Below are positions 1 through 64,000 of a stretch of DNA of 64,000 nt, piece after piece (position 1 is the stretch's first letter; each line of letters starts with the position of its first letter). The stretch lies in assembly GCF_021233435.1 (NCBI RefSeq), contig NZ_CP089469.1, forward strand, positions 248,001 through 312,000, given 5' to 3'. This DNA comes from Halobacterium noricense (GTDB lineage Archaea; Halobacteriota; Halobacteria; Halobacteriales; Halobacteriaceae). The translations under genes were made by a program, and so were the position numbers. A model generated the notes under the pieces. It worked only from the letters and a program-made list of their open reading frames with translations. It was not told the origin of the DNA and ran no database searches.

Positions 1-63
1 AGTGCCAGTCTGTCAAGGGCCAGCCATCGATTCTTTCGATATTGCGATATGCGATGGCTTGCA

Positions 64-210
64 TCATGTTCGTTTCTCTCGGACGCCCTCGCGGTCACGA
101 GTCATGTCTTCGCAGTTCGGACATACACGTGGTTCGTCGATAGAGTCCGGGGTGAATACACGGACGTAGACGTCTGTGACGTGGCTGCCACAGTTCTGGC
201 ACTCCGGCAT
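64..210 (-). CDS. Small two-CxxC zinc-finger protein
   Basis: The frame encodes a 48-residue protein with two CxxC knuckles (ECQNC near the N terminus and CPNC about 25 residues later), the usual layout of tiny haloarchaeal zinc-binding proteins. The Met directly before PECQNC (position 210) is taken as start. In-frame Mets at 237 and 327 would add a tail with no family character. The Arg/Lys-rich C terminus suggests nucleic-acid binding, but the role is unknown. It resembles the family called DUF7563; that name is from memory and not verified. Confidence 0.6.
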   Translation of the reverse strand: MPECQNCGSHVTDVYVRVFTPDSIDEPRVCPNCEDMTRDREGVREKRT

Positions 211-505
211 ACCAGTAGCAGTCATCTTATCGGTCATAGGCTTTCTGTCAGCGACGAAACGAGCGAGTAGAACTGCAGAAGCGTCCACAACCCTTCCAGA
301 CTTAGTCTTGGGAAGCTCACAACTCAATACCTTGTCGCATAGATCGCCTGGCTATGGAGTGACCAATTTGGCGCTGTTGAAATCCTATTGATCAGATACT
401 ATGTTCGGTGAAACAGCCGGTAAGTGAGGATGCGAAGTAAGCACCGAGCTTTCTGTCAGGTGTCGATAATCGGGTGGTACTGTGTTGACTGCCGGGGCGC
501 ATCGC

Positions 506-1684
506 TCACCGGACCAGCGTTAGTCCCGAGGTCGTACCGCCGCGCACCACGAACCCGTCTTCAACCGCGACGAGACCATCAATCGTCCCAAGTCCGTACT
601 CCTCGCGTGACCACGTCGTTCGCTGGTCGCCCGTCTCTCGGTCGTAGAGCGTAATTCCGGTGTTCGTCCGGCCAAGCGCGATCCAATCATCACCGATGAG
701 AGGACGGCCAGTAACGATTCCAGTGTTCTTTTTCCAGCGTGTTACACCCGTCGCTGCGTCGAGGACGAAACTCGTACTGCCCATGCCTGCAGGGACGACC
801 ACGTCATCGCCATCGACGGCGAGGCCGGAGTGAATCTTCTCAACGCCGTCGAGTGACCGTGACCAGACCGTCTCCCCGCTGTGAGCATCAATCGCGTACA
901 CCGTTCCGCGATTGTCCGCAACCCAGACCGTCCCATCTTGAACGGAGGCCGACCCGACAATCTTCCCGAGTGAGAGATGCCACCGCTGTTCGCCGTCTAA
1001 ATCGTGACCGTAGATGTCACCAGTCCCATTAGCGTTCTCTGTGGTGTAGACGCCTGCATTATCGAGAGCTAGTGTGTCACCACCATTAGCACTCCATAGG
1101 CGGTCTCCAGTCCGCATGTCGATCGCAATCAGGGACGACCCAGCAAGGAAGACGGTCTCATCATGCGCCGCGACGGACGTCGCCTCCCGGCTCCCAGCAG
1201 TAACACGCCAATACCGGTCGCCAGTCCCCTGATCGAGCGCGTCCAGACGATTCAGTCCGGGGACAAAGGCGACCCCACAAGTAATCAGTGGCACTGCATC
1301 AACCTGTTCGTCGAGGTCGTACTTCCAGCGCGCCCCGTCTATTGGGGATTGGAGATCGACCGCGATGAGTCCACTAGCCACCGGAACGTATGCTGTACCG
1401 TCTGCGACTACTGGTAGTGCGGCGGCGAGTTCTTGTTGTCCGTCCTTGTGGATGCCGGCGAGGAGATCAACGGCGTCGGCGTCGGGAGCCGGGGGAGAGG
1501 TATCAGTGTGGCCGGTGCGACCGGAATCACCACCAGCGGTTGGCCACGTAGTGGGTGAATCGTCACAAGGGCCCTCTACAGTGGTATCGCTCTCGAAGTA
1601 GTCTCGAATACCCCCCAGACAGCCAGCCAAACTAGCAGAAGCGGCAGTACCGATGGTGGTCAGGAAGCGGCGTCTAGAGGGCAT
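506..1684 (-). CDS. Tat lipoprotein with PQQ-like beta-propeller repeats
   Basis: This 392-residue protein begins with a twin-arginine leader (RRRFL) followed by a lipobox ending in LAGC, so it is probably exported folded and lipid-anchored outside the membrane. The body carries repeated blades of the PQQ_2/quinoprotein type, recognisable as recurrent A-x-D-x-x-(S/T)-G-x-x-x-W units (for example AIDAHSGETVWS and AIDMRTGDRLWS). Such propellers are often extracellular scaffolds, and no catalytic quinone site can be asserted. It stands alone on the minus strand, with a degenerate repeat upstream of its start. Function unknown beyond exported beta-propeller. Confidence 0.8.
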   Translation of the reverse strand: MPSRRRFLTTIGTAASASLAGCLGGIRDYFESDTTVEGPCDDSPTTWPTAGGDSGRTGHTDTSPPAPDADAVDLLAGIHKDGQQELAAALPVVADGTAYVPVASGLIAVDLQSPIDGARWKYDLDEQVDAVPLITCGVAFVPGLNRLDALDQGTGDRYWRVTAGSREATSVAAHDETVFLAGSSLIAIDMRTGDRLWSANGGDTLALDNAGVYTTENANGTGDIYGHDLDGEQRWHLSLGKIVGSASVQDGTVWVADNRGTVYAIDAHSGETVWSRSLDGVEKIHSGLAVDGDDVVVPAGMGSTSFVLDAATGVTRWKKNTGIVTGRPLIGDDWIALGRTNTGITLYDRETGDQRTTWSREEYGLGTIDGLVAVEDGFVVRGGTTSGLTLVR

Positions 1685-1776
1685 TAGACGAATTTTGTAC
1701 GGCCAGCCATAATATTATTTGGCTGGGTCAAATTATCACTCGAAAACTGCTGGCCTAGGCGAGCCGGGCTGCAGAA

Positions 1777-1866
1777 TACACCTTCTGTACTTAGCGAAGC
1801 TATGCATCACATCGAGGCGGGTTCTTACCAGTAGATTCGGGTGAAACAATCGCTCAGTAGGAATGC
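1777..1866. repeat. Degenerate interspersed repeat, copy A
   Basis: About 85 bp here align with 2330-2421 at roughly two thirds identity by eye. They share CTGTACTTA at the start and TCAGTAGG near the end with similar spacing. The copy lies between two minus-strand genes. A weaker third relative may lie near 3299-3352. Nature unknown; it could be a decayed mobile element end or a shared untranslated region. Confidence 0.4.
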
Positions 1867-2271
1867 TTACTGATCGAGAATGAACGCTACTGTGAGGAGG
1901 CTAATTCCACCAAGAAGGGTCAAGAATGCACCTATCGCGGGGCTAAAGCCGGAAACGTTCATCAGCCGGACGATCCAAGCGAGACTGAGCACAACAACGA
2001 GTCCTGCAACCCCTATTGAAGTGATACGAATCCCCCGAGTGCCCGCCGATTGCCAGCCTAATGCGAACGCTCCGACGCCAGCGATGAGCGTATACTGGCC
2101 ATACACCGCAAGCCCAGACTCCAACCCCGGGAAGTACATGAAATTGAAGACTCCTGCTGGAATCCTCGTCCACGGAAGAAGTGACCCAACGACAACGACG
2201 ATTGCACAAACTGACTGAATTCGTGGACGAGTCAGGAGTGATGGAGTGTACCCGGAGACGCTCAGGCCCAT
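1867..2271 (-). CDS. Four-helix integral membrane protein, unknown function
   Basis: The 134-residue product shows about four hydrophobic segments (roughly residues 18-36, 55-75, 80-100 and 110-130) with short polar loops and no long soluble domain. No catalytic motif is visible. The high GC at third codon positions and the absence of a better overlapping frame support it as real. Flanking degenerate repeats on both sides suggest the gene sits in a rearranged stretch. It cannot be assigned to a family from sequence inspection. Confidence 0.6.
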   Translation of the reverse strand: MGLSVSGYTPSLLTRPRIQSVCAIVVVVGSLLPWTRIPAGVFNFMYFPGLESGLAVYGQYTLIAGVGAFALGWQSAGTRGIRITSIGVAGLVVVLSLAWIVRLMNVSGFSPAIGAFLTLLGGISLLTVAFILDQ

Positions 2272-2329
2272 ACGAAGGCTACGTCCATCTGATAAATAAT
2301 GATTCCGCTACCGTTAGCGTTCAGTAGTT

Positions 2330-2421
2330 CCTCTGTACTTATCGAAACGTCGCACCACAGCGAGCGGATTCTCACGAGTTGGATTGAGTGGAGCAGCCGA
2401 TCAGTAGGGGTGCGATCTACC
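2330..2421. repeat. Degenerate interspersed repeat, copy B
   Basis: Second copy of the repeat seen at 1777-1866, here between a minus-strand membrane protein gene and a plus-strand lipoprotein gene. The shared blocks CTGTACTTA, CGAG and TCAGTAGG keep their order and spacing. Confidence 0.4.
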
Positions 2422-2456
2422 CAGAAGACACTTGCTGAACATGTTCTAATTCAGTA

Positions 2457-3029
2457 GTGGTGCCCTCTAACCGGTCTCGTCGTGCCATCCTTGCGAGTGT
2501 CGGGAGCGTATTGCTTGCCGGCTGTAGCGCCACCTCACCCACTGGGTCAACCACTCAGGACACTCCAAATTCAACCACGCCCGCTCCCTCCTCCCCGCCG
2601 TCGTGTTCAGGGTCTGGCGAGGTGACTCTCACCGCTGAAAACGAGGTGTTTACCGTCGAGGAGACGTACGACGGGTTCGAGTTCACGCTCCACAATCAGA
2701 CGACGGCTTCGCTGACGATTACGCGGACGAAGGCGTGGGAAATCGAGAGACGCACATCTGATGGCTGGGAACAAGTCGCAACGGAGGGCGGTGTCGCGGA
2801 CGGTGAGACTCGGACGCTGGACTGTGGCGAGGAACACTCGTGGCATCTCGCCCTCTTCGAACATCCGACGCCACCAGGTCGCAAGACCACGTACCTATTT
2901 CAGAATCTCTCCGAGGGACGGTACAAATTCTCGGTAACAGGGAATCTCGAAACTGGCGTGGAGATTACTCGTGAAACCCAGTTCAAGGTGCAGAGACAAC
3001 TACCACCACAGACCAAGACTGAGGAATAA
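2457..3029 (+). CDS. Lipoprotein with one Ig-like domain
   Basis: A 190-residue exported lipoprotein. The N terminus has a twin-Arg type leader (SRRAIL) and a lipobox ending LLAGC, followed by a Thr/Ser/Pro-rich linker. Residues about 55-170 form a beta-rich domain resembling intracellular-proteinase-inhibitor or Ig-like domains. Its order is a VEETYDGFEFTLHN-type strand, a W-E-x-x-x-x-x-G-W-E-x-V block, then G-R-Y-K-F-S-V-T-G near the end. Two adjacent GTG codons (2457 and 2460) can start it. The role is unknown; such domains often mediate extracellular binding. Confidence 0.7.
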   Translation: MVPSNRSRRAILASVGSVLLAGCSATSPTGSTTQDTPNSTTPAPSSPPSCSGSGEVTLTAENEVFTVEETYDGFEFTLHNQTTASLTITRTKAWEIERRTSDGWEQVATEGGVADGETRTLDCGEEHSWHLALFEHPTPPGRKTTYLFQNLSEGRYKFSVTGNLETGVEITRETQFKVQRQLPPQTKTEE

Positions 3030-3100
3030 CCTCGCCTATCTGAACACTGCCGAACGAATAGGCCCCCAAATATTCCCCTCGTCAGCGACAATCCCTTGGT

Positions 3101-3271
3101 ATGGTTGAGTACTGTGATAAGTGTGGGACGGAACTTGGCTCATCCCAGGAACGCCACCAGCGGTACCGAATCGAGCATCCGTCGGATTCGGTCGAGACAC
3201 TGGAAGGGCGTCTGTGTTCGGATTGTTTCTGGGAGCTCAAAGAGTGGCTCGAAACGGAGGAGGTCACGTAA
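3101..3271 (+). CDS. Small zinc-finger protein (56 aa)
   Basis: An ATG-started frame of 56 residues with CDKC near the start and CSDC near residue 40, a two-knuckle zinc ribbon. The C terminus is a short acidic helix. It sits just upstream of the tbp gene on the same strand. Codon usage is typical of the region (GAG, GTC, TCG). Possible roles include protein-protein or nucleic-acid contact in regulation; nothing more specific can be seen. Confidence 0.6.
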   Translation: MVEYCDKCGTELGSSQERHQRYRIEHPSDSVETLEGRLCSDCFWELKEWLETEEVT

Positions 3272-3408
3272 CGGCGTTCCACTGATTGAGCGATACAGCG
3301 TCTGTCCTTACCAATCTACGCTCGGATCTAGTAGCCGTTGAGGGTCTCACCAGCGCCACATATTCCCACCCGCCGTACTTTAAGTGAGTTGTCCGACGAA
3401 TACTCTGT

Positions 3409-3969
3409 ATGAGCACGCTCGCGGACACAATCCAAATCGAGAATGTCGTTGCATCCAGTGATATCGGCCAAGAACTCGCCCTCGACCAACTCGCCACAGA
3501 CCTTCCCGGCGCCGAGTACAACCCCGAGGACTTCCCGGGAATCGTCTACCGCCTCCAGGAGCCGAAATCAGCCACGCTGATCTTCCGCTCGGGCAAAGTC
3601 GTCTGCACCGGCGCGCAAAGCGTCGACGACGTCCACGAAGCTCTCGGCATCGTTTTCGATGACATCCGCGAGTTAGGGATCGATGTCGCGAGTAATCCGC
3701 CGATTGAGGTGCAGAATATCGTCTCCAGCGCCAACCTCAAGCAATCACTGAACTTGAACGCAATCGCAATCGGGCTCGGCCTAGAGCAAATCGAGTACGA
3801 ACCCGAACAGTTCCCCGGCCTCGTTTATCGACTCGATGAACCCGATGTCGTCGTTCTCTTGTTTGGCAGTGGGAAACTCGTGATTACTGGCGCAAATGAA
3901 TCTGAGGACGCCCAGCACGCGCTGGCACACGTCAAAGACCGCCTCACCGAACTCGGCTTGCTTGAGTAA
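3409..3969 (+). CDS. tbp: TATA-box binding protein
   Basis: A 186-residue TBP with the normal archaeal length and the two-fold repeat. Each half has an IEN/VQN-VVAS/VSSA motif, then FPG-(I/L)-VYRL and a G-K-(V/L)-V-(C/I)-TGA strand (residues about 8-95 and 98-186). It binds TATA elements and recruits TFB and RNA polymerase. Haloarchaea commonly carry several tbp genes, and plasmid-borne copies may direct subsets of promoters. Two tfb genes lie in the same window (33.6 and 56.2 kb), so a TBP/TFB pair specific to the element is possible. No defect is visible. Confidence 0.95.
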   Translation: MSTLADTIQIENVVASSDIGQELALDQLATDLPGAEYNPEDFPGIVYRLQEPKSATLIFRSGKVVCTGAQSVDDVHEALGIVFDDIRELGIDVASNPPIEVQNIVSSANLKQSLNLNAIAIGLGLEQIEYEPEQFPGLVYRLDEPDVVVLLFGSGKLVITGANESEDAQHALAHVKDRLTELGLLE

Positions 3970-4061
3970 TCCCCCGTTTATAGAACGACTACCACGCGAA
4001 AGGAGCTGTGTTGCTGGGGCGAGTGGCATCCACCTGTCCCTGATCGCTGAGAACAGGGGTG

Positions 4062-4343
4062 TTACTCGCTGAAGTCGACGTACTGGGATTCCCAGTCACG
4101 ACGAGCAGCAATTTCACGGCGGCCACGCTGTGTGAGCGTGTACACGTTCGTGCGTTTGTCGAGTTCGCCCTTCTCGACGAGGCCTTTGTCGACGAGGCCA
4201 TCGAGATTCGGATAGAGTCGGCCGTGATTGATGTCTTGCTCGTAGTAGTCCTCAAGTTCGTCCTTAACTGCGAGCCCATGTGGTTCGTCAAGCCCGGCGA
4301 TCACATACAAGATGTCCCGCTGGAATCCAGTTAAATCGTGCAT
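4062..4343 (-). CDS. PadR family transcriptional regulator
   Basis: A 93-residue winged-helix protein. The signature of PadR proteins is clear: an N-terminal L-T-x-F-Q-R-D-I-L helix, then GLAVKDELE, GRLYPNLDGLVDKGLVEKG and the wing Y-T-L-T-x-x-G. PadR regulators bind DNA as dimers and often respond to small molecules or stress. It faces the tbp gene tail to tail and is divergent from the small histone-like gene at 4481, so it may act on that intergenic region. Confidence 0.85.
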   Translation of the reverse strand: MHDLTGFQRDILYVIAGLDEPHGLAVKDELEDYYEQDINHGRLYPNLDGLVDKGLVEKGELDKRTNVYTLTQRGRREIAARRDWESQYVDFSE

Positions 4344-4480
4344 TCGTCTATTTCTCTTCTTTTCGCGGGTTGATTAAGTGTTCTCTGGTGCTCAGTGGAG
4401 AATATGCGATACGACGAGGTGAGAATTCCGCGTGAGAACTTCGAACCTTTATCTGGTGGGCGGGCGAAACCTGCGATGGA

Positions 4481-4648
4481 ATGTCTGACCTCATCGTCAA
4501 AGCAGCCGTGAAGGACGAACTTTCGGAGCACAACGTCTCGGCCGATTTCTACGACGCCCTCAACGAGGAAGTCGCTGAACTGCTCGATGACGCCGCCGAC
4601 CGTGCCGAAGCGAACAACCGGAAGACGGTCCAGCCTCGCGACCTGTAG
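4481..4648 (+). CDS. Small histone-fold-like protein (DUF1931 type)
   Basis: A 55-residue protein that begins MSDLIVKAAVK and ends KTVQPRDL. The pattern of a first helix ending in NVSADFYDAL and a long helix EEVAELLDDAADRAEANNRK followed by T-V-x-P-R-D-L matches the haloarchaeal small proteins labelled DUF1931. Those proteins resemble the end of a histone fold, where the R-K-T-V-x-x-x-D element is typical. It is probably a DNA-associated protein or dimerising scaffold. A good ATG follows an AT-rich stretch, and the PadR gene is divergent. Confidence 0.75.
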   Translation: MSDLIVKAAVKDELSEHNVSADFYDALNEEVAELLDDAADRAEANNRKTVQPRDL

Positions 4649-4722
4649 GCCTGTGTAACGCAGCCAACCCGGCACTCGAACGTAGCTTTTTGAGGTTCCT
4701 GTTCAGAAGTTAGGAAACGGAG

Positions 4723-5775
4723 ATGGCGGACGCACCGGATACCGAACGGCAGGCGGTCGAACCCGATGCGAGAGAGGTCCTTAGCGTGTCCCAGCTGAAC
4801 GACCGGATCGCGTCGGTCGTCCAGGACACGCCTGCTCTCAACGGCGTCCGCTGTATTGGCGAGGTCACCGACCTGCACCAGAACAGTACGGCGCTCTACT
4901 TCACGCTCACCGACGGCGACGCCGAGCTCCCCGGTATGATCTGGGCGAACCGTTACCGGGAGATGGACGCCGACCTCGAGGACGGGACCGAAGTCATCCT
5001 CGAGGGCGATATCGACTACTGGGTCGAAGGTGGGAAAATCGATCTCAAACCGTGGGAGGTGATCGTCGTCGGCAACGGCGACCAAGCGGCTGCCGTCGAG
5101 CGACTGCGAAGCGAACTCGAAGAGCGTGGCTGGTTTGATGACGAGCAGAAACAGCAACCGCCGGCGTTCCCGGAACGAATCGGCGTCGTCACGTCCTTTC
5201 GAGGAGACGCCCGGTACGACATCCAGAACGAGATCCACGGACAGGACCCCACCGTCAACATCCTGGTGAAGGACGCAACCGTCCAAGGATCGAACGCGCC
5301 GACGTCCATCGCGAACGGCATCCACCATCTCGACCGCTCGGAGGACGTCGACGCCATCATCGTCGGCCGTGGCGGTGGGAGCGATTCGAACCTCCAAGCC
5401 TTCAACACCGAACGGGTCGCGGAGGCGATCTTCACCGCGAATACCCCGATGGTCACGGCGATTGGACACACCGATGACCGGCTCATCGCGGATCAGGTGG
5501 CGGACGTCGCGACGATCACGCCGACCGCCGCCGGCGAGTATATCGCGAACTCCCGGAATGACTTTCTCGCCAGCGAGATCGAGCCGCTAGAGCAGCAACT
5601 TGACGCTACGTACGAGACCTTCCAGCAGGAGCACGAACACGAGGCGAAACTGGCAGAGGCTGTCGAGGAGGTGACGGCACCAGAGGGTCTTCCGCCAGTC
5701 TACTACAAGGCCGCTATTGCCGTGCTTCTGGTGCTGTTGCTGCTCATCACTGCGCTCTGGCTGGGGGTGATCTAA
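4723..5775 (+). CDS. xseA: Exodeoxyribonuclease VII large subunit-like, membrane-anchored
   Basis: 350 residues. The N-terminal OB-fold (about 20-115, LSVSQLNDRI ... LYFTLTD) and the catalytic core (about 145-285) match XseA. The core shows IGVVTSFRGDARYDI, then DAIIVGRGGGS and VTAIGHTDDRLIADQVAD. ExoVII degrades single-stranded DNA to oligonucleotides. The C terminus departs from bacterial XseA. Instead of the long helical stalk it has a short helix and then about 22 hydrophobic residues (325-348), a likely membrane anchor. The small subunit gene follows two bases after the stop but is interrupted by an IS, so the complex may be non-functional. Confidence 0.85.
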   Translation: MADAPDTERQAVEPDAREVLSVSQLNDRIASVVQDTPALNGVRCIGEVTDLHQNSTALYFTLTDGDAELPGMIWANRYREMDADLEDGTEVILEGDIDYWVEGGKIDLKPWEVIVVGNGDQAAAVERLRSELEERGWFDDEQKQQPPAFPERIGVVTSFRGDARYDIQNEIHGQDPTVNILVKDATVQGSNAPTSIANGIHHLDRSEDVDAIIVGRGGGSDSNLQAFNTERVAEAIFTANTPMVTAIGHTDDRLIADQVADVATITPTAAGEYIANSRNDFLASEIEPLEQQLDATYETFQQEHEHEAKLAEAVEEVTAPEGLPPVYYKAAIAVLLVLLLLITALWLGVI

Positions 5776-5830
5776 GCGTGGCAAAAGATCCCGAAATCCA
5801 CGATCGGGTGAGTCGCGTCGAGGAGATTAT

Positions 5831-7219
5831 CAGTACCTCACAAAGCATCGCCGGCTAATCCGACTTGAGCCATCTGTTCTGTTGTGGTGAGTCGTCGATC
5901 ACGGTTGAGCAACGCTGATCGAAGGCGGAGCTGTCGCTGTCGGCGGCGCTCAGCCGCCGACGCGACAGCGTTGCCACTTGCGGAGACGCCGTACTCGGTG
6001 GGTGACTACCGGTGGAACCGGTCGTCTGGTGGCCGGTTCGCGGGGACGGCCCGACGCACCGCGAGGGCCGTCCACGCTGCCCGTCGAACCATATTCACGA
6101 ACTCCTTGTACGGCCACCACCAGAGGCGACGCCCGCCTCGGCGCGGCGTCGCCACGTATTCGTAGTGCAGATACCGCCACGTGTTCTGCAACAGCAGACT
6201 CACCACGACGTACAGCAGTCTCACCGTGGAGTCTCGCGTCGTTGTCGTCGCTATCGCTTGCTCAGACAACCGATAGCTCGACTCGATACCGAACCGTTTC
6301 GAGTAGTGGTATCGAGCGTCGCGTGGATTCTCGATGAACGGCGCGTCAGCGGCGTAGCCGTGACGCGCCACGCCGTGCTCGTCGTACCGTCCGTTCAGGT
6401 ACGTACAGTCGATGTAGACGGGAAACTCGACGGTCCAGCTGTGACCGTCGAGTTTCCCCGTCAGATCGTGTTGGATGACGCGACTCCACCCTTCCGAGAG
6501 TTCCTGCTGAATCGCTTCACCCCACCGGATGATCGGGACAACGTAGGCGTAGTTGTGCGTCTGTAACAGCGTGAGACACTTGCTGTCGTAGAATCCGCGA
6601 TCAAGATAGACGGCCTTGACCTCGGTGTCAAGGCCGTCGAGTACACCAAGGAACTCAGCGAGGACGCTGCTGGCGGTGTCGCCGTCTTCGAGACGGCGCA
6701 CCGCCAGCGTGTAGCGTTTGTTCTTCACACGCGCGTAGAGTGTGGCGTAGGCGTGGAATGCGGTGGTTCCACGCTTGGCTTCCGAGTGATAGAGGTTCTC
6801 CGTGTCGTCTTCATCACCGTAGTAGGGCCGCAGGTGGAGGTCTGCGCAGACCTCCACCTGCTCGGGGAGCAGTTCGACGATGTCTCGGCGAAGAAGCGTG
6901 TTAGCGACGCGTTCGAGCCGTTCCGGCTCGAACTTCGTCCGTAGATGATAGAGAATCGTGTTCGCCGATGGGGAGTCTTCACTGGAGTTGCACAGCGTCG
7001 AGATCGAGGTCCCGTCGGCGGTCGCGCCGACGAGGACCTCGTAGATGTCCTCTGCACCGATTTCAGCGTTGTTGGCGAGGTTGAGAGAAACTTCCTCGTC
7101 AAGGCAGTTGACGAGGAAGTTAAGGAGCTGGTCCTCGTGAATCTCACTGTCTGCTTGCTGGGTCGTAGACACACCTTCAGCAAGCAGACGTTCTAACTAA
7201 GCGGCTTTGTGATGTACTG
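5831..7219 (-). mobile_element. ISH3-family insertion sequence, 1389 bp, intact
   Basis: The ends are inverted repeats, CAGTACCTCACAAAGC at 5831-5846 and its complement with one mismatch at 7204-7219. The 5-bp direct repeats ATTAT flank it at 5826-5830 and 7220-7224. The length and the single transposase gene fit the ISH3 family. The target is the xseB gene. Between the left end and the transposase stop lie about 150 bp of non-coding sequence. Near-perfect ends, a complete transposase and intact target duplication suggest recent insertion. Confidence 0.9.
6006..7172 (-). CDS. ISH3-family transposase
   Basis: 388 residues, the usual full length for ISH3 transposases. The DDE core is visible: an early Asp in the ADLHLRPYYGDED segment, an Asp in KAVYLDRGFYDS, and a Y-x2-R-x3-E pattern in HYSKRFGIESSYRLSEQA, the YREK-type signature of IS4-related transposases. 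Its start lies about 30 bp inside the right inverted repeat, on the strand opposite to xseB. No frameshift is seen, so the element is probably active. Confidence 0.9.
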   Translation of the reverse strand: MSTTQQADSEIHEDQLLNFLVNCLDEEVSLNLANNAEIGAEDIYEVLVGATADGTSISTLCNSSEDSPSANTILYHLRTKFEPERLERVANTLLRRDIVELLPEQVEVCADLHLRPYYGDEDDTENLYHSEAKRGTTAFHAYATLYARVKNKRYTLAVRRLEDGDTASSVLAEFLGVLDGLDTEVKAVYLDRGFYDSKCLTLLQTHNYAYVVPIIRWGEAIQQELSEGWSRVIQHDLTGKLDGHSWTVEFPVYIDCTYLNGRYDEHGVARHGYAADAPFIENPRDARYHYSKRFGIESSYRLSEQAIATTTTRDSTVRLLYVVVSLLLQNTWRYLHYEYVATPRRGGRRLWWWPYKEFVNMVRRAAWTALAVRRAVPANRPPDDRFHR

Positions 7220-7372
7220 ATTATTGAGCAACTCCACGCGGACGAGTGCAATCTCGATGAAGGCACAGCACTCCACGAGGAAGGCCAGGAGCTCTTGACT
7301 GAGGTGCGAGAAATCCTCGACGAGGGAAGTGGAGAAGTTGTGGAGCTCGAGTAAGCGAGCTGATTCTCAGAG

Positions 7373-7413
7373 TTAACCAACAGATCCCACATCTCTCGGC
7401 AAATGTTGGTTAA
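7373..7413. promoter_or_regulatory. Dyad TTAACCAACA-N21-TGTTGGTTAA, copy 1
   Basis: Perfect 10-bp inverted arms at 7373-7382 and 7404-7413. An AT-rich tract (TTAATAAG) that could hold a TATA element follows. The RHH gene opening the transfer operon lies about 150 bp downstream. Copies with the same arms and nearly the same spacing occur at 24455-24496 and 36604-36649. Confidence 0.65.
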
Positions 7414-7560
7414 ACCTTTTCTACGAGATTAATAAGTAATTCTATTATTATTCTCCCAACAAATTTGCACTACTTACTGACCAGAAAGCATTTAGGCATC
7501 ATCCAGCTACGCCGCCAATATGTACCGGGACTCAGCCAGGGCACACCCATACCCACATGG

Positions 7561-7839
7561 ATGATTACGAGGTCAGTCACCATCGAGGACATCGATGATC
7601 TGTACCTGATGTGGAACGACCACATCAACGCCTCCGCCCTCTACCGCCGCGCTCTCCGCGAGGAAATGGACGTTCGCGGTGTTGATCCCGATGAACTCCG
7701 CGACCTCCTCGAACGGGCCCGCGAGCAGGGCTACACACTCGAAGAGATCGCAGAGGACACCAACCGATTCGACGACCTCCAGTCGCTCGTTGAAGACGAG
7801 CAGAGCCAGCCACCGACTGGAGATGCCGCCGATGATTAA
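7561..7839 (+). CDS. Ribbon-helix-helix (CopG-like) regulator
   Basis: From the ATG at 7561 the product is 92 residues. The first 35 residues read as an RHH domain: a basic beta strand (TRSVTIEDI), a helix, then a second helix in NASALYRRALREEM with the Arg-Ala-Leu-x-Glu pattern typical of CopG proteins. The rest is acidic and helical. An upstream in-frame start at 7465 would add 32 residues that look non-coding. It opens the transfer operon directly downstream of a dyad and is a good candidate for its autoregulator. Confidence 0.55.
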   Translation: MITRSVTIEDIDDLYLMWNDHINASALYRRALREEMDVRGVDPDELRDLLERAREQGYTLEEIAEDTNRFDDLQSLVEDEQSQPPTGDAADD

Positions 7840-7845
7840 CCCGCT

Positions 7846-8265
7846 ATGTCACCGGATCAGACTCCCTCCGACCCTGAGCGTAGTACCGACACCGAGTCAC
7901 TACTGACGGGCAGGATTCCCCGACAAGCCGCGCTGACGTTCGTCCTCCTGGGCCTGTTCGCTGTCGAGCCAGTTGCCGCTCAGGACAACGCTGTCTGTAG
8001 CGCGGACAACCTCCCAAGTATGATTGAGGGATTCTTCCAGCTGACGACAGCGCTGGGGATCGTTGGCCTCGCTATCGTCTGGCAGGCTGATTCTCTCATC
8101 GAGATGTTTACCCTCAATCCCGATCAGAAGAAGGGGCTCAAGCGCCACAAGCGCTCCGCGATGAAGTCCACAGTCGTCCTCGTCGTCCTCGGCCCACTGT
8201 ACACGGTCGCCGGGTCGATGATGAACCTGCCACTCGCGACGTGCGTTGACCTCGTTCCCTGGTAA
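7846..8265 (+). CDS. Pilin-like small membrane protein (VirB2/TrbC position)
   Basis: 139 residues. A hydrophobic signal segment (about 30-50) ends near AVEPVAAQ, and two further membrane helices follow (about 65-88 and 108-130) with a basic loop RHKRSAMK between them. Small two-helix exported proteins at the start of conjugation operons are typical of VirB2/TrbC pilins. The position, six bases after the RHH gene and before the VirB6/B3/B4-like genes, supports that reading, but sequence similarity alone cannot prove it. A C-terminal Cys pairs with one near residue 50, perhaps as a disulfide. Confidence 0.5.
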   Translation: MSPDQTPSDPERSTDTESLLTGRIPRQAALTFVLLGLFAVEPVAAQDNAVCSADNLPSMIEGFFQLTTALGIVGLAIVWQADSLIEMFTLNPDQKKGLKRHKRSAMKSTVVLVVLGPLYTVAGSMMNLPLATCVDLVPW

Positions 8266-8293
8266 CCACCCCGCAGTCCCCGTTGCGAGCCCT

Positions 8294-10027
8294 ATGAACC
8301 ACCAAGAGCTCTCCGTGCTCATGGCCGGCTTGCTCGCGACGAGCCTAGTCACGGGTGTCGTCGCCGCTGATCCGCCGCGACCGGGGACGGAGGGGAACGG
8401 GCTCACGGAAAACGAGTCGGCAACGCTGTGGTCACGTGATGCGGACAAATACATCACGCAAGAGGAGTACCGCCAGCGCTACGGCGAGGACCGCTCCGCT
8501 GTCCATCAAGTCGCGAACGGGACGGACATTACGTTCAAACGGCCGCCCGCGACAGCGGCGACGTGGACGCGGAACGACTTCGAGGACCTCGACGCCGGCG
8601 GCCCAGATACGTCCGTACATCCACCGCACGCAGACCTCGAGGACGGCGTCTTCATCGAGGATGCTCACGCGACGATCTTCGCCGTCCAGCCCTCTACTCG
8701 TGGACACCTCGAGTCCGGTGAAACCCCGCTCTATATCGCGCCGAATGGGACGATGCGCGGGTTCGTTGATTACCGCGTTCGCGTCCCCAACGGGAGTTCC
8801 TCCGGCAACACGACTATTTCGTGGTCGCTCACGGAGCACGAAATCGAAGAAATTCGGTTGAAGAAGGACAGTGAGACCATCGCCGAGCGTGACGAGGCCC
8901 ATACGCCTGCCCTCGACTACCAGATCGAGGACGACTGGAGTGCGAATCTCACGCTGGAAGCGGAGATTAGCGTCCGGCTGAAGAAGACCGTCAGAACCGA
9001 TCTGGGTGACCGGACGGACGTCGACGTCACGTATCGGACGGAAACACGGAACGTCTCCGATTCGATCGCCGTCGAGATCTACGACCTCTCGGCGTACCCC
9101 TACTACGCCGAGTATCCGAACGGCGACGCCGGTGTGGCCATCTTCCAGTCGCGGCCGTGGCAGGGGTACACGCTCACGGAGGATGGTGAGGCACGGGTCC
9201 GTGGCATCTGGCGGTTCTACACCGCTCGGAACACCAACTGGGACACGCTCGTCCGGTCGAATCGCACGGATAGCGCCACCGTCGAGTCGGACGCAATTCC
9301 GGTGTACGTCCACGCCTATCCCTCGCGGATCGGGCCGCGTGCCGAGCCGGTTCGAGACGGGCCGGAACTCATCGAGACCTGGGGGACTGACCGCCCGTCA
9401 CCAGTCGGCACCATTGGTGAGAACATCAATATCGACATCGTCAACCAGTCGTACACGACGACGTACGGCGTCGCCGTTCGAGCCGAGAACGTCGATCGAG
9501 AGGCGCTGCACGTTGGCGGAATCGTCCGGGGCGTGAATGCGTCAATCGTCGAGCCGGACGCCGGCTCCGAGCGGCAGCTCCGCCGCAGCAATCTGACTGT
9601 CGAAGTCATCCAGCAGAATCAGTCGCAAGCGACGCTCAGGGTCGAACTACGGGACAATCAAACTGGTGCGCCGATTGCGCTCGACGATAGCCGTCAGTAT
9701 CCAATTGGCGGCACCACCCGGAACGGGTACATCACGGTCGCGGATCAGCGCGTCGAAACCAACGCCTCGGGGGTGGCGATCGTGACCATCGACGAACCGG
9801 GCATCTACACGGCTCAGTACCATCCGGGCTCGTGGCTCGGTCACGACCCGGCGTACGTGAGTGATACCGCGACGGCCCGGTGGCACCCACTCGGGACGAT
9901 CGACGGTTGGTTTGCGCTGGTGTTCGAGGTCGGCTGGCAGCTCGTGCCCTTCTTCGTGATGTTCTACGCTGGCAAGCGCCTCCTGCGGATGCTCGGCCCA
10001 GAAGACATCTTCGGACAAAACCCATGA
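8294..10027 (+). CDS. Large exported protein with C-terminal membrane anchor
   Basis: 577 residues from the ATG at 8294, which precedes a signal-peptide-like segment (LMAGLLATSLVTGVVAA). The long ectodomain is beta-rich with many NxS/T sites. It ends in a carboxypeptidase- or Ig-like repeat (about 445-530, ETNASGVAIVTIDEPGIYTA) and a C-terminal helix (about 545-565). An earlier in-frame start at 8246 would overlap the preceding gene. Its operon position suggests a surface component of the transfer apparatus, possibly in mating-pair contact. No enzymatic motif is seen. Confidence 0.6.
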   Translation: MNHQELSVLMAGLLATSLVTGVVAADPPRPGTEGNGLTENESATLWSRDADKYITQEEYRQRYGEDRSAVHQVANGTDITFKRPPATAATWTRNDFEDLDAGGPDTSVHPPHADLEDGVFIEDAHATIFAVQPSTRGHLESGETPLYIAPNGTMRGFVDYRVRVPNGSSSGNTTISWSLTEHEIEEIRLKKDSETIAERDEAHTPALDYQIEDDWSANLTLEAEISVRLKKTVRTDLGDRTDVDVTYRTETRNVSDSIAVEIYDLSAYPYYAEYPNGDAGVAIFQSRPWQGYTLTEDGEARVRGIWRFYTARNTNWDTLVRSNRTDSATVESDAIPVYVHAYPSRIGPRAEPVRDGPELIETWGTDRPSPVGTIGENINIDIVNQSYTTTYGVAVRAENVDREALHVGGIVRGVNASIVEPDAGSERQLRRSNLTVEVIQQNQSQATLRVELRDNQTGAPIALDDSRQYPIGGTTRNGYITVADQRVETNASGVAIVTIDEPGIYTAQYHPGSWLGHDPAYVSDTATARWHPLGTIDGWFALVFEVGWQLVPFFVMFYAGKRLLRMLGPEDIFGQNP

Positions 10028-10854
10028 CTCAGGACAATCCCCACCTCAGTAGACGGACCGCCCTCCGAACAGTCGCCGGCGTCGCTCTCGCGAGCGTGGC
10101 CGGATGCCTCAACAACGGCGATTCCCCGGGTGGCGGGAACTCAACACCGTCTGATGAAGGAGGTGTCATCCAGGAAGTCACTATAGAGGGGACAGAACTC
10201 GTCGTTGAATACTCCTCAGAGGAGGAAGTCGACCAGATCAATCTCGTCCAGCCGAATGGGGAACTGTTCGGTCAGCGAGAAACCGCTGCTGGGTCACAGC
10301 AGGTCTCTTTCGAGATCCGGACTTCCTACGAGCCTGGAGAGTATACTGTCGTGGCCCTCAGCGGTGAAGAAACACTAGCTGAGACTTCCTCACTGATACA
10401 GCCGGAAATTGGAATTCAAGAGGTCGGTCTTTATCGGAATAACCCTGAGAAGCCGTGGGACGAAGTCTACGGAGACACCGAGACGGATCGGCTAAAGAAC
10501 GGGGAAGCGTACGTCACCGTCGAAAACACCGGAAGCGGACCAGAAGCGATTGTTGAGTTAATTTTCTCCGGCGATGTTCCAAACCCTGTCGAAGATCCCC
10601 GAGGTAGCGGGATGTATGAAACCGAGCAGGTGGTGATCTCGCCGGGAGAAACTACCGACCTGTTCAGTAGTTCGTTCCCGTTTGGTTCTGAATCTGAGGA
10701 GGGAATGGGATGCTCCCCGGACGGGAACAGCGGCCAGTTCACCGTCACAGTCCGAACCCAGGTTGGCGGCGACCAGGTATCGAAATCCTTCGATGTACAG
10801 TACTCCGGATCCACGGAGATGAGTGACTGCGAGGTTTCAATCACGGAGGCCTAA
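10024..10854 (+). CDS. Tat-type lipoprotein of the transfer operon
   Basis: 276 residues starting at an ATG that overlaps the previous stop (ATGA). The leader has SRRTALRTVAG followed by a lipobox ending VAGC, so it is lipid-anchored outside the cell. The body has beta-strand character with two CARDB/Ig-like modules: LVVEYSSEEEVDQINLV early, then a VTVENTGSGPEAIVELIF pattern. Possible accessory surface protein of the transfer apparatus. Confidence 0.65.
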   Translation: MTQDNPHLSRRTALRTVAGVALASVAGCLNNGDSPGGGNSTPSDEGGVIQEVTIEGTELVVEYSSEEEVDQINLVQPNGELFGQRETAAGSQQVSFEIRTSYEPGEYTVVALSGEETLAETSSLIQPEIGIQEVGLYRNNPEKPWDEVYGDTETDRLKNGEAYVTVENTGSGPEAIVELIFSGDVPNPVEDPRGSGMYETEQVVISPGETTDLFSSSFPFGSESEEGMGCSPDGNSGQFTVTVRTQVGGDQVSKSFDVQYSGSTEMSDCEVSITEA

Positions 10855-10856
10855 CG

Positions 10857-11918
10857 ATGGTGGACCTGATAGACGTCGTTCTCGAGGGCTTCAAAGGCGT
10901 CGTCGATTGGTTCATCGGTCTGTTCATGGACGGGCTTCGGTCGGGGTATCAGACGCTGACCGAAGAGATGTTTGGCACTCCGACTCCCCAGACTGACGGG
11001 ACGTTCATTTTCGGAGAACCAAGTAACGCCCCTTGGCCAGCAATTCAGGAAGGGCTCATCGGTGGCGAGATCATGTTGATTTCTCTGCTGCTACTCGTGA
11101 TGAGCGTTCAGGGACGACACACCATCCGCATCTTCAATATCGGGAGTGCGTACGAGGCTCGGAAGACCAAGAAGACTGCCTGGGTCGGTGCGTTCCTGAT
11201 CATTACGTGGTACTGGATCGGAGCGCTCGCACTCTACCTTGTCGACGGGTTCACAATAGCGCTGATGCCGGAGCTGTCCTCGCTGGCCTCTGCTATGCTG
11301 CAGTTCATAACGGGGTCGATTACCAATCCCGGTCTTGGTCTTCTCTTTGCTCTTATCGGAGGAATTTCGATGTGGGCACTGGAGGCGCTGTTCTACATAC
11401 GGCAGATTCTCCTCTACGTCTACCTGTACGGGATGCCCATAGCGTTCGCCGTTGCGTACGGCAATATCCCTGTCCTCTCTGATGTCGCGATGGGGTTCAG
11501 CAAACGGTTCGTCCCATTGGCCATCCTACCCCTGCCTGCGGCGATAGTCCTCAAAGGATACGACCTACTCTACTCTGGAGGGACGTTGACGCCGGGAACA
11601 GCGTTCCTCAAGTACCTCGTCGCGTCTTCACTTCCTCTCGTCGCGCTCTATGTCACGTGGAAGACGTTCAAATACGCGACCCCACTCACGGCGAAGGTTC
11701 TCGGTGGTGCGACGAAAGGAGCGGCCCTCATCGGCGGTGTCGCCGCTGGAGCCTACATCGGCGGCGCCGGCGTCGCGACGACCGCGGCCCGATGGGGACC
11801 GAAGGCCGCAGCGGGACACGCTGTGGCGCAGAAAGCTGCAGCCCGTGGCGCGAACAGCGACGAAGACGGCGGGACGCCGTCCTACCGGCGGACCGAGAAC
11901 GACCCTGGAGGTTACTAA
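10857..11918 (+). CDS. Polytopic membrane protein, VirB6/TrbL-like
   Basis: 353 residues with about six to seven membrane helices (roughly 60-80, 95-120, 125-150, 155-185, 195-230, 245-265). A Gly/Ala-rich C-terminal region (275-330, including GGVAAGAYIGGAG) follows, then a polar tail. A polytopic protein with a Gly/Ala-rich tail just before the VirB3- and VirB4-like genes is the position and shape of VirB6/TrbL channel proteins. No sequence motif proves this. Confidence 0.55.
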   Translation: MVDLIDVVLEGFKGVVDWFIGLFMDGLRSGYQTLTEEMFGTPTPQTDGTFIFGEPSNAPWPAIQEGLIGGEIMLISLLLLVMSVQGRHTIRIFNIGSAYEARKTKKTAWVGAFLIITWYWIGALALYLVDGFTIALMPELSSLASAMLQFITGSITNPGLGLLFALIGGISMWALEALFYIRQILLYVYLYGMPIAFAVAYGNIPVLSDVAMGFSKRFVPLAILPLPAAIVLKGYDLLYSGGTLTPGTAFLKYLVASSLPLVALYVTWKTFKYATPLTAKVLGGATKGAALIGGVAAGAYIGGAGVATTAARWGPKAAAGHAVAQKAAARGANSDEDGGTPSYRRTENDPGGY

Positions 11919-11924
11919 CAATCC

Positions 11925-13046
11925 ATGTCCATCGACGAAGACGCAGCCGCACGGCGCATCATGGACCAGTTCGGTGAGGAGAGTCGCATCCCCTACCTCA
12001 ACATCGAGGAAGGCGACGTCGGCGTCCTGATCGCCTTCCCGATCGTCGGCCTGTTCATCGCCGGCCTCACCGGCATCGAATCACTCGCCCTGCCGTTCGT
12101 CGCAGGTGGCTTCGGGTTCGGCGTCGCGATCGTCTACGTCTCGCCCGACCACCTCAACGCGTGGACGTGGACGAAAGACGTCTATCGCTACGTCAAGCGC
12201 CCCCATATCACGTTCAGCGCCCCGGAGGAGGCCGACAGTAGTACCAACGAGACAGAGCGCAACGAGGGCGGGCTCGCGAACTACACGCCGTTCAAGCCCG
12301 ACGAGCGGACGCAGGACCTCACGAACATCGAACGGGCGTGGCCGGGCGCTGGCGCGATCCAGCGCGCGGACGGCACGATGGAGGCGTTCATCGAGATCGA
12401 CCCCGGGAACATGGACTTCGCGATGTCCGACGACTGGGCACAGCTCCAGGACGCCGGCGAGGAGTTCGCCAACAAGGAACTGGACTCGAAGCTCAAACTC
12501 CACGCGACGACCCGCTCGTTCCCGGTCGAACAGATCACCGAGAACATCGAAGACCGCCTGAACGACGAGGACGTCAAAGAAAACCCGATCTTCCGGGAAC
12601 TCCTCGAAGAGTATCGAGAGACGCGGCCGAAAGAGATGCGCGAACGGGGCATCCAGCAGGTGCGGTACTACATCGGCGTCGAGGTCACCCCACTAGAGGT
12701 CTACGACCGCTTCCGCGATGAGGGGACGCCGGCCGAGAAGCTGACGCAGTTCCCCGTCATCGGGTTCCTGTTCAACACGTTCGTGACCCGCCGTGAGGAC
12801 CTCACCGACGTCGAGCGCCGCGCCCAGATGTTCGAGAAGCTCGACAGCCGGGTCAACGACGTGCGGTCGGAGTTCATCCAGCAGGCGTCGGGCTGGTCCG
12901 CTCGGCGGCTCAGCACGGTCGAACTCTTCGTGTTGAATATGGACTTCTGGAACGGCCGCGAACACGAGTACGACGACGCGGCGCGTGTCGTTCGCGAACA
13001 ACCGATTATCGGCCACTCGCGCCGGGAGGATGCCCACGATGCGTAA
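11925..13046 (+). CDS. VirB3/PrgI-like membrane protein with long soluble domain
   Basis: 373 residues. Two close membrane helices (about 30-50 and 52-72) form a hairpin followed by YVSPDHLNAWTWTKDVYRYV, reminiscent of PrgI/VirB3 proteins. The remaining 270 residues are soluble and resemble the N-terminal half of VirB4/CagE-like proteins (ending STVELFVLNMDFWNGREHEY). The next gene overlaps its end and supplies the VirB4 ATPase. It may therefore represent a membrane module plus part of VirB4 carried on a separate polypeptide, located at the inner face of the membrane. Confidence 0.6.
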   Translation: MSIDEDAAARRIMDQFGEESRIPYLNIEEGDVGVLIAFPIVGLFIAGLTGIESLALPFVAGGFGFGVAIVYVSPDHLNAWTWTKDVYRYVKRPHITFSAPEEADSSTNETERNEGGLANYTPFKPDERTQDLTNIERAWPGAGAIQRADGTMEAFIEIDPGNMDFAMSDDWAQLQDAGEEFANKELDSKLKLHATTRSFPVEQITENIEDRLNDEDVKENPIFRELLEEYRETRPKEMRERGIQQVRYYIGVEVTPLEVYDRFRDEGTPAEKLTQFPVIGFLFNTFVTRREDLTDVERRAQMFEKLDSRVNDVRSEFIQQASGWSARRLSTVELFVLNMDFWNGREHEYDDAARVVREQPIIGHSRREDAHDA

Positions 13047-15264
13047 CCTCGTCCTCCAGACGGGCAGCGGAGCCGTCGGCCAGCTCACGGAGTGGCTCAT
13101 GAACCCAACCTCAGGTGAAGGTGCGGCTCTCTACATTCTGCTCGCGGTACTGGTCGGGATCGGCGGGAAACTCCTCTGGGAGTGGTACGCTGATGACGAC
13201 GAGGAGGAGGTCGAGTTCTCAGACCTCCTGGATGAGGAGACCATCGAACAGGGCGCGGCCGAACGCCAGCTCCTCGACGACATCGCTGAGTCACACAAGA
13301 CGGTGACCGCGCCGGCGGCGATCGAGTGGGAGACGCGCGCGGCTCGGGTCGGCGAGCAGTGGACGACGACGCTGTACATCGCTGACTACCCGGACTACCC
13401 CAACGACGGCTACCTCTCCGAGCTCTTCGAGATGACGGACGTGCAGTTCGATTTGACGGCCCACATCACGCCGAAGAACCAGGAGCGGGCCCGGAACGAA
13501 CTCCAGGACATCGCTGACGACCTCCAGGTGGACGCTGACCTCGAACAGAGCGTGCGGAGTGCCTACCTACAGGAACGCGCCAACGAGGCCGCAGCGACGT
13601 ACAAGGCCGTCGAGAACGGCGCGAATGTCTTCGACCAGGGGATGTTCATCACGGTACGAGCCGACGAAAAGGATGCCCTCCGCGACGCCGTCCAGAAAGT
13701 CAAGAGCGCGCTCCGCGACGACCCGGCGAACCTCACGCCGAAGACGGCGATCTGTCGGCAGGATCTCGCCCTCCAATCCGCCGCGCCCATCGGTGACAAC
13801 GAGTTCGGGCGGACGTCGATTGCGCTCGGCGGCGCCGTCGGTGCGTTACTGTCTTCGCCGCACAACGCAACGATCCTCGAGGAAGGCGGCGTCGAGTTCG
13901 GCATCCACAAGGACAACCAGAGCCCGGTCGTCATCGACCCGTTCGCGCGGGACAACGGCTACGCGATGTTCACCGTCGGCGACACCGGGTCGGGGAAGTC
14001 GTTCAGTTCGAAGCAGAACTTCATCCGGTCGATCGAGCAGAGCAAGGACCGTATCGGCATCATCCTCGAGCCACTGAATAACTGGGCGGGGGTCGCCGAA
14101 GCCCTCGACGCCAAACGCATCACGGTCGGCGGGACGCTCGGCTTGAACCCCTTGGAGATTCGGGAGACGCCCGAGCACGTCCAGCGGGCGATGGGCGAGG
14201 ACGCGAGCCCGTTCAACGAGAAGCTCGACGACGCCATGAGCTTCCTCACCAACTTCTTCGCGCTACGGGGCATCTCACTCGGAGACCGCCGGACGACGCT
14301 CGAACTCGGGCTCAAGCGGGCGTACAAGCGCAACGGCATCACCGACGACATCTCGACGCACGGCAACCCGAGCCCGACGATTCAGGATATGATGGACGTC
14401 TTCGAGGATATGGTCGACGACCCCGAGGAGTTCGTCGTCCGGTCCGACGAGGAGGCGGGGAAGATCAAAGAGGACGCGACGTGGCTCCTTGACCAGCTCC
14501 GCCCCTTCGAGGACGACGGTCGGCACGGCAACCTCGGCCAAGAGTCCGACTTCGATATCCGCGACGAGAAGGTCATCTACCTCGACCTCGCCCAGCAGGA
14601 GGGCAGCGTCGACAGCAGCACGGCGCTGACGATGCAGCTACTCATCTCGCTGGTGTACGAGCGGGCGAAAGTCTCGGAGAAGGAGGTCGTGTTCTACATC
14701 GACGAGGCGCGCTACATCATGCAGGACGCCGCGAGCTTGGCGTTCCTTGAGACGGTGTTCCGCCACCACCGGCACCACGACCTCTCGATCCGGCTGGTCA
14801 CGCAGACTGTCGACGAGTTCTTCGAGCACGCCGAGTCCGAGGCCATTCTGGATCAGTGTGCGGTCAAGCAGTTCCACCGCCTCGACGGGATGGACGAGGA
14901 GTGGGCCGACGAGTTCGGGCTGAACTACGCGCAGATGCGGTTCGTCCAGGACGCCGTGCCGGGCAACGAGGACGCCGGCTTCTCCGAGGCCCTCGTGGGC
15001 GTCGACGGCGAGTGGCGCGGCATTCAGGTCAAAGCGATGCCCAAGGAGAAGCAGGTCATCGACTTCGACCCGACCTCACAGGTCCGGTCCTCACTGCCCG
15101 GCGCCGGCGACGACGCCGTCGATACCGAGATGGAGGAGTTCCAGGAAGAGCTCGAGCATCGAGCAACGAACGGAACGAACGAAACGAGCGAACTGAACGA
15201 GGAATCAGACGCCGTCGAAGCTGAGCCAGACGGCGGGTCAACGGAGGGGACCAACGATGGCTGA
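13039..15264 (+). CDS. VirB4-family conjugation ATPase
   Basis: 741 residues from the ATG at 13039, which overlaps the previous stop. One N-terminal membrane helix (about 30-50) is followed by a VirB4/TraC-type domain and a RecA-like ATPase. Walker A is GDTGSGKS near 314, and Walker B VVFYIDEA sits near 550-557 with a following arginine-rich helix. VirB4 proteins energise assembly of type IV secretion systems and pilus dynamics. The C terminus is acidic and Thr/Asn-rich, without motifs. It overlaps the VirD4-like gene by 8 bp, so translation is coupled. Confidence 0.85.
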   Translation: MRNLVLQTGSGAVGQLTEWLMNPTSGEGAALYILLAVLVGIGGKLLWEWYADDDEEEVEFSDLLDEETIEQGAAERQLLDDIAESHKTVTAPAAIEWETRAARVGEQWTTTLYIADYPDYPNDGYLSELFEMTDVQFDLTAHITPKNQERARNELQDIADDLQVDADLEQSVRSAYLQERANEAAATYKAVENGANVFDQGMFITVRADEKDALRDAVQKVKSALRDDPANLTPKTAICRQDLALQSAAPIGDNEFGRTSIALGGAVGALLSSPHNATILEEGGVEFGIHKDNQSPVVIDPFARDNGYAMFTVGDTGSGKSFSSKQNFIRSIEQSKDRIGIILEPLNNWAGVAEALDAKRITVGGTLGLNPLEIRETPEHVQRAMGEDASPFNEKLDDAMSFLTNFFALRGISLGDRRTTLELGLKRAYKRNGITDDISTHGNPSPTIQDMMDVFEDMVDDPEEFVVRSDEEAGKIKEDATWLLDQLRPFEDDGRHGNLGQESDFDIRDEKVIYLDLAQQEGSVDSSTALTMQLLISLVYERAKVSEKEVVFYIDEARYIMQDAASLAFLETVFRHHRHHDLSIRLVTQTVDEFFEHAESEAILDQCAVKQFHRLDGMDEEWADEFGLNYAQMRFVQDAVPGNEDAGFSEALVGVDGEWRGIQVKAMPKEKQVIDFDPTSQVRSSLPGAGDDAVDTEMEEFQEELEHRATNGTNETSELNEESDAVEAEPDGGSTEGTNDG

Positions 15265-18200
15265 GTACCTGCGCATCACGCCGACATCCGAGCGGCTTGA
15301 CCCGGAGAGTATCTCCCGCGTCCTCGACAGCCTCCACAAACTGACCACGCCCGGCTCGTCGGGCCTCGGGGCGAAGCTGAACCCACTCCACAGTGAGACA
15401 CCACCCCGATTCGAGTTCCTCGCGATCAGTGATGGCCCGGACGACCCGGTAGAGTTCTACTACGGGGCCGATGCCCACCTCGATACGCTTGAGAAGCGCC
15501 TCCGATCCATCTATCCAGCCACGTTCGACATCGAACGCGTCGACGTCGACGTCGCCGCTCGGCTCATTCAGCCAGTCGAGCTCACACCGCAGGAATTCGT
15601 CGACCACTACGAAGCCGGGCGGCTGCAGTACGAGTTTGGCCCGGCAGAACAGTACGAGATCGTCGACGAGGAATCAGGGGACTCCGAGCCAGCCGAAGCG
15701 GATCCCGTTGTCGACGGCGGTACGGCAACCACGAGCGTCCCCGATCATCACGTGACTGTCGGAGACGCAGCCCTCGAACTAGCGCCGCCAGATGCACTTC
15801 CAGACGACGAGGAAGAGCGACGGGCCATCGAGAAGCCGACGATGACACCGGCGGGAACGATTCTGGCTCGCCCGGCACAAGACGCTGTCTCGCCACTCGG
15901 TGTCCGGTGGTGTGGCACCGCGTCGCGGAAGCAGGACTGGATGACCTCGCTGACGCCGTTCACGGCAGAGGAAACGAACGGCGATCTCTCGTCCGTCGAC
16001 GAACCGGGCGCGGCGCTGGCGTCGTTGATCGACCACCTGATGGAGGCGACAGCGCCGACCGCGTTCCAGGTCGTCTTCCAACGGCGCGCCAGCTGGCAGT
16101 CCGATGCGGAGGTGCGGAAAGAGGACCTCGTCGACGGCAGGGATACGTTCTTCCAGGAGGTCGTCGGGTCGTTGCTCGAGGTCGAGGAGCAACGGAGCGA
16201 CCAGGACGACCGGCAGCTCAGCGAGGCCGTCGAGAAGCGCATCGAGTACATCGACGCGAAGAACGCCAAACGGTCGTTCACGGTCAACATCCGGGCCGTC
16301 GGCGTCCCCACCGACGACACTCGCGACGACCTCGATGGCCGGATGGACTCGCTCCTCCCGGTGTTCGACCCGCTGGATGGACCGTTCTACGAGGTCGAGG
16401 GACAACGCCTCCGGGACAGCGGGTTCCGTGAGAAAACGAAGGAGAAGAAGGCACGGGCGGCTCTCCAGCGCCTCCTCAATCGCGAGTTGACGACGGGCCG
16501 GGGGAAGACCCGCTCCGAGCTGGTTCTCTGTGGGACGGAGCTCGCGAACTTCGTCCTCGTCCCCTCCTCCGAACAGTTGACCGTCGAAGGGACGCGGGGG
16601 ACCAGAGCCGAACAGCAGAGTCGGAACCCGCTCCCGTGGCCAAATCCGGATCTGATCCAGCAGTTCCAGGACGGGATGGCCATCGGCTACGCGCTCGACG
16701 AAAACGGCGAGCCACGACCCAACCCGATCCGGATCCCGCCGGACCTGTTGCCAACGCATTACGGGCGGTTCGCGTCGACTGGTGGCGGGAAATCAAAGGC
16801 CATCATCAACGACGCGCTCTCGCTTCGCGAGACGACGGGTGGCCCCGTCGTCCTCGTCGACCCGAAGGGCGACGGAATGTGTGAGAACTACCTGCGCTGC
16901 CACTACGAACGGTTCGGTGGTCTCGACGACGTCTACCACTTCCGCGTCCCGGAGACCATCCCCGCGTTCTCGTTCTTCGACATCCGCCCCGCGCTCGAAG
17001 CGGGCCGCAACCGTGAGGACGCGATTCAAGACAAGGTCGACCACTTCCACGACATCCTTCGGATGATTATGGGTCGCGAGCAGTACGGCCAGGCGTTCGT
17101 CGCGAACGAGATTCTCAGCTACCTGATCAAGGCACTGTTCGACGAGGAGTACGGGAACGACGTGTTCGGGCTGGACGACCTCTTCGCCGCCGCCCTCCGG
17201 ATGCAGCGCGATCAGACGATTCCCCCGGTCTCAGCGGACAATCAGAACATCGAGGAATCGCTGACGCGCCACTTCGCGAAGGACAACCACCAGTTCCAGG
17301 TGTCGATGGACGCCGTCGGAAACCGCCTCGACAAGCTCAAAGAGGACGCGCATCTCCGCCGGATCTTCAGCCACGTCCCCGAGCAGAACGACGCCGGCGA
17401 GTACGTCGACAACCGATTCGACTTCCGCGAGTTCCTCGATGAAGACGCCACCATCATCTTCGACCTCGGCGACCTGCGGCCGGAGGCCCAACGAGCGATC
17501 ACACTGCTGCTGTTGAGCAACCTCTGGGACGCCGTGCAGGTGCGCCGACGCGACGGCCAGACCGACTACGAGAAGCTCACGAATCTCATCATCGAGGAAG
17601 CGGCGCCGGTCGCGTCGACGAAGCTCGTCTCCGAGCAGCTACTGCCGCAGGGCCGGTCGTTCGGCCTGAGTATGGGGCTCGTGATGCAGTTCCCTGAACA
17701 GGTGCGGAACCGGAACGAGCGAGCCTATGACGAGGTGCTGAACAACATCAAGACGAAGCTCATCGGCAACATCTCGATCGAACGCGACCTCGCAGAGTCG
17801 CTTGCCCACGAGGACCTCTCTCCAACCGAACTCCGCAACCGAATCAACACGCTCCCAAGTGGCGAGTGGATTGCACAACTCCCGAGCCCGTCGTTCGGGG
17901 AGACTGGTCCGCCGCCGTTTTCACTGAAACCGCTCCCGATTGCGCCGGGGCATCCAGAAAGCGACCAGCCGCTCACAGAACCCCAGGAAGCCCATTTCGA
18001 GTCCGTGTCCCGGCCACGGATGGTCGAGCGGACACAGGCCCAGTACGGGCTAACAGAGCCGACTGAGTCGAACACTGCTCCGGAAGAGTCTAGCTGGGGG
18101 AGTTCGGGTGCCGAAACGACAGGCTCGGCTGCCGACGCCGACTCAGGAACGGACCCGACGCAATCCGCGTTCATCAGCGAATCGACGACCGAGGACGCGT

Positions 18201-19081
18201 CGACGTCGACTACGCAGCCCGAGACGGACAGCGACCCAGATGCAGACGAGTCAAAGATGAGTCCCCTGTTCGGGCAGGCCACCGAGACGGACGAGGAGTC
18301 AACTGGTGACCAAACATCGGAGCCGGAGAACGGGGCAACGCCCGTCCAGGAAAGTAACGTGCCCGTCCCCGATGACGAACTCCGACAACGCGGGCTCAGC
18401 CGTGACGACGTCCGGTTCCTGAATCGGGTCCTCGACGTGATGAACAGAGAGGACGATGAGTACACGCTGCTGGACAGGATGAGCCAGCTTCGGGACGAAT
18501 ACGACGACCTCCATATGGAGCAGCTCACGGAACAGGACCTCTTGGAAGCGGACTCCGCGGCCGGGCGCAAGTACTACACCGTTCTCCCGGACGGTCGAGA
18601 CCTCCTCGGGAGAGAATTGAAGGCGGGGCCAGGAGCGGGCGATCTCGGCGAGAAAACGCCACACAAGGTTGGCGTCCGGCTCCTCGAGCTCTGGCTCCAG
18701 CAGCGGGATGACGTCGTTCGCGTGGACCCGTACTACGAAACCGACGACGGCACGGTACTGGACGTGGCCGGCTTCGACGAGGACGGCGATCTCGTCTGGA
18801 CCGGCGAAGCAGAGCTCGCGAGTAACAATCGGCACGCCCCGGTCGAGGATTACGACAAACTCAGCGCGGTGGACGCCGACGCGATCTGGGCCTTCAACAA
18901 TCGCGAGACGGCGCTCGACGTCCTAGATAGCCTTGCCGACGCGGATCGGGTCGACGAGCGGGTCAGCGGGCGGGATGCACGGTCGTTCGCGACCATCAGA
19001 GACGCCGTCGACGAGTTCGATGCTTCGGGGCTGACCACCGTTCGGGGCTTCAAAAATCTCGATCGAGAACTCAACCAATGA
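15257..19081 (+). CDS. VirD4/TraG-like coupling ATPase with extra C-terminal domain
   Basis: 1274 residues. An N-terminal domain of about 450 residues resembles the N part of VirB4-like proteins. A RecA-like ATPase follows, with ASTGGGKS near 507, VVLVDPKGDG, IIFDLGDL near 730 and an LIIEEAAPVAS strand near 776. A Ser/Thr/Asp-rich linker (about 890-1040) leads to a separate C-terminal domain (about 1050-1274). In that domain HKVGVRLLELWL, VLDVAGF and WTGEAEL resemble a PD-(D/E)xK nuclease layout. It probably acts as DNA pump or coupling protein. No relaxase gene is recognised nearby, so the extra domain is of interest. It overlaps the primase gene by 4 bp. Confidence 0.75.
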   Translation: MAEYLRITPTSERLDPESISRVLDSLHKLTTPGSSGLGAKLNPLHSETPPRFEFLAISDGPDDPVEFYYGADAHLDTLEKRLRSIYPATFDIERVDVDVAARLIQPVELTPQEFVDHYEAGRLQYEFGPAEQYEIVDEESGDSEPAEADPVVDGGTATTSVPDHHVTVGDAALELAPPDALPDDEEERRAIEKPTMTPAGTILARPAQDAVSPLGVRWCGTASRKQDWMTSLTPFTAEETNGDLSSVDEPGAALASLIDHLMEATAPTAFQVVFQRRASWQSDAEVRKEDLVDGRDTFFQEVVGSLLEVEEQRSDQDDRQLSEAVEKRIEYIDAKNAKRSFTVNIRAVGVPTDDTRDDLDGRMDSLLPVFDPLDGPFYEVEGQRLRDSGFREKTKEKKARAALQRLLNRELTTGRGKTRSELVLCGTELANFVLVPSSEQLTVEGTRGTRAEQQSRNPLPWPNPDLIQQFQDGMAIGYALDENGEPRPNPIRIPPDLLPTHYGRFASTGGGKSKAIINDALSLRETTGGPVVLVDPKGDGMCENYLRCHYERFGGLDDVYHFRVPETIPAFSFFDIRPALEAGRNREDAIQDKVDHFHDILRMIMGREQYGQAFVANEILSYLIKALFDEEYGNDVFGLDDLFAAALRMQRDQTIPPVSADNQNIEESLTRHFAKDNHQFQVSMDAVGNRLDKLKEDAHLRRIFSHVPEQNDAGEYVDNRFDFREFLDEDATIIFDLGDLRPEAQRAITLLLLSNLWDAVQVRRRDGQTDYEKLTNLIIEEAAPVASTKLVSEQLLPQGRSFGLSMGLVMQFPEQVRNRNERAYDEVLNNIKTKLIGNISIERDLAESLAHEDLSPTELRNRINTLPSGEWIAQLPSPSFGETGPPPFSLKPLPIAPGHPESDQPLTEPQEAHFESVSRPRMVERTQAQYGLTEPTESNTAPEESSWGSSGAETTGSAADADSGTDPTQSAFISESTTEDASTSTTQPETDSDPDADESKMSPLFGQATETDEESTGDQTSEPENGATPVQESNVPVPDDELRQRGLSRDDVRFLNRVLDVMNREDDEYTLLDRMSQLRDEYDDLHMEQLTEQDLLEADSAAGRKYYTVLPDGRDLLGRELKAGPGAGDLGEKTPHKVGVRLLELWLQQRDDVVRVDPYYETDDGTVLDVAGFDEDGDLVWTGEAELASNNRHAPVEDYDKLSAVDADAIWAFNNRETALDVLDSLADADRVDERVSGRDARSFATIRDAVDEFDASGLTTVRGFKNLDRELNQ

Positions 19082-19962
19082 CCTGGCGACAGGCGACCCG
19101 CGAGGAGATTTACGCCTACTACACTGAGGAGTTCCCCCGCTATCTGGACGACCTGCCGGAATTCATCACGGCGACCGGCCCGAAACAGTACGCCATCGCC
19201 TTCCGAGAGTCCCACCCGGTTCGCAAAGACGAGGTGCCGGCCAAGGACTTCATCCGGCGGGATACGTGGCAGACAGATCCGTCGGGGGACCGAACGACGC
19301 CCGAGTTCAACGACTTCGAGGATGTCGTCGAGTTCATTCGACACCCAGCTCGCAACGACCCGCTGGGGCGGAGCAAGTTCGCGCTTGCTGATCCGGAGGT
19401 GCTGGAGAAACCGGACCCACGGCCCGACGCCGTCTACTACGCGCTAGATCACTGGGAACGACCCTGGGTCCTCCTCGTCGACATCGACGCGAAAGAGATC
19501 GCCCGAAACCGAGCGGACGAGATGGTCTCGGCGGACGGCGACGATCGGGACGACGATGCGCTCCTCGACGCTGCGGGTATCCTCGACGCCGCTCCCGAGG
19601 GGCATCCGTACGCCTTCGAAGACGTCGACCGCGCCATCGAGTACGGGTTCGAAGTGCGCGACATCTTCGAGGACGATTTCGACGCCGAGGAGACGATGGT
19701 CGTCTACAGCGGGCAGGGAGTCCACGTCTACCTGCTGGATACCGACCCGGCGCACCGATACGACGAGCAGAGTCGCGAGGTGTTGAACGACCTCCTCCTC
19801 GAGACGTACGACATCCCGATCGACCCCGTCGTGACGGCCGACCGCCGGCGTGTCGCTCGGCTGCCCTACTCGCTGCACGCCGACGTCTGTAGCATCGTTC
19901 AACCAATCGAGAGCCCGGCGTTCGACGTTCGGTCGGCGATACCCGAGGTGATCGACGAATGA
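19078..19962 (+). CDS. Archaeo-eukaryotic primase catalytic subunit-like (PriS type)
   Basis: 294 residues. The archaeo-eukaryotic primase motifs are in order: the metal-binding D-x-D in VLLVDIDAKE (about 140), the S-G-x-G-x-H motif in YSGQGVHVYL (about 220), and the third motif in IDPVVTADRRRVARLPYSLH (about 262-281). The product would synthesise RNA or DNA primers. It is shorter than chromosomal PriS (about 380 residues) and is coupled by ATGA overlaps both to the transfer ATPase and to a PriL-like gene. This suggests complementary-strand synthesis during transfer, or element replication. Confidence 0.8.
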   Translation: MTWRQATREEIYAYYTEEFPRYLDDLPEFITATGPKQYAIAFRESHPVRKDEVPAKDFIRRDTWQTDPSGDRTTPEFNDFEDVVEFIRHPARNDPLGRSKFALADPEVLEKPDPRPDAVYYALDHWERPWVLLVDIDAKEIARNRADEMVSADGDDRDDDALLDAAGILDAAPEGHPYAFEDVDRAIEYGFEVRDIFEDDFDAEETMVVYSGQGVHVYLLDTDPAHRYDEQSREVLNDLLLETYDIPIDPVVTADRRRVARLPYSLHADVCSIVQPIESPAFDVRSAIPEVIDE

Positions 19963-21482
19963 GTCCGAGTACCCCCACCGACGACGAGGACATGGCGTAT
20001 CGGGTTACGGCACTCCCGCTGGAGTACGGTGAGACCCGCATCAACCAACTGTTTACGCGTGGCTACAACCGATACGTCGTCGACGGCGAGGACCAACCCG
20101 AGGACCTCGTGAACGACGTCGAGCGGTTCGGGACGGCAGCGTTCAAAGAGCAGGTTCGTGCCGACGCCGCCGAGGAGCCGTTTGTCGACGAGCCGGGGAC
20201 GCTCGCCGTGCTCGCGACGTTGAGTGCGATCTGTGTGAAAGCGCACCCGAAGTTCGAGCACGTGTCGCCACGGAACATCCAGGTGCTCTACGACATTCGA
20301 GAGCTGTACGTCAACAATCTCGCCTCCCTCATCCGCGCCCACGGAGATGGGTCGCTCCAGCAGGACATCGCCGACGTACTGTACAGCAAGGAGCCAGGTG
20401 AGGAGGGCCCGCATCCGGGTCGGGTCTGTACAGGCATCACGGAGATGCCGGAGTTCGGGGATGGCCTCTACCTCGAAATCCCGATGGCTGCGGCGTCACG
20501 CAAATGCCTTGTTCGGGAGGACGAGGCGTCGACGGGGAGTGACGATAGTGGGGAGATACTGACGCGAGTGAAAGACAACAAGCTGTACGTCCCGGTCGGT
20601 GATTTCGACAGCAAGTATCGGAACTACGCTGAGCGGGCGTTCAAGAAGCTCCTGCGGGTGCAAGAAGACGGGCTCTCCGACGACCAGCTGACGTGGCTGA
20701 CCACGAACGAGTCGGCGATCACGGAGCGGATCGACCGCTTCCTCGAGACCGGCCACCACGAGCGCATCTGGCGGAACTGGGACCGTGGGGAACGGACGAT
20801 CCGCGTCCTCCGACGAGCTCTGAGTGACGCGCCCGATGACGTGGCGCAAAAGGGTGAGTTCCACACGGCGAAGGAGCTCTATCGAGCGGTTACGGCGTAC
20901 GACTCCGAGGACGAGTGGGAATCCTCTGTAACGGACTGGATCTCGAGTCCAAGCAGTCTCGCGAAGACGCTGGCCGACCACGAGTCACACTCGGCCGTCA
21001 CGATCGATCGCGACGGGCGCGTCAATACGTACCGAATCGGGCGAGCTGGAACCGGCGCCGAACAGATCGAGGTCCGGGAGATCGAGGACCTCTTCGAACT
21101 TCCCTGTATGGCGAATATGGAGGAGCGGCTACACGAGAAGAAGCCCGTCCGGAAGGACCTCTACAACTTCGCGCGGATGGTGATGTGGCTGCCACAGTAT
21201 CAGGACAGCAGCCTCGACGAAATCGTCACGGATCTCAAGGACGTCTTCTCTCGGTGGCCGTGGTACGACGAGCAGGAAACCGAGTACCAGGTCCGTTACG
21301 AGTTCTCGAACACGATCGACGGCGACACCCCGTTGCCGATGAACTGCGATAACGACGATCTACAGCGCTACTGTATCGGCCAGGACCAGTGTCCCTACTC
21401 GATCTGGGGCAGCCTCCCGTTCCCGGATGAGATGTACGAGCAGGTCGAGGAGGAATCTGCCGGTCCTGCTGAGCAATTCTGA
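19959..21482 (+). CDS. Primase large subunit-like protein (PriL type)
   Basis: 507 residues. The C-terminal third has the PriL arrangement expected for a [4Fe-4S] domain: a Cys in FELPCMANM, then a helix with R-x-x-x-Y-N-F-A-R, and three more Cys in PMNC, RYC and DQCPYSIW near the end. The N terminus is helical and acidic, with GETRINQLFTRGYNR. PriL binds PriS and supports primer initiation. It follows the PriS-like gene with a 4-bp overlap, so the two form a plasmid-type heterodimer. Overall similarity is low and the assignment rests on the C-terminal cysteines and on gene order. Confidence 0.7.
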   Translation: MSPSTPTDDEDMAYRVTALPLEYGETRINQLFTRGYNRYVVDGEDQPEDLVNDVERFGTAAFKEQVRADAAEEPFVDEPGTLAVLATLSAICVKAHPKFEHVSPRNIQVLYDIRELYVNNLASLIRAHGDGSLQQDIADVLYSKEPGEEGPHPGRVCTGITEMPEFGDGLYLEIPMAAASRKCLVREDEASTGSDDSGEILTRVKDNKLYVPVGDFDSKYRNYAERAFKKLLRVQEDGLSDDQLTWLTTNESAITERIDRFLETGHHERIWRNWDRGERTIRVLRRALSDAPDDVAQKGEFHTAKELYRAVTAYDSEDEWESSVTDWISSPSSLAKTLADHESHSAVTIDRDGRVNTYRIGRAGTGAEQIEVREIEDLFELPCMANMEERLHEKKPVRKDLYNFARMVMWLPQYQDSSLDEIVTDLKDVFSRWPWYDEQETEYQVRYEFSNTIDGDTPLPMNCDNDDLQRYCIGQDQCPYSIWGSLPFPDEMYEQVEEESAGPAEQF

Positions 21483-21552
21483 GTGACCGATTTTCCTCAG
21501 TTTTCGAGGAGAGTTGAAGAGGTTTCGTTGCCCTTCCGCCATCTACAAAATT

Positions 21553-22230
21553 TCAATCACTGCTAGCAGCGCTAACACCCACAGGTTCCGAGATCCGTAG
21601 TAATCCCGAGACACCGAGTACATCCTCGATGATTTCATACACGACTTCGATATGCTCTCTGTTGGTAAGGTGCGAATCCACAGCAACAAGTGTCGATACC
21701 GAATGCTGGCGAGAGATCTCGACTGCATCGACTAGAATCTCACAATCGTGGCCAATATCGAGATCACTTCTGAACCGGCGTAACAATTGATCGTTGCTCT
21801 GCTGCGGGAAACACCGGTCAATCAATTCATCCGGAAGCTGTACCTGATACAGTTCTATATCCTGAAGACAGCGACGTAGCGTCGACAGCTGCTCTCGCTT
21901 ATCCATATCGTACCAGCTCATCTGGATATCGTCCCGAAAGTGACTCCGGTCGTTCGGACTGACGTGGATATCCCGATCACGCGGCTCGTAGTCGAAAATC
22001 TCGTTGTCAGTATCGCGGAGGTAGGCAATTACGTCATCGTAGAGGTTGTACCGGCGTTCACAGAGCGCATCGAACTCGTCGTTGGCCTTTCCACCGATCA
22101 CGATATAGAACGACTCACCATCAATGAGTCGCTGACAGCCGCGGTCCTCCTCGAGGTCGCCCGGAAGCTGTGAATAGACGTAATTCACCATCACCGATGT
22201 ATCCAAGTTGAGTCGGGCGGCTTCGCTCAT
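21553..22230 (-). CDS. PIN-like domain nuclease
   Basis: 225 residues. The N terminus LNLDTSVMVNYVYSQL supplies the first PIN aspartate, and KANDEFDALCERR supplies an acidic residue in the second helix. The C-terminal half has GHDCEILVDAVEIS and TLVAVDSHLTN, the usual positions of the remaining acidic ligands. PIN proteins cleave RNA, often as toxins. The gene start overlaps the end of the upstream 340-aa gene by 4 bp, so the two are made together. It is longer than ordinary VapC (about 130 residues), with an inserted middle segment. Confidence 0.65.
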   Translation of the reverse strand: MSEAARLNLDTSVMVNYVYSQLPGDLEEDRGCQRLIDGESFYIVIGGKANDEFDALCERRYNLYDDVIAYLRDTDNEIFDYEPRDRDIHVSPNDRSHFRDDIQMSWYDMDKREQLSTLRRCLQDIELYQVQLPDELIDRCFPQQSNDQLLRRFRSDLDIGHDCEILVDAVEISRQHSVSTLVAVDSHLTNREHIEVVYEIIEDVLGVSGLLRISEPVGVSAASSD

Positions 22231-23249
22231 TCAGTACCCTCCAGAACCTCTCTTGCCATCTCGTGCAGATGCGCCATCTGTTCTTCGTCAACTCTCTGGG
22301 AGTGATGGCCAGCGCGCGGGTACAAATCCGCATCAGCACATCGCTCACTCAGCCGATTCCGTCGCGATAGAAGGTCTTCGTGGAAGCTCGTAAACCGGTC
22401 TGCGTGCTCCTCGATCAAGTGGTGTCGATTCGGACCCTCCGCAGTTTGCGTAGAAATGTACAATGCCGGGTACCGCCAGACATCATAGTAGAAGTACGGC
22501 GCGAGATCCTGTAACACAGTTTCTTGCCCGTTCGATATTGACTCGAGAGTCGTGAGTTGCGCAAACACCTGCTCAATAACATCTGTTCCACGAGTGACTA
22601 AGTCCACTATCTCGGACAGCTCGTCGATTTCCGCAAGCTCGAGATGGAGGTCAGAGATGAGCAATCGGAACTCTTGCTCGTCCGCTTCAGACAGCAACCC
22701 CTCTTGTGAGCCTCCGCCGAAATCCGACAGCGAATGGTTCGTTGTTTCCTGTTCAATCGTCTCATCTAGGGTTTCGAGGTGCTCCCGAATATCCGTCGAC
22801 GTGAGATACAGATCGGTGTACTCGTCGGGAGCGCATTCCTGGTAGAAGTCGCGGAGGAAGTCGAATTTCCCGGTATACCAAACTTTCCGCAGATCATAAT
22901 CGTCAAAGAAAACCTCGGACCCGAAGTAGTCCCGATACTGTTGCACTTCCTCAGTTTCACCGTGATCACGTCGAATCCCACCCGTGTTGGTGGTCATCCG
23001 TCCCGGGGCATTGTCGGGCTCGCCGGCAACCTTCGTGTATGCACCGGCAAGGTACCAGCTATAGGTGACCGGGAGGTCGAACTCTTTAATTGCGAAGTAG
23101 CACAGCTTCTCTTGCTCCGTACGCGTGATGTTTCGACCAGGGTCGTCGAACACGTCCTCTACCGCAAGTTCAATACCGCGTAGAAGCGCGTCTGCATAGG
23201 GTTCCTCCTCACTATATGGGTCGTTTGAGCCCGGCGTGGGAGGAGTCAT
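22227..23249 (-). CDS. Unknown partner of the PIN-like protein (Panacea-like N terminus)
   Basis: 340 residues, acidic and soluble. Residues about 40-80 (TEQEKLCYFAIKEF ... TYSWYLAGAY) recall the K-L-x-Y-x-A ... G-P-Y pattern of Panacea/SocA (DUF4065) antitoxins, but the match is weak. The middle is helical with coiled-coil tendency (LISDLHLELAEIDELSEIVD). The C terminus is a long helical segment with repeated His and Arg. A 4-bp overlap with the following PIN-like gene suggests an antitoxin or regulator. Unassigned otherwise. Confidence 0.5.
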   Translation of the reverse strand: MTPPTPGSNDPYSEEEPYADALLRGIELAVEDVFDDPGRNITRTEQEKLCYFAIKEFDLPVTYSWYLAGAYTKVAGEPDNAPGRMTTNTGGIRRDHGETEEVQQYRDYFGSEVFFDDYDLRKVWYTGKFDFLRDFYQECAPDEYTDLYLTSTDIREHLETLDETIEQETTNHSLSDFGGGSQEGLLSEADEQEFRLLISDLHLELAEIDELSEIVDLVTRGTDVIEQVFAQLTTLESISNGQETVLQDLAPYFYYDVWRYPALYISTQTAEGPNRHHLIEEHADRFTSFHEDLLSRRNRLSERCADADLYPRAGHHSQRVDEEQMAHLHEMAREVLEGTE

Positions 23250-24004
23250 GATTAGAGTGTTCCCGCTATGGTGCGGATAGGTTTTGTGATACTACTTCGG
23301 AAGTTCGATACCTGCTGGTGAGAGCTGTTGTTAGTATAGTATTCAACAGGGATAGTCAAAGATGGTGGCCTCGGACTGAAAGTGAAGTTCGACAGGCATC
23401 TTCAGTCTCTACAGATTTGAGCGGCCCCAATCATGATTTTCGTCGGGGACCGATTCTTCTCCCTATTCATCATGGCTGTTGGAACATATCAGATGAAGAA
23501 GGATTAAACAGAGCCAGATCTATCTGAATCCTCGTCGAGCTGTTTCAGGGGTTAATACGACCAAAATCGAGGGTATCGGGTTTCCAATGATTCGAAGTGA
23601 CGAGATGGAGGAACTCGAGGGACGCAGAATAGGTGAATCAGCGACCCAAAGGAATCCAGATACGACCGAAATCACGTTCCTTACCCCGCCGTCGAGCAAT
23701 TTCTGAAATCACAGCATTATCTCGGAACTCGTCAAGGTACTTTCTACGCTCTCAAATCGGCCCGACGAGGTTCTACTGCAATTTAAGTCCGTCATTTCGG
23801 CTTGCATATCGCGGTTTTCGTCCAAAGAAAGAGGCGATATGCAATGTGCGAAGGCCGCCGGCTCTCTCAGGCCGAGGGGCCGTCACAGGGGTAGCGGAAC
23901 TACGGAAGTATCAGAATTAACGCATAGGTTGACGGAGGGCGTTTCGGTGGTGTCTGTCGTCCCCGCGAGGGGTGGCGGGGCGCATCACGTGCCCCCGATA
24001 GACG
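23250..24004. other. 755-bp region without a supported gene; holds a 43-bp dyad
   Basis: Both strands carry only short frames with atypical codon use. The clearest structure is a perfect 11-bp inverted repeat, TTGCATATCGC at 23802-23812 and GCGATATGCAA at 23834-23844, separated by 21 bp. That is the same geometry as the TTAACCAACA dyads elsewhere in the window. The rest, including 23520-23760, shows no recognisable element and may be decayed DNA. Confidence 0.5.
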
Positions 24005-24445
24005 ATGGCTTCGGAACAACGCAGGAAGACACGAGCAGCGGATCACGCAGGAACTACCCCCGACGATGAGGCGCCGTGGGCGGACCTCGAGATGGCGGTT
24101 CCGACCGACCGGGATCACGCGTCGGTCGTCGCCCTTGTGGAGTGTGCCCTCGTCGAACTCACGCACGAGGCCGTGGGCGCCGTCTTCATCTCCCGGCAGG
24201 TCGGGCGGTCGACGCGGACGCAGTACGTCGCCGCCGACGACGTCGGCGAGCAGTTCCAGAAACGGCGCTTCGACGACCGACTGGGCTGGCACGAGACCAC
24301 CGTCCCTCGACGAACCGTTCGCGACGAGCTCATCACTCAGCTCACGCAGTCGCCCTCGACGTCGGCGGAGCGATCAGGTGAAGAAGCAACCAGCGAGCCA
24401 GACACCTTCGTCGTGAAGCCAGTTCGAGAGCTCCGAACGTCGTAG
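24005..24445 (+). CDS. Hypothetical acidic protein (146 aa)
   Basis: The product starts at an ATG after a GC-rich leader. Residues about 38-100 are alternating beta/alpha (HASVVALVECALVELTHEAVGAVFISRQVG), then polar with many Arg. The C-terminal tail is low complexity (Ser/Thr/Glu). Coding character is supported by high GC at third positions. No family is recognised. A TTAACCAACA dyad begins ten bases after its stop codon. Confidence 0.5.
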   Translation: MASEQRRKTRAADHAGTTPDDEAPWADLEMAVPTDRDHASVVALVECALVELTHEAVGAVFISRQVGRSTRTQYVAADDVGEQFQKRRFDDRLGWHETTVPRRTVRDELITQLTQSPSTSAERSGEEATSEPDTFVVKPVRELRTS

Positions 24446-24454
24446 CAGCTAGTC

Positions 24455-24496
24455 TTAACCAACATACCGGACCGATACCAACACAGTGTTGGTTAA
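24455..24496. promoter_or_regulatory. Dyad TTAACCAACA-N22-TGTTGGTTAA, copy 2
   Basis: Perfect 10-bp arms at 24455-24464 and 24487-24496. It sits between the end of a hypothetical gene (24445) and the start of the BglII-like nuclease gene (24628), so it may act on the downstream promoter. Arms are identical to copy 1. Confidence 0.65.
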
Positions 24497-24627
24497 CTCT
24501 GGGGCTGGATCCACTCCCTCGCCCCCACCCACCGCCCGACTCCTCGAGTGAGTGCATCCTGGCGGCCGGGCGACTCGAACGGCGGTCGCGACGGGTTTTA
24601 TCGGGGCACTGTTCGTCGAGAGCGAGT

Positions 24628-25173
24628 ATGGTCGTCGTCGAGAAGGTCACCAAACTGAGCGAGCGCCGTACCCAAACCTCGTCCGAGGTGTTTCCGGATG
24701 ATTCGTTGGCGTCGATTCGGGAAGCCGTCGAGGCCGCCCCAGCAAGCGTCTTCGACGGCTCGACCAAGCACACAGAGGTCGGCGGCTTCGATGCCGCGAT
24801 CGCCGACAAGCTCTCGCAGTACGAGTACGAAGGGGACGCCGGCAGCGGCTACAACCCGAACTGTAAGCTCTGGGCGCATCAGGGGTTTAACTACAGCGTC
24901 GATCTCTACGACGCAGACGCCCGCATCGCCATCGAGGTCGAGAAGAGCGAGCGGAAGAACGTCAGCGACGACCTCCTCAAGTTCCAGAAGGGGTACCGCA
25001 CCCAGAAGGACGGTCGGCCAAAGATCGAGTTCGGCTGTCTGGTGGTGCCAGTAAACTACCTGGGTCGGCATAACCTGTACCAGCACAGTCTGACCAAGCT
25101 CGACTTCATGAAGGGCGTCCTGTTCATCGACGACGTCGCCGTCATCGGCTATCGAGACCCGCGACCGGACTGA
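24628..25173 (+). CDS. BglII/BamHI-like restriction-fold nuclease, orphan
   Basis: 181 residues. The C-terminal half has the core of a PD-(D/E)xK nuclease. A catalytic-type Asp in NYSVDLYDAD is followed by IAIEVEKSERK, where E-x-E plus a nearby Lys is the arrangement of BamHI/BglII-type enzymes, and then by a basic helix LLKFQKGYRTQK. No DNA methyltransferase gene is seen in the window. It could be a solitary nuclease for element maintenance rather than part of a restriction-modification pair. The ATG at 24628 is followed directly by good coding sequence. Confidence 0.6.
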   Translation: MVVVEKVTKLSERRTQTSSEVFPDDSLASIREAVEAAPASVFDGSTKHTEVGGFDAAIADKLSQYEYEGDAGSGYNPNCKLWAHQGFNYSVDLYDADARIAIEVEKSERKNVSDDLLKFQKGYRTQKDGRPKIEFGCLVVPVNYLGRHNLYQHSLTKLDFMKGVLFIDDVAVIGYRDPRPD

Positions 25174-25246
25174 TACTGTCGGCCCTGACTGTTTATCTGC
25201 GCCAGGAGGCGTGCAGCGCGCAATAGCGTGCGCTGCGTGACTCACC

Positions 25247-25537
25247 ATGCCTGGTCCCGGTCCGCACGACGACACGAGCCGCGACTACGAACGGTTCGAG
25301 AAGGAACAGCTCGCCCAGGACCGCGACGCCACCAGCGTCGACACGGCGGACGTCGACGACACGACGGCCCAGCGCCTGGTCAGCGACCTCGTCGACGCGG
25401 ACGTCGTCACTCCGGTTCCTGAAGACCACGTTCTGGTTCACGAACCGAGCGGCACCGCGTTCGACTCGACGACGCAGCTGGCCGTCTTCCATCGTGGCTG
25501 GACGGCTGCACTCGACGCCGACGCGGAGGGCGAGTGA
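25247..25537 (+). CDS. Hypothetical acidic protein (96 aa)
   Basis: A very acidic 96-residue product (many Asp; DDTSRDYERFEKEQLAQDRD early), without Cys or membrane segments. A small beta/alpha unit near the C terminus (TAFDSTTQLAVFHRGW) is the only structured part evident. It overlaps the following zinc-ribbon gene by one base (TGATG), so the two are co-translated. Unknown function. Confidence 0.55.
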   Translation: MPGPGPHDDTSRDYERFEKEQLAQDRDATSVDTADVDDTTAQRLVSDLVDADVVTPVPEDHVLVHEPSGTAFDSTTQLAVFHRGWTAALDADAEGE

Positions 25538-25872
25538 TGCAGCAGACCCTCGTCGGCTGTGCGTTCTGCGACGCGCCCCCCGGTACCGAGACTGGCGAGG
25601 CCCACACCTGGGGGGAGGACGAACGGGTCACCCACCCAATCTGCGTCGACTGCGCGATCCAGACGGAGCCGGATCCCGACGAGCGCGATCACGTCGCCTG
25701 TGACGGCTGTGGGCTAGTCGTCGACACGCTCGCAGCACTCACCCGGTTCCGGGTCGAACTCGGGCACCTAGAAGGCCCGTTGCAGCTCTGCGCCCGCTGT
25801 AGTCCGGGTGGCCTCGCGACGTACTGCACGCGCGACCTCGAGGAGCATCTCGTCGTGACGCCGGCAGAGTGA
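25537..25872 (+). CDS. Zinc-ribbon protein with four Cys pairs
   Basis: About 111 residues with paired cysteines: CAFC near the start, CVDC, CDGC and CARC. That is enough for two zinc ribbons. The ATG at 25537 overlaps the preceding stop; an in-frame GTG at 25534 is an alternative. Such proteins are common on haloarchaeal plasmids and probably bind nucleic acid or partner proteins. Nothing identifies a specific role. Confidence 0.65.
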   Translation: MQQTLVGCAFCDAPPGTETGEAHTWGEDERVTHPICVDCAIQTEPDPDERDHVACDGCGLVVDTLAALTRFRVELGHLEGPLQLCARCSPGGLATYCTRDLEEHLVVTPAE

Positions 25873-25921
25873 CCCCAACACTCTTTACTGGTTCGCTGTA
25901 AACTGTAATCAAGAACGAATC

Positions 25922-26515
25922 GTGTCACGCACTTCAAATCGCGCCGACGGCGACATCGTCCAGGACTTCCTCTCGGTCGCGGACCTTCTCGAGGAGCCAC
26001 AGCTCGCCCAGCTGTACGCGTATCTCGCTCGGGAGGGGGAAGCGACCGTCCAGGACGTGATGGACGACCTCGAGCTTGCTCAGGGAACCGCCTACAGCTA
26101 CGTCAACCGGCTCGTCGACGCCGGCGTCGTCGACGTCACCGACGACGAGCAGCCACGCCGGTACGCCGCTCGGGAGATCGACCTGACCGTGACGACCGCC
26201 GCGGGCGACCGCGAGTACACGATCACGCCGGCGCTGATCGACGCCGTCGGCCGCCGCGAGACGGACGCCGACATCGACACCTACATCGACCGCCACGGCG
26301 TCGCCGGCCTCGCGACCGCGCTCACCTACGCCGTCGCTCGGGAGCGCGGCGAGGTGACCCACCGGCTCATGGCGGAGGATCTGGACATCTCGCCGCTGGC
26401 GGCGGAGATGATTCTGCAGGCGCTCCGGCCCGTCGTCCACGAACACTACGACATCGAGGAGGCTGGGGCAGGACTCGACGAGTTGGACGTCGGCGACGCG
26501 GCTGACGACGCGTGA
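25922..26515 (+). CDS. wHTH regulator paired with a PIN gene
   Basis: 197 residues from a GTG. Residues about 22-80 form a winged helix (EEPQLAQLYAYLAREGEATV, then AQGTAYSYVNRLVDAGVV). A middle domain with the pattern ITPALIDAVGRRETDADIDTYI and a helical C-terminal domain follow. It overlaps the PIN gene by 4 bp. The order of DNA-binding protein then PIN nuclease is that of a type II toxin-antitoxin pair, in which this protein would neutralise the toxin and repress the operon. The upstream region is AT-rich enough for a promoter (TTTACTGG area). Confidence 0.7.
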   Translation: MSRTSNRADGDIVQDFLSVADLLEEPQLAQLYAYLAREGEATVQDVMDDLELAQGTAYSYVNRLVDAGVVDVTDDEQPRRYAAREIDLTVTTAAGDREYTITPALIDAVGRRETDADIDTYIDRHGVAGLATALTYAVARERGEVTHRLMAEDLDISPLAAEMILQALRPVVHEHYDIEEAGAGLDELDVGDAADDA

Positions 26516-27021
26516 GCCGGCTCCACATCGCCGACACCGGCCTGTTCGTCGCAATGGGACAGCCCTCGAATAGCCGCTACCAGGCTGTTCGCCGATTCGC
26601 TCGCCGGAACGACATCACCTTCGTCCTGCCCGAACGGGTGTACGAGGAGCTGACCGTCGACGAGTCCGACGTCGAGGCTCCACCCATCGACACCGCGATC
26701 GACGAGGGCTGGGCGACGGTTGCGGCGCCGCTCGAGTTCTCCGAACCGGTTGTCTCGCGGGTGATGGACGGGGTCCAGCGGTACATCGCGAACGCCGACG
26801 ACCGGCCTGCCGACGAGGTCGAGCGTGCGGACGCCGCCCTCGCCGCCCTGGCTGCCCAGCATCTCAGTGCGGGGACGGCGACCGAGGTGTACATCTACAC
26901 GACCGACATCGCGGCCGGCGAAGGCGCCGAAACCGTACTCGCAAGTGAGGGGTACGGTGACTCGGTGACGTTCGTGAACGGCTTCCGGTTTATCGAGGAC
27001 CTGATTGCCGGTGACAGCTGA
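26512..27021 (+). CDS. PIN domain protein (putative RNase toxin)
   Basis: 169 residues from a GTG overlapping the previous stop. Typical PIN features are a first strand LHIADTGLFVAMG with the first Asp, an R-Y-Q-A-V helix, an acidic patch YEELTVDESD, RADAALAALAA with a central Asp, and a C-terminal TTDIAAGEGAE with the last Asp. It is expected to cut RNA. It pairs with the HTH gene just upstream. Confidence 0.75.
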   Translation: MSRLHIADTGLFVAMGQPSNSRYQAVRRFARRNDITFVLPERVYEELTVDESDVEAPPIDTAIDEGWATVAAPLEFSEPVVSRVMDGVQRYIANADDRPADEVERADAALAALAAQHLSAGTATEVYIYTTDIAAGEGAETVLASEGYGDSVTFVNGFRFIEDLIAGDS

Positions 27022-27630
27022 CTGAGTGCTTGTCTGATTCAGTGGGAGAAGACCCTCGAAAGCCCGCGGCCGCTCGACGTCCCGCGACCGCCGCTGCGCG
27101 CCTCGTGCCTGCGGTGCTTGCGGGGTCGGGGGACGGTCGAGGCGACCTCGCCCTTTCTGAGTCCGCTAGGACTGTTGATGGCCCACCGAGCGACGTAGCC
27201 GGTTGAACAGGTGTGTACGTAGCGGCCCGCCCCGCTCGCCGCTGCCGCCCTCCGCGTCGCTCGCGACCGACCATTCCGGGCGGTCTGCCTGCAGTAGCGG
27301 GCGGACTGCCGGGCTAAAATGGATGTGCCCTCGACGCCAGCGCTTCACCCGTTCGGGTCCTCCGGACCTCGGCTCCGCCGACCGCGACGGACGTGGTTGC
27401 GTCGCGGCGAACGGGGAATGCGCTGGCCGCTCGCTCCGGGCGGGTCGGCGCGCGGTGCTGGTTGGGGCCACCTCATGCAGGCGCGCTCTCGCTCGCGCCC
27501 GGTAGGGCGCTCGCGAAGGCGCGAGCGAGAGCGCGCAGATGGTTCTGTCGGTCGTTGTCGTCGGAAAACCGCGATGTTGGAGCATCGCGGAGTCGGCGCG
27601 TGAGCGCCTTCGGAATCTGGTGTGATTCCA
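27022..27630. other. GC-rich 609-bp non-coding region with strong hairpins
   Basis: Overlapping frames on both strands here look like shadows, rich in Arg and Pro. The region contains a perfect 19-bp inverted repeat, GCGCGCTCTCGCTCGCGCC at 27481-27499 and its complement at 27518-27536 with an 18-bp spacer. A second 8-bp hairpin lies at 27569-27590. It lies just upstream of the OB-fold protein gene. It could be a replication-related site, an attenuator or a structured RNA; the evidence does not decide. Confidence 0.45.
27481..27536. repeat. Perfect 19-bp inverted repeat
   Basis: The arms at 27481-27499 and 27518-27536 are exact complements and very GC-rich. As RNA this would be a stable stem with an 18-nt loop. 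It is followed at 27569-27590 by a second perfect hairpin (CCGCGATG stem). Neither has a downstream T tract of the kind seen in ordinary terminators. Confidence 0.6.
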
Positions 27631-28497
27631 ATGTCTAGTAACAACGCTAGCGGAAAGGTCGTTTCGGTCGATGAACAGGCATTCGAGAAAGCGGGCGGTC
27701 AGGCCGTCGATGAAGACGGCTTCCCGGTCGTCGACGAGACGCCGGAGTTCGAGGCCGCGGTCGAGCAGGAGACGCAGGCGAAGGTGGATGCGAACCACCC
27801 GGACGGGATCGCGGACACGAGCGAGGACCGGATTCACGGTGTCACCCTCGAACAGGAGGAGCGCATTCGGGCGCGGGAAGCCGAACTGGAGCGCATCAGT
27901 GCCCAGGCCGAGCTCGGAACGCAGGAGGGTCGCGAGCAGCGCACGCGAGAGGTCGTCAGCGAGCAGTGTGGTCGTGACGAGCCGGCGCCGGCGGAGCGCA
28001 CGGATCCCCGAGAGATGCTGACGCAAGAGGAGCTCGCGGCGGTCAACGAGCAGGCGATGCGGATCAGCGACGAAGTGCAGGGCGGCTGGTCAAGATCGGT
28101 CGTCGCGAAGCAGCTGGCCGAGAAGGTGCAGCGCGGGCGGGACGTCACGAAGGCGGTGCTGGAAACCCTCGAGGAGCTGAAGGCGGCGCCGGGGGCAATC
28201 GTGCCCATCGCGGACGTGCCGGACGTCCCGGTCGGCGAGGTGACGGTCGAAGGCGAGATAATCGAACTCTGGTCTCCCAGTAGTAGCGCAATTCAACAAG
28301 TCGGGCTCATCGAAGACGAAAGCGGGCGAACGAAATTCACGGTCTGGGAGAAGAGCGGGAAGACGGTGGTTCGAGAAGGGCAGACAGTCAGGTTCAGAGC
28401 GGTCAAGAAAAGTTGGTACCAAGGGCGATGCAGTCTCGCGATCACTGGCTGGTCGCGGATCGAGTTCCCGGAGCGCGGTCGGTGGTGGGACGAATAG
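27631..28497 (+). CDS. OB-fold single-strand DNA-binding (RPA-like) protein
   Basis: 288 residues from the ATG at 27631. The N-terminal two thirds are helical and highly charged (TLEQEERIRAREAELERISA), giving coiled-coil character. The C-terminal part (about 205-288) is an OB-fold of the RPA/tRNA-anticodon type: VTVEGEIIELWSPSS, QQVGLIEDESGRTKFTVWEKS and GQTVRFRAVKK. Such proteins bind single-stranded DNA. Location on an element that also carries a primase pair suggests replication or repair. Confidence 0.7.
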   Translation: MSSNNASGKVVSVDEQAFEKAGGQAVDEDGFPVVDETPEFEAAVEQETQAKVDANHPDGIADTSEDRIHGVTLEQEERIRAREAELERISAQAELGTQEGREQRTREVVSEQCGRDEPAPAERTDPREMLTQEELAAVNEQAMRISDEVQGGWSRSVVAKQLAEKVQRGRDVTKAVLETLEELKAAPGAIVPIADVPDVPVGEVTVEGEIIELWSPSSSAIQQVGLIEDESGRTKFTVWEKSGKTVVREGQTVRFRAVKKSWYQGRCSLAITGWSRIEFPERGRWWDE

Positions 28498-28650
28498 CCA
28501 GCTGACGCAGCCTTCTTTTTGCTGTGTGCCGGACCGACCCAGACCCCGCCGCCCCACCCTCCGCTCCGTGCTCGCTCCCGCCGGTCGCTGCGCGCGCAGC
28601 CACGACCTGACAACGTGCTCGAAACAATCGACGCCACTCAACCGAGACAA

Positions 28651-30420
28651 TCAGAATAACTCTTTGAGATCCGCCACCCAACTACGGATTCTCTGAGTGA
28701 TCGTCTCGTCATCGTCGAGTTCAATATTATGGTCGCCTTCTTGTTCAAGCCCGTCTGGCGCGGGCTCAACGACACCACTGACTTCGAGGCCGTGATCCTC
28801 TAATTGTTCAGTCAAAATCGGATCTACAAACCGATAGATATCATCGATAGCAGGCTCGCCACGCCCCTCGAGTTCCGGTCGGTCACACGACTTCCTACAT
28901 CCAATCAGCTCGTCTCGTCCGTACTTCATCCGGTCGATCCGTCCGAAGGCTGGCTTGTAACGGAATGACCCGTTTGTTAGTCGTGGTGCAACCCCGAGCG
29001 TGAAGGCCTGAAATCGCTGCAGTACGAAATTCTCCATAAGGCCGTTCATAGAGATGACACTGGGAGCACGATCCTCTCCATCCTCTCCCATGTAGGTTCT
29101 CGAATCCGGGTTTTCATAGTCTTCACTAACCTGTGATTCCACCCACGCGTCCGCGCATTCGAGACAGGCATGGCTCGGTCCTGCGAGTGAAGCCGACGAG
29201 TACGCTTGGCTCGTCAGCTCATCTTGGTCGTCAATATCCAGTGAATTCCCTCCGTCAAATACCGGAATTAGACTTGCGTATGAAAGATCATCCAACACTT
29301 TTCTGACCCAGTGGGGGTCGGCGGCATTGATGATGATATCACAGTCAAGAAGGTGGGGAAGCGGATCGTACTCCTCCCGGTGTGATTCGACGACGCTCCC
29401 GACAACGGGACGGACTTGGAAGTTTTCGGCAGTAGCTGCGTTCTCCGCAACCCGGCCAGATACACGCACTTTCAGTCGCCGTTCGTCAACATCGATGCGT
29501 CGTGCACCCTGATGCCGATTGAAGTTGGCCGGTTCGATTCGATCAAAATCCACCAGAACTACTTCTCCAACTCCAAGCCGAGGGAGGTATTCAGCAAGGA
29601 TTGAGCCACCACCGCCGCACCCTGTAACGCCAACGCGTAGTCCGGCAAGTTCCCGTTGCCCCTCGAAACCCCACAACTCTTCAACCGAGTCAACCAGCTC
29701 CTCGTCGATCTCGCCGGTCGTCCCTTTTGGGCCGGTCCTTGGTACGGTGGCAGCTGTCTCTTTCTTGTCAAACTCTTCGCCGACGATACGGAGCGCTGTT
29801 GCGGGCGTTGCAGGGCCTGTATCGGGTCCGAAACCCTCTTGGCCTTGTTGCCCGCTCGTCCGGGCCACATTCATTTCAAGTCCCCGAATGTGCCACTGAT
29901 CTTTCTCTTCGCCTGCTTCCTCGGAATAGAGCATAGCCCCGAGAGGAGCATTAGGATCAAGCCGTTGGGCGAGGGGGTAGAGGTTCCGACGTTGCCGGCG
30001 ACGGTCAAATTCGTTTGGAGCTGCCTTTCCACCTGGGTGAGTGTGGACAATCAGGAGTCCACCACCGTTGATGCTCTCAGCAGCTCGGCGAGCCCGGCGC
30101 TGGTATTCTGGCCGGTACTGCAGCCCGTGTTGCTTAGATTCGCTCGCAATCGGCTCTCCCTCACCGTGCATCGGCCCTCTCCCAGCCCAGTATGTATCGC
30201 CCTCGTGAGGCATGATAACGTCTTGAACGAGGTACGTCACTCGGTCTCGGCCATGGACTTGCGTGATTACACAAAATGCGCCTCGCTCGGGTTCCTCTGC
30301 GTTTGGTCCCCGCTTCTCTGAGAGTGCCCGCTCGAGGGCTTCGAATTGTTCTCCTGAAATCGCGAAATGGAATTCATCGGCCTCGCTGGGTCGGCTTGAT
30401 CGTTGTATTGCTACACTCAT
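28651..30420 (-). CDS. JAB (MPN) peptidase fused to E1-like ThiF adenylyltransferase
   Basis: 589 residues from the Met at 30420. The N-terminal domain has the JAMM motif HTHPGGKAAPNEFD (His126, His128, Asp139), with Asn where Ser is usual, and an upstream acidic residue. The C-terminal ThiF/E1 domain has the nucleotide loop GCGGGGS (about 267), then VVLVDFDRIEPANFNRH and a basic LKVRVSGR segment. Two Cys pairs, CLEC near 419 and CRKSC near 508, form a probable zinc site. No separate cysteine in the usual crossover loop is obvious. It would activate a Ub-like tail by adenylation and remove tails by the JAB domain. It is the last gene of the minus-strand Ub-like operon. Confidence 0.8.
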   Translation of the reverse strand: MSVAIQRSSRPSEADEFHFAISGEQFEALERALSEKRGPNAEEPERGAFCVITQVHGRDRVTYLVQDVIMPHEGDTYWAGRGPMHGEGEPIASESKQHGLQYRPEYQRRARRAAESINGGGLLIVHTHPGGKAAPNEFDRRRQRRNLYPLAQRLDPNAPLGAMLYSEEAGEEKDQWHIRGLEMNVARTSGQQGQEGFGPDTGPATPATALRIVGEEFDKKETAATVPRTGPKGTTGEIDEELVDSVEELWGFEGQRELAGLRVGVTGCGGGGSILAEYLPRLGVGEVVLVDFDRIEPANFNRHQGARRIDVDERRLKVRVSGRVAENAATAENFQVRPVVGSVVESHREEYDPLPHLLDCDIIINAADPHWVRKVLDDLSYASLIPVFDGGNSLDIDDQDELTSQAYSSASLAGPSHACLECADAWVESQVSEDYENPDSRTYMGEDGEDRAPSVISMNGLMENFVLQRFQAFTLGVAPRLTNGSFRYKPAFGRIDRMKYGRDELIGCRKSCDRPELEGRGEPAIDDIYRFVDPILTEQLEDHGLEVSGVVEPAPDGLEQEGDHNIELDDDETITQRIRSWVADLKELF

Positions 30421-30442
30421 GGCTTCCCGAGAGATATCGAAT

Positions 30443-30937
30443 TCATCCGTGCTGGAGCATTTCAACCGCGAGGTCGTAGGCGTATTTCAAATCCTCGGGC
30501 ACTTCCATCGGCACTCCCGGTGCATTGTTGGGATCCCATCCCCAGGAGTAGAACTCGACGGCCTGATCGATGGCCTCGGTGGTTTGCTGTTCGACGCCAG
30601 CATTCCAGTTCGAGTTCAGTTGAATCCCTCGATTAGACCGTTGGAGAGGCGGAGCCGTTCCAAACCCCTTGGCATTTTCCCCGCCCCACTCCGGCCAATT
30701 CCGGGGCAGTCGAGCAAACACCTCGACCTCGTCGTGGGTGTACTCTAACTCGTGCCCGTTCGTGTCCTCGTTGTACTTGCCGAGTCTGAACATCCCGAGA
30801 CTGACCACTACGAAGTTCCCGACCCCGACCACGACCTCGATTTCCTGAAGGGGATGTGCATTTCGAAAGCTACCGAGCCCTTCCTGAAGCGGATCGGGGA
30901 GATCCCCTTCGTCGATGTCGTCTATCGTTACTGCCAC
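30443..30937 (-). CDS. E2-like protein (Prok-E2 family E type), cysteine-free
   Basis: 164 residues with the order seen in prokaryotic E2 family proteins next to multiubiquitin genes. It has a beta meander (LQEIEVVVGVGNFVVVSLGMF), F-A-R-L-P-R-N-W-P, then W-G-G-E-N and a C-terminal helix. It lies between the Ub-like gene (10-bp overlap) and the E1-JAB gene (22 bp downstream). No cysteine occurs anywhere in the sequence, so a thioester with a Ub-like protein is impossible as read. It may act as a scaffold or adaptor. Family assignment is from pattern and context. Confidence 0.6.
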   Translation of the reverse strand: MAVTIDDIDEGDLPDPLQEGLGSFRNAHPLQEIEVVVGVGNFVVVSLGMFRLGKYNEDTNGHELEYTHDEVEVFARLPRNWPEWGGENAKGFGTAPPLQRSNRGIQLNSNWNAGVEQQTTEAIDQAVEFYSWGWDPNNAPGVPMEVPEDLKYAYDLAVEMLQHG

Positions 30938-31536
30938 ACAGGACCACCCCCCTTGTCTCGAACCGCCTCGAACTCGTCGAAGTCGTCCAGAGGGACGTCT
31001 TGTTCGTTGTCCGGGTACCGAGCGTCGGCTTCCTCGTCTACCTCTGACGTATATGCCTCGATCGAGTACTCGGAGGCATCGTCGGGGTCGACAGAGTCTT
31101 CGATTAGTTCACCCGCCTTGACTGTTCTCGAGTCATAGAGTAGCGGGATACCGTTGACGCGGGCGAACCACTTGGACTGCTCGACCTGGATGTCTTCGAC
31201 GTAGTCCTCGACGGCTTCGAGGGCCACTTGGTACTCCTCGAACTCCTCTGTGAGACCATTGGCCTGGTTCGAAATATTGTCGGCCTTGGCTTGGAGGAAC
31301 TCGATCTGCGCAGGCGCAGCCGCGAGTTCAGTCACGTTGTCGGTGTCCTGTGCGTCGTCGACAGCCTCCTCGATCACGTCGAGGATATCCTCGATCTCTT
31401 CAACATCAGCAGCGAAAGTATCGTTGATGCGGTCCTCGATCGGGTCGAGCTTCTCTTTTGCTGTGTCGATTGCGCTCTCGAGCGGCTCGTAATTATGCGT
31501 CGGTTCGTCGTCGGAAGAGTCGTTAGCGTTTGTCAT
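30928..31536 (-). CDS. Coiled-coil plus ubiquitin-like (multiubiquitin-type) protein
   Basis: 202 residues. Residues about 15-120 are a long acidic helix with strong coiled-coil tendency. Residues about 125-198 read as a ubiquitin-like fold: FARVNGIPLLYDSRTVKAGE, then EYSIEAYTSE, then VPLDDFDEFEAVRDKGGG. The chain ends GGG followed by PVWQ. A tail after Gly-Gly is what a JAB peptidase removes to expose the C terminus for E1 activation. It is first in the operon and its stop overlaps the E2-like start. Known multiubiquitin proteins usually carry repeated Ub-like domains; here there is one. Confidence 0.65.
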   Translation of the reverse strand: MTNANDSSDDEPTHNYEPLESAIDTAKEKLDPIEDRINDTFAADVEEIEDILDVIEEAVDDAQDTDNVTELAAAPAQIEFLQAKADNISNQANGLTEEFEEYQVALEAVEDYVEDIQVEQSKWFARVNGIPLLYDSRTVKAGELIEDSVDPDDASEYSIEAYTSEVDEEADARYPDNEQDVPLDDFDEFEAVRDKGGGPVWQ

Positions 31537-31542
31537 AGCGGA

Positions 31543-31662
31543 TCATGCCCGATTTCGGCTCGAGCGGGCCATCGTGAGCAGATAGTCCCGATAGGTGTCC
31601 CAGGTCTGCTGAGGGGACCGGTCGAGGGTCTCCCCGCAGGAACCGACGCTGAGCGGGTCCAC
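31543..31662 (-). CDS. Possible 39-aa leader ORF before the Ub-like gene
   Basis: A GTG-initiated frame of 39 codons with high GC at third positions ends seven bases before the Ub-like start codon. Its C terminus contains TWDTYRDYLLTMARS, a plausible helix. The frame stays open further upstream without an ATG. A competing ATG frame (31700 downward) runs to the Ub-like start with a TGA overlap. Either could be a leader or a remnant; support is weak. The rest of the 31537-31827 gap is a divergent promoter region. Confidence 0.25.
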   Translation of the reverse strand: MDPLSVGSCGETLDRSPQQTWDTYRDYLLTMARSSRNRA

Positions 31663-31827
31663 GTCGATTGCTCGTCCTGCGGCCAGGCAGTCACGCCCAT
31701 ACCAGTTACTAAGGCGATTCGGGGTATTAAAGTCTTTCGAGCAATTAGGGCTGTTAGAGTCGATTGAGTAACCACGGGCTTTATTGCTGGGAGAGTTGAT
31801 AGAACAGATATAGCGATTGGATGAGCC

Positions 31828-32967
31828 ATGACTGAGGACATACTCACGGACATCAAACAGGAGTTGGAAAGTGGCGGAAACTGGCCACTAGAAGCGGACG
31901 AACATACGATTTCGAAAAACCCTTTCTCTGAAACCTGGCCCGACAACCGGTTATTCACCGGATATGAGGACGAACTTCGCGAATTACAGAAGAACATACA
32001 ACGAAATGTCAATACCTTCGTGACTGGCCCCTTCGGAACGGGAAAAACAATACTGTGCCGGGTGATGTACAATCTTCTCGCCGACATCGAGGGTTTTCAC
32101 CCCGCCTTCATCCAGGTCCAGAAAGGCCGCTACAGCAAGGCCATGGCGAAGAATATTCTCCGGGAGTTGAACGAGGATGTCGACTCGTCAGCTAGTCAAA
32201 GTGAGCTGTATGACCAAATAATGGAGGTATTGGAGGAGCGCTATCAGAGTGGCACCCGAACCGTGCTGTTCTTCGACGAAATCATAGCGGGTAGTGAGGG
32301 AACGCTTCGTCAGATACTCCACCTTCAACGGGACGTCGACGATTGGGAGCCAGTGATGATTTTCAATGGAACTACCTATATGATGGACCGCATTCATGCG
32401 AAAATCGAACCTCTCTCAGATCGAATTGGTGACGAAATCCGTCTCACGGGATTGGATGCGGAAAGTACGATTGATTTGGTGAATAAACGGCTTCGATACT
32501 ACTGTACCCAGAGCCAATGGAACAGCGGTGGCGGTTGTTCACACGACGACGGCGATGTCGCTCCCTTCACTCCAGATAGTATAGAACTTGTACATCAAGA
32601 CGTCACCCCGTATCCTCGCCACCTCTGCCGGGAGTTCAATACGATACTCGAGAGAGCTGCAGAAGAGCAAGTTGAGACTATTGATTTTGACTTTACCAAC
32701 GACATCTTGGCAGAATCGGCCAAAGAAAAAGTTGGCTCATTATCCGATGGCGGGGCTCTCGATATATTAGATTACCTTACCGAACACGGTCAGAGTAGCA
32801 TCAACGCTCTGTCTGAAGGACTTGGGGTAAGCTCCTACAATGTTGAGGAAGACCTTGATATGCTCGAAAAGGAGGGATTGGTTCGTGCTACCGAGGTCGG
32901 ACGAGGGATCCGCTATAAACTGACTGAGCAGGCGCGGAAAGAACTTAGCGACCGCAGGAAAGCCTAG
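31828..32967 (+). CDS. AAA-type ATPase with C-terminal winged helix (Orc1/Cdc6-like layout)
   Basis: 379 residues. Walker A GPFGTGKT (about 68-75), Walker B VLFFDEI (about 150) and a sensor-type IFNGTTY give an AAA ATPase. A winged helix follows near the end (ALDILDYLTEHGQSS, then NVEEDLDMLEKEGLVRATE). This domain order resembles Orc1/Cdc6 initiators and regulatory ATPases of the ExeA type. It diverges from the Ub-like operon across a 291-bp promoter region, so the two may share regulation. The 32969 gene follows one base after its stop. Confidence 0.65.
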   Translation: MTEDILTDIKQELESGGNWPLEADEHTISKNPFSETWPDNRLFTGYEDELRELQKNIQRNVNTFVTGPFGTGKTILCRVMYNLLADIEGFHPAFIQVQKGRYSKAMAKNILRELNEDVDSSASQSELYDQIMEVLEERYQSGTRTVLFFDEIIAGSEGTLRQILHLQRDVDDWEPVMIFNGTTYMMDRIHAKIEPLSDRIGDEIRLTGLDAESTIDLVNKRLRYYCTQSQWNSGGGCSHDDGDVAPFTPDSIELVHQDVTPYPRHLCREFNTILERAAEEQVETIDFDFTNDILAESAKEKVGSLSDGGALDILDYLTEHGQSSINALSEGLGVSSYNVEEDLDMLEKEGLVRATEVGRGIRYKLTEQARKELSDRRKA

Positions 32968-32968
32968 A

Positions 32969-33406
32969 ATGACGAACACCTCGAAATCTGAACTGGCACG
33001 ACTACTTGGGGATGAGGAACTCGGGGAGCAGGCGTATCGCCTGAGTATCCTCAGCCGATGGCCCAGTCTTAGAGTCCTTGACTTTCTCTTCACTCAGGGA
33101 CGTTCGACAACCGGTGAAATTGCCCGTGGGGTGAATATGGATATGCGTGAGATTCGTGATACGGTTGATTCACTCTCGGAGATTGGAGTCCTAAGGGAAG
33201 TCGACGATGGTGACACTATTTACTGGCTCCCGGCGAGCGAAGAGTTCTTGATTTCAGTCGAGAATCAGGATGGTCTCGAACTCAAACTAGAGACAGAGTC
33301 GTCTGATTCGGTCGTTCCCAAAAACAACGAAAAGACTGGCTCGCAGAGCGGGCTTTTTGCGAGCTTAGGAGCTCGCATAGACCGATTCATCGATTCTCTC
33401 CGGTAG
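32969..33406 (+). CDS. Winged-helix regulator downstream of the AAA ATPase
   Basis: 145 residues. Residues about 30-80 form a wHTH (RVLDFLFTQGRSTTGEIARG, then REIRDTVDSLSEIGVLREV). The acidic tail (SSDSVVPKNNEKTGSQ) ends in a basic amphipathic helix, possibly a dimerisation or membrane-contact segment. It is co-transcribed with the ATPase, whose C terminus also has a wing, suggesting a two-component DNA-binding unit. Target unknown. Confidence 0.6.
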   Translation: MTNTSKSELARLLGDEELGEQAYRLSILSRWPSLRVLDFLFTQGRSTTGEIARGVNMDMREIRDTVDSLSEIGVLREVDDGDTIYWLPASEEFLISVENQDGLELKLETESSDSVVPKNNEKTGSQSGLFASLGARIDRFIDSLR

Positions 33407-33588
33407 AACCATCAATTCTAGTGGGTAAATCGACCTGATTCTCCCAATATTCTACGTCGATACGCACTGATACCGTCTCTATGCGTAATACAGACCCTGT
33501 GAAATTCACTCATCTTAGTGTGGTCTGTTTACCCCCTGAATGGGTGAGGGGACCACTGTAACAGCGGCTCTCCGGAAATGGTGGAAAC

Positions 33589-34515
33589 ATGGCAACTAGA
33601 GACATCTACGAAACTGGCTTCGACGAGGACGTCCAGGTAGACTCAAGTCCAAACCAGTGTCCCGAGTGCAACGGACGGGTCACTACGAACGCGGTCGAAA
33701 CGGTCTGCGAGGACTGTGGGCTGGTCATCGACGAACAGCGTATCGATCACGGGCCGGAGTGGCGGGCGTACGACGACGAGGAGCGCGAGCGAACGGGTGC
33801 TCCACTCACTGCGGCTCGCCACGATCGCGGCCTGTCGACGGAGATCGGTCGCGGTACCGACGCGAAGGGGAACGAGATCTCCGGGCAGAAGCGACGGCGA
33901 CTCGCGCGGATGCGCCGTGAGCAGACCCGGGGCCGCTGGCGGTCGAAAGCGGAACGGAATCTCGCCCACGGATTGGGCGAAGTGCGTCGGTTGGCGAGTG
34001 CCCTCGAACTCTCCAATTCGGTCCGCGACCAGGCGTGTCAGCTCTTCCGGAGCGCCCAGAACGAGAATCTGCTTCGTGGCAGATCCATCGAGGCCATCGC
34101 CGCGGCCAGCGTGTACGGGGCCTGCCGGTGCAACGGCCGCTCGCGGTTAGTGGACGACGTTAGCGAGATGGCCCGCGTCGCGGAGTCGAGAGTTACGAAC
34201 GCGTACAAAACGCTGAATGAAGAGCTGGGCCTCCCGGCTGAGCCCGTCTCCCCCAGCATGTTCGTGCCGCGCCTCGCTTCAGACCTCGAGTGTCCGGACG
34301 AGATCCGACAGCGGGCCCGAGCCCTCGCAGAGCAGGCCGAAGAGCGCGGCGTGACGACGGGCGTCCATCCGGCCGGGTTCGCCGCGGCCTGCCTCTACAA
34401 AGCGGGGCAGGAACAAGGACAGTGGGTGACGCAAAGCGACGTCGCGGAGACAGGGAACGTCACGCCAACGACTGTCCGGACGCATCACGAAACGCTCGAT
34501 GAACTCGCGGTCTAG
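33589..34515 (+). CDS. tfb: Transcription initiation factor TFB (TFIIB family)
   Basis: 308 residues, full archaeal TFB length. A zinc ribbon (CPEC at about 24-27, then CEDC near 43-46, followed by GLVIDEQRIDHGPEWRAY) leads to the B-reader/linker with GRGTDAKGNEISGQKRRR. Two cyclin-like repeats (about 120-205 and 215-305) complete it. It recruits RNA polymerase to TBP-bound promoters. Its last four bases overlap the end of the convergent TumE-like gene. With the 56.2-kb copy it makes two TFBs in this window, which may serve different promoter sets. Confidence 0.95.
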   Translation: MATRDIYETGFDEDVQVDSSPNQCPECNGRVTTNAVETVCEDCGLVIDEQRIDHGPEWRAYDDEERERTGAPLTAARHDRGLSTEIGRGTDAKGNEISGQKRRRLARMRREQTRGRWRSKAERNLAHGLGEVRRLASALELSNSVRDQACQLFRSAQNENLLRGRSIEAIAAASVYGACRCNGRSRLVDDVSEMARVAESRVTNAYKTLNEELGLPAEPVSPSMFVPRLASDLECPDEIRQRARALAEQAEERGVTTGVHPAGFAAACLYKAGQEQGQWVTQSDVAETGNVTPTTVRTHHETLDELAV

Positions 34516-35000
34516 ACAGGCCAAGTAGGAAGCGACGGCGTCCCGTTCCCCCAGCGAATCGCCTCTACCGCCGCCGGGAACTGTTGGAGTCGGTCATCGA
34601 GGACAGCGAGCGGGTGCGCATCGAGAAACGTCGCGCTATGCCGGTCAATCGGCGTGTCTTCATGATTAAGTTGGATGTGACAGGGGCCAAGGTCCGGATG
34701 ATCGGCGTCCTGGTGGAAACCGAGCATCAGATTCCGGTCCGGTTCGACCCAGTTGATGCGGTAGTATTCGTGGTCGACGCCGGCGGGGTACCAGAAGCGA
34801 ACCTCGAGTCGTGCGGTCGTCGCATCGTAGGAGTCACTCAGGAACGTCGTCGGATCGACATCCGCGATAACGTACCGGGGGCGGCGTCGAGACGGGCGAT
34901 AGCGTACGTCCTCACAACCCGGTTGATTCGTCAATCGGTCGTGAACGTCGCGCAGGAGGGTCCGTTGTGTATAGCGGTCGCGACCGGCGAGAAAGATCAT
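34512..35000 (-). CDS. TumE-like (DUF6516) putative toxin
   Basis: 162 residues. The core ARLEVRFWYPAGVDHEYYRINWVEPDRN, continuing LMLGFHQDADHPDLGPCHIQLNHE, matches the beta-sheet pattern and terminal His-rich strand of the TumE/DUF6516 group, which are toxin-like proteins paired with HTH genes. The HTH gene lies 16 bp upstream on the same strand. Its convergent neighbour is tfb, overlapped by 4 bp. Assignment is from memory of the family pattern. Confidence 0.55.
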   Translation of the reverse strand: MIFLAGRDRYTQRTLLRDVHDRLTNQPGCEDVRYRPSRRRPRYVIADVDPTTFLSDSYDATTARLEVRFWYPAGVDHEYYRINWVEPDRNLMLGFHQDADHPDLGPCHIQLNHEDTPIDRHSATFLDAHPLAVLDDRLQQFPAAVEAIRWGNGTPSLPTWPV

Positions 35001-35016
35001 TCTGGGAGAGAAAGGA

Positions 35017-35568
35017 TTAGCTCGTGGCGCGGTCGGCCACGTCGGTCATCTGTTCGCGGGCGGCTTCGACGTCAGAGTAGAGTTCCAGTGCGTGTTTGAT
35101 GAGGCGGCGATCCTCCTCGTTCTCGCGCCAGAACGCGATGACGTCGCGGCGCTCGCGAAGCTCGGCACTTGCGAGGTCACCGTCGGCGAGCGACTGTTCG
35201 AGCTCCTCCCACGTCTCGACGTCGTAGGTCGCCTGCCACTCCTCGATCTCCTCGGTGATCGCGGCCAATTCGCTGCGCAGCTCCTCGCGCGTGTTTTCCT
35301 CGATGAGCGTGCGGATCTCCTCGAAGAGCAGTCGCGTGTAGTCCGGCTGGTAGCGCGTGGTTTCGCCGGCCTCAACGCGGCGCAGCTGGCCCTGGTCGAC
35401 GAGATCCTGGAGTTCCTCGTTGGTCGTACTCCAGGCGGCGTCGGCCTGCTCGCTGATCCAGTTGACCGACCGCGGTTCGCGGAGCGTCTCGGCGACCGCT
35501 CGAATACGGTCACGGGCACTCATCGACTCACTCCACGACTGGACCCCATCTCGCGAGGATTCGGACAT
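35017..35568 (-). CDS. wHTH regulator, partner of the TumE-like gene
   Basis: 183 residues from the Met at 35568. The N-terminal wHTH (AVAETLREPRSVNWISEQADAA, then TNEELQDLVDQGQLRRVE) precedes a long charged helix, rich in Glu, from about residue 85 to the end. This two-part design is common in haloarchaeal antitoxin-like HTH proteins. It would be the antitoxin and operon regulator of the TumE-like gene downstream. An in-frame start at 35577 would add three residues. Confidence 0.65.
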   Translation of the reverse strand: MSESSRDGVQSWSESMSARDRIRAVAETLREPRSVNWISEQADAAWSTTNEELQDLVDQGQLRRVEAGETTRYQPDYTRLLFEEIRTLIEENTREELRSELAAITEEIEEWQATYDVETWEELEQSLADGDLASAELRERRDVIAFWRENEEDRRLIKHALELYSDVEAAREQMTDVADRATS

Positions 35569-35692
35569 GCTTGGCACCTCTTACGACAGTGTTGGCGCTG
35601 GACTCCCATATATGTTTGTACTCTCTCGCATAATCAAGAGTGCGTTGCGAGCGAAGGCGTCCGGACGTTGAAATACGATACCGACAGAAGCT

Positions 35693-36586
35693 ATGAGCCA
35701 ACCGATGCACAACCGATATTCTGACTTTGCAGAACTGCGGCCGACCGGCGAGGCGTCCCACATTCCGGACACGAGGCTGGACGACGGGGGCGAAGGTGAC
35801 CCACGGCGGCAACGCGTCGCGACGAGCTCTGGTGGCTACCCTGATGCGCCGACGGCCGCCGATGGCGAGTGCCGGTCCTGTGGGGCGTCAGTCCCAGACG
35901 GCCAGACGAAATGCCGGTTCTGTCTCTCTAACCATCTCGGAAGTGACGCCACTAGCACGAACGAGACAGCGTCGACGACGTGCCTCGGCATCGTCCACCT
36001 GGTCGTCGAGTCGACCACGTTCTACGGCGCCGTCGCGAAGGGCAGCGCCGCGGCGAACCTCCTCTCCGCTAACGAGGCGGAGCCGGCCGTCGACGACTAC
36101 ACGCTCATCTACGATCTCGACGAGGCGCCGGCGCGCCAGCTGGTCGAGCAATGGCCCTCACTCCCCGACGCGGTACAGGTGTCGTCAGAGGTGGGAGAGC
36201 GGCTTCTCAGTGCCGCCCGTGACCGGACTGGGTGGCACGGGCAGGAAGCGTCGGAGCGTCAGGAGCAGCCCCCGACGCGGCTTTACGACCAGCGTGGGGA
36301 TGGCATCCGCGATGCGTCGCGTCTCGACGCGGTCCTCGACGACGCCGACGACGCGGTGTGGCTGGTTCCAGCGATGGCGCTGACCGTATCTACTGGCGAA
36401 GCTGCGGCTGATCGCCAGGCGTCGTCGGTACCGACGACGCAGGAACTCGACTGTCAAACCTGTGGACGGGCAACCGACCATCGGTTCAAGACCCACGAGT
36501 CGGTCCCGGATGAGGCGTGGACGAGGCAACCGATCTGGGAGTGCCGAGTGTGTGGCTCGGCTCGCTACGGCCCCAGTCTGGAGTAG
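35693..36586 (+). CDS. Haloarchaeal zinc-ribbon protein of unknown function
   Basis: 297 residues. A first ribbon near residues 60-80 has CRSC and CRFC. A second near the C terminus has CQTC and CRVC (about 252-290). Between them lies a 150-residue alpha/beta region (CLGIVHLVVESTTFYGAVA early, DDAVWLVPAMALT late). Such two-ribbon proteins with a variable middle are frequent on haloarchaeal plasmids and are unassigned. Downstream, eighteen bases after its stop, lies the third TTAACCAAC dyad. Confidence 0.6.
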   Translation: MSQPMHNRYSDFAELRPTGEASHIPDTRLDDGGEGDPRRQRVATSSGGYPDAPTAADGECRSCGASVPDGQTKCRFCLSNHLGSDATSTNETASTTCLGIVHLVVESTTFYGAVAKGSAAANLLSANEAEPAVDDYTLIYDLDEAPARQLVEQWPSLPDAVQVSSEVGERLLSAARDRTGWHGQEASERQEQPPTRLYDQRGDGIRDASRLDAVLDDADDAVWLVPAMALTVSTGEAAADRQASSVPTTQELDCQTCGRATDHRFKTHESVPDEAWTRQPIWECRVCGSARYGPSLE

Positions 36587-36603
36587 CGCAGAGCTGGAAG
36601 CAT

Positions 36604-36649
36604 CGATTAACCAACACAGACAAGAAGTGACGAGTACGTTGGTTAATCG
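36604..36649. promoter_or_regulatory. Dyad CGATTAACCAAC-N22-GTTGGTTAATCG, copy 3
   Basis: Perfect 12-bp arms at 36604-36615 and 36638-36649, sharing the TTAACCAAC core with copies 1 and 2. It lies between two genes that both end here (zinc-ribbon gene on plus, HxlR gene on minus). A simple promoter operator role is therefore unlikely at this copy. Confidence 0.65.
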
Positions 36650-36697
36650 AAATCACTACTAGCGTCTCTTCAGTCAGCTCTGTAAATTAGATTTGGC

Positions 36698-37087
36698 TCA
36701 GCAAACAGATTGATCTTGATCTTCTGTGGGCCGGAGATACGTCTTCCCCCACTCCTCGAGTGAGTCGATGACTGGCTCTAAGGACTGACCACGATCAGTG
36801 AGCGAATACTCGACGGCGACGGGTTTTTCGCTCACGATCTCCCTGTCGACGAGTTCCTTCTCTTCTAAGTCCTCGAGGCTCTGTGAGAGCATCTTGTTCG
36901 TGATGCCACCGACTTCCTCGCTGAGCTCGTTGAACCGTAACGCTCCGTGTTGCAGGAGCCGGTGCACGATGACGGGATGCCACTTCTTGCCGATGATGTC
37001 CATCGCACACGTGACTGCACACCAGTCATCGCCCGCGCACCAGACCGCCAAGCACTCGTCTTCTGGGACTGCGTCCGAATCACTCAT
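36698..37087 (-). CDS. HxlR-family transcriptional regulator
   Basis: 129 residues. The HxlR wHTH is clear: C-A-M-D-I-I-G-K-K-W-H-P-V-I-V near 27-41, then LRFNELSEEVGGITNKML and LTDRGQSLEPVIDSLEEWG. The N terminus holds four Cys (ECLAVWC, DWCAVTC), plausible sensors of thiol-reactive or metal compounds. The Met at 37087 is chosen because upstream extension loses family similarity. It diverges from the SelW-like gene over a promoter region with dyads, so it probably regulates that operon. Confidence 0.8.
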   Translation of the reverse strand: MSDSDAVPEDECLAVWCAGDDWCAVTCAMDIIGKKWHPVIVHRLLQHGALRFNELSEEVGGITNKMLSQSLEDLEEKELVDREIVSEKPVAVEYSLTDRGQSLEPVIDSLEEWGKTYLRPTEDQDQSVC

Positions 37088-37088
37088 A

Positions 37089-37180
37089 GACGTATCTCGA
37101 ACGGCTGGATTGAAAGAAGTATCTCTTCGATACGTCGTATACAAACGAAACCACGGTTTCGCACATGAAACGTCGTTTCG
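37089..37180. promoter_or_regulatory. Divergent promoter with dyads between HxlR and SelW-like genes
   Basis: An 8-bp inverted repeat GACGTATC (37089-37096 and complement 37129-37136) and two adjacent GAAAC/GTTTC palindromes (37146-37161 and 37166-37180) fill the gap between divergent starts. Such paired palindromes are typical operator sites. The HxlR protein next door is the obvious candidate ligand, but this is inferred from position. Confidence 0.5.
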
Positions 37181-37229
37181 TAACACATACCTGATACTTA
37201 TCTGCGGGGCGGCCGTTGGTCGAACTGCA

Positions 37230-37478
37230 ATGACTGAAGTCAACATCGAATACTGTGTCCCGTGCGGGCTCCGTGACCACGCGGTGGAAACGCAGGAAAC
37301 GCTACTCGACGAGTTCGGGCAGGATCTCGATGGCGTTCGACTGCAACCCGGACACGGCGGCGTGTTCAAAATCCAGGTCGACGACGACCTCGTCTGGGAC
37401 AAAGACGAGCACGGCGGTGAGATTGACCTCGAGGCCATCACCGAAACCGTCCACGACCGGGTTCACGCCCACGCCTGA
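37230..37478 (+). CDS. SelW/Rdx-type thioredoxin-like protein
   Basis: 82 residues, ATG at 37230. The YCVPCGL motif near residue 8 is the C-x-x-C of the SelW/Rdx family, followed by a VKIQ-like strand (GVFKIQVDDDLVWD) and the family's G-G-E-I-D-L turn. These small thioredoxin-fold proteins act in redox handling. It opens a run of thiol-related genes (glutaredoxin, CxxC protein, DoxX), suggesting a response to oxidative or metal stress. Confidence 0.8.
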   Translation: MTEVNIEYCVPCGLRDHAVETQETLLDEFGQDLDGVRLQPGHGGVFKIQVDDDLVWDKDEHGGEIDLEAITETVHDRVHAHA

Positions 37479-37513
37479 GCGCGCTAACTACACGGCCCTC
37501 CAGTCACGCAACC

Positions 37514-37768
37514 ATGTTAGAACTCTACCAGGCAGAAGGGTGTGGATACTCAGCGAAGGTCCGCGAGGCGCTGACCGAACTCGGCGTCTCGTACGTCATC
37601 CACAACCCCCGCTCTGCCGCCGGCGAAACGCGCAACGAACAGACCCACGACCACCTCCGAGCGCTGGGCGGCGAGGATCAGATCCCGTTCCTCGTCGATC
37701 ACGAGCGCGACGTGACGATGTACGAATCCGACGACATCGTCGAATATCTCCAGGAACACTACGCATGA
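37514..37768 (+). CDS. Glutaredoxin-family protein
   Basis: 84 residues with a thioredoxin fold. The N terminus LELYQAEGCGYSAKVREAL has a single active-site Cys (C-G-Y-S), then QIPFLVDHERDVTMYESDDIVEYL contains the cis-Pro and the C-terminal glutathione-site-like residues. Haloarchaea use gamma-glutamylcysteine rather than glutathione, so the thiol partner is uncertain. Next in the SelW-like operon, overlapping the following gene by 4 bp. Confidence 0.8.
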   Translation: MLELYQAEGCGYSAKVREALTELGVSYVIHNPRSAAGETRNEQTHDHLRALGGEDQIPFLVDHERDVTMYESDDIVEYLQEHYA

Positions 37769-37974
37769 GTGGTGCCGTCGAGGAAGACTGTCCGGTCTGT
37801 AACTCCTCACAGAGCGCAAAAGAACAGTTTTCGACGGCGAAGGTCGCCGAGCATATCAAGGAGAAAGCGCGCCGAGACGACACCCACCAAGCATGGGTCG
37901 AAGAACACACCACGAACGGCACGCTCTCTGAAATCCGAGAGGCACTGACGGAACATAGTCGCCCCCGGAATTGA
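37765..37974 (+). CDS. Small CxxC protein
   Basis: 69 residues beginning SGAVEEDCPVCNSS, with one C-x-x-C pair and a helical remainder rich in Lys, Glu and His. It overlaps the glutaredoxin gene (ATGA) and precedes a DoxX gene by three bases. A single pair may bind metal with a partner or act in redox. Unknown otherwise. Confidence 0.6.
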   Translation: MSGAVEEDCPVCNSSQSAKEQFSTAKVAEHIKEKARRDDTHQAWVEEHTTNGTLSEIREALTEHSRPRN

Positions 37975-37977
37975 CCG

Positions 37978-38352
37978 ATGAGCCACGAGACTGAGGAAAC
38001 TGACCTCGCCATCGGACAGCACCTTCGGCCACTCCTCCGGTACGGAATGGCAGGGCTCCTGCTGGCCCCCGGCGCGAGCAAGTTCCTCACCTACGGAACA
38101 TCGGTCCGGTTTTTCGAGTCACTCGGCCTACCGGCACCATCCATCCTCGTCCCGATCGTCGGCGCACTCGAACTCGGCGCGGCGGCGCTGTTCCTCCTCG
38201 ATAGAGCCCCGCGAATCGCGGCGCTCATCGCGGTGCCGATCATGGTCGTCGCCGCGGGAACGGCCGGCCCGACGTGGCAGAATGTCGGCGTCCTCGCGGC
38301 CGCACTCGTACTGACTGCCCTCGACACTCCGGAGGTACGCCGGTACGCATGA
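37978..38352 (+). CDS. DoxX-family membrane protein
   Basis: 124 residues with four membrane helices. The DoxX pattern RYGMAGLLLAPGASKFLTYG (first helix and the conserved loop), then a LELGAAALFLL third segment, supports the family. DoxX proteins are small integral membrane proteins linked to thiol and sulfur handling. It follows the CxxC protein gene by three bases and fits the thiol cassette. Confidence 0.75.
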   Translation: MSHETEETDLAIGQHLRPLLRYGMAGLLLAPGASKFLTYGTSVRFFESLGLPAPSILVPIVGALELGAAALFLLDRAPRIAALIAVPIMVVAAGTAGPTWQNVGVLAAALVLTALDTPEVRRYA

Positions 38353-38461
38353 CCGCCTGCCGACCCCCTGACGCATCTCTCGACGGGTACCGTTTAAGTC
38401 CGGGTACGAATCGATCGGGTTTCCCACCCCGAGAGGGTTGCGTCACCACGGGATAACGTCG

Positions 38462-39388
38462 ATGGCACCATTCTACGGACGACTTCAATCGCTTTCGCCC
38501 CTCGTCGAGGACTACCTCCTCGTCTGGGTTCTCCTCGCGGTCGTCCTCGGGCTCACCGTCACGGACCTTGCCGCCGTGACTGACTTCTCGACGGTCATTC
38601 TCGCGGTGATGATCGGGAGCATCTCGTTGACGCTCTCGGTTGAGCAGTTCAGCCAGATCGGCGGCCGGGCGGTCGCGCTCGTCCTGCTGGGTCACGCCGC
38701 GATGCCCGTTTTGGCGTTCGGCATCGCCCGTGGCCTCGGGCTGTCGCCCGAGTTGACTGTGGGGTTCGTCGTGCTCGGAGCTGTGACGCCGGAACTCGTG
38801 ACGCCGGTGATGACCGAGCTCGCAGGCGGCGATACAGCGCTCTCGACGACGGCCCTGGTGGTCATCGGCGTCGGAAGTCTCGGGTTCGTTCCCGCGGTCG
38901 TCACCGCGCTCGCTGGAGGCGTGACCGTTCCGACGCTGCCGATCGTCGAACAGCTCGTCGTGGCGGTCGTTGCGCCCATGTTACTTGCCGTCGGTCTGCG
39001 AGCGCGGTGGCCCGAGCGCGTCGGCGCGTACGACGCTCACTACCCGACCATCTCTGCCACAATGGTGATCCTGATCATCGGCGGTGTCACCGCCGCGAAC
39101 GCCGCCGTCATCCGCTCGAACCTGGGACTCTTGGGAAGTGTCATTGTAGGCGTCGTAGTCCTGAACGGGCTCGGATACGGCGTGGGCTTTCTCGTGAGTC
39201 ACCGTGCGGAGCGAGCCACACGTATCGCGTCAGTTCTCTCCGTCGGGATGCGCGATTTCGCAGTTGCGGCCGCACTTGTGATCGCGGCCGGCCTCCCGAC
39301 GATCGCGTCGCTGCCAGCGGTCGTCTTCGGCGTGGTGGAGATGACGACGAGCGCCGGGCTCGCGAAGTGGTTCGACCGGACAGAGTGA
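38462..39388 (+). CDS. Membrane transporter of the bile acid:sodium symporter (BASS/ACR3) superfamily
   Basis: 308 residues with about nine to ten helices. Characteristic elements are TLSVEQFSQIG in the second helix, GFVVLGAVTPELVTPVM (the crossed-helix core of BASS proteins) and SVGMRDFAVAAALVIAAG later. Relatives export arsenite (ACR3) or transport organic anions. The neighbouring thiol/mercury genes hint at a toxic-ion role but do not prove one. Met 38462 is chosen over 38438 because the hydrophobic start lies just after it. Confidence 0.7.
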   Translation: MAPFYGRLQSLSPLVEDYLLVWVLLAVVLGLTVTDLAAVTDFSTVILAVMIGSISLTLSVEQFSQIGGRAVALVLLGHAAMPVLAFGIARGLGLSPELTVGFVVLGAVTPELVTPVMTELAGGDTALSTTALVVIGVGSLGFVPAVVTALAGGVTVPTLPIVEQLVVAVVAPMLLAVGLRARWPERVGAYDAHYPTISATMVILIIGGVTAANAAVIRSNLGLLGSVIVGVVVLNGLGYGVGFLVSHRAERATRIASVLSVGMRDFAVAAALVIAAGLPTIASLPAVVFGVVEMTTSAGLAKWFDRTE

Positions 39389-39389
39389 G

Positions 39390-39728
39390 TCAGGCTGATT
39401 CGACGTCCAGCCGGTCGACGAACCCGTCCTGGAACATCTCCGTCGTCCCGTCGGGTCCAGTGACGGTCAGAACCGTTTCCTCGTACGGGAGCGAGACGGC
39501 AATCTCGTATTCGGCGAACGAACAGCACTGCAACTCGTTCGACGTGAACGCAGCGAGTGCTTCGAGTGACTCGTCCGTTCCGTCGAAGCGAACGACGACG
39601 CCGTTCTCATGTTCCTCGTACCCAAGGTAGTGATCGATGAGGCGGGCCCGAACTTCCTCCCGCCGTTCCGCTTCTTGTTCCTCGGTGAGCGTGCACGCGA
39701 CCTCGCGCTTGGAGTCGTTCTGACTCAT
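39390..39728 (-). CDS. Small Cys-Cys protein near metal genes
   Basis: 112 residues, acidic and soluble. The central LEALAAFTSNELQCCSFAEYEIAVSL has a vicinal Cys pair preceded by a Glu, resembling small proteins with E-x-x-C-C-x-F patterns found beside mercury or arsenic genes. It is transcribed from a promoter that shares an element with the merB-like operon at 41.2 kb. Possible metal-binding or thiol sensor; no confirmed role. Confidence 0.55.
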   Translation of the reverse strand: MSQNDSKREVACTLTEEQEAERREEVRARLIDHYLGYEEHENGVVVRFDGTDESLEALAAFTSNELQCCSFAEYEIAVSLPYEETVLTVTGPDGTTEMFQDGFVDRLDVESA

Positions 39729-39740
39729 GATGCGTTCATA

Positions 39741-39785
39741 CTTTGAATACGGAACTATTTATGCTGTCAACTCCGAAGTATTGGA
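39741..39785. promoter_or_regulatory. Promoter/operator element, copy 1 (TGTCAACTCCGAAGT)
   Basis: The block at 39756-39785 (core TGTCAACTCCGAAGT) recurs at 41256-41285 with a few changes and nearly the same distance from the start codon on the minus strand. On that strand it reads as an A/T-rich ATAAATA-like TATA box about 25 nt before the ATG, with the ACTTCGGAGTTGACA block just upstream. It sits between the 39728 (minus) and 39808 (plus) genes. Confidence 0.55.
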
Positions 39786-39807
39786 CAAGGTCTGGTGAAC
39801 GAAAGCT

Positions 39808-40191
39808 ATGGCAGAAACCCCCGACTCAGCGACTGAAACGACCGACTCGTCGTCTCCCGACCACGACTGCCTCTGTCCATTGGGTGGTGTGATGGATCTC
39901 CTCAGCCGCCGGTACGCGATGCAACTCGTCTGCGTGGTCGACGCGATCGGCCCGGCCCGCTACGGTGACATCGAAGCGACGTTCGAGGAGGTGAGCAGCT
40001 CGACGCTCTCGACGCGACTCGAGGAACTCGTCGACGCCGGCATCCTCTCCCGTGAGCAATACGACGAAATCCCGCCACGGGTCGAATACGAACTCACAGA
40101 GACCGGTAAAGAACTGGGCCAGCGCCTCGAACCACTGCTCAGGTGGGCCGAAGAAATCGACGAGACGGAACTCGCTACTGGCCAGGAGTAA
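39808..40191 (+). CDS. HxlR-family transcriptional regulator (second copy)
   Basis: 127 residues. HxlR features: CLCPLGGVMDLLSRRYAMQLV in the first helix, ARYGDIEATFEEVSSSTLSTR in the recognition area and VEYELTETGKELGQRLEPLL at the wing. It has two Cys in the N-terminal C-L-C motif, suggesting ligand or metal sensing. It is divergent from the Cys-Cys gene and shares its promoter element with the merB-like operon, so it is a strong candidate to regulate both. Confidence 0.8.
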   Translation: MAETPDSATETTDSSSPDHDCLCPLGGVMDLLSRRYAMQLVCVVDAIGPARYGDIEATFEEVSSSTLSTRLEELVDAGILSREQYDEIPPRVEYELTETGKELGQRLEPLLRWAEEIDETELATGQE

Positions 40192-40203
40192 GGAGAGGTA
40201 ACG

Positions 40204-40575
40204 TTACAGCGGAATCGTCACGTCACGGATTATGAGCAGCCCCGCTGTGAAGGCGAAGAGGACCGCTGGCACGGCAGTTTTCGATATTGGGTCGCCAGTA
40301 CGGATGTGCGTGGCCACTGCGCCCACCATCACGCTACTCAGGAGAATTCCACCCGCCACGGTAAACTCGGAGAGCCACACCAGGCCCGCGAGCAACGCGA
40401 GACCGGCGCCAATCTCGATAAGACCGGTGAGAATTCGGAACCACGGTGGATATCCGAACCGCTGGAAGTCTTCGACCTGGTCCTCCTGATGGGTGACCTT
40501 CGCACCGCCGACGGCCACGCCCACGAGTCCGAGCACGGCCTGGGAGCCGACGAGCGCGATGCTCTCCAGGCTCAT
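40204..40575 (-). CDS. DoxX-like membrane protein
   Basis: 123 residues, four helices. The DoxX signature GAKVTHQEDQVEDFQRFGYP and a FRILTGLIEIGAGLALL second helix are visible. It overlaps the end of the MerB-like gene by 4 bp, and both are on the minus strand in one operon. Possible role in membrane-linked thiol or mercury handling. Confidence 0.7.
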   Translation of the reverse strand: MSLESIALVGSQAVLGLVGVAVGGAKVTHQEDQVEDFQRFGYPPWFRILTGLIEIGAGLALLAGLVWLSEFTVAGGILLSSVMVGAVATHIRTGDPISKTAVPAVLFAFTAGLLIIRDVTIPL

Positions 40576-41231
40576 TGGGCACCCTCCGACGGAGCGGATG
40601 CCGTCAGTGCGGCGGCTATAGGAACGCCGGCGTCGAGGTGAATCCCGACCGTGGTGGCCGCCACGTCTTCCGCCCAGCGCTCGTAGTCCTCGCGAGTGTA
40701 GAACGCCTTCACGTACGGACAGACAGCGCCGTAGACATCGGGCGCGGAAGGCGTCTCGTCAGCGGGTACGTCGCTCTCGGTGGTCACCCCGAAGGACATG
40801 ACCGCGTCTGGCGGCGTGACGTCGACACCATCCGCGGGTGACATCTGGATCTCGATCGGCTCCTCCGTGGGAGTTTCAGTCCGGATTTCGACGGGTTCGT
40901 CCACGAGATGCGCGAGCGCGATCCCGTCGTAGAAACACCGGAAGTAGTAGGTTTCGTCCGCCGTCTTCGCGTAGTGCGGGGTCTCGCCGTCGACGTGACA
41001 GAGTTCGTCGATAGCAATCCCGTCCCCCTCAACCACGGTGCGGATCGCCGCGACCATGTCGTCGAACGTGTCGATCGAGGCGCCGAAGAACCGGCTCATG
41101 TTGTCTGCGACGGGGGTCGGGAATTCTGCGGTCTTCACCGGTCGTGCTTCGATCCAACTGTCTGTTGCGGGGGTCTGTGCGTCACTCTCGCCAACCGAAG
41201 GGTCGGTGCAATTGCAGTCTTGGTTTGACAT
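40572..41231 (-). CDS. Alkylmercury lyase-like protein (MerB family)
   Basis: 219 residues from the Met at 41231. The MerB catalytic residues are present: Cys99 and Asp102 in FRCFYDG and Cys171 in AVCPYVKAFYT. Their spacing is close to E. coli MerB (Cys96, Asp99, Cys159). MerB cleaves carbon-mercury bonds in organomercurials. No MerA reductase or MerR-type gene was recognised in this window. The protein may use another reductase or have a different substrate. It is upstream of a DoxX gene. Confidence 0.7.
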   Translation of the reverse strand: MSNQDCNCTDPSVGESDAQTPATDSWIEARPVKTAEFPTPVADNMSRFFGASIDTFDDMVAAIRTVVEGDGIAIDELCHVDGETPHYAKTADETYYFRCFYDGIALAHLVDEPVEIRTETPTEEPIEIQMSPADGVDVTPPDAVMSFGVTTESDVPADETPSAPDVYGAVCPYVKAFYTREDYERWAEDVAATTVGIHLDAGVPIAAALTASAPSEGAQ

Positions 41232-41240
41232 GCGCCTATA

Positions 41241-41285
41241 CATCTATACTCGAAGTAATTATACTGTCAAGTCCGAAGTGTTGAA
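41241..41285. promoter_or_regulatory. Promoter/operator element, copy 2 (upstream of the MerB-like gene)
   Basis: The block at 41256-41285 (core TGTCAAGTCCGAAGT) matches the 39756-39785 element closely and precedes the MerB-like start codon at 41231. Shared spacing suggests the same regulator, perhaps the HxlR at 39808. Confidence 0.55.
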
Positions 41286-41431
41286 TTCGCTTCGACCAGT
41301 CGAAGTTAGTGGCCAGACTAGAACAGACAGGAACCTTGGGGGCCTACACGAACTGAGAAAGCGATCTATTATTGCTGTTAATAGACGCAACGTTGAGTCT
41401 TTTCGCGCCGGCGAGCGGTGAGGCGCTTCCG

Positions 41432-41620
41432 ATGGAGCAAGAGTACAAGCAGGGCTACCGGATGCATCGTGTACTCAGCAATCTCAACCGACTCGACGTC
41501 GACCGATTGGACGACGCGGATCGAGAGCGAGTCGAGACCGCGAGAGACCTCCTGGAAGAGGTGAGTCTGCTCTCCCAGACGGAACATAGCGGGGACGCCG
41601 ATACACAGGTCGAGTCCTGA
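41432..41620 (+). CDS. Small acidic helical protein (62 aa)
   Basis: 62 residues from the ATG at 41432, mostly one or two charged helices (VLSNLNRLDVDRLDDADRE, then ETARDLLEEVSLLSQ). Coding character is typical of the region, but no family is recognised. The upstream in-frame start (41372) would add a non-conserved tail. The remaining gap to 41878 shows nothing else. Confidence 0.4.
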   Translation: MEQEYKQGYRMHRVLSNLNRLDVDRLDDADRERVETARDLLEEVSLLSQTEHSGDADTQVES

Positions 41621-41878
41621 ATAGCGTCGCAGGGCGGAATTCAGATGTCTCGTTCCGGTGGCTGTTTATTGCCCCCAGAAGGGGTGCGGGGGAGTGATCC
41701 CCGAAGCCAACCAGATGACCCACCTCACTGAACAATTCCATATTCCTGAAGAGTAACAACGAAGGTGAATCACAGATGAACGACGAGCTACGACGCACAG
41801 TTCGAATAATGAGGGCGGTGTCCTACGTAATGGGAATCCGCGTCAACCCCTTATTCTGGGGCCTTTGATAAGAAATAT

Positions 41879-42436
41879 ATGGAGCGTCGACAGGTGCTCA
41901 AGACAGCCGGACTTCTCGCAACAGGTGGCATAACTAGTCTCGCAGGATGTAGTAGTTCAGGGAACGGAGATGGTGGTGAGTCGGCCACGAGTGAGTCACA
42001 GGCGACCAGTAGCTCAAGCGGTTCGAATACAGTTATGATGGTTACCGAGGGTAGCAACTATTATTTCGATCCCATCGGCCTATTCGTTGAATCCGGGGAG
42101 ACGGTCACGTTCGAAATTCAGAGTGGGAGTCACTCGGCGACTGCCTACAAAGAAGGAACAAGTTCGGCATCGGTAACTCGAATACCTAACGGGGCAGAAA
42201 CGTTCAATAGCGAGATATTGAGTGAACAGGGTGCGACCTACGAGCATACGTTCGAAACTACAGGTACATACGATTACTTCTGTATTCCACACAAACCTAT
42301 GGGGATGGTCGGTCGGATCGTCGTCGGCGAACCAGGGGGTCCTGCCGAAGGGAGGATGCCGCCGGACGGAGACGTTCCCGAGAGTCAGATCATCGTCGAT
42401 CAAGAGAGCGTATCGTACAGCGAGTTCTCCGGGTAG
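41879..42436 (+). CDS. Halocyanin-like blue copper lipoprotein
   Basis: 185 residues. A twin-Arg type start (MERRQVLKTAG) and lipobox ending SLAGC lead to a Ser/Gly-rich linker. The cupredoxin domain has type 1 copper ligands His85 (GSHSA), Cys135, His138 and Met143 in YDYFCIPHKPMGM, the C-x2-H-x4-M spacing of plastocyanin-type proteins. It carries electrons outside the membrane, as halocyanins do in haloarchaeal respiration. The metal transporters nearby may supply copper. Confidence 0.85.
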   Translation: MERRQVLKTAGLLATGGITSLAGCSSSGNGDGGESATSESQATSSSSGSNTVMMVTEGSNYYFDPIGLFVESGETVTFEIQSGSHSATAYKEGTSSASVTRIPNGAETFNSEILSEQGATYEHTFETTGTYDYFCIPHKPMGMVGRIVVGEPGGPAEGRMPPDGDVPESQIIVDQESVSYSEFSG

Positions 42437-42464
42437 ATGAGTCGTCGCGGGTACAGTCACCGTT

Positions 42465-42916
42465 TCACCCCTCGTCCGCGGCGTTCACCTGCACTTGTTC
42501 GAACTCGATAGTGACTGGCACGTTCTCTCGAATCAGTTTGAGAATGTTACAGGAACGTTCCGTATGCGTGAGTACTGTCTCTATCTGATCGGCGGGCTGC
42601 TTAGTAGCAATCTGTATAGCGAGGTGAATCTCCTCGACGAATCCGGTCTTAGGCCGGGCGTTTGCGGTGATGTTTAAGTGGTTGAAATCGAAGTCGTGTT
42701 TCGAGGCTTCCGTGCGAAGCGTTACGGCAAAACACGCGCTCAACGACCCGAGGAGGTGATCGACCGGGGTCGGTGCCGTCGACGAACCACTTCCTCTGGC
42801 GGTTCATCGTAGTGCCAGACGTACTCACTCAGTTCAACTCGGCCCGATACGCCGTCTTCAGTCAGCAGCCGTGCCTGACGCCCTGGCATCTCCATCTCAT
42901 CAAGCCGGTCATTCAT
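42465..42916 (-). pseudogene. OsmC-family protein, probable frameshift
   Basis: On the minus strand an ATG at 42916 starts MNDRLDEMEMPGRQARLLT and runs SEYVWHYDEPPEEVV. It then shifts frame and stops within about 45 bases. Another frame continues TPVDHLLGSLSACFAVTLRT and the OsmC C-terminal half (EIHLAIQIATKQPADQIE, then ERSCNILKLIRENVPV) to 42465. The two halves together make a typical OsmC peroxiredoxin-like protein. Either an inactivating indel or a base error lies around 42740-42790. Confidence 0.65.
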
Positions 42917-43043
42917 ATCAGGCTTGTTTGGTTGTTTCGTCGTTGTATCTTCGGGCCAGCGTCGGACAAATCAAGTTGACGTTCGCCCAGTGAGGGTTCG
43001 AGCGAACCGACATTCAGCTGGGGAATGTTTCGGCAGACAGTAG

Positions 43044-43946
43044 TCAATCACCATGCTCGGTTGGGCGAGCGTACGAATCCTCACTGAGAATATCGACGGT
43101 AACATGATTGATGTCGAATTCATCGTGGAGCAGTTCCGTGATCGCTCGCTTGAGTGCGTCACGCTCCTCGATTGTTTCGATGTCGCTAGTCACGTGAACT
43201 GTTGCCACGTCAAGCCTGCCTGAAAGCGACCAGACGTGGACGTCCGAGACCACAGTCACGTCGTCGATGGCTTCGATGCGTGCTCCGAGGTCTTCGACCG
43301 ATATCGGGCTGCGCTGGAAGAAAATCGCGCCACTTTCCCGAAGCAGTTTGACCGCCGACCAAATGATGATAACAGCGATGAGCACTGCGGTAATCGGGTC
43401 CGCGATGTAGTAACCGCCGAACTCCACGAACAGCATCGAAACAATAACAGCGATAGATGCGCCTGCATCCCCGAGGAGGTGATAGAACGCACCACGCTCG
43501 TTCAGCGACATTTCACCGCCCTGAACGACGTACACGGACGCAAGATTCACGACCAGACCCCCAGTTGCCAGAAGAATGGTCATCCGAGGGTTGATGTCTA
43601 CTGGTGAGAGGTAGCGCTGGTAGGACTCCCAGACCAGGAATAGTACCATCGGGACGAGTAACACGCCGTTCAGGAACGCTGCGAACGGTTCGACGCGGCT
43701 CAGGCCGTAACTCCAGTATTCGCCGGGTTCGGATTTAGTTCCGATGTAGGCCGCGATGAGTGCCATCACGTACGCCAGCGAGTCGAACAGCATGTGGAAC
43801 GCGTCCCCGACGAGCGCGACAGATCCAAACGCCAAACCACCCAAGAGTTCAATAACGAAGCCGGCGAGATTAATAGCTGCTACCGCACCAAGAGTGCGAA
43901 CACCAGCGTCCTCGCCGTGTTCGTGACTGTGACGCTCGGAATTCAT
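43044..43946 (-). CDS. Cation diffusion facilitator (CDF) metal efflux transporter
   Basis: 300 residues with six helices and a C-terminal cytoplasmic domain. The CDF sites VGDAFHMLFDSLAY (helix 2) and FYHLLGDAGAS (helix 5) carry the H-x3-D pattern. A His-rich N terminus and a cytoplasmic domain (ISVEDLGARIEAIDDVTVV) are present. It exports divalent ions such as zinc, cobalt or cadmium in exchange for protons. It is adjacent to the P1B and NosDFY-like metal genes. Confidence 0.9.
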   Translation of the reverse strand: MNSERHSHEHGEDAGVRTLGAVAAINLAGFVIELLGGLAFGSVALVGDAFHMLFDSLAYVMALIAAYIGTKSEPGEYWSYGLSRVEPFAAFLNGVLLVPMVLFLVWESYQRYLSPVDINPRMTILLATGGLVVNLASVYVVQGGEMSLNERGAFYHLLGDAGASIAVIVSMLFVEFGGYYIADPITAVLIAVIIIWSAVKLLRESGAIFFQRSPISVEDLGARIEAIDDVTVVSDVHVWSLSGRLDVATVHVTSDIETIEERDALKRAITELLHDEFDINHVTVDILSEDSYARPTEHGD

Positions 43947-44081
43947 ACTCTACCTCGGGCGAGATTCCGGAACGCCTTCAACCCCACCGACAGAAGAAAG
44001 TTCGAACTCTTGCTGTGGTAATCGGAATGATAGTTGCGACTGGGCATCAGCAGTTAGTACCGCCAGCAACGAGGCGTTGTC

Positions 44082-45002
44082 TCAGCCGAGCGTACCGTAA
44101 GCAGCTGCGTACGCGATAGCACCAACGGTAACTGCGGCGAGTCCTGTCACGAGCGTTTCACTGCGTCTGTGGCGAGCGAAGGGATGGGCTGGAATCCCAA
44201 CTCCGACGATGGCGAGCGCGAGAATACTGAAGACAAAGAGTAGAGCCGTGTGAATCGTCGGCGTAGGAATAACGAAGACAGCAGCCGCGTACCCGCTTCC
44301 GGCCACGGCACGCGGGCGAAGCAACCTACGGATCGAAATCCGCTGTAACCGCGTATACGCGACTATCGCTAGCCAAATCGTCCCGAGTTCAAGGAGGAAC
44401 ACGGCCAGCAAGTGCACCGTCGGGTCCGGATGCAACGCAATCCGACTGGTCACCAGCACGATGTCGAACGGATAGAGAAAATCGGCAGGACCGCCCGTGA
44501 ATAGATCTCCGAACGGATGCGATACCAAGCCGATCAGAGCTGCACCAAACAGCCAGCCCGTCGAACTCCTCTTCCGACGTGCCCACTCCCCGATTGCGAG
44601 CCCTGTAGCTACGTACACGACTAACACTCCAGCGTTCACGAGGCCGTCGACGACCGCGCCGATAGCGATGATGGACAAGAAGCCCCCGACAGCAGCAATT
44701 CGGCTGACGCGCGCTGGAATATTCCATGCTGCGACCGCGGCAGCAAGAATCGCACCAATCACGATCGAATGCGTGGCTCCGCGATGAACCGTATTCGCAG
44801 TCCCCCAGAACACATCAGGAGACACCGTCTGTACGGACCGTGCAAGCAATCCAATAGGTGCGTACACGATATCCACGTCAGGGACGAATGCAAACAGTCC
44901 GGCGACGATGCCCAACTGTATCGCTCGCTCACGGCTACAGCCCGCCACCGTCGCTAGAAACGCAACGAGTGCGAACGCTCCGAGGCCGTGCCCGACGAAC
45001 AT
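44082..45002 (-). CDS. YdjM-type membrane-bound metal-dependent hydrolase
   Basis: 306 residues from the Met at 45002. Helices alternate with conserved polar sites: FVPDVDIVY early, HRGATHSIV and VSHPFGDLFTGGP later. These conserved His and Asp residues beside membrane helices match the YdjM/LexA-regulated hydrolase family. The substrate is unknown. In-frame codons upstream lack hydrophobic character, so 45002 is chosen over 45044. Confidence 0.7.
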   Translation of the reverse strand: MFVGHGLGAFALVAFLATVAGCSRERAIQLGIVAGLFAFVPDVDIVYAPIGLLARSVQTVSPDVFWGTANTVHRGATHSIVIGAILAAAVAAWNIPARVSRIAAVGGFLSIIAIGAVVDGLVNAGVLVVYVATGLAIGEWARRKRSSTGWLFGAALIGLVSHPFGDLFTGGPADFLYPFDIVLVTSRIALHPDPTVHLLAVFLLELGTIWLAIVAYTRLQRISIRRLLRPRAVAGSGYAAAVFVIPTPTIHTALLFVFSILALAIVGVGIPAHPFARHRRSETLVTGLAAVTVGAIAYAAAYGTLG

Positions 45003-45192
45003 GGACCTACTACTTCGCTGATAGCAATAAGTGGCGCGTGACACGCGAACACGCGAATCATTCCGGAACTGAGGTTGCCGCCTAAGCTATTTTGCACCCT
45101 CAGGACCCGAAAATGTGGTTCCTAGTCGTAATCGTGGAATCAGAACCGTTTCAAACCGCTGGACGATAGCACGAGATAACTGGCTGAGGGCT

Positions 45193-45459
45193 ATGACAAC
45201 TGTTCAAACTACAGTCCCGACGAACGACTCGCCCGAAGTCTGCCAATACTGCGGTGAGTCCTTCCCGACGGTGGATCGTCTTACCCTTCATCGAGGCCTC
45301 GAACACTGGGCTGACATCGATGAGGCAGAACGAACCGCCTTCCACGATGCACGAGCAGATGAACAAGATGCGTTGAGTTCATTCCGGCTACGGGCGCTTG
45401 CTTGCCTCGTCGCAGTATACTTCGGGTTCCTCTTCCTCTATGCCATCTTCGCCATTTAA
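45193..45459 (+). CDS. C2H2 zinc-finger protein with C-terminal membrane segment
   Basis: 88 residues from the ATG at 45193. One C2H2-type finger (CQYCGESFPTVDRLTLHRGLEH) is followed by an acidic helix and a single C-terminal hydrophobic helix (about 68-86). It overlaps the next gene by 17 bp in another frame. Such finger-plus-helix proteins are common in haloarchaea and unassigned; it could tether nucleic acid or protein at the membrane. Confidence 0.65.
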   Translation: MTTVQTTVPTNDSPEVCQYCGESFPTVDRLTLHRGLEHWADIDEAERTAFHDARADEQDALSSFRLRALACLVAVYFGFLFLYAIFAI

Positions 45460-46948
45460 CACCGAGAATCCCGACGCCGACGAATCAACGCCGGAGACTG
45501 CCAACTCGGACGATGCCGGTTCGAGTATGGTGGGATCTTCCAGAATCCACTTCGGGGTACAAGTACTGGCTTGGGCAGCGATACTAACCGTTCTCGTCGA
45601 TAGTACCGCCGCCGCAAACGGAATGACACTCTCCAAGCAGCCACGGGAAACGTTAGCCGTTCCTCGCTGGCTGTATCTGGCGACAGGGGGCACTACCATC
45701 GGTGCGTCGGCACTTCTCGCTAGTTTCGTCACCGATCGGGCATTCATCTACGCCATCCACTCATGGTCCGTCCGTCTTCCTAGCGTCCCAGCCGTCCGGC
45801 GTTGGGCAGGTAGACTCGGCCGACTGCTGGCTCTAACTACCCTCGGTTTCATCGTCTACGTGGGATACACTGGCCCGCAACTCCCGGCTGCGAGCCTCAC
45901 AGTTCTCGTAACGTTCGTCGGTGTTCGTGGTGGGCTACCTGTCATCACGTATCTCATCGGGAATCTGTGGCCTGCGATCAACCCGTGGCGTGCTCTCACG
46001 ACGTTCCTTCCAACTCGTTTCATCGAGTATCCCGACTCGTTCGCTCGCTGGCCGGCTGTCGTGGGCGTCCTCACGCTCGTCTGGGTGGAGGTCATCTTCC
46101 CGGTCAGTACCGTCCCACGAGTGCTGGCAACAGCAATCCTCGGCTATTCGTTGTACACAGTCACCGGGGCAATCGTATTCGGCTCTAACGCTTGGTTTGA
46201 GCACGCAGACCCACTAGCCGTCTTGTTCCGGTTCTACGGGGCGGTCGCACCGATTCAGGTATACGATGGATCATTTGAGGTGTCGCTCCCGGGGAACAAC
46301 CTTGCAGACTCGGACGTCGTGACCGACGAATCTGACGTCGCCTTCATCATCGCCCTCGTTTGGGAACTCACGTACAGTGGATTCATCACGACGACCGCTG
46401 GTGCCCAGACTATCACGGCCGTCGTGGAGTCCCCACTTGGCGGATTGCTGCCCACTGTCCCCGTCGCTGTGATCGCTTATACGATTCTTTTCGTTACGGG
46501 GTACGTCGTGTTCCTCGTGGCTTACTGGTACGCTGGCACGGCCGCTCGGCGACTGACAAACACGTACGTTACCAGCCGGTCGATCGCATTACGACTCGCT
46601 CCACCGCTCCTGGCTATTGCTGCCGGCTATCATCTTGCTCACTACGCCGGTCTGGTCGTCTCTCTGAGCCCCGCGCTCACGATGGCTGTCGTTTCCCCGC
46701 TTACGCCGCCTGCAAATCCACTGGTGCTTTCGCCACCTGGCTGGTTCACCGGCCTTAGTATTGGATTCGTACTTATCGGTCACCTGCTCGCCATCTGGGA
46801 AGCGCATGCGTCCGCATACAATCTCTTCCCGAGCCGACTCGTTGCGATCCGGAGCCAGTACCCGTTCATCCTCGTGATGATCGGATATACTGTCATCAGC
46901 CTCTGGATTCTCTCACTCCCCGGCGCTACCCCGCCGTATCTCGCCTAG
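45443..46948 (+). CDS. Large polytopic membrane protein, unknown function
   Basis: 501 residues from the ATG at 45443, with about 11 to 13 membrane helices. NLWPAINPWRALTTFL, then FGSNAWFEHADPLAVLFRFYG, are distinctive charged motifs between helices. Similar long membrane proteins are annotated in databases as fenitrothion hydrolase-like, a name without mechanistic support. It lies upstream of Tp34-like and NosDFY-like genes and may take part in the same metal import or export. An earlier in-frame ATG at 45398 is possible. Confidence 0.6.
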   Translation, partial: PSSPFNTENPDADESTPETANSDDAGSSMVGSSRIHFGVQVLAWAAILTVLVDSTAAANGMTLSKQPRETLAVPRWLYLATGGTTIGASALLASFVTDRAFIYAIHSWSVRLPSVPAVRRWAGRLGRLLALTTLGFIVYVGYTGPQLPAASLTVLVTFVGVRGGLPVITYLIGNLWPAINPWRALTTFLPTRFIEYPDSFARWPAVVGVLTLVWVEVIFPVSTVPRVLATAILGYSLYTVTGAIVFGSNAWFEHADPLAVLFRFYGAVAPIQVYDGSFEVSLPGNNLADSDVVTDESDVAFIIALVWELTYSGFITTTAGAQTITAVVESPLGGLLPTVPVAVIAYTILFVTGYVVFLVAYWYAGTAARRLTNTYVTSRSIALRLAPPLLAIAAGYHLAHYAGLVVSLSPALTMAVVSPLTPPANPLVLSPPGWFTGLSIGFVLIGHLLAIWEAHASAYNLFPSRLVAIRSQYPFILVMIGYTVISLWILSLPGATPPYLA

Positions 46949-46964
46949 ATATTGGCGGAAGCCA

Positions 46965-48032
46965 TCAAGCTGTGAACTGGACGGCGGACATCTGCATGAA
47001 TGCGGTTTCGTAGCCGTCGTGACGAGACACCTGTGGTGGTGTCTCAATTCGAACAGTGACGATGTCCCCGCGCTTGACTTCCTCAGCTATTGTCCCGTAG
47101 TAGTAGCCGAGATTGGGGTCGAGTGTGCCGTCCAGTTCCGTTTCCAGGACCGATTTCCCATCACGCTCAACTACCATCGAGAGCGACATTCCCGGGAGCA
47201 GAACGCGGTTATAGGGCGTCCGCGGAGATACGACAAGATACGGTCTATCTGTCCCCGGGAAGCGCTGTTTATTATCGACCAGACTCGCGCAGAACACAGC
47301 ATCGTCAGCGGACGTCTCACCGAGTAGTCGTCCAGGGAGCTGGTCTTTCGGTGGCGCAACCGGGGCCGGTACACCGTCCATCTGCATCAGGTCTACTGTC
47401 CCGCGGGTGCCCGCCTTGCCACCGAGACGGCGAATCGGGAGGTCATACGTTTCTGATGGCTCAAAGGTGAACTGGAGTTGCGCGGTTCGCATCTCCGTAA
47501 ATCGACCCTTGAACGGGCTGGTCCGTACTGCCTGAACGGGCGCAATCCGGACTGTCACCTCATACTCACCGCTCCCCGACAGTGCCACGTTATCCCCGTA
47601 GTGGAACCCCATATTTGGGGAGAGCATCGACCACAGATTCGTCGTTGAGACATTCCCCTCCTCATTTTGAATATCCACTGAGACTGCGGTCGGAAGTACC
47701 GTCCCGGACTCGACATCCCAGACGCTCGCCATCAAATGCAGCGAGTCGTCCGACGAGACAACGACTTTTGTTTTGTTCGTCCCGGTCACCCTCCAGAACC
47801 GATGGGGGAACGAGTGCATCAACGCGACGCCGATACCATCGACAGTCGTCGTTTCGTACACGCCCATCCCCTCAACAATCGCAGGGTGATAGACACCATC
47901 CGGTCGGTCTTCGACGAGCGGTGGATCTCGCCACGCGGACTGTGTCTCGAATCCGAGTCGCTGAAGACACCCGGAGATGCCAGCTACGCCGACCAGCCCA
48001 CTCGTGGTTTTCAGAAACCGCCGCCGGTCCAT
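46965..48032 (-). CDS. Tp34/P19-like periplasmic metal-binding lipoprotein
   Basis: 355 residues. A twin-Arg leader (MDRRRFLKTTSG) and lipobox ending GISGC show lipid anchoring. The domain with NMGFHYGDNVALSGSGEY, then VTVRIAPVQAVRTSPFKGRF, resembles the Tp34/P19 fold that binds iron or copper via His and Met. A second related domain follows (PNLGYYYGTIAEEVKRGD). It probably delivers metal to a membrane transporter; the adjacent large membrane protein or NosDFY-like set is the candidate. Confidence 0.7.
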   Translation of the reverse strand: MDRRRFLKTTSGLVGVAGISGCLQRLGFETQSAWRDPPLVEDRPDGVYHPAIVEGMGVYETTTVDGIGVALMHSFPHRFWRVTGTNKTKVVVSSDDSLHLMASVWDVESGTVLPTAVSVDIQNEEGNVSTTNLWSMLSPNMGFHYGDNVALSGSGEYEVTVRIAPVQAVRTSPFKGRFTEMRTAQLQFTFEPSETYDLPIRRLGGKAGTRGTVDLMQMDGVPAPVAPPKDQLPGRLLGETSADDAVFCASLVDNKQRFPGTDRPYLVVSPRTPYNRVLLPGMSLSMVVERDGKSVLETELDGTLDPNLGYYYGTIAEEVKRGDIVTVRIETPPQVSRHDGYETAFMQMSAVQFTA

Positions 48033-48123
48033 GTATTGGAATGCTCTTGGAGGTTGAGTAGGTGTTGCGATTTTCGTTAGGCCGTCGCAATCATCCCTTG
48101 ATATAAAGAAGACAGCGAGAGTC

Positions 48124-48145
48124 CCACGGGTCAGGTGACCCGTGG
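48124..48145. repeat. Perfect 10-bp hairpin, IS200/IS605-end-like
   Basis: The stem CCACGGGTCA pairs with TGACCCGTGG across two bases. On the minus strand the flanks read like the subterminal hairpin of haloarchaeal IS200/IS605-type ends (TGAAGTAAACAACC before it). No transposase is nearby. It may equally be an inert stem or terminator-like hairpin between converging genes; the 48033-48263 gap holds nothing else. Confidence 0.35.
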
Positions 48146-48263
48146 TTGTTTACTTCACGTGCGAATAGAGCTCCCGGAAGTGCTGAATCCCGGGGAAGCA
48201 GCAACATCAGCGGGGTCCGTTGGGTAACGTGCCAGCCTAATCAAATCAGAGTGACCTCGGCGG

Positions 48264-50213
48264 CTAGAATGTGTAATCCCACTCGTCTTCATCGTCGAAC
48301 TGTCCCGGCGAATGCTGGGTGTCTTCAAGCTGCGCCAATACAGCTGGACGGACCGGATTTGCTCGTGGGGCTTCATCCACGACGCCCCCAAACCGAATCC
48401 CCGGCATCGTCTGCTGTAATTGCCGTATCAATTTGAGTGCCGGTGCTCGTGCCAACGTCGGTGCCCCAGCTCCACCGTCTGCGACCATCCCGACCGGTCC
48501 TGTCGCACGGAACGACCGTGAGAGTGACCCGTCACCGTCGGTGTCGATACCGGGTGCGCCCCGCCAGTAGTTCCCCTTCCAGACGTGTAACACGTTGAAG
48601 CGTGCGGTCTCGGCGTACCGCCGGTTATACGCGATGTCGTTGTCGGTGACGCGGTTCGTCGGAAATAGCGACATCGCTCGAATGCCGACCCGATTGAACG
48701 CCGCGACGTTCTCCTCATACACTGAATATTGGCCTTGCACGACGACGCCGTGCTGGTTATGCGTCACAACATTCTCCGCGACGTAGCTCGACCGCCCGAA
48801 CACAAGAACGCCGTTCTTGCTGTTCGTGACGATATTCCCTGTCACAACGTTTCGGTTCGATCGGTCGTGGATGTAGACGCCGACGTACGTGTCCTCGATA
48901 TCGTTGTCAGTGGCAAACGCGCCCTGCGCGAACACGCTGAACACGCCGATCATCATCCCCTCCATCGAGGAATCTCGAACAGTAAACGACTGCGTGTCGT
49001 GGGCAAACACACCGACTTTCCCACCGTAAAACGTCGAGTTCTGGACGAGTGCGGGCGCGCCAAGAATCGAGACCCCGAGGAACCCATCTTCCCAGTCTCG
49101 CGTTCCCCGAACCGTGAGGTTTGAAACGGTGAGATTCGGGCTATTCCGCGCAATAACACCATTTGCGCGCGTTCGTATGCGAACGTCAGAGACCAGCGAC
49201 CGGGTAGACTCCTCGAAGACGATACCCGCGTCACCGTAGCCATGCGTCGTCCAGTAGCGTTCCCGGAACGACTCATTCCTGACCGGAACACCTGTAATGT
49301 TCGCTCGGTCGCGGGTCCGCACTGTGCCGATGCCGGACATCGAAAGATCCGTAATCGCAACGCGTGATGCGTTCACGTAGACGACACTACGGTTTTCGTC
49401 CCCGATGATGCGCGTCTGGTTGACCCCATCGCCACGAATCGTCAGGGGTTTGTCCACCGTGACATCGGAGACAGAGTGATTCCCGGCTGCCAGTTGGATG
49501 GTCGTGTTGGGCGCGGCACGCCGGATCGCTGCGGTCAGCGACTCGTTTGGTTCTACCGTAGTCGAAACCGGTCGTTCGAGTAGCGACCGCGCACGGGCGG
49601 CCGTTCTGTTCGCACGCTCGCTCCGTGCTTCACTCGTCCGCACCCATTCCGTTGAGCTACGGCCCGCACCGCCGACATCTAACTGTTGGACTGCATCCCA
49701 CTGCTCGACTCGACCACCGTACTGTTGAACGAACGCGGTCGCGTCACTCTGCTTCGAGAAGGGCACCAACGCCTGCTCCCGCGTCGGAATACGGGCAGTA
49801 CTGTTAACGACGAAGTACGCCGCACTGGCTGGCACCCACTCCGTATCTGCGTACCTCGGTGCTCTGAGCAACCCATCCTCTCCGACGTAGACGCCAGTGC
49901 CGGAGAAATCCGAGACGTACACTGCCATCGGCCGCCCAAATTCACGTTCCGTGCTCTCCTGCAATCCCGCGACCATGGATGTGATGCCGTAGTAGCCAAC
50001 GGTGAATTTGAACTGGGAGAACGAGACCTGCCCGGTCGGCAACGCAATCGTCGAGTCGGCGGCTTGGACGACGACACTTTCCGGAACGCCCGTCGACTTC
50101 GTATCTGACATCGGAACCGCTGCTGCCTGCTGACTACCGCTGTTCATGGCAAACGGAGCGACGACCGTCGCGAGCACGAGGAGGGCAGCAGCAGCCACGT
50201 GCCAGAATTCCAT
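48264..50213 (-). CDS. NosD-like right-handed beta-helix protein
   Basis: 649 residues from the Met at 50213. It has a signal helix (WHVAAAALLVLATVVAPF) followed by a domain with YYGITSMVAGLQE. A long right-handed beta-helix, built of repeated N-x-(I/V)-x-x-N blocks (for example NDIEDTYVGVYIHDRSNRNV), spans about 250-560. NosD proteins are exported, help load copper in nitrous oxide reductase maturation, and pair with the NosF/NosY ABC transporter. Here they lack nosZ, so the metal or target may differ. Confidence 0.8.
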   Translation of the reverse strand: MEFWHVAAAALLVLATVVAPFAMNSGSQQAAAVPMSDTKSTGVPESVVVQAADSTIALPTGQVSFSQFKFTVGYYGITSMVAGLQESTEREFGRPMAVYVSDFSGTGVYVGEDGLLRAPRYADTEWVPASAAYFVVNSTARIPTREQALVPFSKQSDATAFVQQYGGRVEQWDAVQQLDVGGAGRSSTEWVRTSEARSERANRTAARARSLLERPVSTTVEPNESLTAAIRRAAPNTTIQLAAGNHSVSDVTVDKPLTIRGDGVNQTRIIGDENRSVVYVNASRVAITDLSMSGIGTVRTRDRANITGVPVRNESFRERYWTTHGYGDAGIVFEESTRSLVSDVRIRTRANGVIARNSPNLTVSNLTVRGTRDWEDGFLGVSILGAPALVQNSTFYGGKVGVFAHDTQSFTVRDSSMEGMMIGVFSVFAQGAFATDNDIEDTYVGVYIHDRSNRNVVTGNIVTNSKNGVLVFGRSSYVAENVVTHNQHGVVVQGQYSVYEENVAAFNRVGIRAMSLFPTNRVTDNDIAYNRRYAETARFNVLHVWKGNYWRGAPGIDTDGDGSLSRSFRATGPVGMVADGGAGAPTLARAPALKLIRQLQQTMPGIRFGGVVDEAPRANPVRPAVLAQLEDTQHSPGQFDDEDEWDYTF

Positions 50214-50291
50214 AGACGGCGATACGGGGGGAGCCACAAAGAATGCTGGGGCAGTACACTTTTTCGCGTGGCACGGAAACCATAATACGTA

Positions 50292-51062
50292 ATGGGTAGT
50301 CGTGAGGCACCTAACCGCGGTGACAACGATGCTGCGACGGCCGCGTCAGCCGTCGTCGAAGCGTCGGAACTCTCGAAATCATTCGGTGACGTCGAGGTTC
50401 TCTCGGGACTCTCCTTCTCAATTCCAGATGATGCAGTTACGGCGATTATTGGGCCAAATGGCTCCGGAAAGACGACGCTCGCGGAACTCATCACGGATGT
50501 GGACACACCGACAGCGGGCGAACTCACACTCTACGCCGGCGGGGAGCGCCCCGTCGGGTATCTCCCTCAAGACCCGCGGTTCCAGCCCTCGGCGACGGTC
50601 CGGGAGACGGTCGCATTCTACGCGGCACTGCTCGCCGGAGAGACCGACGTCGATGCCGCACTCGCTCGGGTCGGCCTCGAAGCCGCGGCCGACCGCCGAA
50701 CGGATGCGCTCTCCGGAGGTATGCGCCGCCTTCTGGGAATTGCGGTGAGCCTCCTGGGGGCACCAGACCTAGTCGTTCTCGACGAACCGACGAGCGGCCT
50801 CGACCCGGAAATGACTCGCCACGTGTACGACGTGATTGCGGGGTTGACCGAGCGCGACCAAGCCGTCGTGTTGACGACCCACGACCTTTCGCGCGCAGCA
50901 GACGCCGATTACATCCTCGTGGTGTCCGATGGCAGCATCGTCTCGGCTGGGTCCCCAGAAGAAGTGCTTGCAGACACGGAGACGACCACCTTAGAGGACG
51001 CATTCGAGACAGCAGTGAGCGGTCGCACGGTCACATCCGAGGGGGGCAATAACCGTGAGTGA
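50292..51062 (+). CDS. ABC transporter ATP-binding protein (NosF-like)
   Basis: 256 residues. Walker A GPNGSGKTT (about 58), Q-loop GYLPQDPR, the ABC signature LSGGMRR (about 140), Walker B LVVLDEPTSGLD (about 160) and the H-loop LTTHD are all present. With the downstream permease (8-bp overlap) it makes a NosF/NosY-type ABC-2 transporter. It diverges from the NosD-like gene. Confidence 0.85.
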   Translation: MGSREAPNRGDNDAATAASAVVEASELSKSFGDVEVLSGLSFSIPDDAVTAIIGPNGSGKTTLAELITDVDTPTAGELTLYAGGERPVGYLPQDPRFQPSATVRETVAFYAALLAGETDVDAALARVGLEAAADRRTDALSGGMRRLLGIAVSLLGAPDLVVLDEPTSGLDPEMTRHVYDVIAGLTERDQAVVLTTHDLSRAADADYILVVSDGSIVSAGSPEEVLADTETTTLEDAFETAVSGRTVTSEGGNNRE

Positions 51063-51864
51063 CGCCACCCAGCAGTTTACTGCGGTCTTCGAACGAGAGT
51101 TGCGGGCACTCGCGCGCTCGCGGGCAGTCTGGCTGCTTGCCGTCGGGTTCTTCGCACTTATCGTGGCGATTGCAGTACTCGGCGGACAAGCCGGCTACGT
51201 GCCGCTCGTACTGGCGTTGCTCACGCCGGTCGAGGTCTTGGTTCCGGTGTTGGTAGTGGCGCTCGGGTATCGAGCGATTCTCGGCGATCGGTTGCGGGGC
51301 GAATTGAAAGTCCTCGATACGTTCCCGATAACTCCCATCCGGTACGGGCTCGGCGTCTACTGTGGCCGACTCGCAGTCGCACTCGGGATTATCGTCGTGA
51401 CGCTGCTCGCAGCAGGGTTCGTTGTACCACTCTCGGGGGGGACGCCGAACGTGCTCGCACAATCAGGCGGATTAGACTCGCCAGTGTACTACGCGCGGTT
51501 CGTCGCGTTGACGATGGTATTCGCGGGCGTTGTTCTCGCCATCACACTATTGATTTCGTCGGTAGCTCGGTCTGCGCGTCGCGGGCTTGTGTCGGCGGTC
51601 GGCTTGTTGCTCGTAGTCGTCATCGGCTTCGACCTCGTCGTGATTGCTGGGGTCGGACAAGGCTGGATCGTCGAACGAGGGCTGGCCGGGGCACTCGCAG
51701 CCAGTCCGCTAAGTGCGTACCGTGGGCTCGTGATGACGTATGCTGTCGAGCCAGCCGTGACGATGCCGGTTCGTGCAGCCTCGCCGATTGCAAGCGTGTT
51801 CTCGCTGGCTGTGTGGACGTCCCTTTCCCTCCTCACTGCCTCAGCGCTGACCGGAATTGAGTGA
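51055..51864 (+). CDS. ABC-2 type permease (NosY-like)
   Basis: 269 residues from a GTG overlapping the ATPase gene. About six helices are seen (roughly 25-45, 50-75, 105-130, 145-172, 178-200, 240-262), with a cytoplasmic E-R-E-L start typical of ABC-2 and NosY permeases. It should form the channel of the NosF-like ATPase. The transported species is unknown. Confidence 0.8.
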   Translation: MSDATQQFTAVFERELRALARSRAVWLLAVGFFALIVAIAVLGGQAGYVPLVLALLTPVEVLVPVLVVALGYRAILGDRLRGELKVLDTFPITPIRYGLGVYCGRLAVALGIIVVTLLAAGFVVPLSGGTPNVLAQSGGLDSPVYYARFVALTMVFAGVVLAITLLISSVARSARRGLVSAVGLLLVVVIGFDLVVIAGVGQGWIVERGLAGALAASPLSAYRGLVMTYAVEPAVTMPVRAASPIASVFSLAVWTSLSLLTASALTGIE

Positions 51865-51933
51865 TTACCGAACGGCTCAGTGCTGACGAGGGCGCGTCAA
51901 TCCAGCGGTAGTATGCAGTGACTGTAGAGAAGG

Positions 51934-52968
51934 TTAGGTGAACGTGAGATACGCGATTGCGAACTGGACGGCGTTGTACGTGCCGTGAACAACGACCGGC
52001 GCGAAGAGGTCGTCTGTCTGCTCGTACGTAGCTCCGAGTACGAGTGCGACTCCGAAGACTCGGGCGAGCGTGACGAGGATAGCGCCCGGTGTGGCACCCG
52101 TACCGCCGTACGCGAGGATGTGGCTGGCAGCAAACACGAACGACGCGGTGATAACGGCACTCCGACGTGAATACGCACCGTACAGGTACTTCTGGAGGGC
52201 ATTTCGTGCGAGTAATTCTTCACCCGGTGCGACAACGACGAACGAAAGGACGATTAGCGGAAGCAGGATTTCGGGGGTTGTTTTTGCTGTCTCGATGAGG
52301 GAGTGGGATGTTTGTGGAAGTGAGAATACAGAGACCGTGGCAGCCATTATTGCATGTAGGGTGAAAATTGCGAGTATCCCAGCTGCTGCCATGACCAGGT
52401 CGCGCTGAGTCAGCGTGCTCACGTTGATGCTACTGTTAACAGATCTGATGAACACGACGCCAACGCCTGCGTAGGCGATGCTGGCGACGGCAGTGGAAAC
52501 TGAAACGCGAACCACCGGCGTGGATGGTACAAGGGAAACGGCAACGCTGGTGAGGAAACTCCCAACGACGAGTGCGAGAGCGGACACGGAGAGAGCGAGG
52601 AGGGTTCGTCGCTCCCGGGTTTTGACTGCCGGTTGATTCAACCCGGTGATGGAAGCACCACCCGCTCCCAGCGCACCGAAGCCAGCCAGCAGCGAGATAA
52701 TCGGTCCGAGGGATCCTGCGGTTTGGAGTTCAATGACAGCAGCGGCAGCTCCGAGTGTCAGAAATGCGGCGGCTATCGTTGCGACAGTATCAACCCACGA
52801 TGGACCGTGTCCGTGACGACGGACAGTGAACGCCAGTACGGCGACCGCTCCGAAGCCACGAGTGGCCGGTAACGTGAGCTCTGCTGTTGCAGGCCACGAA
52901 AGGAACGTCCCGGCTAATCCGACCCCAGCGAGTACAACCCCGACTGTGTGCGCGTAGTTTTGCTTCAC
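51934..52968 (-). CDS. CPBP-family intramembrane metalloprotease
   Basis: 344 residues, about ten helices. The CPBP/Abi motifs are visible in the last third: PGEELLARNALQKYLYG (E-E-x3-R), then FVFAASHILAYGG (an H motif), then VVHGTYNAVQF. Such proteases may process lipoproteins or act in bacteriocin immunity. Its substrate is unknown here. Confidence 0.8.
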   Translation of the reverse strand: MKQNYAHTVGVVLAGVGLAGTFLSWPATAELTLPATRGFGAVAVLAFTVRRHGHGPSWVDTVATIAAAFLTLGAAAAVIELQTAGSLGPIISLLAGFGALGAGGASITGLNQPAVKTRERRTLLALSVSALALVVGSFLTSVAVSLVPSTPVVRVSVSTAVASIAYAGVGVVFIRSVNSSINVSTLTQRDLVMAAAGILAIFTLHAIMAATVSVFSLPQTSHSLIETAKTTPEILLPLIVLSFVVVAPGEELLARNALQKYLYGAYSRRSAVITASFVFAASHILAYGGTGATPGAILVTLARVFGVALVLGATYEQTDDLFAPVVVHGTYNAVQFAIAYLTFT

Positions 52969-53032
52969 AAGATGAGAGTCACCGCTTTCTCCGGCAGCAC
53001 TTAATCCCAGTATTCGTGTGTACCATTCTTGG

Positions 53033-53119
53033 TTAGGCGAGTCGGAGGACGAATCCTGTGAGGAATAGCGTAAAAACGATGCCTGCGAGAACCACCATCA
53101 TGAGGGATTTGTCGTTCAC
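53033..53119 (-). CDS. Possible 28-aa single-helix membrane peptide
   Basis: A GTG-started frame reads NDKSLMMVVLAGIVFTLFL and ends in RLA. It would be one transmembrane helix with a short charged tail. It lies just upstream of the CPBP gene on the same strand. Only length and hydrophobicity support it. Confidence 0.35.
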   Translation of the reverse strand: MNDKSLMMVVLAGIVFTLFLTGFVLRLA

Positions 53120-53249
53120 GACCGGTCGTTAGGGCCGTATGTATCTCTTCTTTTCGAGATGGTGAAAACCGAGCCGTTTTTGCTGTTGTACGAAGCGCTC
53201 ATAGAACTACCAACAGTTCTGGTCGCCTCAGAGTAAACGCCCCGGATTC

Positions 53250-53785
53250 CTTATACGCGGAACAGGCGCAATACCACGGTCTTCAGGCCGTGGATACGCG
53301 CCGTCACTCAGTGACAACAATCCACCGACAAATTGCAGAGTCGAGTTTCTAATCCATACGTTGAAGTGCTAAGAACCGCTATACGTCGGTAAGGTCAGGT
53401 CGGAACGGAGCGGATTCCGAACCTTCTTTGGAGGCGGCCTACCCGCCCTTGTAACGAGGCAGTATCCGAAAGACAGGCGGTGAACGCCACATTCTAGAAG
53501 AGTGTGGTCGCGTGCCGTCTGTTTCAGCAAGCCCACGATACCTCCAAGTCTGTTGACGCTGACTCGGCGTTCGCCGGGCACAAACAACCACGAACGCCGA
53601 AGACGCCGAGGATAGGAGTAACAGCCGCTTGGCACGGCTAGCCAGCCACCGACCACGACGACTGGGTTAAACGGGTTCCCGTGAAGTGGCGGCGTCCATG
53701 GTTGCGAACCTGGCACTCCCACCGCTCGGGATTCCTCCGCGTTCACGCGGAGGAGGATGTCAATCGTAGATGTAACTTGCAGAAG
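53250..53785. mobile_element. IS200/IS605-type remnant without transposase
   Basis: The left side has a small stem-loop (CCACGG at 53274-53279 with CCGTGG at 53288-53293). The right side has a perfect 9-bp stem, TCCTCCGCG at 53732-53740 with its complement at 53745-53753, followed by AGGATGTCAA. That layout is typical of the right end and guide-RNA scaffold of IS1341/TnpB elements. Between them no complete TnpA or TnpB frame is seen. It fits a deleted, non-autonomous copy. The wider gap from 53120 to 53855 holds nothing else recognised. Confidence 0.45.
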
Positions 53786-53855
53786 CTGAGGAGGAACCCC
53801 TGTTATCGGGGCGATGGGGGTCGGTCCCGAGACCGCTAGTGACTGACCCGGACCG

Positions 53856-54041
53856 CTACGAACTGGCACGGTATTCCCCGTGTTTCATTCCGAGGAAGAA
53901 CGCGATGATCGAAAAGACGATCATCGAGGGTAAGACCATCATGAAGACCGTCGAGGCAGTCATTACAGACGTAAGTGCGACCGCAGCGATGGCGACGATA
54001 ACGACGAGTGGGACTACCGAGCGCGGGAGGTCGAACTCCAT
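53856..54041 (-). CDS. Small two-helix membrane protein (61 aa)
   Basis: 61 residues with helices at about 8-28 and 32-50, basic start (MEFDLPRSVVP) and a charged end (MKHGEYRASS). It belongs to a group of short haloarchaeal membrane proteins. Several more of these lie between 53.8 and 60 kb. No function can be assigned. Confidence 0.55.
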   Translation of the reverse strand: MEFDLPRSVVPLVVIVAIAAVALTSVMTASTVFMMVLPSMIVFSIIAFFLGMKHGEYRASS

Positions 54042-54111
54042 ACCTCTCGTTGTAGCCGGACAGGCAAAGTCGTTAAGGTGTCTGTAGCAAGGCCTGGAAA
54101 CCGGGTTTTAA

Positions 54112-54297
54112 TTATTTGTCTGGGAGGAATCGGTATGTCGCTGTGAAGACGAGCGCAAACACGAATAGAATCAAGGCTAGTGATTGCAGGAGGAAGATTG
54201 GAAATTGAGTTGGCCCACCGAAGACATAGAGGGATGCGGCGAACACAGTGAACGATGCCACACTTGCGATACTATACGCCCAATAGAGTCGTTTCAT
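54112..54297 (-). CDS. Small membrane protein (61 aa)
   Basis: 61 residues and two helices (about 8-28 and 35-55). It overlaps the start of the preceding minus-strand gene (54294) by 4 bp, so the pair is co-translated. Unknown function. Confidence 0.5.
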   Translation of the reverse strand: MKRLYWAYSIASVASFTVFAASLYVFGGPTQFPIFLLQSLALILFVFALVFTATYRFLPDK

Positions 54298-54497
54298 CTT
54301 GTTGCACCCTCTTTACCGATTAAGGGGAGTTTGAACAGGGCGACGAAAATTAGAATAAACGAGACCCAAACTGCTCCAACTAGCCCAACAAATAGGAGAT
54401 TGCGCTGGAAGAACCCGCCAAAGACGGATTGTAACACTCCGAAGATGACGAGCGACCCGATAGTTGCCGCGCTATATGCCCCGTTGACGGGTTTCAT
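54294..54497 (-). CDS. Small membrane protein (67 aa)
   Basis: From the Met at 54497 the product is 67 residues with two helices (about 10-30 and 35-55) and a basic C terminus. Upstream extension from 54638 is rich in Cys/Pro and lies inside an IS-like region, so the shorter start is preferred. Coupled to the 54112 gene. Confidence 0.5.
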   Translation of the reverse strand: MKPVNGAYSAATIGSLVIFGVLQSVFGGFFQRNLLFVGLVGAVWVSFILIFVALFKLPLIGKEGATR

Positions 54498-54534
54498 TAT
54501 ACAAATCCAACACCTGCTGTACGGAAAAGTACAT

Positions 54535-54830
54535 GGGCCAAGGTGAAGTGCCTCGGGGTCAAGCCCAGAGGCTTCCTGTTTCCACGACGCACTTTGCAGA
54601 TTCCACGAGGGAATCCACAGGGGGCGCAGTCTCCGCAAGCGTGGGTTCGGCCTCTCCCCCGACCTACTTGGTGGCGACGGCGGAGCGTCTGACCATCCGT
54701 GTTTTTCGACTCTAAGCCGGACGCGATAAGTGCCGTCACACCTACCTGTTTTGCACTATTTCGACTTAATGGTCTGGTTCACTGCGTGCCGGCTTCATCC
54801 ACGGGGTCAAGCCCCATGGCATTCGCTTCG
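54535..54830. mobile_element. Paired GGGGTCAAGCCC hairpins, IS200/IS605-like debris
   Basis: The 12-bp block GGGGTCAAGCCC occurs inside two hairpins, 54550-54572 and 54799-54819. These resemble subterminal hairpins of haloarchaeal IS200/IS605 elements. No transposase frame lies between them. The gap 54498-54949 otherwise shows no gene. Confidence 0.4.
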
Positions 54831-54949
54831 TACCGCTTGTGAAATCCTATGCTCTCATATCATTCGCTTTCATCGATCTGCGCTTTCACTTTTCATGCGG
54901 TTAAACCGGTTTGGCAGTTACTGATTCAAGCCCACTAGTTTCGTTGTTG

Positions 54950-55249
54950 TCAGACGGTAGCGTCGTCATATCGACTAGCATGCGAGATAGCAAGAAGCCC
55001 GAGACCGAGAATCCCACCCACCGCAACCAATCCGAAAATTGCCAGATTTGGAGGGTTCAGTTCGAACACAATTGGGCCGATTTTACCGTACTGTACTGCT
55101 GGCCCACCGTCGGTAAGCGGTCCCGATGGCCCATCATTCCCGTAGACGATGATCCCCAGCACGTACCCGAAAATACCCGCCACGGCAACCGCGCTGAGAT
55201 ACATCCACATCACGACTCCGCGCCCATTAGTCACCTGGTTGTCTGCCAT
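54950..55249 (-). CDS. Small membrane protein, DUF7520-like
   Basis: 99 residues from the Met at 55249 with two helices (about 12-34 and 65-88) and an acidic loop. Its shape resembles the haloarchaeal family called DUF7520 (name from memory). Cox- or copper-linked surroundings at 58-62 kb make a respiratory accessory role possible. Confidence 0.5.
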   Translation of the reverse strand: MADNQVTNGRGVVMWMYLSAVAVAGIFGYVLGIIVYGNDGPSGPLTDGGPAVQYGKIGPIVFELNPPNLAIFGLVAVGGILGLGLLAISHASRYDDATV

Positions 55250-55366
55250 TCGTCTAGACCCATCGTCGGGTTCCAGGTGCAACAATAGCCCGTTTTCGGT
55301 GAACACTCAAGGGGACTTGTCGAGCGTCCCCCCCGAGATATTCAACCCGCTACCAAAAACAGGATC

Positions 55367-55681
55367 TTAGCGTGTTTCAGACGTTGACAGCATTAGGATG
55401 AAATAGATGTGTTTGAGGAGCAAGATTGGGGTGAGAAAAGCAAGCGACACACCAAGTGCGAGACTGCCGGTCTCTGCCCAAGCAACCTGTGCGATAGCGA
55501 TACTGGGGATTAACACACCATTATACGCGAGGGCGTTGACGACAATACCCGTTTGCTCCGGCGACCATATGATTATGCTAACCCATCTACTGTCGCTCCG
55601 ACTACTCTTGATCGCGGCCATAAGCCCGGCAGCTCCGACGAACGCCCAACCAAGCAGTCCGGTCACACTCACGTTAAACAA
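55367..55681 (-). CDS. Small membrane protein (104 aa)
   Basis: 104 residues with three helices (about 5-24, 40-62 and 74-98) and an R-S-D-S-R-W-V loop. No conserved motif is seen. One of the cluster of short minus-strand membrane genes. Confidence 0.5.
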   Translation of the reverse strand: MFNVSVTGLLGWAFVGAAGLMAAIKSSRSDSRWVSIIIWSPEQTGIVVNALAYNGVLIPSIAIAQVAWAETGSLALGVSLAFLTPILLLKHIYFILMLSTSETR

Positions 55682-55830
55682 CCAGGTAGCAGCGAGGATA
55701 CCGGTGGTTGGAATTGTGAAAAAGAGCCTTCATCGTTGGTCGCTGTTGGCTGAAGTTCGTTTGCTCCGTTATTTTACACATTAGAATGACTAATCCCGAT
55801 ATCCGAAACCACGAAACAGTGCCGTCGTAG

Positions 55831-56046
55831 TTACGCCTGACTGTCGGTTGATTTCGTAGCTAAATCCCGAGTCACCATCACTAGAAGGATAACAAGTAGA
55901 GCAAGCAATACGACGATGCTGGCTACGACGAACATGCTAGCCAACCCACCTGCGGTATACCCTGGGTTCACGATATGTGTGATCGTAATAGCCACTAGTA
56001 GAATCAGCATCGTGACGACAATAGCATCTCCCAGCCTCTTTCTCAT
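55831..56046 (-). CDS. Small membrane protein (71 aa)
   Basis: From the Met at 56046 the product is 71 residues with two helices (about 8-28 and 35-60) and an RDLATKS tail. In-frame Mets at 56139 and 56124 would add up to 31 polar residues. Unknown function. It is divergent from the second tfb gene. Confidence 0.45.
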   Translation of the reverse strand: MRKRLGDAIVVTMLILLVAITITHIVNPGYTAGGLASMFVVASIVVLLALLVILLVMVTRDLATKSTDSQA

Positions 56047-56219
56047 ATTCGAATACGGATTAGGAGAGGCTATTGAAATGTTTGAGTCGGTGTCCTGAAT
56101 TTTGGGAATCCGCTTCACACTCATTAGCTGAGACTGCATGTCCCTGAATCAGAGCCACCCAATTGTCGATGCCGAGCTATCCGCGCAACAGTGAAATTCG
56201 GGACACTCGTCAAAATGAG

Positions 56220-57149
56220 ATGACAAAATCACCGCAAAATCAGGGCACGGGGGAACGATTAGTCTGCCCGGAGTGTGGTGGACAGATTCGTTATAATGAT
56301 TCGCAGAGAGAGGCGGCGTGTCAAAGCTGTGGCCTAGTCACCGACGAACAGATGATCGACCATGGTCCAGAGTGGCGGTCGTTTACTGACGAACAACGAC
56401 AGAATAAGAGTCGGGTCGGGGCACCGACGACGCCGTTGATGCATGATAAGGGCCTCAGCACGACTATCAGTTGGCAAGACAAAGACGCACGCGGACAATA
56501 TCTGTCCAGTCGCAAACGAGAGCGACTGCAACGTCTACGCCGGTGGGACGAACGATTCCGCACGAAGGATGCCTCTGAGCGGAATCTCAAACAGGCATTC
56601 GACGAAATTGATCGAATGGCATCGGCTCTCGGCTTGCCTGAGGCAGTTCGTGAGACGGCGGGTATTCTCTACCGGCGTGCCGTCGAGGAAGGGCTACTTC
56701 CGGGCCGTTCTATCGAAGGTATGGCAACCGCTGCACTGTACGCGAGCGCGCGACAGCACCAAACTCCGCGATCCCCTTTCGTCGTCGAAACGGTAAGTCG
56801 AGTTGAAAAGAAACGGTTTCAGCGAGCATACCGCTACCTCTCCCGGGAGCTTAGCCTTGAAATCGAACCGGAATCCCCGGATCAACATCTGCCGCGACTC
56901 GCGTCGTCGCTTGACGTGACCGACGAGGCACTCCGACGTGCGCGAGAACTGCTCAGCGTTGCCCAACGCAACGCCGTCCACAGTGGGAAAAGCCCAGTAG
57001 GCATGGCGGCATCCGCGCTGTACGCAGCAACGTATCTTACAAACGAAAAACTCACCCAAGAGACTGTGAGTTCAGCGGCAGGCGTGAGCAAGGTCACGAT
57101 TCGAACTCGCTACCAAGAACTTCTCGATGTCTACGCCGAGCACAAGTAA
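56220..57149 (+). CDS. tfb: Transcription initiation factor TFB (second copy)
   Basis: 309 residues from the ATG at 56220. Its zinc ribbon (VCPECGGQI and CQSCGLVTDEQMIDHGPEW) and two cyclin repeats are intact. The start is chosen because extension to 56169 or 56163 adds an unconserved tail. Sequence divergence from the 33.6-kb TFB is clear, including in the linker (SRKRERLQRLRRWDER). It may direct the accessory metal genes around it. Its stop overlaps the next gene (TAATG). Confidence 0.9.
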   Translation: MTKSPQNQGTGERLVCPECGGQIRYNDSQREAACQSCGLVTDEQMIDHGPEWRSFTDEQRQNKSRVGAPTTPLMHDKGLSTTISWQDKDARGQYLSSRKRERLQRLRRWDERFRTKDASERNLKQAFDEIDRMASALGLPEAVRETAGILYRRAVEEGLLPGRSIEGMATAALYASARQHQTPRSPFVVETVSRVEKKRFQRAYRYLSRELSLEIEPESPDQHLPRLASSLDVTDEALRRARELLSVAQRNAVHSGKSPVGMAASALYAATYLTNEKLTQETVSSAAGVSKVTIRTRYQELLDVYAEHK

Positions 57150-57367
57150 TGAATAAGCATACGAGCCAAATAGAGACGGAAATCGTGGAGTTACTTGCTG
57201 GTGAATCAGGGACTCACGCGGTTGAAATTGCGGCTACGATAAATCGACACCCAGTGCACGTCGAGCAGGTATGCATCCAGCTTTGCGAACAGGGAGTTCT
57301 CAACTCGAACCGACGCGGATTCTACGAACTCACCGATGGTAGCTCCCAACAGTTCGAATGCCGGTAA
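57149..57367 (+). CDS. Small winged-helix protein (72 aa)
   Basis: 72 residues. A wHTH pattern (EIVELLAGESGTHAVEIAATI, then VEQVCIQLCEQGVLNSNRR) is visible. It overlaps the tfb stop by one base and so is co-translated with it. Possibly a regulator of the same operon. Confidence 0.55.
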   Translation: MNKHTSQIETEIVELLAGESGTHAVEIAATINRHPVHVEQVCIQLCEQGVLNSNRRGFYELTDGSSQQFECR

Positions 57368-57525
57368 CTCGGATGCCGGTGGGCGATGCGCTACCAGTAT
57401 GCGTATCAACCAGACTGCCACGAAAAGGCGAAATTATCGACTCACGGCGAACAGTTGCATATTGTCACGTGGAACGGCGGCCGGGAATCACACAACGTAT
57501 CCCACGAAAAACCGAGGGATTCAGC

Positions 57526-57903
57526 ATGGTGGATGATACAGCGACGTCGGACGATCAGCCATCCCCTGAACTCGTCCTCGACGCGCTGGATGATCCTGAC
57601 TGTCAATCAATACTCCGCGAAACCGCCGATCCAATGACTGCTACCGAACTCGCCGAAGCGTGTGACATCCCCCGTTCGACGTTGTACCGGAAGCTTGAAC
57701 AGCTCAGTGACGCCGCACTCCTGCGGGAACACGACAAAATAAACCCTGACGGCGGGCGAACGTCGTACTATCAGCGAAATTTCGAGAACGTGAACATCAC
57801 GATTGACGAGGACGACACATTCTCCGTGACAATCGAACATGGACGGCAAGGAACTGACGAACGACTTCGAGATATCTGGTCGAAGATGGGTGACGAGCTA
57901 TGA
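57526..57903 (+). CDS. wHTH transcriptional regulator
   Basis: 125 residues from the ATG at 57526. The wHTH region (LVLDALDDPDCQSILRETAD, then ATELAEACDIPRSTLYRKLEQL) resembles ArsR/TrmB-type regulators paired in haloarchaea with a DUF7521-like membrane gene. The C-terminal half has a beta-rich unit (YYQRNFENVNITI). It overlaps the next gene by 4 bp. Confidence 0.7.
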   Translation: MVDDTATSDDQPSPELVLDALDDPDCQSILRETADPMTATELAEACDIPRSTLYRKLEQLSDAALLREHDKINPDGGRTSYYQRNFENVNITIDEDDTFSVTIEHGRQGTDERLRDIWSKMGDEL

Positions 57904-58178
57904 ACGAGATCATGGCTGCGGTTGTCGCCGTGAAAGCGCTCATTCTGGGCCTTGGAGGTGCAATTACGTATATAGCGCACAGAGCGTACCGGCGGACGGG
58001 TGACCCCTCACTCGGACTGCTTCGGGTTGGATTCGGGATTGTGACGTTCGGTGCGCTGTTCACTGGTATTGCCAACGTGTTCTATTCGATATCGCTCGCG
58101 GTCGGTGTCCTCGTCAACAGCACCTTCGTGGCCGCCGGTCTTGCTGTAATTCTGTATTCGCTGTACGTCCAAGACTGA
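57900..58178 (+). CDS. Small membrane protein, DUF7521-like
   Basis: 92 residues with three helices (about 5-28, 42-62 and 65-88). It is co-translated with the wHTH gene. This regulator-plus-membrane pairing is frequent in haloarchaea; the function is unknown. Confidence 0.6.
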   Translation: MNEIMAAVVAVKALILGLGGAITYIAHRAYRRTGDPSLGLLRVGFGIVTFGALFTGIANVFYSISLAVGVLVNSTFVAAGLAVILYSLYVQD

Positions 58179-58196
58179 CGACACTTACATACAATC

Positions 58197-59408
58197 ATGC
58201 TCCAGGAACCTTTCCAAACCGAACGAATTACCGCCGTTACACAAAAACTGAACGAGGGGATTTCAACTCCCGCACAAAGTGGGGACAATCGAGGAACGGC
58301 TCGCTTCGGCTCGCTTCTCGCATTGGTCGTGCTAATAGTTCTGGCACAGATTCCGGTTGCATCAGCTCATGGCGGCGAAGGCCCGCTCGTTATCTCACAA
58401 CAGGCGAGTATCGCGGTAACTCTCAGCGGAATTGGTCTTGTCGCTGGCTGTGCATTATTGAAGCGTCACGAACACGTCTCGCCCACAACAGCGCTATACG
58501 GAATTGGAGTGGGACTGTTCGTCACGGTCCTCGGGATCACCATTTTTAACGGGGTCACACCAGATCCGATCTATACAGCCAGTTCGATGCCGTTCCCCCG
58601 CTCGTGGTATGAAGTGCTCGGGCTCGGTGTCGGCGTCAGTGTTGTGATGGCGAGTTTCGGTATTGGGTTACGCCGCTGGCCGACTCGACCCCGGTACACG
58701 TTCCTTGGCATTCTCATGGGTTTATGGGTCTCGTATCCATACGTAATCCGTGGATCCGCGAGCTATACCCACCCGCTGGGATATCTCATCGTACTGGGTA
58801 CACCGGTTCTCGTCACATATGTTATCTGGACGGATCGAGGGGATGTCGTCCGTGCTGCTCTCCAGGATCGTGTTGCACGTCACTTCGGAGCTATTGTTAC
58901 ACTTCTCTCTGGGATATTTTTCCTTTCGTCGAGTGGGTATCTCTCATTCTTCTGGGAGGAAGAATTGCCGCGTGAGCGCGTCATCACGGTCTTACCAGTC
59001 AATTATCAGCTTGTCCAGTGGGACACACTCGAAATCGTGCTCCCGCAGATTCCCCTGACGATGGCTCTCTCAATCGGGGTAGTTACGATTGTCGGGTTGT
59101 TGAGCGTCCTAATTGGAGTGAACGCCCTCCTGATTGCTTGGCAGTGGCGACTTGAGAAAGCCGCGGGGGTGGCCCAGGGAACAGCCGGTACAGGGTCTGT
59201 TATTGGTGCTTGCACGTGTGGCTGCTGTGGTCCGCTCGTCGCCAAAATCGCCTTGCTTGCAGCTGGTCCCTCTGTCGCAGCACCGCTATACTGGGTGTTC
59301 GTCGATTCATCGTCCCCACTTAGCGCGTTGTTTATCGTGGCTACGGTGGTCATCTTCACTGCCACGCTCATCCACTCAACTGAAAATATGAACCCGATAG
59401 TGTCCTAA
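58197..59408 (+). CDS. Polytopic membrane protein with Cys-rich cluster
   Basis: 403 residues with about nine to ten helices. A cleavable or anchoring helix near 40-58 ends at ASAHGGEGP. Late in the protein GACTCGCCGPLVAKI has four Cys within seven residues beside a helix, a possible metal site. No known family is recognised from the pattern. Its neighbours are a cupredoxin-type and P1B metal gene cluster, so a metal-related role is plausible. Confidence 0.6.
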   Translation: MLQEPFQTERITAVTQKLNEGISTPAQSGDNRGTARFGSLLALVVLIVLAQIPVASAHGGEGPLVISQQASIAVTLSGIGLVAGCALLKRHEHVSPTTALYGIGVGLFVTVLGITIFNGVTPDPIYTASSMPFPRSWYEVLGLGVGVSVVMASFGIGLRRWPTRPRYTFLGILMGLWVSYPYVIRGSASYTHPLGYLIVLGTPVLVTYVIWTDRGDVVRAALQDRVARHFGAIVTLLSGIFFLSSSGYLSFFWEEELPRERVITVLPVNYQLVQWDTLEIVLPQIPLTMALSIGVVTIVGLLSVLIGVNALLIAWQWRLEKAAGVAQGTAGTGSVIGACTCGCCGPLVAKIALLAAGPSVAAPLYWVFVDSSSPLSALFIVATVVIFTATLIHSTENMNPIVS

Positions 59409-59533
59409 ACACGGCTTCCACCAGAACGCACTTACACCGAAAACCTTCCTCAACCCGACTGGTTCTTGTCCTGCCCCAGCATCCCTGAAATATGATGTAG
59501 GCAGTTAGCGTTCGGAGGTCAAGCATCGATGTG

Positions 59534-59728
59534 TTATGCCCCCTGCATGTCCATCGGTCGGAGCCAGTGGTACCACACGAATAGTATCATCCCACCGTAG
59601 CCCGCCGCCCAGACGATCTGGCCGAGCGTATCCGCGCCAATCTCGGAGAGGAAGTAACTAGCCACGCCTGGGATAGCGACACCTGCGAAGACAATTGCGC
59701 CGAATACGACTCGGTCGTCAAGATCCAT
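59534..59728 (-). CDS. Small membrane protein (64 aa)
   Basis: 64 residues, two helices (about 8-28 and 36-52), ending WYHWLRPMDMQGA. It overlaps the next gene (59728) by one base. Together they resemble cytochrome-oxidase-associated small membrane proteins of haloarchaea. Confidence 0.5.
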   Translation of the reverse strand: MDLDDRVVFGAIVFAGVAIPGVASYFLSEIGADTLGQIVWAAGYGGMILFVWYHWLRPMDMQGA

Positions 59729-60081
59729 TATGCGACACCTCGTTCTCGAATCAGTTGAGAGCCGATAATTCCGACTGTAATGCCGATACTCCCAGCGATC
59801 AACAGTGACACCCCGCGGAAGTTCGTATCATAGCGAAGTAGTAGCAGTCCTCCTGCTGCTGCAAGCGTACTCAGCATAGCAATCACACGAAGTGGTCGTG
59901 TAACATGCTGGGACTCCGTGAGAATCCCAGTAACAGAGCCAATAAACAGCAGCAATCCACCGACAGTTACTGGGCGCAGTCCGAACACAACACCTACCTC
60001 CGAGGTAACGAGCCCGAGCGCCACAAGTAGTGGCCACGGACTTGCGCGCGGATAAGCATCACTCAGGCCAGTTTCACTCAT
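59728..60081 (-). CDS. Small membrane protein, DUF7541-like (Cox-associated)
   Basis: 117 residues and four helices. The N terminus SETGLSDAYPRASPWPLLVALG matches a haloarchaeal family found near cytochrome oxidase genes (DUF7541 by memory). It overlaps the P1B ATPase gene by 4 bp at its start, so it is made with it. No oxidase gene is in this window. Confidence 0.55.
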   Translation of the reverse strand: MSETGLSDAYPRASPWPLLVALGLVTSEVGVVFGLRPVTVGGLLLFIGSVTGILTESQHVTRPLRVIAMLSTLAAAGGLLLLRYDTNFRGVSLLIAGSIGITVGIIGSQLIRERGVA

Positions 60082-62693
60082 GCTGACACCTCGCCAGTAC
60101 TCTCCTCAGTCGGCGTGATGCGGGAGAGCCGCATCGCGTTCCCGGTAACGCCAAGCGTCATTCCCGCGTCGCCAACGAGAACAGCCGCCCAAATTGGGAC
60201 CAAACCGAAGGGAACGGCCGCTGCCATCGCGGCCTTCGCCCCAAGGCTTGTCCAGATGTTCTGACGGATGACACTGTTCGCGTCATGAGAGAGTTCGTAG
60301 AGATACGGCAGTCTGGCCAGATCATCGCTCATCAACGCAATATCCGCTGTCTCTAGTGCTGTGTCCGTTCCCGCCGCACCCATCGCAACTCCAACTGTCG
60401 CAGTAGCAAGCGCGGGTGCATCGTTGACACCGTCACCGACCATAGCGACGCCGTCGTACTGGTTGTTAAGCTCTTGAATCGCTGTGACTTTCTGCTCAGG
60501 AAGGAGTTCCGCGCGGAACTCATCGACGCCAACTTCCTCGGTGATCGCACGGGCGGTTCGTTCATTATCGCCCGTGAGCATAATGACGTGTTCCACACCG
60601 AGGTCGTGGAGACGTTCGATAGCGAACCTCGACTCCTCACGAATTTCATCGGCAACTGCAATTATGCCCTCCAACTCGTCTTCAGTACCAACGAGGACGA
60701 CGGTCTTTCCCTCGTTTTGGAGGCCTGGGACAACGTCTTCAAGCAGGTCAAGACAGCTATTTCGCTCACAGAGATCTCGACTCTTCTGGGTGACAACACC
60801 ACCATCAGTAGCAGCGTGGACGTGGTCCAGGTCGAAGCCGAGTTCCGCGAAGAACCCCGGCTTTCCTGCATAGTGCGTTGTGCCGTCTACGTCAGCACGG
60901 ACACCTTTCCCGGGAATGCTCTCGAAGTCCGAGATCGACGGTTCGCCGGTAGTACGGCCCGTCGCGTGATCAACGATGGCATCGCCGATTGGGTGTTCGC
61001 TTCGAGATTCAAGGCCACGGGCACAACGAAGTACGTCTTCCTCGCTGTTGCCGTTCAGTGGCACAACGTTGGTGACGGTTAGTTCACCCATCGTGAGCGT
61101 CCCTGTCTTGTCAACGGCGACGGCTTCGATTTCGCCCATCGCTTCGAGGTGACTCCCACCTTTGATTAGCACGCCGTTCTTGGCGGCACTCGTAATGCCG
61201 GAGACAACGGAGACAGGCGTCGAGATGACGAATGCACACGGACACGCGAGCACGAGCAGGGTAAGTCCATAGACCAGCGACTGAGTCCACGAAACGCCGA
61301 ATACTATCGGCGACGCCAAGGTAACGAGGACGGCAAACACAACGACTGCAGGCGTGTAGTACCCGGCGAATCGTTCGACGAACTGCTCGCGTTCGGTCTT
61401 GTTCGCCTGCGCGTCTTCGACCATGTCGATAATCCGCGAGAGCGTATTGTCGCCGGCCTCCGAGGTCACTTCGACTTCAAGATACCCCTGTTCGTTGACG
61501 GTGCCAGCGTACACTTCGTCACCAGGAACTTTATCGACAGGAACGCTCTCCCCCGTGATCGGGGCCTGATTGACCGCGCTTTCGCCGTCAAGAACCTCGC
61601 CGTCCATCGGAATCTTCTCACCAGGCTTCACCACGACGACATCACCCACACCAACCTCATCGACAGAAATCGTGACTTCCTCACCGTCACGGCGAACGGT
61701 CGCTTCGTCGGGTGAGAGGTCCATTAACTCTTGGAGAGAATTCCTGGCTTTATCCATCGAGTAGCGTTCGAGGAGTTCGGCGACGCTGAATAGGAAGGCG
61801 AGTGTCGCGGCTTCCATGTAGAGGGATTCGCCGAATCCAAGACTGACACCGACTGCGCCAGCAATAGCGATACTCATCAGCAGGTCGATGTCGAGATTAC
61901 GGTTTTTCAGCGAGTAGTACCCACCGCGAATGATTTCTTGGCCGCCAGCGACGACTGCCGCGAGGAAAAAACCGTCAGCTGCTGAAAGGGTGAGACTGCT
62001 CGTCGCTATGAGTTCAGCGTTAAGGCCGGCGAGAATGAATCCAAGGAGAAGTCCGAGGGCAGTGAAGACGCCGCTAATCCACGTCTTGTAGGCGCGTGTA
62101 CTCTGCCAGACGCTCTCAGTGGAGGCGACATCGGTTGTTTCGCTGCTCTCAGCTGTTGCTTCGGTTACTTCGTATCCTGCCCCCTCGATAGCGTCCGTGA
62201 CGTCCTCAGGCGAGGTCCGCGTTCGGTCGAGCGTGGTTGTAATTTTACCAACCGTAGGATGGGTCTGGTAAGTGGTGACGCCATTAAGTTCGCTGATGGC
62301 GTTCTCGACTTTGCCCGCGCACGAAGCGCAGTCCATTTCCGGAGCGGTAAATTCCGCCGTGGTTTCACCGATGTCGGACTCGACACTATAGCCGGCCGCC
62401 TCAACGCGGTCAACGACGTCACCGGGAGTCGCGTGGTCTTTCTCGAAGGTAACTGTCAGCGTGCCTGTCGTAACCTCCGGATCGATTCTCTCTACCGCGT
62501 CGAGTTGTTTGACGCTGTTCTGTACTTTGCCCGCACACGACGGGCAGTCCATTTCAGGAACCGATAGCTGGAGGGTCGTGCTGTCGTCTTGGTTGTGTTC
62601 GGTGTCCTGGGTCGAGTTATGGTTGTTGCTGTGTTCATGATCGTGGTCGTGGGGGTGATCATGGCCCGTGTGTTCTTCCGGGACCTCGGTCAT
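60078..62693 (-). CDS. P1B-type heavy-metal ATPase (Zn/Cd/Pb class likely), two HMA domains
   Basis: 871 residues. The His-rich N terminus is followed by two HMA domains with MDCPSCAGKV (about 48) and MDCASCAGKV (about 119). The pump has CPC in LACPCAFVIST (about 485), DKTGTLT (about 528), SEHPIGDAIV and GDGVNDAPAL (about 752). In the last helices VGDAGMTLGV supplies the D-x-G pattern of the P1B-2 class, which exports Zn, Cd or Pb, rather than the copper-class motif. Class is inferred from these motifs. It may protect against metals released by the neighbouring uptake genes. Confidence 0.85.
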   Translation of the reverse strand: MTEVPEEHTGHDHPHDHDHEHSNNHNSTQDTEHNQDDSTTLQLSVPEMDCPSCAGKVQNSVKQLDAVERIDPEVTTGTLTVTFEKDHATPGDVVDRVEAAGYSVESDIGETTAEFTAPEMDCASCAGKVENAISELNGVTTYQTHPTVGKITTTLDRTRTSPEDVTDAIEGAGYEVTEATAESSETTDVASTESVWQSTRAYKTWISGVFTALGLLLGFILAGLNAELIATSSLTLSAADGFFLAAVVAGGQEIIRGGYYSLKNRNLDIDLLMSIAIAGAVGVSLGFGESLYMEAATLAFLFSVAELLERYSMDKARNSLQELMDLSPDEATVRRDGEEVTISVDEVGVGDVVVVKPGEKIPMDGEVLDGESAVNQAPITGESVPVDKVPGDEVYAGTVNEQGYLEVEVTSEAGDNTLSRIIDMVEDAQANKTEREQFVERFAGYYTPAVVVFAVLVTLASPIVFGVSWTQSLVYGLTLLVLACPCAFVISTPVSVVSGITSAAKNGVLIKGGSHLEAMGEIEAVAVDKTGTLTMGELTVTNVVPLNGNSEEDVLRCARGLESRSEHPIGDAIVDHATGRTTGEPSISDFESIPGKGVRADVDGTTHYAGKPGFFAELGFDLDHVHAATDGGVVTQKSRDLCERNSCLDLLEDVVPGLQNEGKTVVLVGTEDELEGIIAVADEIREESRFAIERLHDLGVEHVIMLTGDNERTARAITEEVGVDEFRAELLPEQKVTAIQELNNQYDGVAMVGDGVNDAPALATATVGVAMGAAGTDTALETADIALMSDDLARLPYLYELSHDANSVIRQNIWTSLGAKAAMAAAVPFGLVPIWAAVLVGDAGMTLGVTGNAMRLSRITPTEESTGEVSA

Positions 62694-63075
62694 TAGGTGG
62701 CGGTAGAGACTACAGCGGTATTAATTCGGCTGTTAGTATACCGGTCTTTAGTACAAATGATTAATAAAAATTCTCACCTGAGTTATTAAAAAGTCGAGTG
62801 AGGCTAGATCTTCGTCCCGCTTTGCATAGGCTATGGCGAAAGCCGAGGGAAGGAAGAATGAGGCCAATCTGGATATGGAGGCCTTCAACGGGCATGTCGT
62901 AAGGAAATTCGAATTCGCCTAAGTTCAGACAGCACATTTACTATGTCGGACCATCGAAATTTTGTAAGAACGGTGTGTCGTTGGTCAATAGACGGGAACC
63001 CAGGTTTGTAGGTTCGAATCCTGCTGGGGGCATAACGGCGGTTCGGAGAGTACCGTCCTCAACACCATCCGACAA
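62694..63075. other. Gap with tRNA fragment and a possible 29-aa ORF
   Basis: A short ATG frame at 62833-62922 (start MAKAEGRKNEANLD) could be a remnant of a larger gene; support is weak. The tRNA-like end lies at 62993-63032. No other structure is visible. Confidence 0.35.
62993..63032 (+). other. tRNA 3'-end fragment, candidate attachment site
   Basis: A T-arm (GTAGG-TTCGAAT-CCTGC at 63008-63024) is followed by TGGGGGC and a discriminator A at 63032, as in a tRNA acceptor 3' strand. The expected 5' half with GCCCCCA is not present upstream. Such 3' remnants are left when an integrase uses a tRNA gene as attachment site. No integrase is recognised in this window. Confidence 0.5.
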
Positions 63076-63222
63076 ATGAGCGAAGAAATCATCACTTCCG
63101 GCATTCTCGGCACCGTCTTTGCAACGACCGGCGTGGCACTCCCGGTTATCGTAGCGCTCATCGCGTATATCGGCATTCGGCTAAAGAACGTTGCCCTCAT
63201 TCCTCCGGCCGCTACAGCGTGA
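63076..63222 (+). CDS. Small single-helix membrane protein (48 aa)
   Basis: 48 residues from an ATG: SEEIITSGILGTVFATTGVA then a helix to about residue 35 and a short tail. One membrane span. It follows the tRNA fragment by 43 bp. Unknown function; modest support. Confidence 0.4.
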   Translation: MSEEIITSGILGTVFATTGVALPVIVALIAYIGIRLKNVALIPPAATA

Positions 63223-63385
63223 GAGGCATCTATTCGATTCGCAGTTCCACTTACCGATTTATCTACCCGGTTTCAGTACCCATCCCGAATAAAGAAGCCT
63301 CACTAGCAACTACTGTAGAGTTGTTCGTCCCCCGGGAGGGGTGCAGGGCGATCCAGTCGCGATCGCCCCGTGAGGTGATTGCTCC

Positions 63386-64000
63386 ATGGGACACCGCGCA
63401 CTCGTTGCGTACGAACGCACAGACGGACAGTACACGCTCCACTACAGCCACTGGGGCGCAGCGGACCTCAAGCTCAAGCACCGAATCTCGGCTGAGTCGC
63501 CGTTCGGTGGCGACGACACCGACTCCAAGTGGGCGAAACAGCTGCTGGCTGAACTGGCCGATGGCCTCGAGGCAGATGCGGTCGACGGCTACCTCGCCGG
63601 CGAGGATCGACCGTCGACGGTCGTCGAGCCGAAGCCCCGCGCCACCGGGCTCACCCTCGACGAGATCGTCGCGGACCATCTCGACTACCTCCACCACGAG
63701 GCGTTCTTCGTGGTGTCGACGACGTTCGAGGTGACCGCCTATCGGACGCTGTGGTTCGGGCTCCAGTACGACTCTGAGACGGTCGAACAGGGAGAGACGG
63801 TCGGGAACGGCGCGCTCGCGACGGTGCGCTGGTACGACGGCGAGCCGGTCGGCGACGGCCACCTGCAGGGCCAGTTCGCAGCCCTCAAAGACGTCGTCGG
63901 CGACATGCTCGACAAGGGCGTCTTCACGCCGTCGACGGCGAGACAGTACCTGAAACGGAAGCTCGCTGAGCGGGTCGGGGACCGACAGGAGCTGCTCATT
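63386..64000 (+). CDS. DUF6735-like protein, truncated by the window edge
   Basis: The frame runs from an ATG at 63386 to the end without a stop (at least 205 residues). It starts GHRALVAYERTDGQYTLHYS and contains DEIVADHLDYLHHEAFFVVS, then VTAYRTLWFGLQYDSET, features of the haloarchaeal DUF6735 family (assigned from memory). Such genes are common on plasmids and unassigned. The 3' end lies outside the window. Confidence 0.6.
   Translation, partial: MGHRALVAYERTDGQYTLHYSHWGAADLKLKHRISAESPFGGDDTDSKWAKQLLAELADGLEADAVDGYLAGEDRPSTVVEPKPRATGLTLDEIVADHLDYLHHEAFFVVSTTFEVTAYRTLWFGLQYDSETVEQGETVGNGALATVRWYDGEPVGDGHLQGQFAALKDVVGDMLDKGVFTPSTARQYLKRKLAERVGDRQELLI

Follow-up and report, generated by a model that had tools for sequence, protein, structure and literature searches.

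A haloarchaeal relative of the Bub and class 6e ubiquitin-like operons with a proposed cysteine-free tagging mechanism

Bil (BilA to BilD) and the Cap2 and Cap3 proteins of type II CBASS combine E1, E2-like, and JAB logic for ubiquitin-like (Ub-like) tagging and are encoded in accessory DNA. Cap2 of type II CBASS is an E1-E2 fusion (PMC12355090), and Bil acts against phage with E1 and E2 conjugating enzymes (PMC12948488). The systems closest to the locus described here are the Bub pathway, with its Citrobacter proteins BubA, BubB, and BubCD (PDB 9ea4, 9ea5, 9ea8, and 9eae; Ye et al. 2026, Nat Struct Mol Biol, cited in PMC13373217), and Iyer operon class 6e, which comprises a tandem Ub-like protein, a Cys-free E2/RWD-like domain, a JAB-E1 fusion, and a metal-binding protein (PMC1779556), with one solo-Ub exception to the tandem domains (PMC1779556, Table 1). 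The 544 Bub operons listed are from bacteria, and protection from phage by bacterial Bub has not been demonstrated (PMC13373217). As for archaea, a 2010 survey detected no E2 there, and the one JAB-E1 fusion it named was from a methanogen (PMC2948915); haloarchaea possess Ub-like SAMPs, an E1, and a JAMM protease (SAMP/UbaA/HvJAMM1 of Haloferax; PMC4443979).

We read the operon analyzed here as an archaeal relative of Bub and Iyer class 6e that is carried on accessory DNA and has a proposed Cys-free tagging mechanism, and we put the probability of this reading at roughly 0.7. Operons of this class, and structures of their bacterial proteins, were known before; the archaeal variant is the new part.

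Operon layout and distribution

The window, that is, the whole 64,000-nucleotide stretch of Halobacterium noricense DNA that was analyzed, is part of a 369-kb contig and contains, on the minus strand from 31536 to 28651, three intact reading frames that are close or overlapping, just as the earlier note had described them. The first gene (30928..31536, minus strand) encodes a BubA-like modifier of 202 amino acids, here called the tag, and a Ub-like protein comes first in all related operons read. It overlaps by 10 bases the gene for a Cys-free, BubB-like protein of 164 amino acids with a predicted E2/RWD fold (30443..30937, minus strand), whose GTG start lies within the last codons of the tag gene. 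The third gene, for a BubCD-like JAB-E1 (ThiF) fusion (28651..30420, minus strand), has its stop end at 28651; the mechanical first start, TTG 30465, would give 604 amino acids, and ATG 30420, located 22 bases past the E2-like stop, would give 589 and is probably the start used, being favored by the alignment of relatives. All three products are acidic, as is expected of a haloarchaeon, and in public records the tag and E2-like proteins are each entered as "hypothetical protein" and the JAB-E1 as "ThiF family adenylyltransferase." Elsewhere in the window lies a conjugation-type cluster with a TrbL/VirB6 match at 8.7e-135 and a weakly VirB4-like protein.

Searching 391 Halobacteria genomes with the JAB-E1 query returned full-length relatives (E<1e-70) in 16 genomes, amounting to 17 copies; the window's own genome holds two. 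An independent search of the same 391 genomes with an E2-like profile pointed again to these 16 genomes, with 17 matches that each adjoin a JAB-E1, and found no orphan E2-like gene. The genes thus occur strictly together (16/16 genomes), where scattered relatives would have counted against the earlier note. A survey of haloarchaeal gene order, which that note had put forward as a check, recovered the trio with its order unchanged in 16 genomes, so the trio is not a chance arrangement; in the 16 further loci read (L031 to L046), the Ub-like protein is ahead of the E2-like gene. Identity to the window among these haloarchaeal relatives is 34 to 42% for the E1 fusion and about 15 to 29% for the two small proteins. 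Many relatives are on plasmids, with their tag and E2-like genes likewise entered as "hypothetical protein," and some copies are on chromosome-sized contigs. No relative was found when the JAB-E1 query was run against viral contigs and phage records, and a viral origin is therefore not supported.

The same trio is present in one Thermoplasmata genome (L052). In a maximum-likelihood tree of E1 proteins, the 14 haloarchaeal and the Thermoplasmata proteins were grouped with 100/98 support, and bacterial, methanogen, and other haloarchaeal JAB-E1 proteins fell outside this archaeal trio clade. These other haloarchaeal loci are separate lineages: one lineage (L048 and L049) has standalone or duplicated Ub-like/E2-like pairs, and another (L047 and L050) has helices, Ub-like domain, and E2-like domain fused in one protein.

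Predicted structures and conserved residues

AlphaFold2, given 14 aligned relatives, modeled the tag with a mean pLDDT of 88. The model predicts a four-helix bundle at residues 17-115 (31192..31488, minus strand; block pLDDT, about 87-97), with helices at 17-36, 39-65, 74-91, and 96-115, followed by a Ub-like beta-grasp domain at residues 123-193 (30958..31170, minus strand; model m44877b3d9662, compared by Foldseek) and a C-terminal tail of low pLDDT, predicted to be disordered, at residues 194-202 (30931..30957, minus strand). The earlier note had claimed a long coiled coil ending in a Ub-like domain at 125-198 and had made its reading depend on that fold; structure prediction bears out the domain, and the long coiled coil gives way to a predicted compact bundle. 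The closest structures to the whole tag model in Foldseek were Citrobacter multi-ubiquitin (9d59 and 9d5a), followed by another bacterial multi-ubiquitin (8u38) and BubA bound to BubCD (9ea8_B), all at modest E values of about 0.02 to 0.07; these entries are also the best matches for the Ub-like part of the model. The bundle resembles numerous unrelated four-helix bundles, and these matches are therefore uninformative on function.

Sequence profiles agree in part with the predicted fold. Pfam Multi_ubiq (PF14452) matched 5 of the 14 tag relatives (best, 9.7e-8), the window's own tag went unrecognized in the Pfam scan, and a PDB sequence search with the tag alignment gave only chance or coiled-coil matches. 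Run against haloarchaeal genomes, the PF14452 profile gave one match above the cut-off and otherwise weak ones, so this model is unsuited to surveying haloarchaea. A single Ub-like domain is present in the window tag and in all 14 aligned relatives; the helical N-terminal part is found in about 8 of the 14, scattered over the tree, and is thus optional. The window tail ends in KGGGPVWQ (Gly-Gly-Gly-Pro-Val-Trp-Gln after the lysine) and is a candidate JAB processing site. Most relatives have Gly about 6 to 9 residues past the last conserved Phe, then a few residues, and all aligned relatives continue beyond the glycines; Gly-Gly itself is not strictly kept (DGRNYV in L037 and RTPGNA in L043). 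Cysteine is absent from all 14 tag proteins.

The E2-like protein was predicted with a pLDDT of 81 and a pTM of 0.80. Foldseek gave no E2 match below E=0.001 for this model; on re-alignment (VIA), from which the BubB match comes, the top structure was 9eae_C, BubB in the Citrobacter BubCD-BubB complex (Z, 9.6; rmsd, 3.4; 124 aligned), and the following rows were mostly UBC and RWD domains at a Z of about 5, well below BubB. Comparison by hhalign with the E2-like proteins of bacterial 6e-type loci gave a probability of 92 (P=5e-7; 55 columns). Prok-E2_E matched 2 of 14 relatives weakly (E, about 0.06), the window's own protein was unrecognized in the Pfam scan, and a PDB sequence search with the E2-like alignment returned only chance or coiled-coil matches. 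The window protein has 0 Cys, and no Cys column is shared in the alignment of 14 relatives (none in at least 30%). The fold proposed in the earlier note, an E2 fold, is the predicted one (E2/RWD); a canonical catalytic E2 it cannot be, because the cysteine is absent, and that identity was rejected.

The JAB-ThiF fusion named in the earlier note is borne out by both domains. ThiF was detected at a Pfam E of about 2.1e-24, and the N-terminal Prok-JAB at about 5e-5 (23.5 bits, slightly under the Pfam cut-off), with the metal ligands E45, H126, H128, and D139 all present in the window protein. In PDB searches, Citrobacter BubCD came first both with the E1 profile (1.4e-28) and with the window JAB-E1 alone (2.4e-12). 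The JAMM motif HTHPGGKAAPNEFD spans residues 126-139 (30004..30045, minus strand), with Asn136 in place of the usual Ser of HxH...SxxD. Across 47 related E1s, E45 (gapped in one row), H126, and D139 are invariant; Asn at the serine position is confined to the window, the rest of the set having Ser/Thr, and the second JAMM His is replaced (H128Q) in four haloarchaeal relatives, one of which is the other copy carried by the window's own genome. Given these two substitutions, JAB activity may be altered in part of the haloarchaeal clade.

The adenylation domain, about residues 245-515 (28876..29688, minus strand), carries GCGGGGS, DFD, N299, R302, K317, and CxxC...CxxxC. None of the 47 E1s departs from N299, R302, K317, or the first Asp of DFD, and the zinc cysteines C419/C422 are universal. 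The only cysteines of the window E1 are these zinc-type CxxC/CxxxC pairs and C360 in LLDC, and C360 was rejected as a catalytic cysteine, as it is not kept throughout outside the clade. The alignments thus offer no conserved cysteine on which a thioester cascade could run. S454 (..PSV..N) does not vary among the 14 haloarchaeal proteins and their Thermoplasmata relative and also occurs in BubCD; the position is Ala/Gln/Asn in other lineages, so that S454 is no more than a candidate oxyester nucleophile, and a candidate acyl acceptor in the archaeal clade only.

Proposed mechanism, neighboring genes, and alternative readings

We infer that the operon serves to tag a partner protein. The JAB domain would cut the short tail past the modifier glycines, and the fused ThiF domain would adenylate the exposed glycine, while the Cys-free E2-like protein, bound to E1, would serve for docking or positioning. 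The modifier and its helical bundle would then be transferred to a target amino group with no conserved catalytic cysteine taking part, either by direct aminolysis of the adenylate or by way of an oxyester intermediate, and the JAB domain could also remove the tag. Bacterial Bub reportedly uses oxyester intermediates. Bacterial BubA has extra Ub domains, and the helical bundle may stand in for them as a module for assembly or bulk.

The missing catalytic cysteine and the weak conservation of Gly-Gly would also fit a non-covalent system, in which the bundle and Ub-like domain let the modifier build filaments or scaffolds, and E1 and JAB control assembly by adenylation or cleavage with no joining to other proteins; the nearest modifier structures do include multi-ubiquitin filaments. 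The near-universal adenylation residues and JAMM ligands of the 47 E1s, however, suit the activation and removal of a tag, and we regard non-covalent assembly as unlikely.

The neighboring genes bear on a second alternative. An AAA/winged-helix ATPase (31828-32967) lies divergently beside the operon, as the earlier note had observed, and many relatives of the operon are on plasmids, from which one might propose that the genes maintain a plasmid or regulate their own element with the ATPase as partner. We consider this quite improbable: a search for the ATPase at E<=1e-20 returned no relative in 241 other haloarchaeal genomes, no relative of it lies near other copies of the operon, and some of those copies are on chromosome-sized contigs. 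The ATPase is a singleton and is therefore not a conserved partner; it was rejected as a component of the system, and its presence beside the operon is real.

Other neighbors point elsewhere. In the window's own genome, the other copy of the operon is near a type II methyltransferase and a PycC-like cyclase, and an Argonaute-family gene (pAgo) is near another copy (L033). Five genomes (within L032 to L036) have all or part of a common 10- to 16-kb block around the trio that contains UvrD/PD-(D/E)XK, a PLD-type phosphodiesterase, MrfA-like helicases, and an RNase H-like nuclease. In four of these blocks the DNA is 94 to 96% identical, which indicates recent transfer and therefore few independent events. 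This company suggests a role in conditional defense or in the DNA-damage response. A broader proposal, that the haloarchaeal and Thermoplasmata lineage is a deep branch of its own in Cys-free Ub-like conjugation, with the four-helix bundle as tag payload or assembly part and a mobile antiviral or DNA-damage defense as its function, is tentative, and as a whole we hold it to be somewhat doubtful.

A sulfur carrier of the ThiS/MoaD/SAMP type, acting in thiolation rather than in protein tagging, could be expected to pair with a ThiF/MoeB-like E1 domain such as the one found here, and haloarchaea do have SAMPs and a JAMM protease (PMC4443979). The modifier has a tail beyond Gly-Gly, however, JAB is fused to E1, the E2-like partner is never missing, and the patchy accessory distribution (16/391) is ill-suited to core metabolism, all of which makes this reading very improbable. 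Least probable of all is a canonical thioester E1-E2 cascade of the Bil or eukaryotic type with the second protein as catalytic E2, for despite its UBC-like fold and an operon that supplies E1 and JAB, that protein is Cys-free, its 14 relatives share no Cys column, and the E1 offers only the CxxC/CxxxC pairs and C360, the latter lost in some other family members.

Comparison with known systems

The operon, read here as an archaeal Bub/class 6e relative, can be set against Bil and type II CBASS. Unlike Bil, it has a Cys-free E2-like protein and a JAB fused to E1; unlike Cap2 of type II CBASS, its E1 is fused to JAB, and no CD-NTase was found among the window neighbors scanned. With SAMP/UbaA/HvJAMM1 it shares the character of a haloarchaeal Ub-like modification set that includes an E1 and a JAMM protease. 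It differs from SAMP/UbaA of Haloferax in having an E2-like partner, which SAMP lacks, and from UbaA in E1 subfamily (the UbaA model scored 31.8 bits against a cut-off of 450); the Gly-Gly terminus of SAMP/ThiS/MoaD sulfur carriers is absent from the window tag, which ends in GGGPVWQ.

Class 6e, as in Synechocystis pSYSX, has the same order of Ub-like protein, inactive E2/RWD-like protein, and JAB-E1. The window operon shares with class 6e and Bub an N-terminal JAB on E1, BubCD homology, a Cys-free E2/RWD companion, and a multiubiquitin-type Ub domain. It has a single Ub domain in place of the tandem ones (two to three, polyUbl) of class 6e, and no DUF6527-like zinc protein was found. The pSYSX locus has the 6e layout with divergent HTH and ImmA/IrrE genes and a DUF6527 gene past the E1; a crude regex for the DUF6527-like Cys/His signature, positive on this Synechocystis control, found none within 4 kb of 18 archaeal loci, and no WYL, ImmA/IrrE, or STAS-type Cap regulators were seen among the window neighbors scanned. 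Since two class 6e features are wanting and a solo-Ub exception is known, we treat the operon as an archaeal variant of Bub/6e and not as a strict 6e member.

From bacterial Bub the operon is distinguished by its archaeal host and by its single Ub-like domain, which in the archaeal set often follows a four-helix bundle, where the bacterial proteins have two or three such domains; the first zinc CxxC pair of the window E1 has no counterpart in the aligned stretch of Citrobacter BubCD. A full tag/E2-like/JAB-E1 set in an archaeal clade of its own would extend a Ub-like pathway that does without catalytic cysteines to archaea. It stands there beside SAMP, already under genetic study in Haloferax, so that two questions become testable in a tractable host, namely, whether Ub-like conjugation proceeds in archaea without E1/E2 cysteines and what the targets of Bub are. 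Like Bub, the operon encodes a JAB-E1 fusion with a BubCD-homologous E1 (1.4e-28), an E2-like protein predicted to fold as BubB, and a tag with a predicted BubA-like Ub domain. Sequence, predicted fold, and gene-order conservation together support the earlier view, namely, that the bacterial multiubiquitin/E2-like/JAB-E1 loci have here an archaeal counterpart in which the Ub-like domain is single, and, since BubCD, BubB, and bacterial multi-ubiquitin (BubA) are the solved structures nearest to its proteins, we place the operon in an archaeal branch of Bub/class 6e.

JAB motifs in the two trio copies of H. noricense

At residue 136, the JAB-E1 fusion of the window (28651-30420; numbered from the ATG at 30420) carries Asn at the serine position of the JAMM motif, the only such case in the alignment; this position is Ser or Thr in 46/46 other aligned E1-JAB proteins. 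A second copy of the trio of tag, E2-like, and JAB-E1 genes, divergent in sequence, lies at about 306-314 kb on chromosome C1 of the same genome (locus L042, 1239-9286), and its JAB motif reads HTQP rather than HTHP. The neighbors of this second copy encode a D12-type methyltransferase, a PycC-like nucleotide cyclase, and an HNH-repeat protein.

Other genes of the window

The stretch 31828-33406 encodes a 379-aa AAA ATPase with a winged helix, divergent from the trio, and a 145-aa winged-helix protein; no close relative of the ATPase was found in 241 other haloarchaeal genomes. A type IV secretion/conjugation-like cluster (10857-21482) encodes a TrbL/VirB6 protein (E=8.7e-135), a weakly VirB4-like protein of 759 aa, and a weakly HerA-like protein of 1274 aa, and the same accessory contig carries an exonuclease VII large-subunit homologue (4723-5775; E=1.8e-51).

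Gene layouts in other archaea

In L047 and L050, a single protein of 327-328 aa fuses a helical region, a Ub-like domain, and an E2-like domain, and its gene lies directly 5' of the JAB-E1 gene; the E1s of these loci and of L019 are near-identical, and their haloarchaeal hosts belong to different families. L048 (7138-8945) has a single JAB-E1 gene with two Ub-like/E2-like gene pairs in tandem upstream of it, and Halobacterium sp. TGN-42-S1 has a degenerate second JAB-E1 fragment 3' of an intact trio (L041, 10344-11134). A full trio was also present in a Thermoplasmata archaeon MAG (L052, 4251-6515), where the tag ends in AGGGGFS.

Mobile blocks and plasmid neighbors

The trios of L032-L036 and L136 are embedded in a mobile block that also encodes UvrD-PD-(D/E)XK, a PLD/tyrosyl-DNA phosphodiesterase-like protein, and MrfA-like DEAD helicases with an RNase H-like nuclease (MrfA/MrfB-like); it is possible that this block constitutes a larger defense or repair system. 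On a 35-kb Halanaeroarchaeum plasmid, genes for a SpoIIE-type phosphatase and for PAS/HATPase kinases lie upstream of the trio (L031, 2-5114), and these loosely recall the GHKL kinase regulators of operons for the bacterial ubiquitination-like pathway Bub.

Follow-up and report, generated by a model that had tools for sequence, protein, structure and literature searches.

The window is a stretch of 64,000 nucleotides from contig 2 of a haloarchaeal genome 3.3 Mb in size. It carries a three-gene operon in which a ubiquitin-like protein (Ubl) with a coiled coil is followed by an E2-like protein and then by a JAB–E1 fusion (Table 1). The E2-like open reading frame (ORF) is intact and overlaps the Ubl gene by 10 bases at its 5′ end and the E1 gene by 23 bases at its 3′ end, which argues against a frameshift; over the same gene, the other two frames of that strand contain 6 and 3 stops. 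Given these overlaps, the three genes probably form one transcription unit. The genome harbors a second copy of the operon at C1:312648 (locus L034).

Table 1. Features of the operon and its divergent neighbor, with positions in the window.
Feature	Position	Strand	Remarks
Ubl, 202 aa: N-terminal coiled coil and C-terminal beta-grasp-like domain	30928..31536	-	First gene of the operon
E2/UBC-fold protein (predicted), 164 aa, 0 Cys	30443..30937	-	GTG start; FYSWGW with Ser131 invariant and Trp134 nearly so
TCC codon of Ser131, proposed acyl acceptor	30545..30547	-	Residue 131 of the frame starting at 30937
JAB (JAMM peptidase) plus E1/ThiF-like adenylation domain, 604 aa	28651..30465	-	Pfam and PDB profile match
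AAA ATPase with C-terminal winged helix, divergent neighbor	31828..32967	+	Possible regulator; candidate member of the system

The AAA ATPase is accompanied by a second winged-helix gene (the pair spans 31828-33406), and both are possible regulators; inspection by eye of 17 other loci revealed no evident AAA ATPase beside the operon. On the opposite flank, the gene at 27622-28497 has no Pfam match at 1e-5, and in locus L029 the corresponding side of the operon is occupied by a similar gene. Farther away, the ORF at 4723-5775 resembles the large subunit of Exonuclease VII (Pfam E 1.8e-51) and has a hydrophobic C-terminal stretch. Large ORFs at 10857-19081 appear by eye to encode a membrane protein together with ATPases of conjugation or secretion, which suggests that this region could be an integrated element or a plasmid; one of them, at 12985-15264, has no Pfam match at 1e-5.

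The preliminary description of this DNA had drawn attention to an E2-like product without cysteine. A direct count confirms zero cysteines in all 164 residues, so that the catalytic cysteine of canonical E2/UBC enzymes is absent. The bare count is unremarkable: haloarchaeal proteins are poor in cysteine, and at the cysteine frequency of the window (0.0098, from 33 acidic ORFs) the chance of finding none in 164 residues is about 0.20. Three of the ten window ORFs of 120-220 aa likewise have none. The 57 codons in frame upstream of the start, as far as the last stop, do include cysteine codons, and a cysteine in a missed upstream extension was considered and rejected. These codons are Ubl gene sequence in another reading frame, and the E2 genes of relatives start at about the same place, which together make an extension unlikely.

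Sampling of haloarchaeal genomes identified the E1 in 16 of 391, at 17 places (E 1e-25). The E2-like gene lies directly upstream of the E1 in all 17 loci, and a Ubl ORF is listed in 16 of them, locus L031 being the exception. A profile of the E2-like family matched 17 of 381 genomes, 15 of which are among the 16 with the E1; in the sixteenth (G383) the E2 adjoins its E1. The two extra genomes are G230, which encodes a different Ubl–E2 fusion, and G156, whose weak match was discounted. Searching with the single E2-like sequence recovered just 4 of 391 genomes, one of which (G304, with internal stops) looks false, and this low recovery points to a very divergent family. A scan of genome contigs with the E2-like sequence returned no relatives. 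Scans of viral contigs with the E1 and with the E1 alignment were equally empty, and phage records gave no match to the E1; a bacterial E2 detected one partial locus of bacterial type among the viral contigs.

Five genomes from four genera and three families carry near-identical operons (L024, L025, L026, L027, and L028) with related upstream genes, the same downstream gene in four of the five, and in some cases a location on named plasmids. Near-identity across genera and the presence on plasmids suggest recent transfer. A second type of haloarchaeal locus encodes a Ubl–E2 fusion (L113, 2289-3434; L092, 1376-2359). The L113 fusion has an LSWH motif and matches Prok-E2_E, and the E2 end of L092 looks frameshifted.

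We aligned 28 E2-like proteins (15 haloarchaeal, one from Thermoplasmata, and 12 bacterial). In each of three MAFFT modes, Ser131 was the sole invariant column, occupied by serine in all 28. Within the 15 family members of alignment A2, Ser131 is again the only invariant residue, followed by the nearly invariant Leu-24, Gly-48, and Trp-134; identity between the window protein and its relatives is 17-29%. As near-copies, L026 and L027 were omitted from alignments A1-A3, and L028 was counted once with L026; the L092 E2 was left out for its apparently frameshifted end, and L114 as unlikely (weak match, open frame of 612 residues). The haloarchaeal motif around the serine reads [WYF]-S-x-x-[WF], with Gly, Asn, Arg, Lys, or Gln at the second position past the serine. 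None of the 15 haloarchaeal rows has a histidine there, whereas all 12 bacterial Prok-E2_E rows do. The 12 bacterial proteins contain a W-S-R-H motif in which Ser, Arg, and His are invariant, and they have no conserved cysteine.

Among 16 distinct haloarchaeal E2-like proteins, seven contain no cysteine at all; the other nine have one to three each, none within six residues of the serine, and no cysteine is conserved among the relatives. The preliminary description had left two cases, a cysteine lost across the clade or only in this gene, and the alignment finds the lack to be family-wide, which is why the missing cysteine of the window protein matters. What goes beyond chance is thus the combination of no family-conserved cysteine and one invariant serine. 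The serine is encoded by AGY in 13 of the 16 haloarchaeal genes and by TCN in the remaining three, and by TCN in all 12 bacterial Prok-E2_E rows. No single base change links AGY and TCN, indicating that the serine itself has been retained across the codon split. Of 44 distinct relatives in a broader collection, picked out by profile or by operon position, 42 carry the serine as WSRH, FSWH, LSWH, [LIV]SRR[SN], or [WYF]SxxW; this pattern was devised after the motifs had been seen, so the 42 of 44 is descriptive, and the 28-row alignments are the test. The two relatives without such a serine are L054 (Crossiella) and L087 (Rhodococcus).

The window E2-like protein matches no family in Pfam, NCBIfam, or PADLOC, PF14462 (Prok-E2_E) at the Pfam cut-off included, and a PDB sequence search produced chance matches only. 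PF14462 is weakly reached by two of the 15 family members (best E 0.063). Profile comparison of archaeal alignment A2 with bacterial Prok-E2_E gave a probability of 90.2 and an E-value of 1.5e-6 over the beta-meander only, the serine falling outside the matched part. A 13-row set (A8) matched bacterial Prok-E2_E over its full length at E 3.8e-29 with FYSWGW paired to WSRH, a comparison that is partly circular because A8 itself contains Prok-E2_E rows. Bridging proteins link the two families; L046, for one, matches both the archaeal profile (1.1e-4) and PF14462, the latter above its cut-off.

Structure prediction gave a compatible picture. The AlphaFold2 model built from three archaeal rows has a mean pLDDT of 61, and its best folds are E2, UEV, and RWD with Z-scores up to 6.4. 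With 13 rows the mean pLDDT rises to 70, with values below 50 at residues 133-141 in the loop after Ser131. For the Bub pathways (Ye et al. 2026), Citrobacter BubB and BubCD have solved structures (PDB 9ea4, 9ea5, 9eae, and 9eav). BubB chain 9eae_C is the best fold for the 13-row model (Z 10.0, rmsd 3.1, 123 residues aligned), to be read with the same caution on circularity as the input alignment included bacterial rows; a UEV domain comes next at Z 5.8. Foldseek also ranked 9eae_C first for this model (E 0.028, probability 0.99), and neither the archaeal-only nor the 13-row model had a Foldseek match at E 0.001 or better. The placement in Prok-E2 family E suggested in the preliminary description is hence right only in a distant sense: profiles and predicted fold provide the link, and the window protein itself has no PF14462 match. 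We file it as Bub-like rather than as a member of Prok-E2_E, because two defining features of Prok-E2_E, a score above the Pfam cut-off and a His two residues past the serine, are not found in it, although the invariant serine of W-S-R-H is present.

In the JAB–E1 fusion, Pfam ThiF covers residues 264-437 (E 2.2e-24) and Prok-JAB residues 118-162 (E 5.3e-5, just below the cut-off). Citrobacter BubCD is the closest PDB match of the E1 family profile A1 (E 1.8e-28), spanning both the JAB and the adenylation domains; the next family follows at E 2.5e-15. A glycine loop, D-x-D, N-x-N-R, and one lysine are invariant in the E1 family, and we take these to be the ATP site, as in ThiF and MoeB. The cysteine columns occupied in at least 10 of the 15 E1 rows are limited to C375 and the zinc-like C434, C437, C523, and C527. 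C375, in a D-C-D of the adenylation domain, is invariant in all 15 family E1s and lies outside the zinc-like four. With the UbaA of the same genome (L124) as control, none of the 15 family rows has a conserved crossover-loop cysteine that aligns with the P-D-C loop cysteine of UbaA, which is presumably the catalytic one. The E1 too would thus be without the usual thioester site.

Ser469 of the E1, which does not vary among the 15 family rows, was examined as a substitute for the UBA5/UbaA catalytic cysteine and rejected. The UbaA cysteine lies upstream of this motif, and the 16 non-family rows have Ala (10) or Ser (6) at the position; with Ala so frequent outside the family, Ser469 is not put forward as a family-wide acyl site.

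The JAB motif of the window protein, residues 141-154, reads HTHPGGKAAPNEFD, with an Asn at a position that is Ser in 14 of 14 relatives. Four loci forming one E1 clade (L031, L033, L034, and L038) have the second metal-binding His of JAB replaced by Gln, giving HTQP for HTHP, and the Ubls read for three of these four loci retain a tail past GG. Judged by these residues, the JAB peptidase of the HTQP clade may be dead or altered.

In a tree of 33 E1 domains, the haloarchaeal rows and the Thermoplasmata row group together (93/90), and 11 bacterial Bub-type rows are separate from this archaeal group (98/96). The haloarchaeal rows by themselves occupy one side of a branch with a support of only 43/15. 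Two actinobacterial rows sit on a long branch beside the archaeal group (98/97), and the second haloarchaeal type (L092 and L113) is placed elsewhere. The actinobacterial operons with an E1 adjoining the archaeal group are L087 and L093, and the short E2-like protein of L087 has no Ser motif.

The window Ubl ends in KGGGPVWQ and aligns with 12 haloarchaeal counterparts (alignment A3, from which L031 and L035 are absent). In all 13 family members the C-terminus consists of a Gly followed by two to five residues. With an E-value limit of 1, four of the 13 match Pfam Multi_ubiq (PF14452), the best of them at 1.3e-7; the window Ubl is not one of the four. Comparison of the Ubl profile with six bacterial multiubiquitin proteins gave a probability of 66 and an E-value of 5.4e-5, and a PDB sequence search returned chance matches, mostly to coiled coils.

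Taken together, the operon probably encodes a divergent archaeal, Bub-like Ubl conjugation pathway in which the E2 cysteine would be replaced by Ser131, to which the Ubl would be bound as an oxyester. Trimming of the short tail past the C-terminal glycine of the Ubl would fall to the JAB domain, and the E1 domain, judging by its retained ATP-site residues, would adenylate that glycine. The Ubl would then pass to the cysteine-free E2-like protein, accepted as an oxyester by Ser131 at the usual place of the cysteine, and from there to an amine of the target, from which JAB could remove it. The direct basis of this reading is the residues, the predicted fold, and the gene order, from which we infer every reaction. 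Counting against this reading are the absence of the bacterial Ser-Arg-His histidine, the deviant Asn of the window JAB, the metal His missing from four relatives, the two of 44 relatives without such a serine, the archaeal-only profile match that stops short of the serine, and the poor modelling of the loop around it. The preliminary description had proposed non-thioester transfer, and this is the best reading of a family without a conserved cysteine. It had also suggested a clade in which activation is done by the E1 alone; the clade stands, its lack of cysteine being family-wide and shared with bacterial Prok-E2_E, but activation by an E1 cysteine alone is unsupported because the crossover loop has no conserved one.

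The same description had offered a scaffold as a second possibility. The E2-like protein would then be a catalytically dead, UEV/RWD-like module that binds the Ubl and positions the adenylate or the target, with a lysine attacking the Ubl-adenylate directly. Iyer et al. 2006 (PMC1779556), in its account of type 6e systems, judged their cysteine-free E2 to be inactive and Ubl-binding; the next-best folds of our E2 models include UEV and RWD domains, and the haloarchaeal proteins do not have the bacterial motif His. A scaffold gives no ready reason, however, for a lone serine that is invariant in 28 proteins from archaea and bacteria while the rest has diverged to about 20% identity, and it likewise leaves the retention of Ser across AGY and TCN codons unaccounted for. 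As Ser131 is the sole invariant residue and aligns with the WSRH serine, we regard a pure scaffold as less likely.

Alternatively, what the pathway activates or carries may not be a Ubl destined for proteins; it could serve sulfur transfer or the attachment of a small molecule or lipid, and the E2-like protein would then act as an acyl carrier. E1/ThiF enzymes also work in sulfur transfer and cofactor pathways. The JAB fusion and the Ubl–E2–E1 order match operons interpreted as protein conjugation, however, and by eye no sulfur-metabolism gene adjoins the operon in the loci listed, making this explanation quite improbable. Loss of the cysteine from this one gene through mutation or sequencing error has almost nothing in its favor, given the intact frame, the complete lack of cysteine in seven of the 16 distinct haloarchaeal proteins, and the absence of a conserved one throughout the family, bacterial members included.

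With serine as the proposed acceptor, the analysis can be extended to a broader view that we hold tentatively: haloarchaea and at least one member of Thermoplasmata may run Ubl transfer with no cysteine chemistry at all, through a thioester-free E1 and E2 and a Ser-x-x-Trp site without His, encoded by an operon that is frequently plasmid-borne and passes from genus to genus. The conserved residue of the E2-like family is a serine in archaea as in bacteria, which turns a cysteine-less oddity into a testable rule. If the serine works as proposed, oxyester-based Ubl transfer spans two domains of life, beyond bacteria, and the archaeal branch would show what such an active site can do without a neighboring histidine. 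With the genetic tools for haloarchaea, this can be tested alongside the cysteine-based SAMP/UbaA system that the cell also has.

Among known systems, Bil (BilA-D) and Cap2 of CBASS draw on the same prokaryotic toolkit of Ubl, E1, E2, and JAB, and Cap2 appears in the fold list of the 13-row E2 model at Z 5.6. BilB differs from the window E2 in using a catalytic cysteine, Cys138. Operons of this kind with a cysteine-free E2 were already known: type 6e, as described by Iyer, Burroughs and Aravind in 2006 (PMC1779556), comprises bacterial Ubl repeats, a cysteine-less E2/RWD-like protein, and a JAB–E1. It shares with the window operon the N-terminal JAB of the E1, the Ubl gene, and the cysteine-less E2-like gene between them. 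It differs in that row 6e of Table 1 of that paper lists bacteria only, and its metal-binding protein was not found at the window operon. What is new, as far as searched, is an archaeal branch with a coiled-coil Ubl, a Ser-x-x-Trp site, no DUF6527, and a window E2 without a Pfam match, its Ubl likewise having no meaningful one; no description of this branch was found in the open-licence literature. The Pfam families PF14462 (Prok-E2_E) and PF14452 (Multi_ubiq) are distant homologs by profile and fold, neither detecting the window proteins, and the archaeal SxxW stands in place of the Prok-E2_E SRH.

Bacterial operons with a related E1 contain a multiubiquitin and an E2/UBC protein (Pfam Prok-E2_E), often accompanied by DUF6527. 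According to PMC13373217, protection against phage is so far undemonstrated for Bub operons. Instead of the tandem Ubl repeats of Bub, the archaeal operon encodes a single Ubl that bears an N-terminal coiled coil. The archaeal E2 further differs from Bub in having no His two residues past the serine, the DUF6527 companion was found in none of the 17 haloarchaeal genomes searched for it, and the HTH and ImmA/IrrE pair of Bub was not seen beside the archaeal operon. Bub and the window operon have the same gene order of Ubl, E2, and E1, the JAB–E1 fusion being nearest to BubCD and the E2 model nearest to BubB. BubB is itself a Prok-E2_E protein with a WSRH serine, to which Ser131 aligns through the Prok-E2_E family. 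Ubl–serine oxyester intermediates are reportedly formed in Bub, in the 2026 work of Ye and colleagues.
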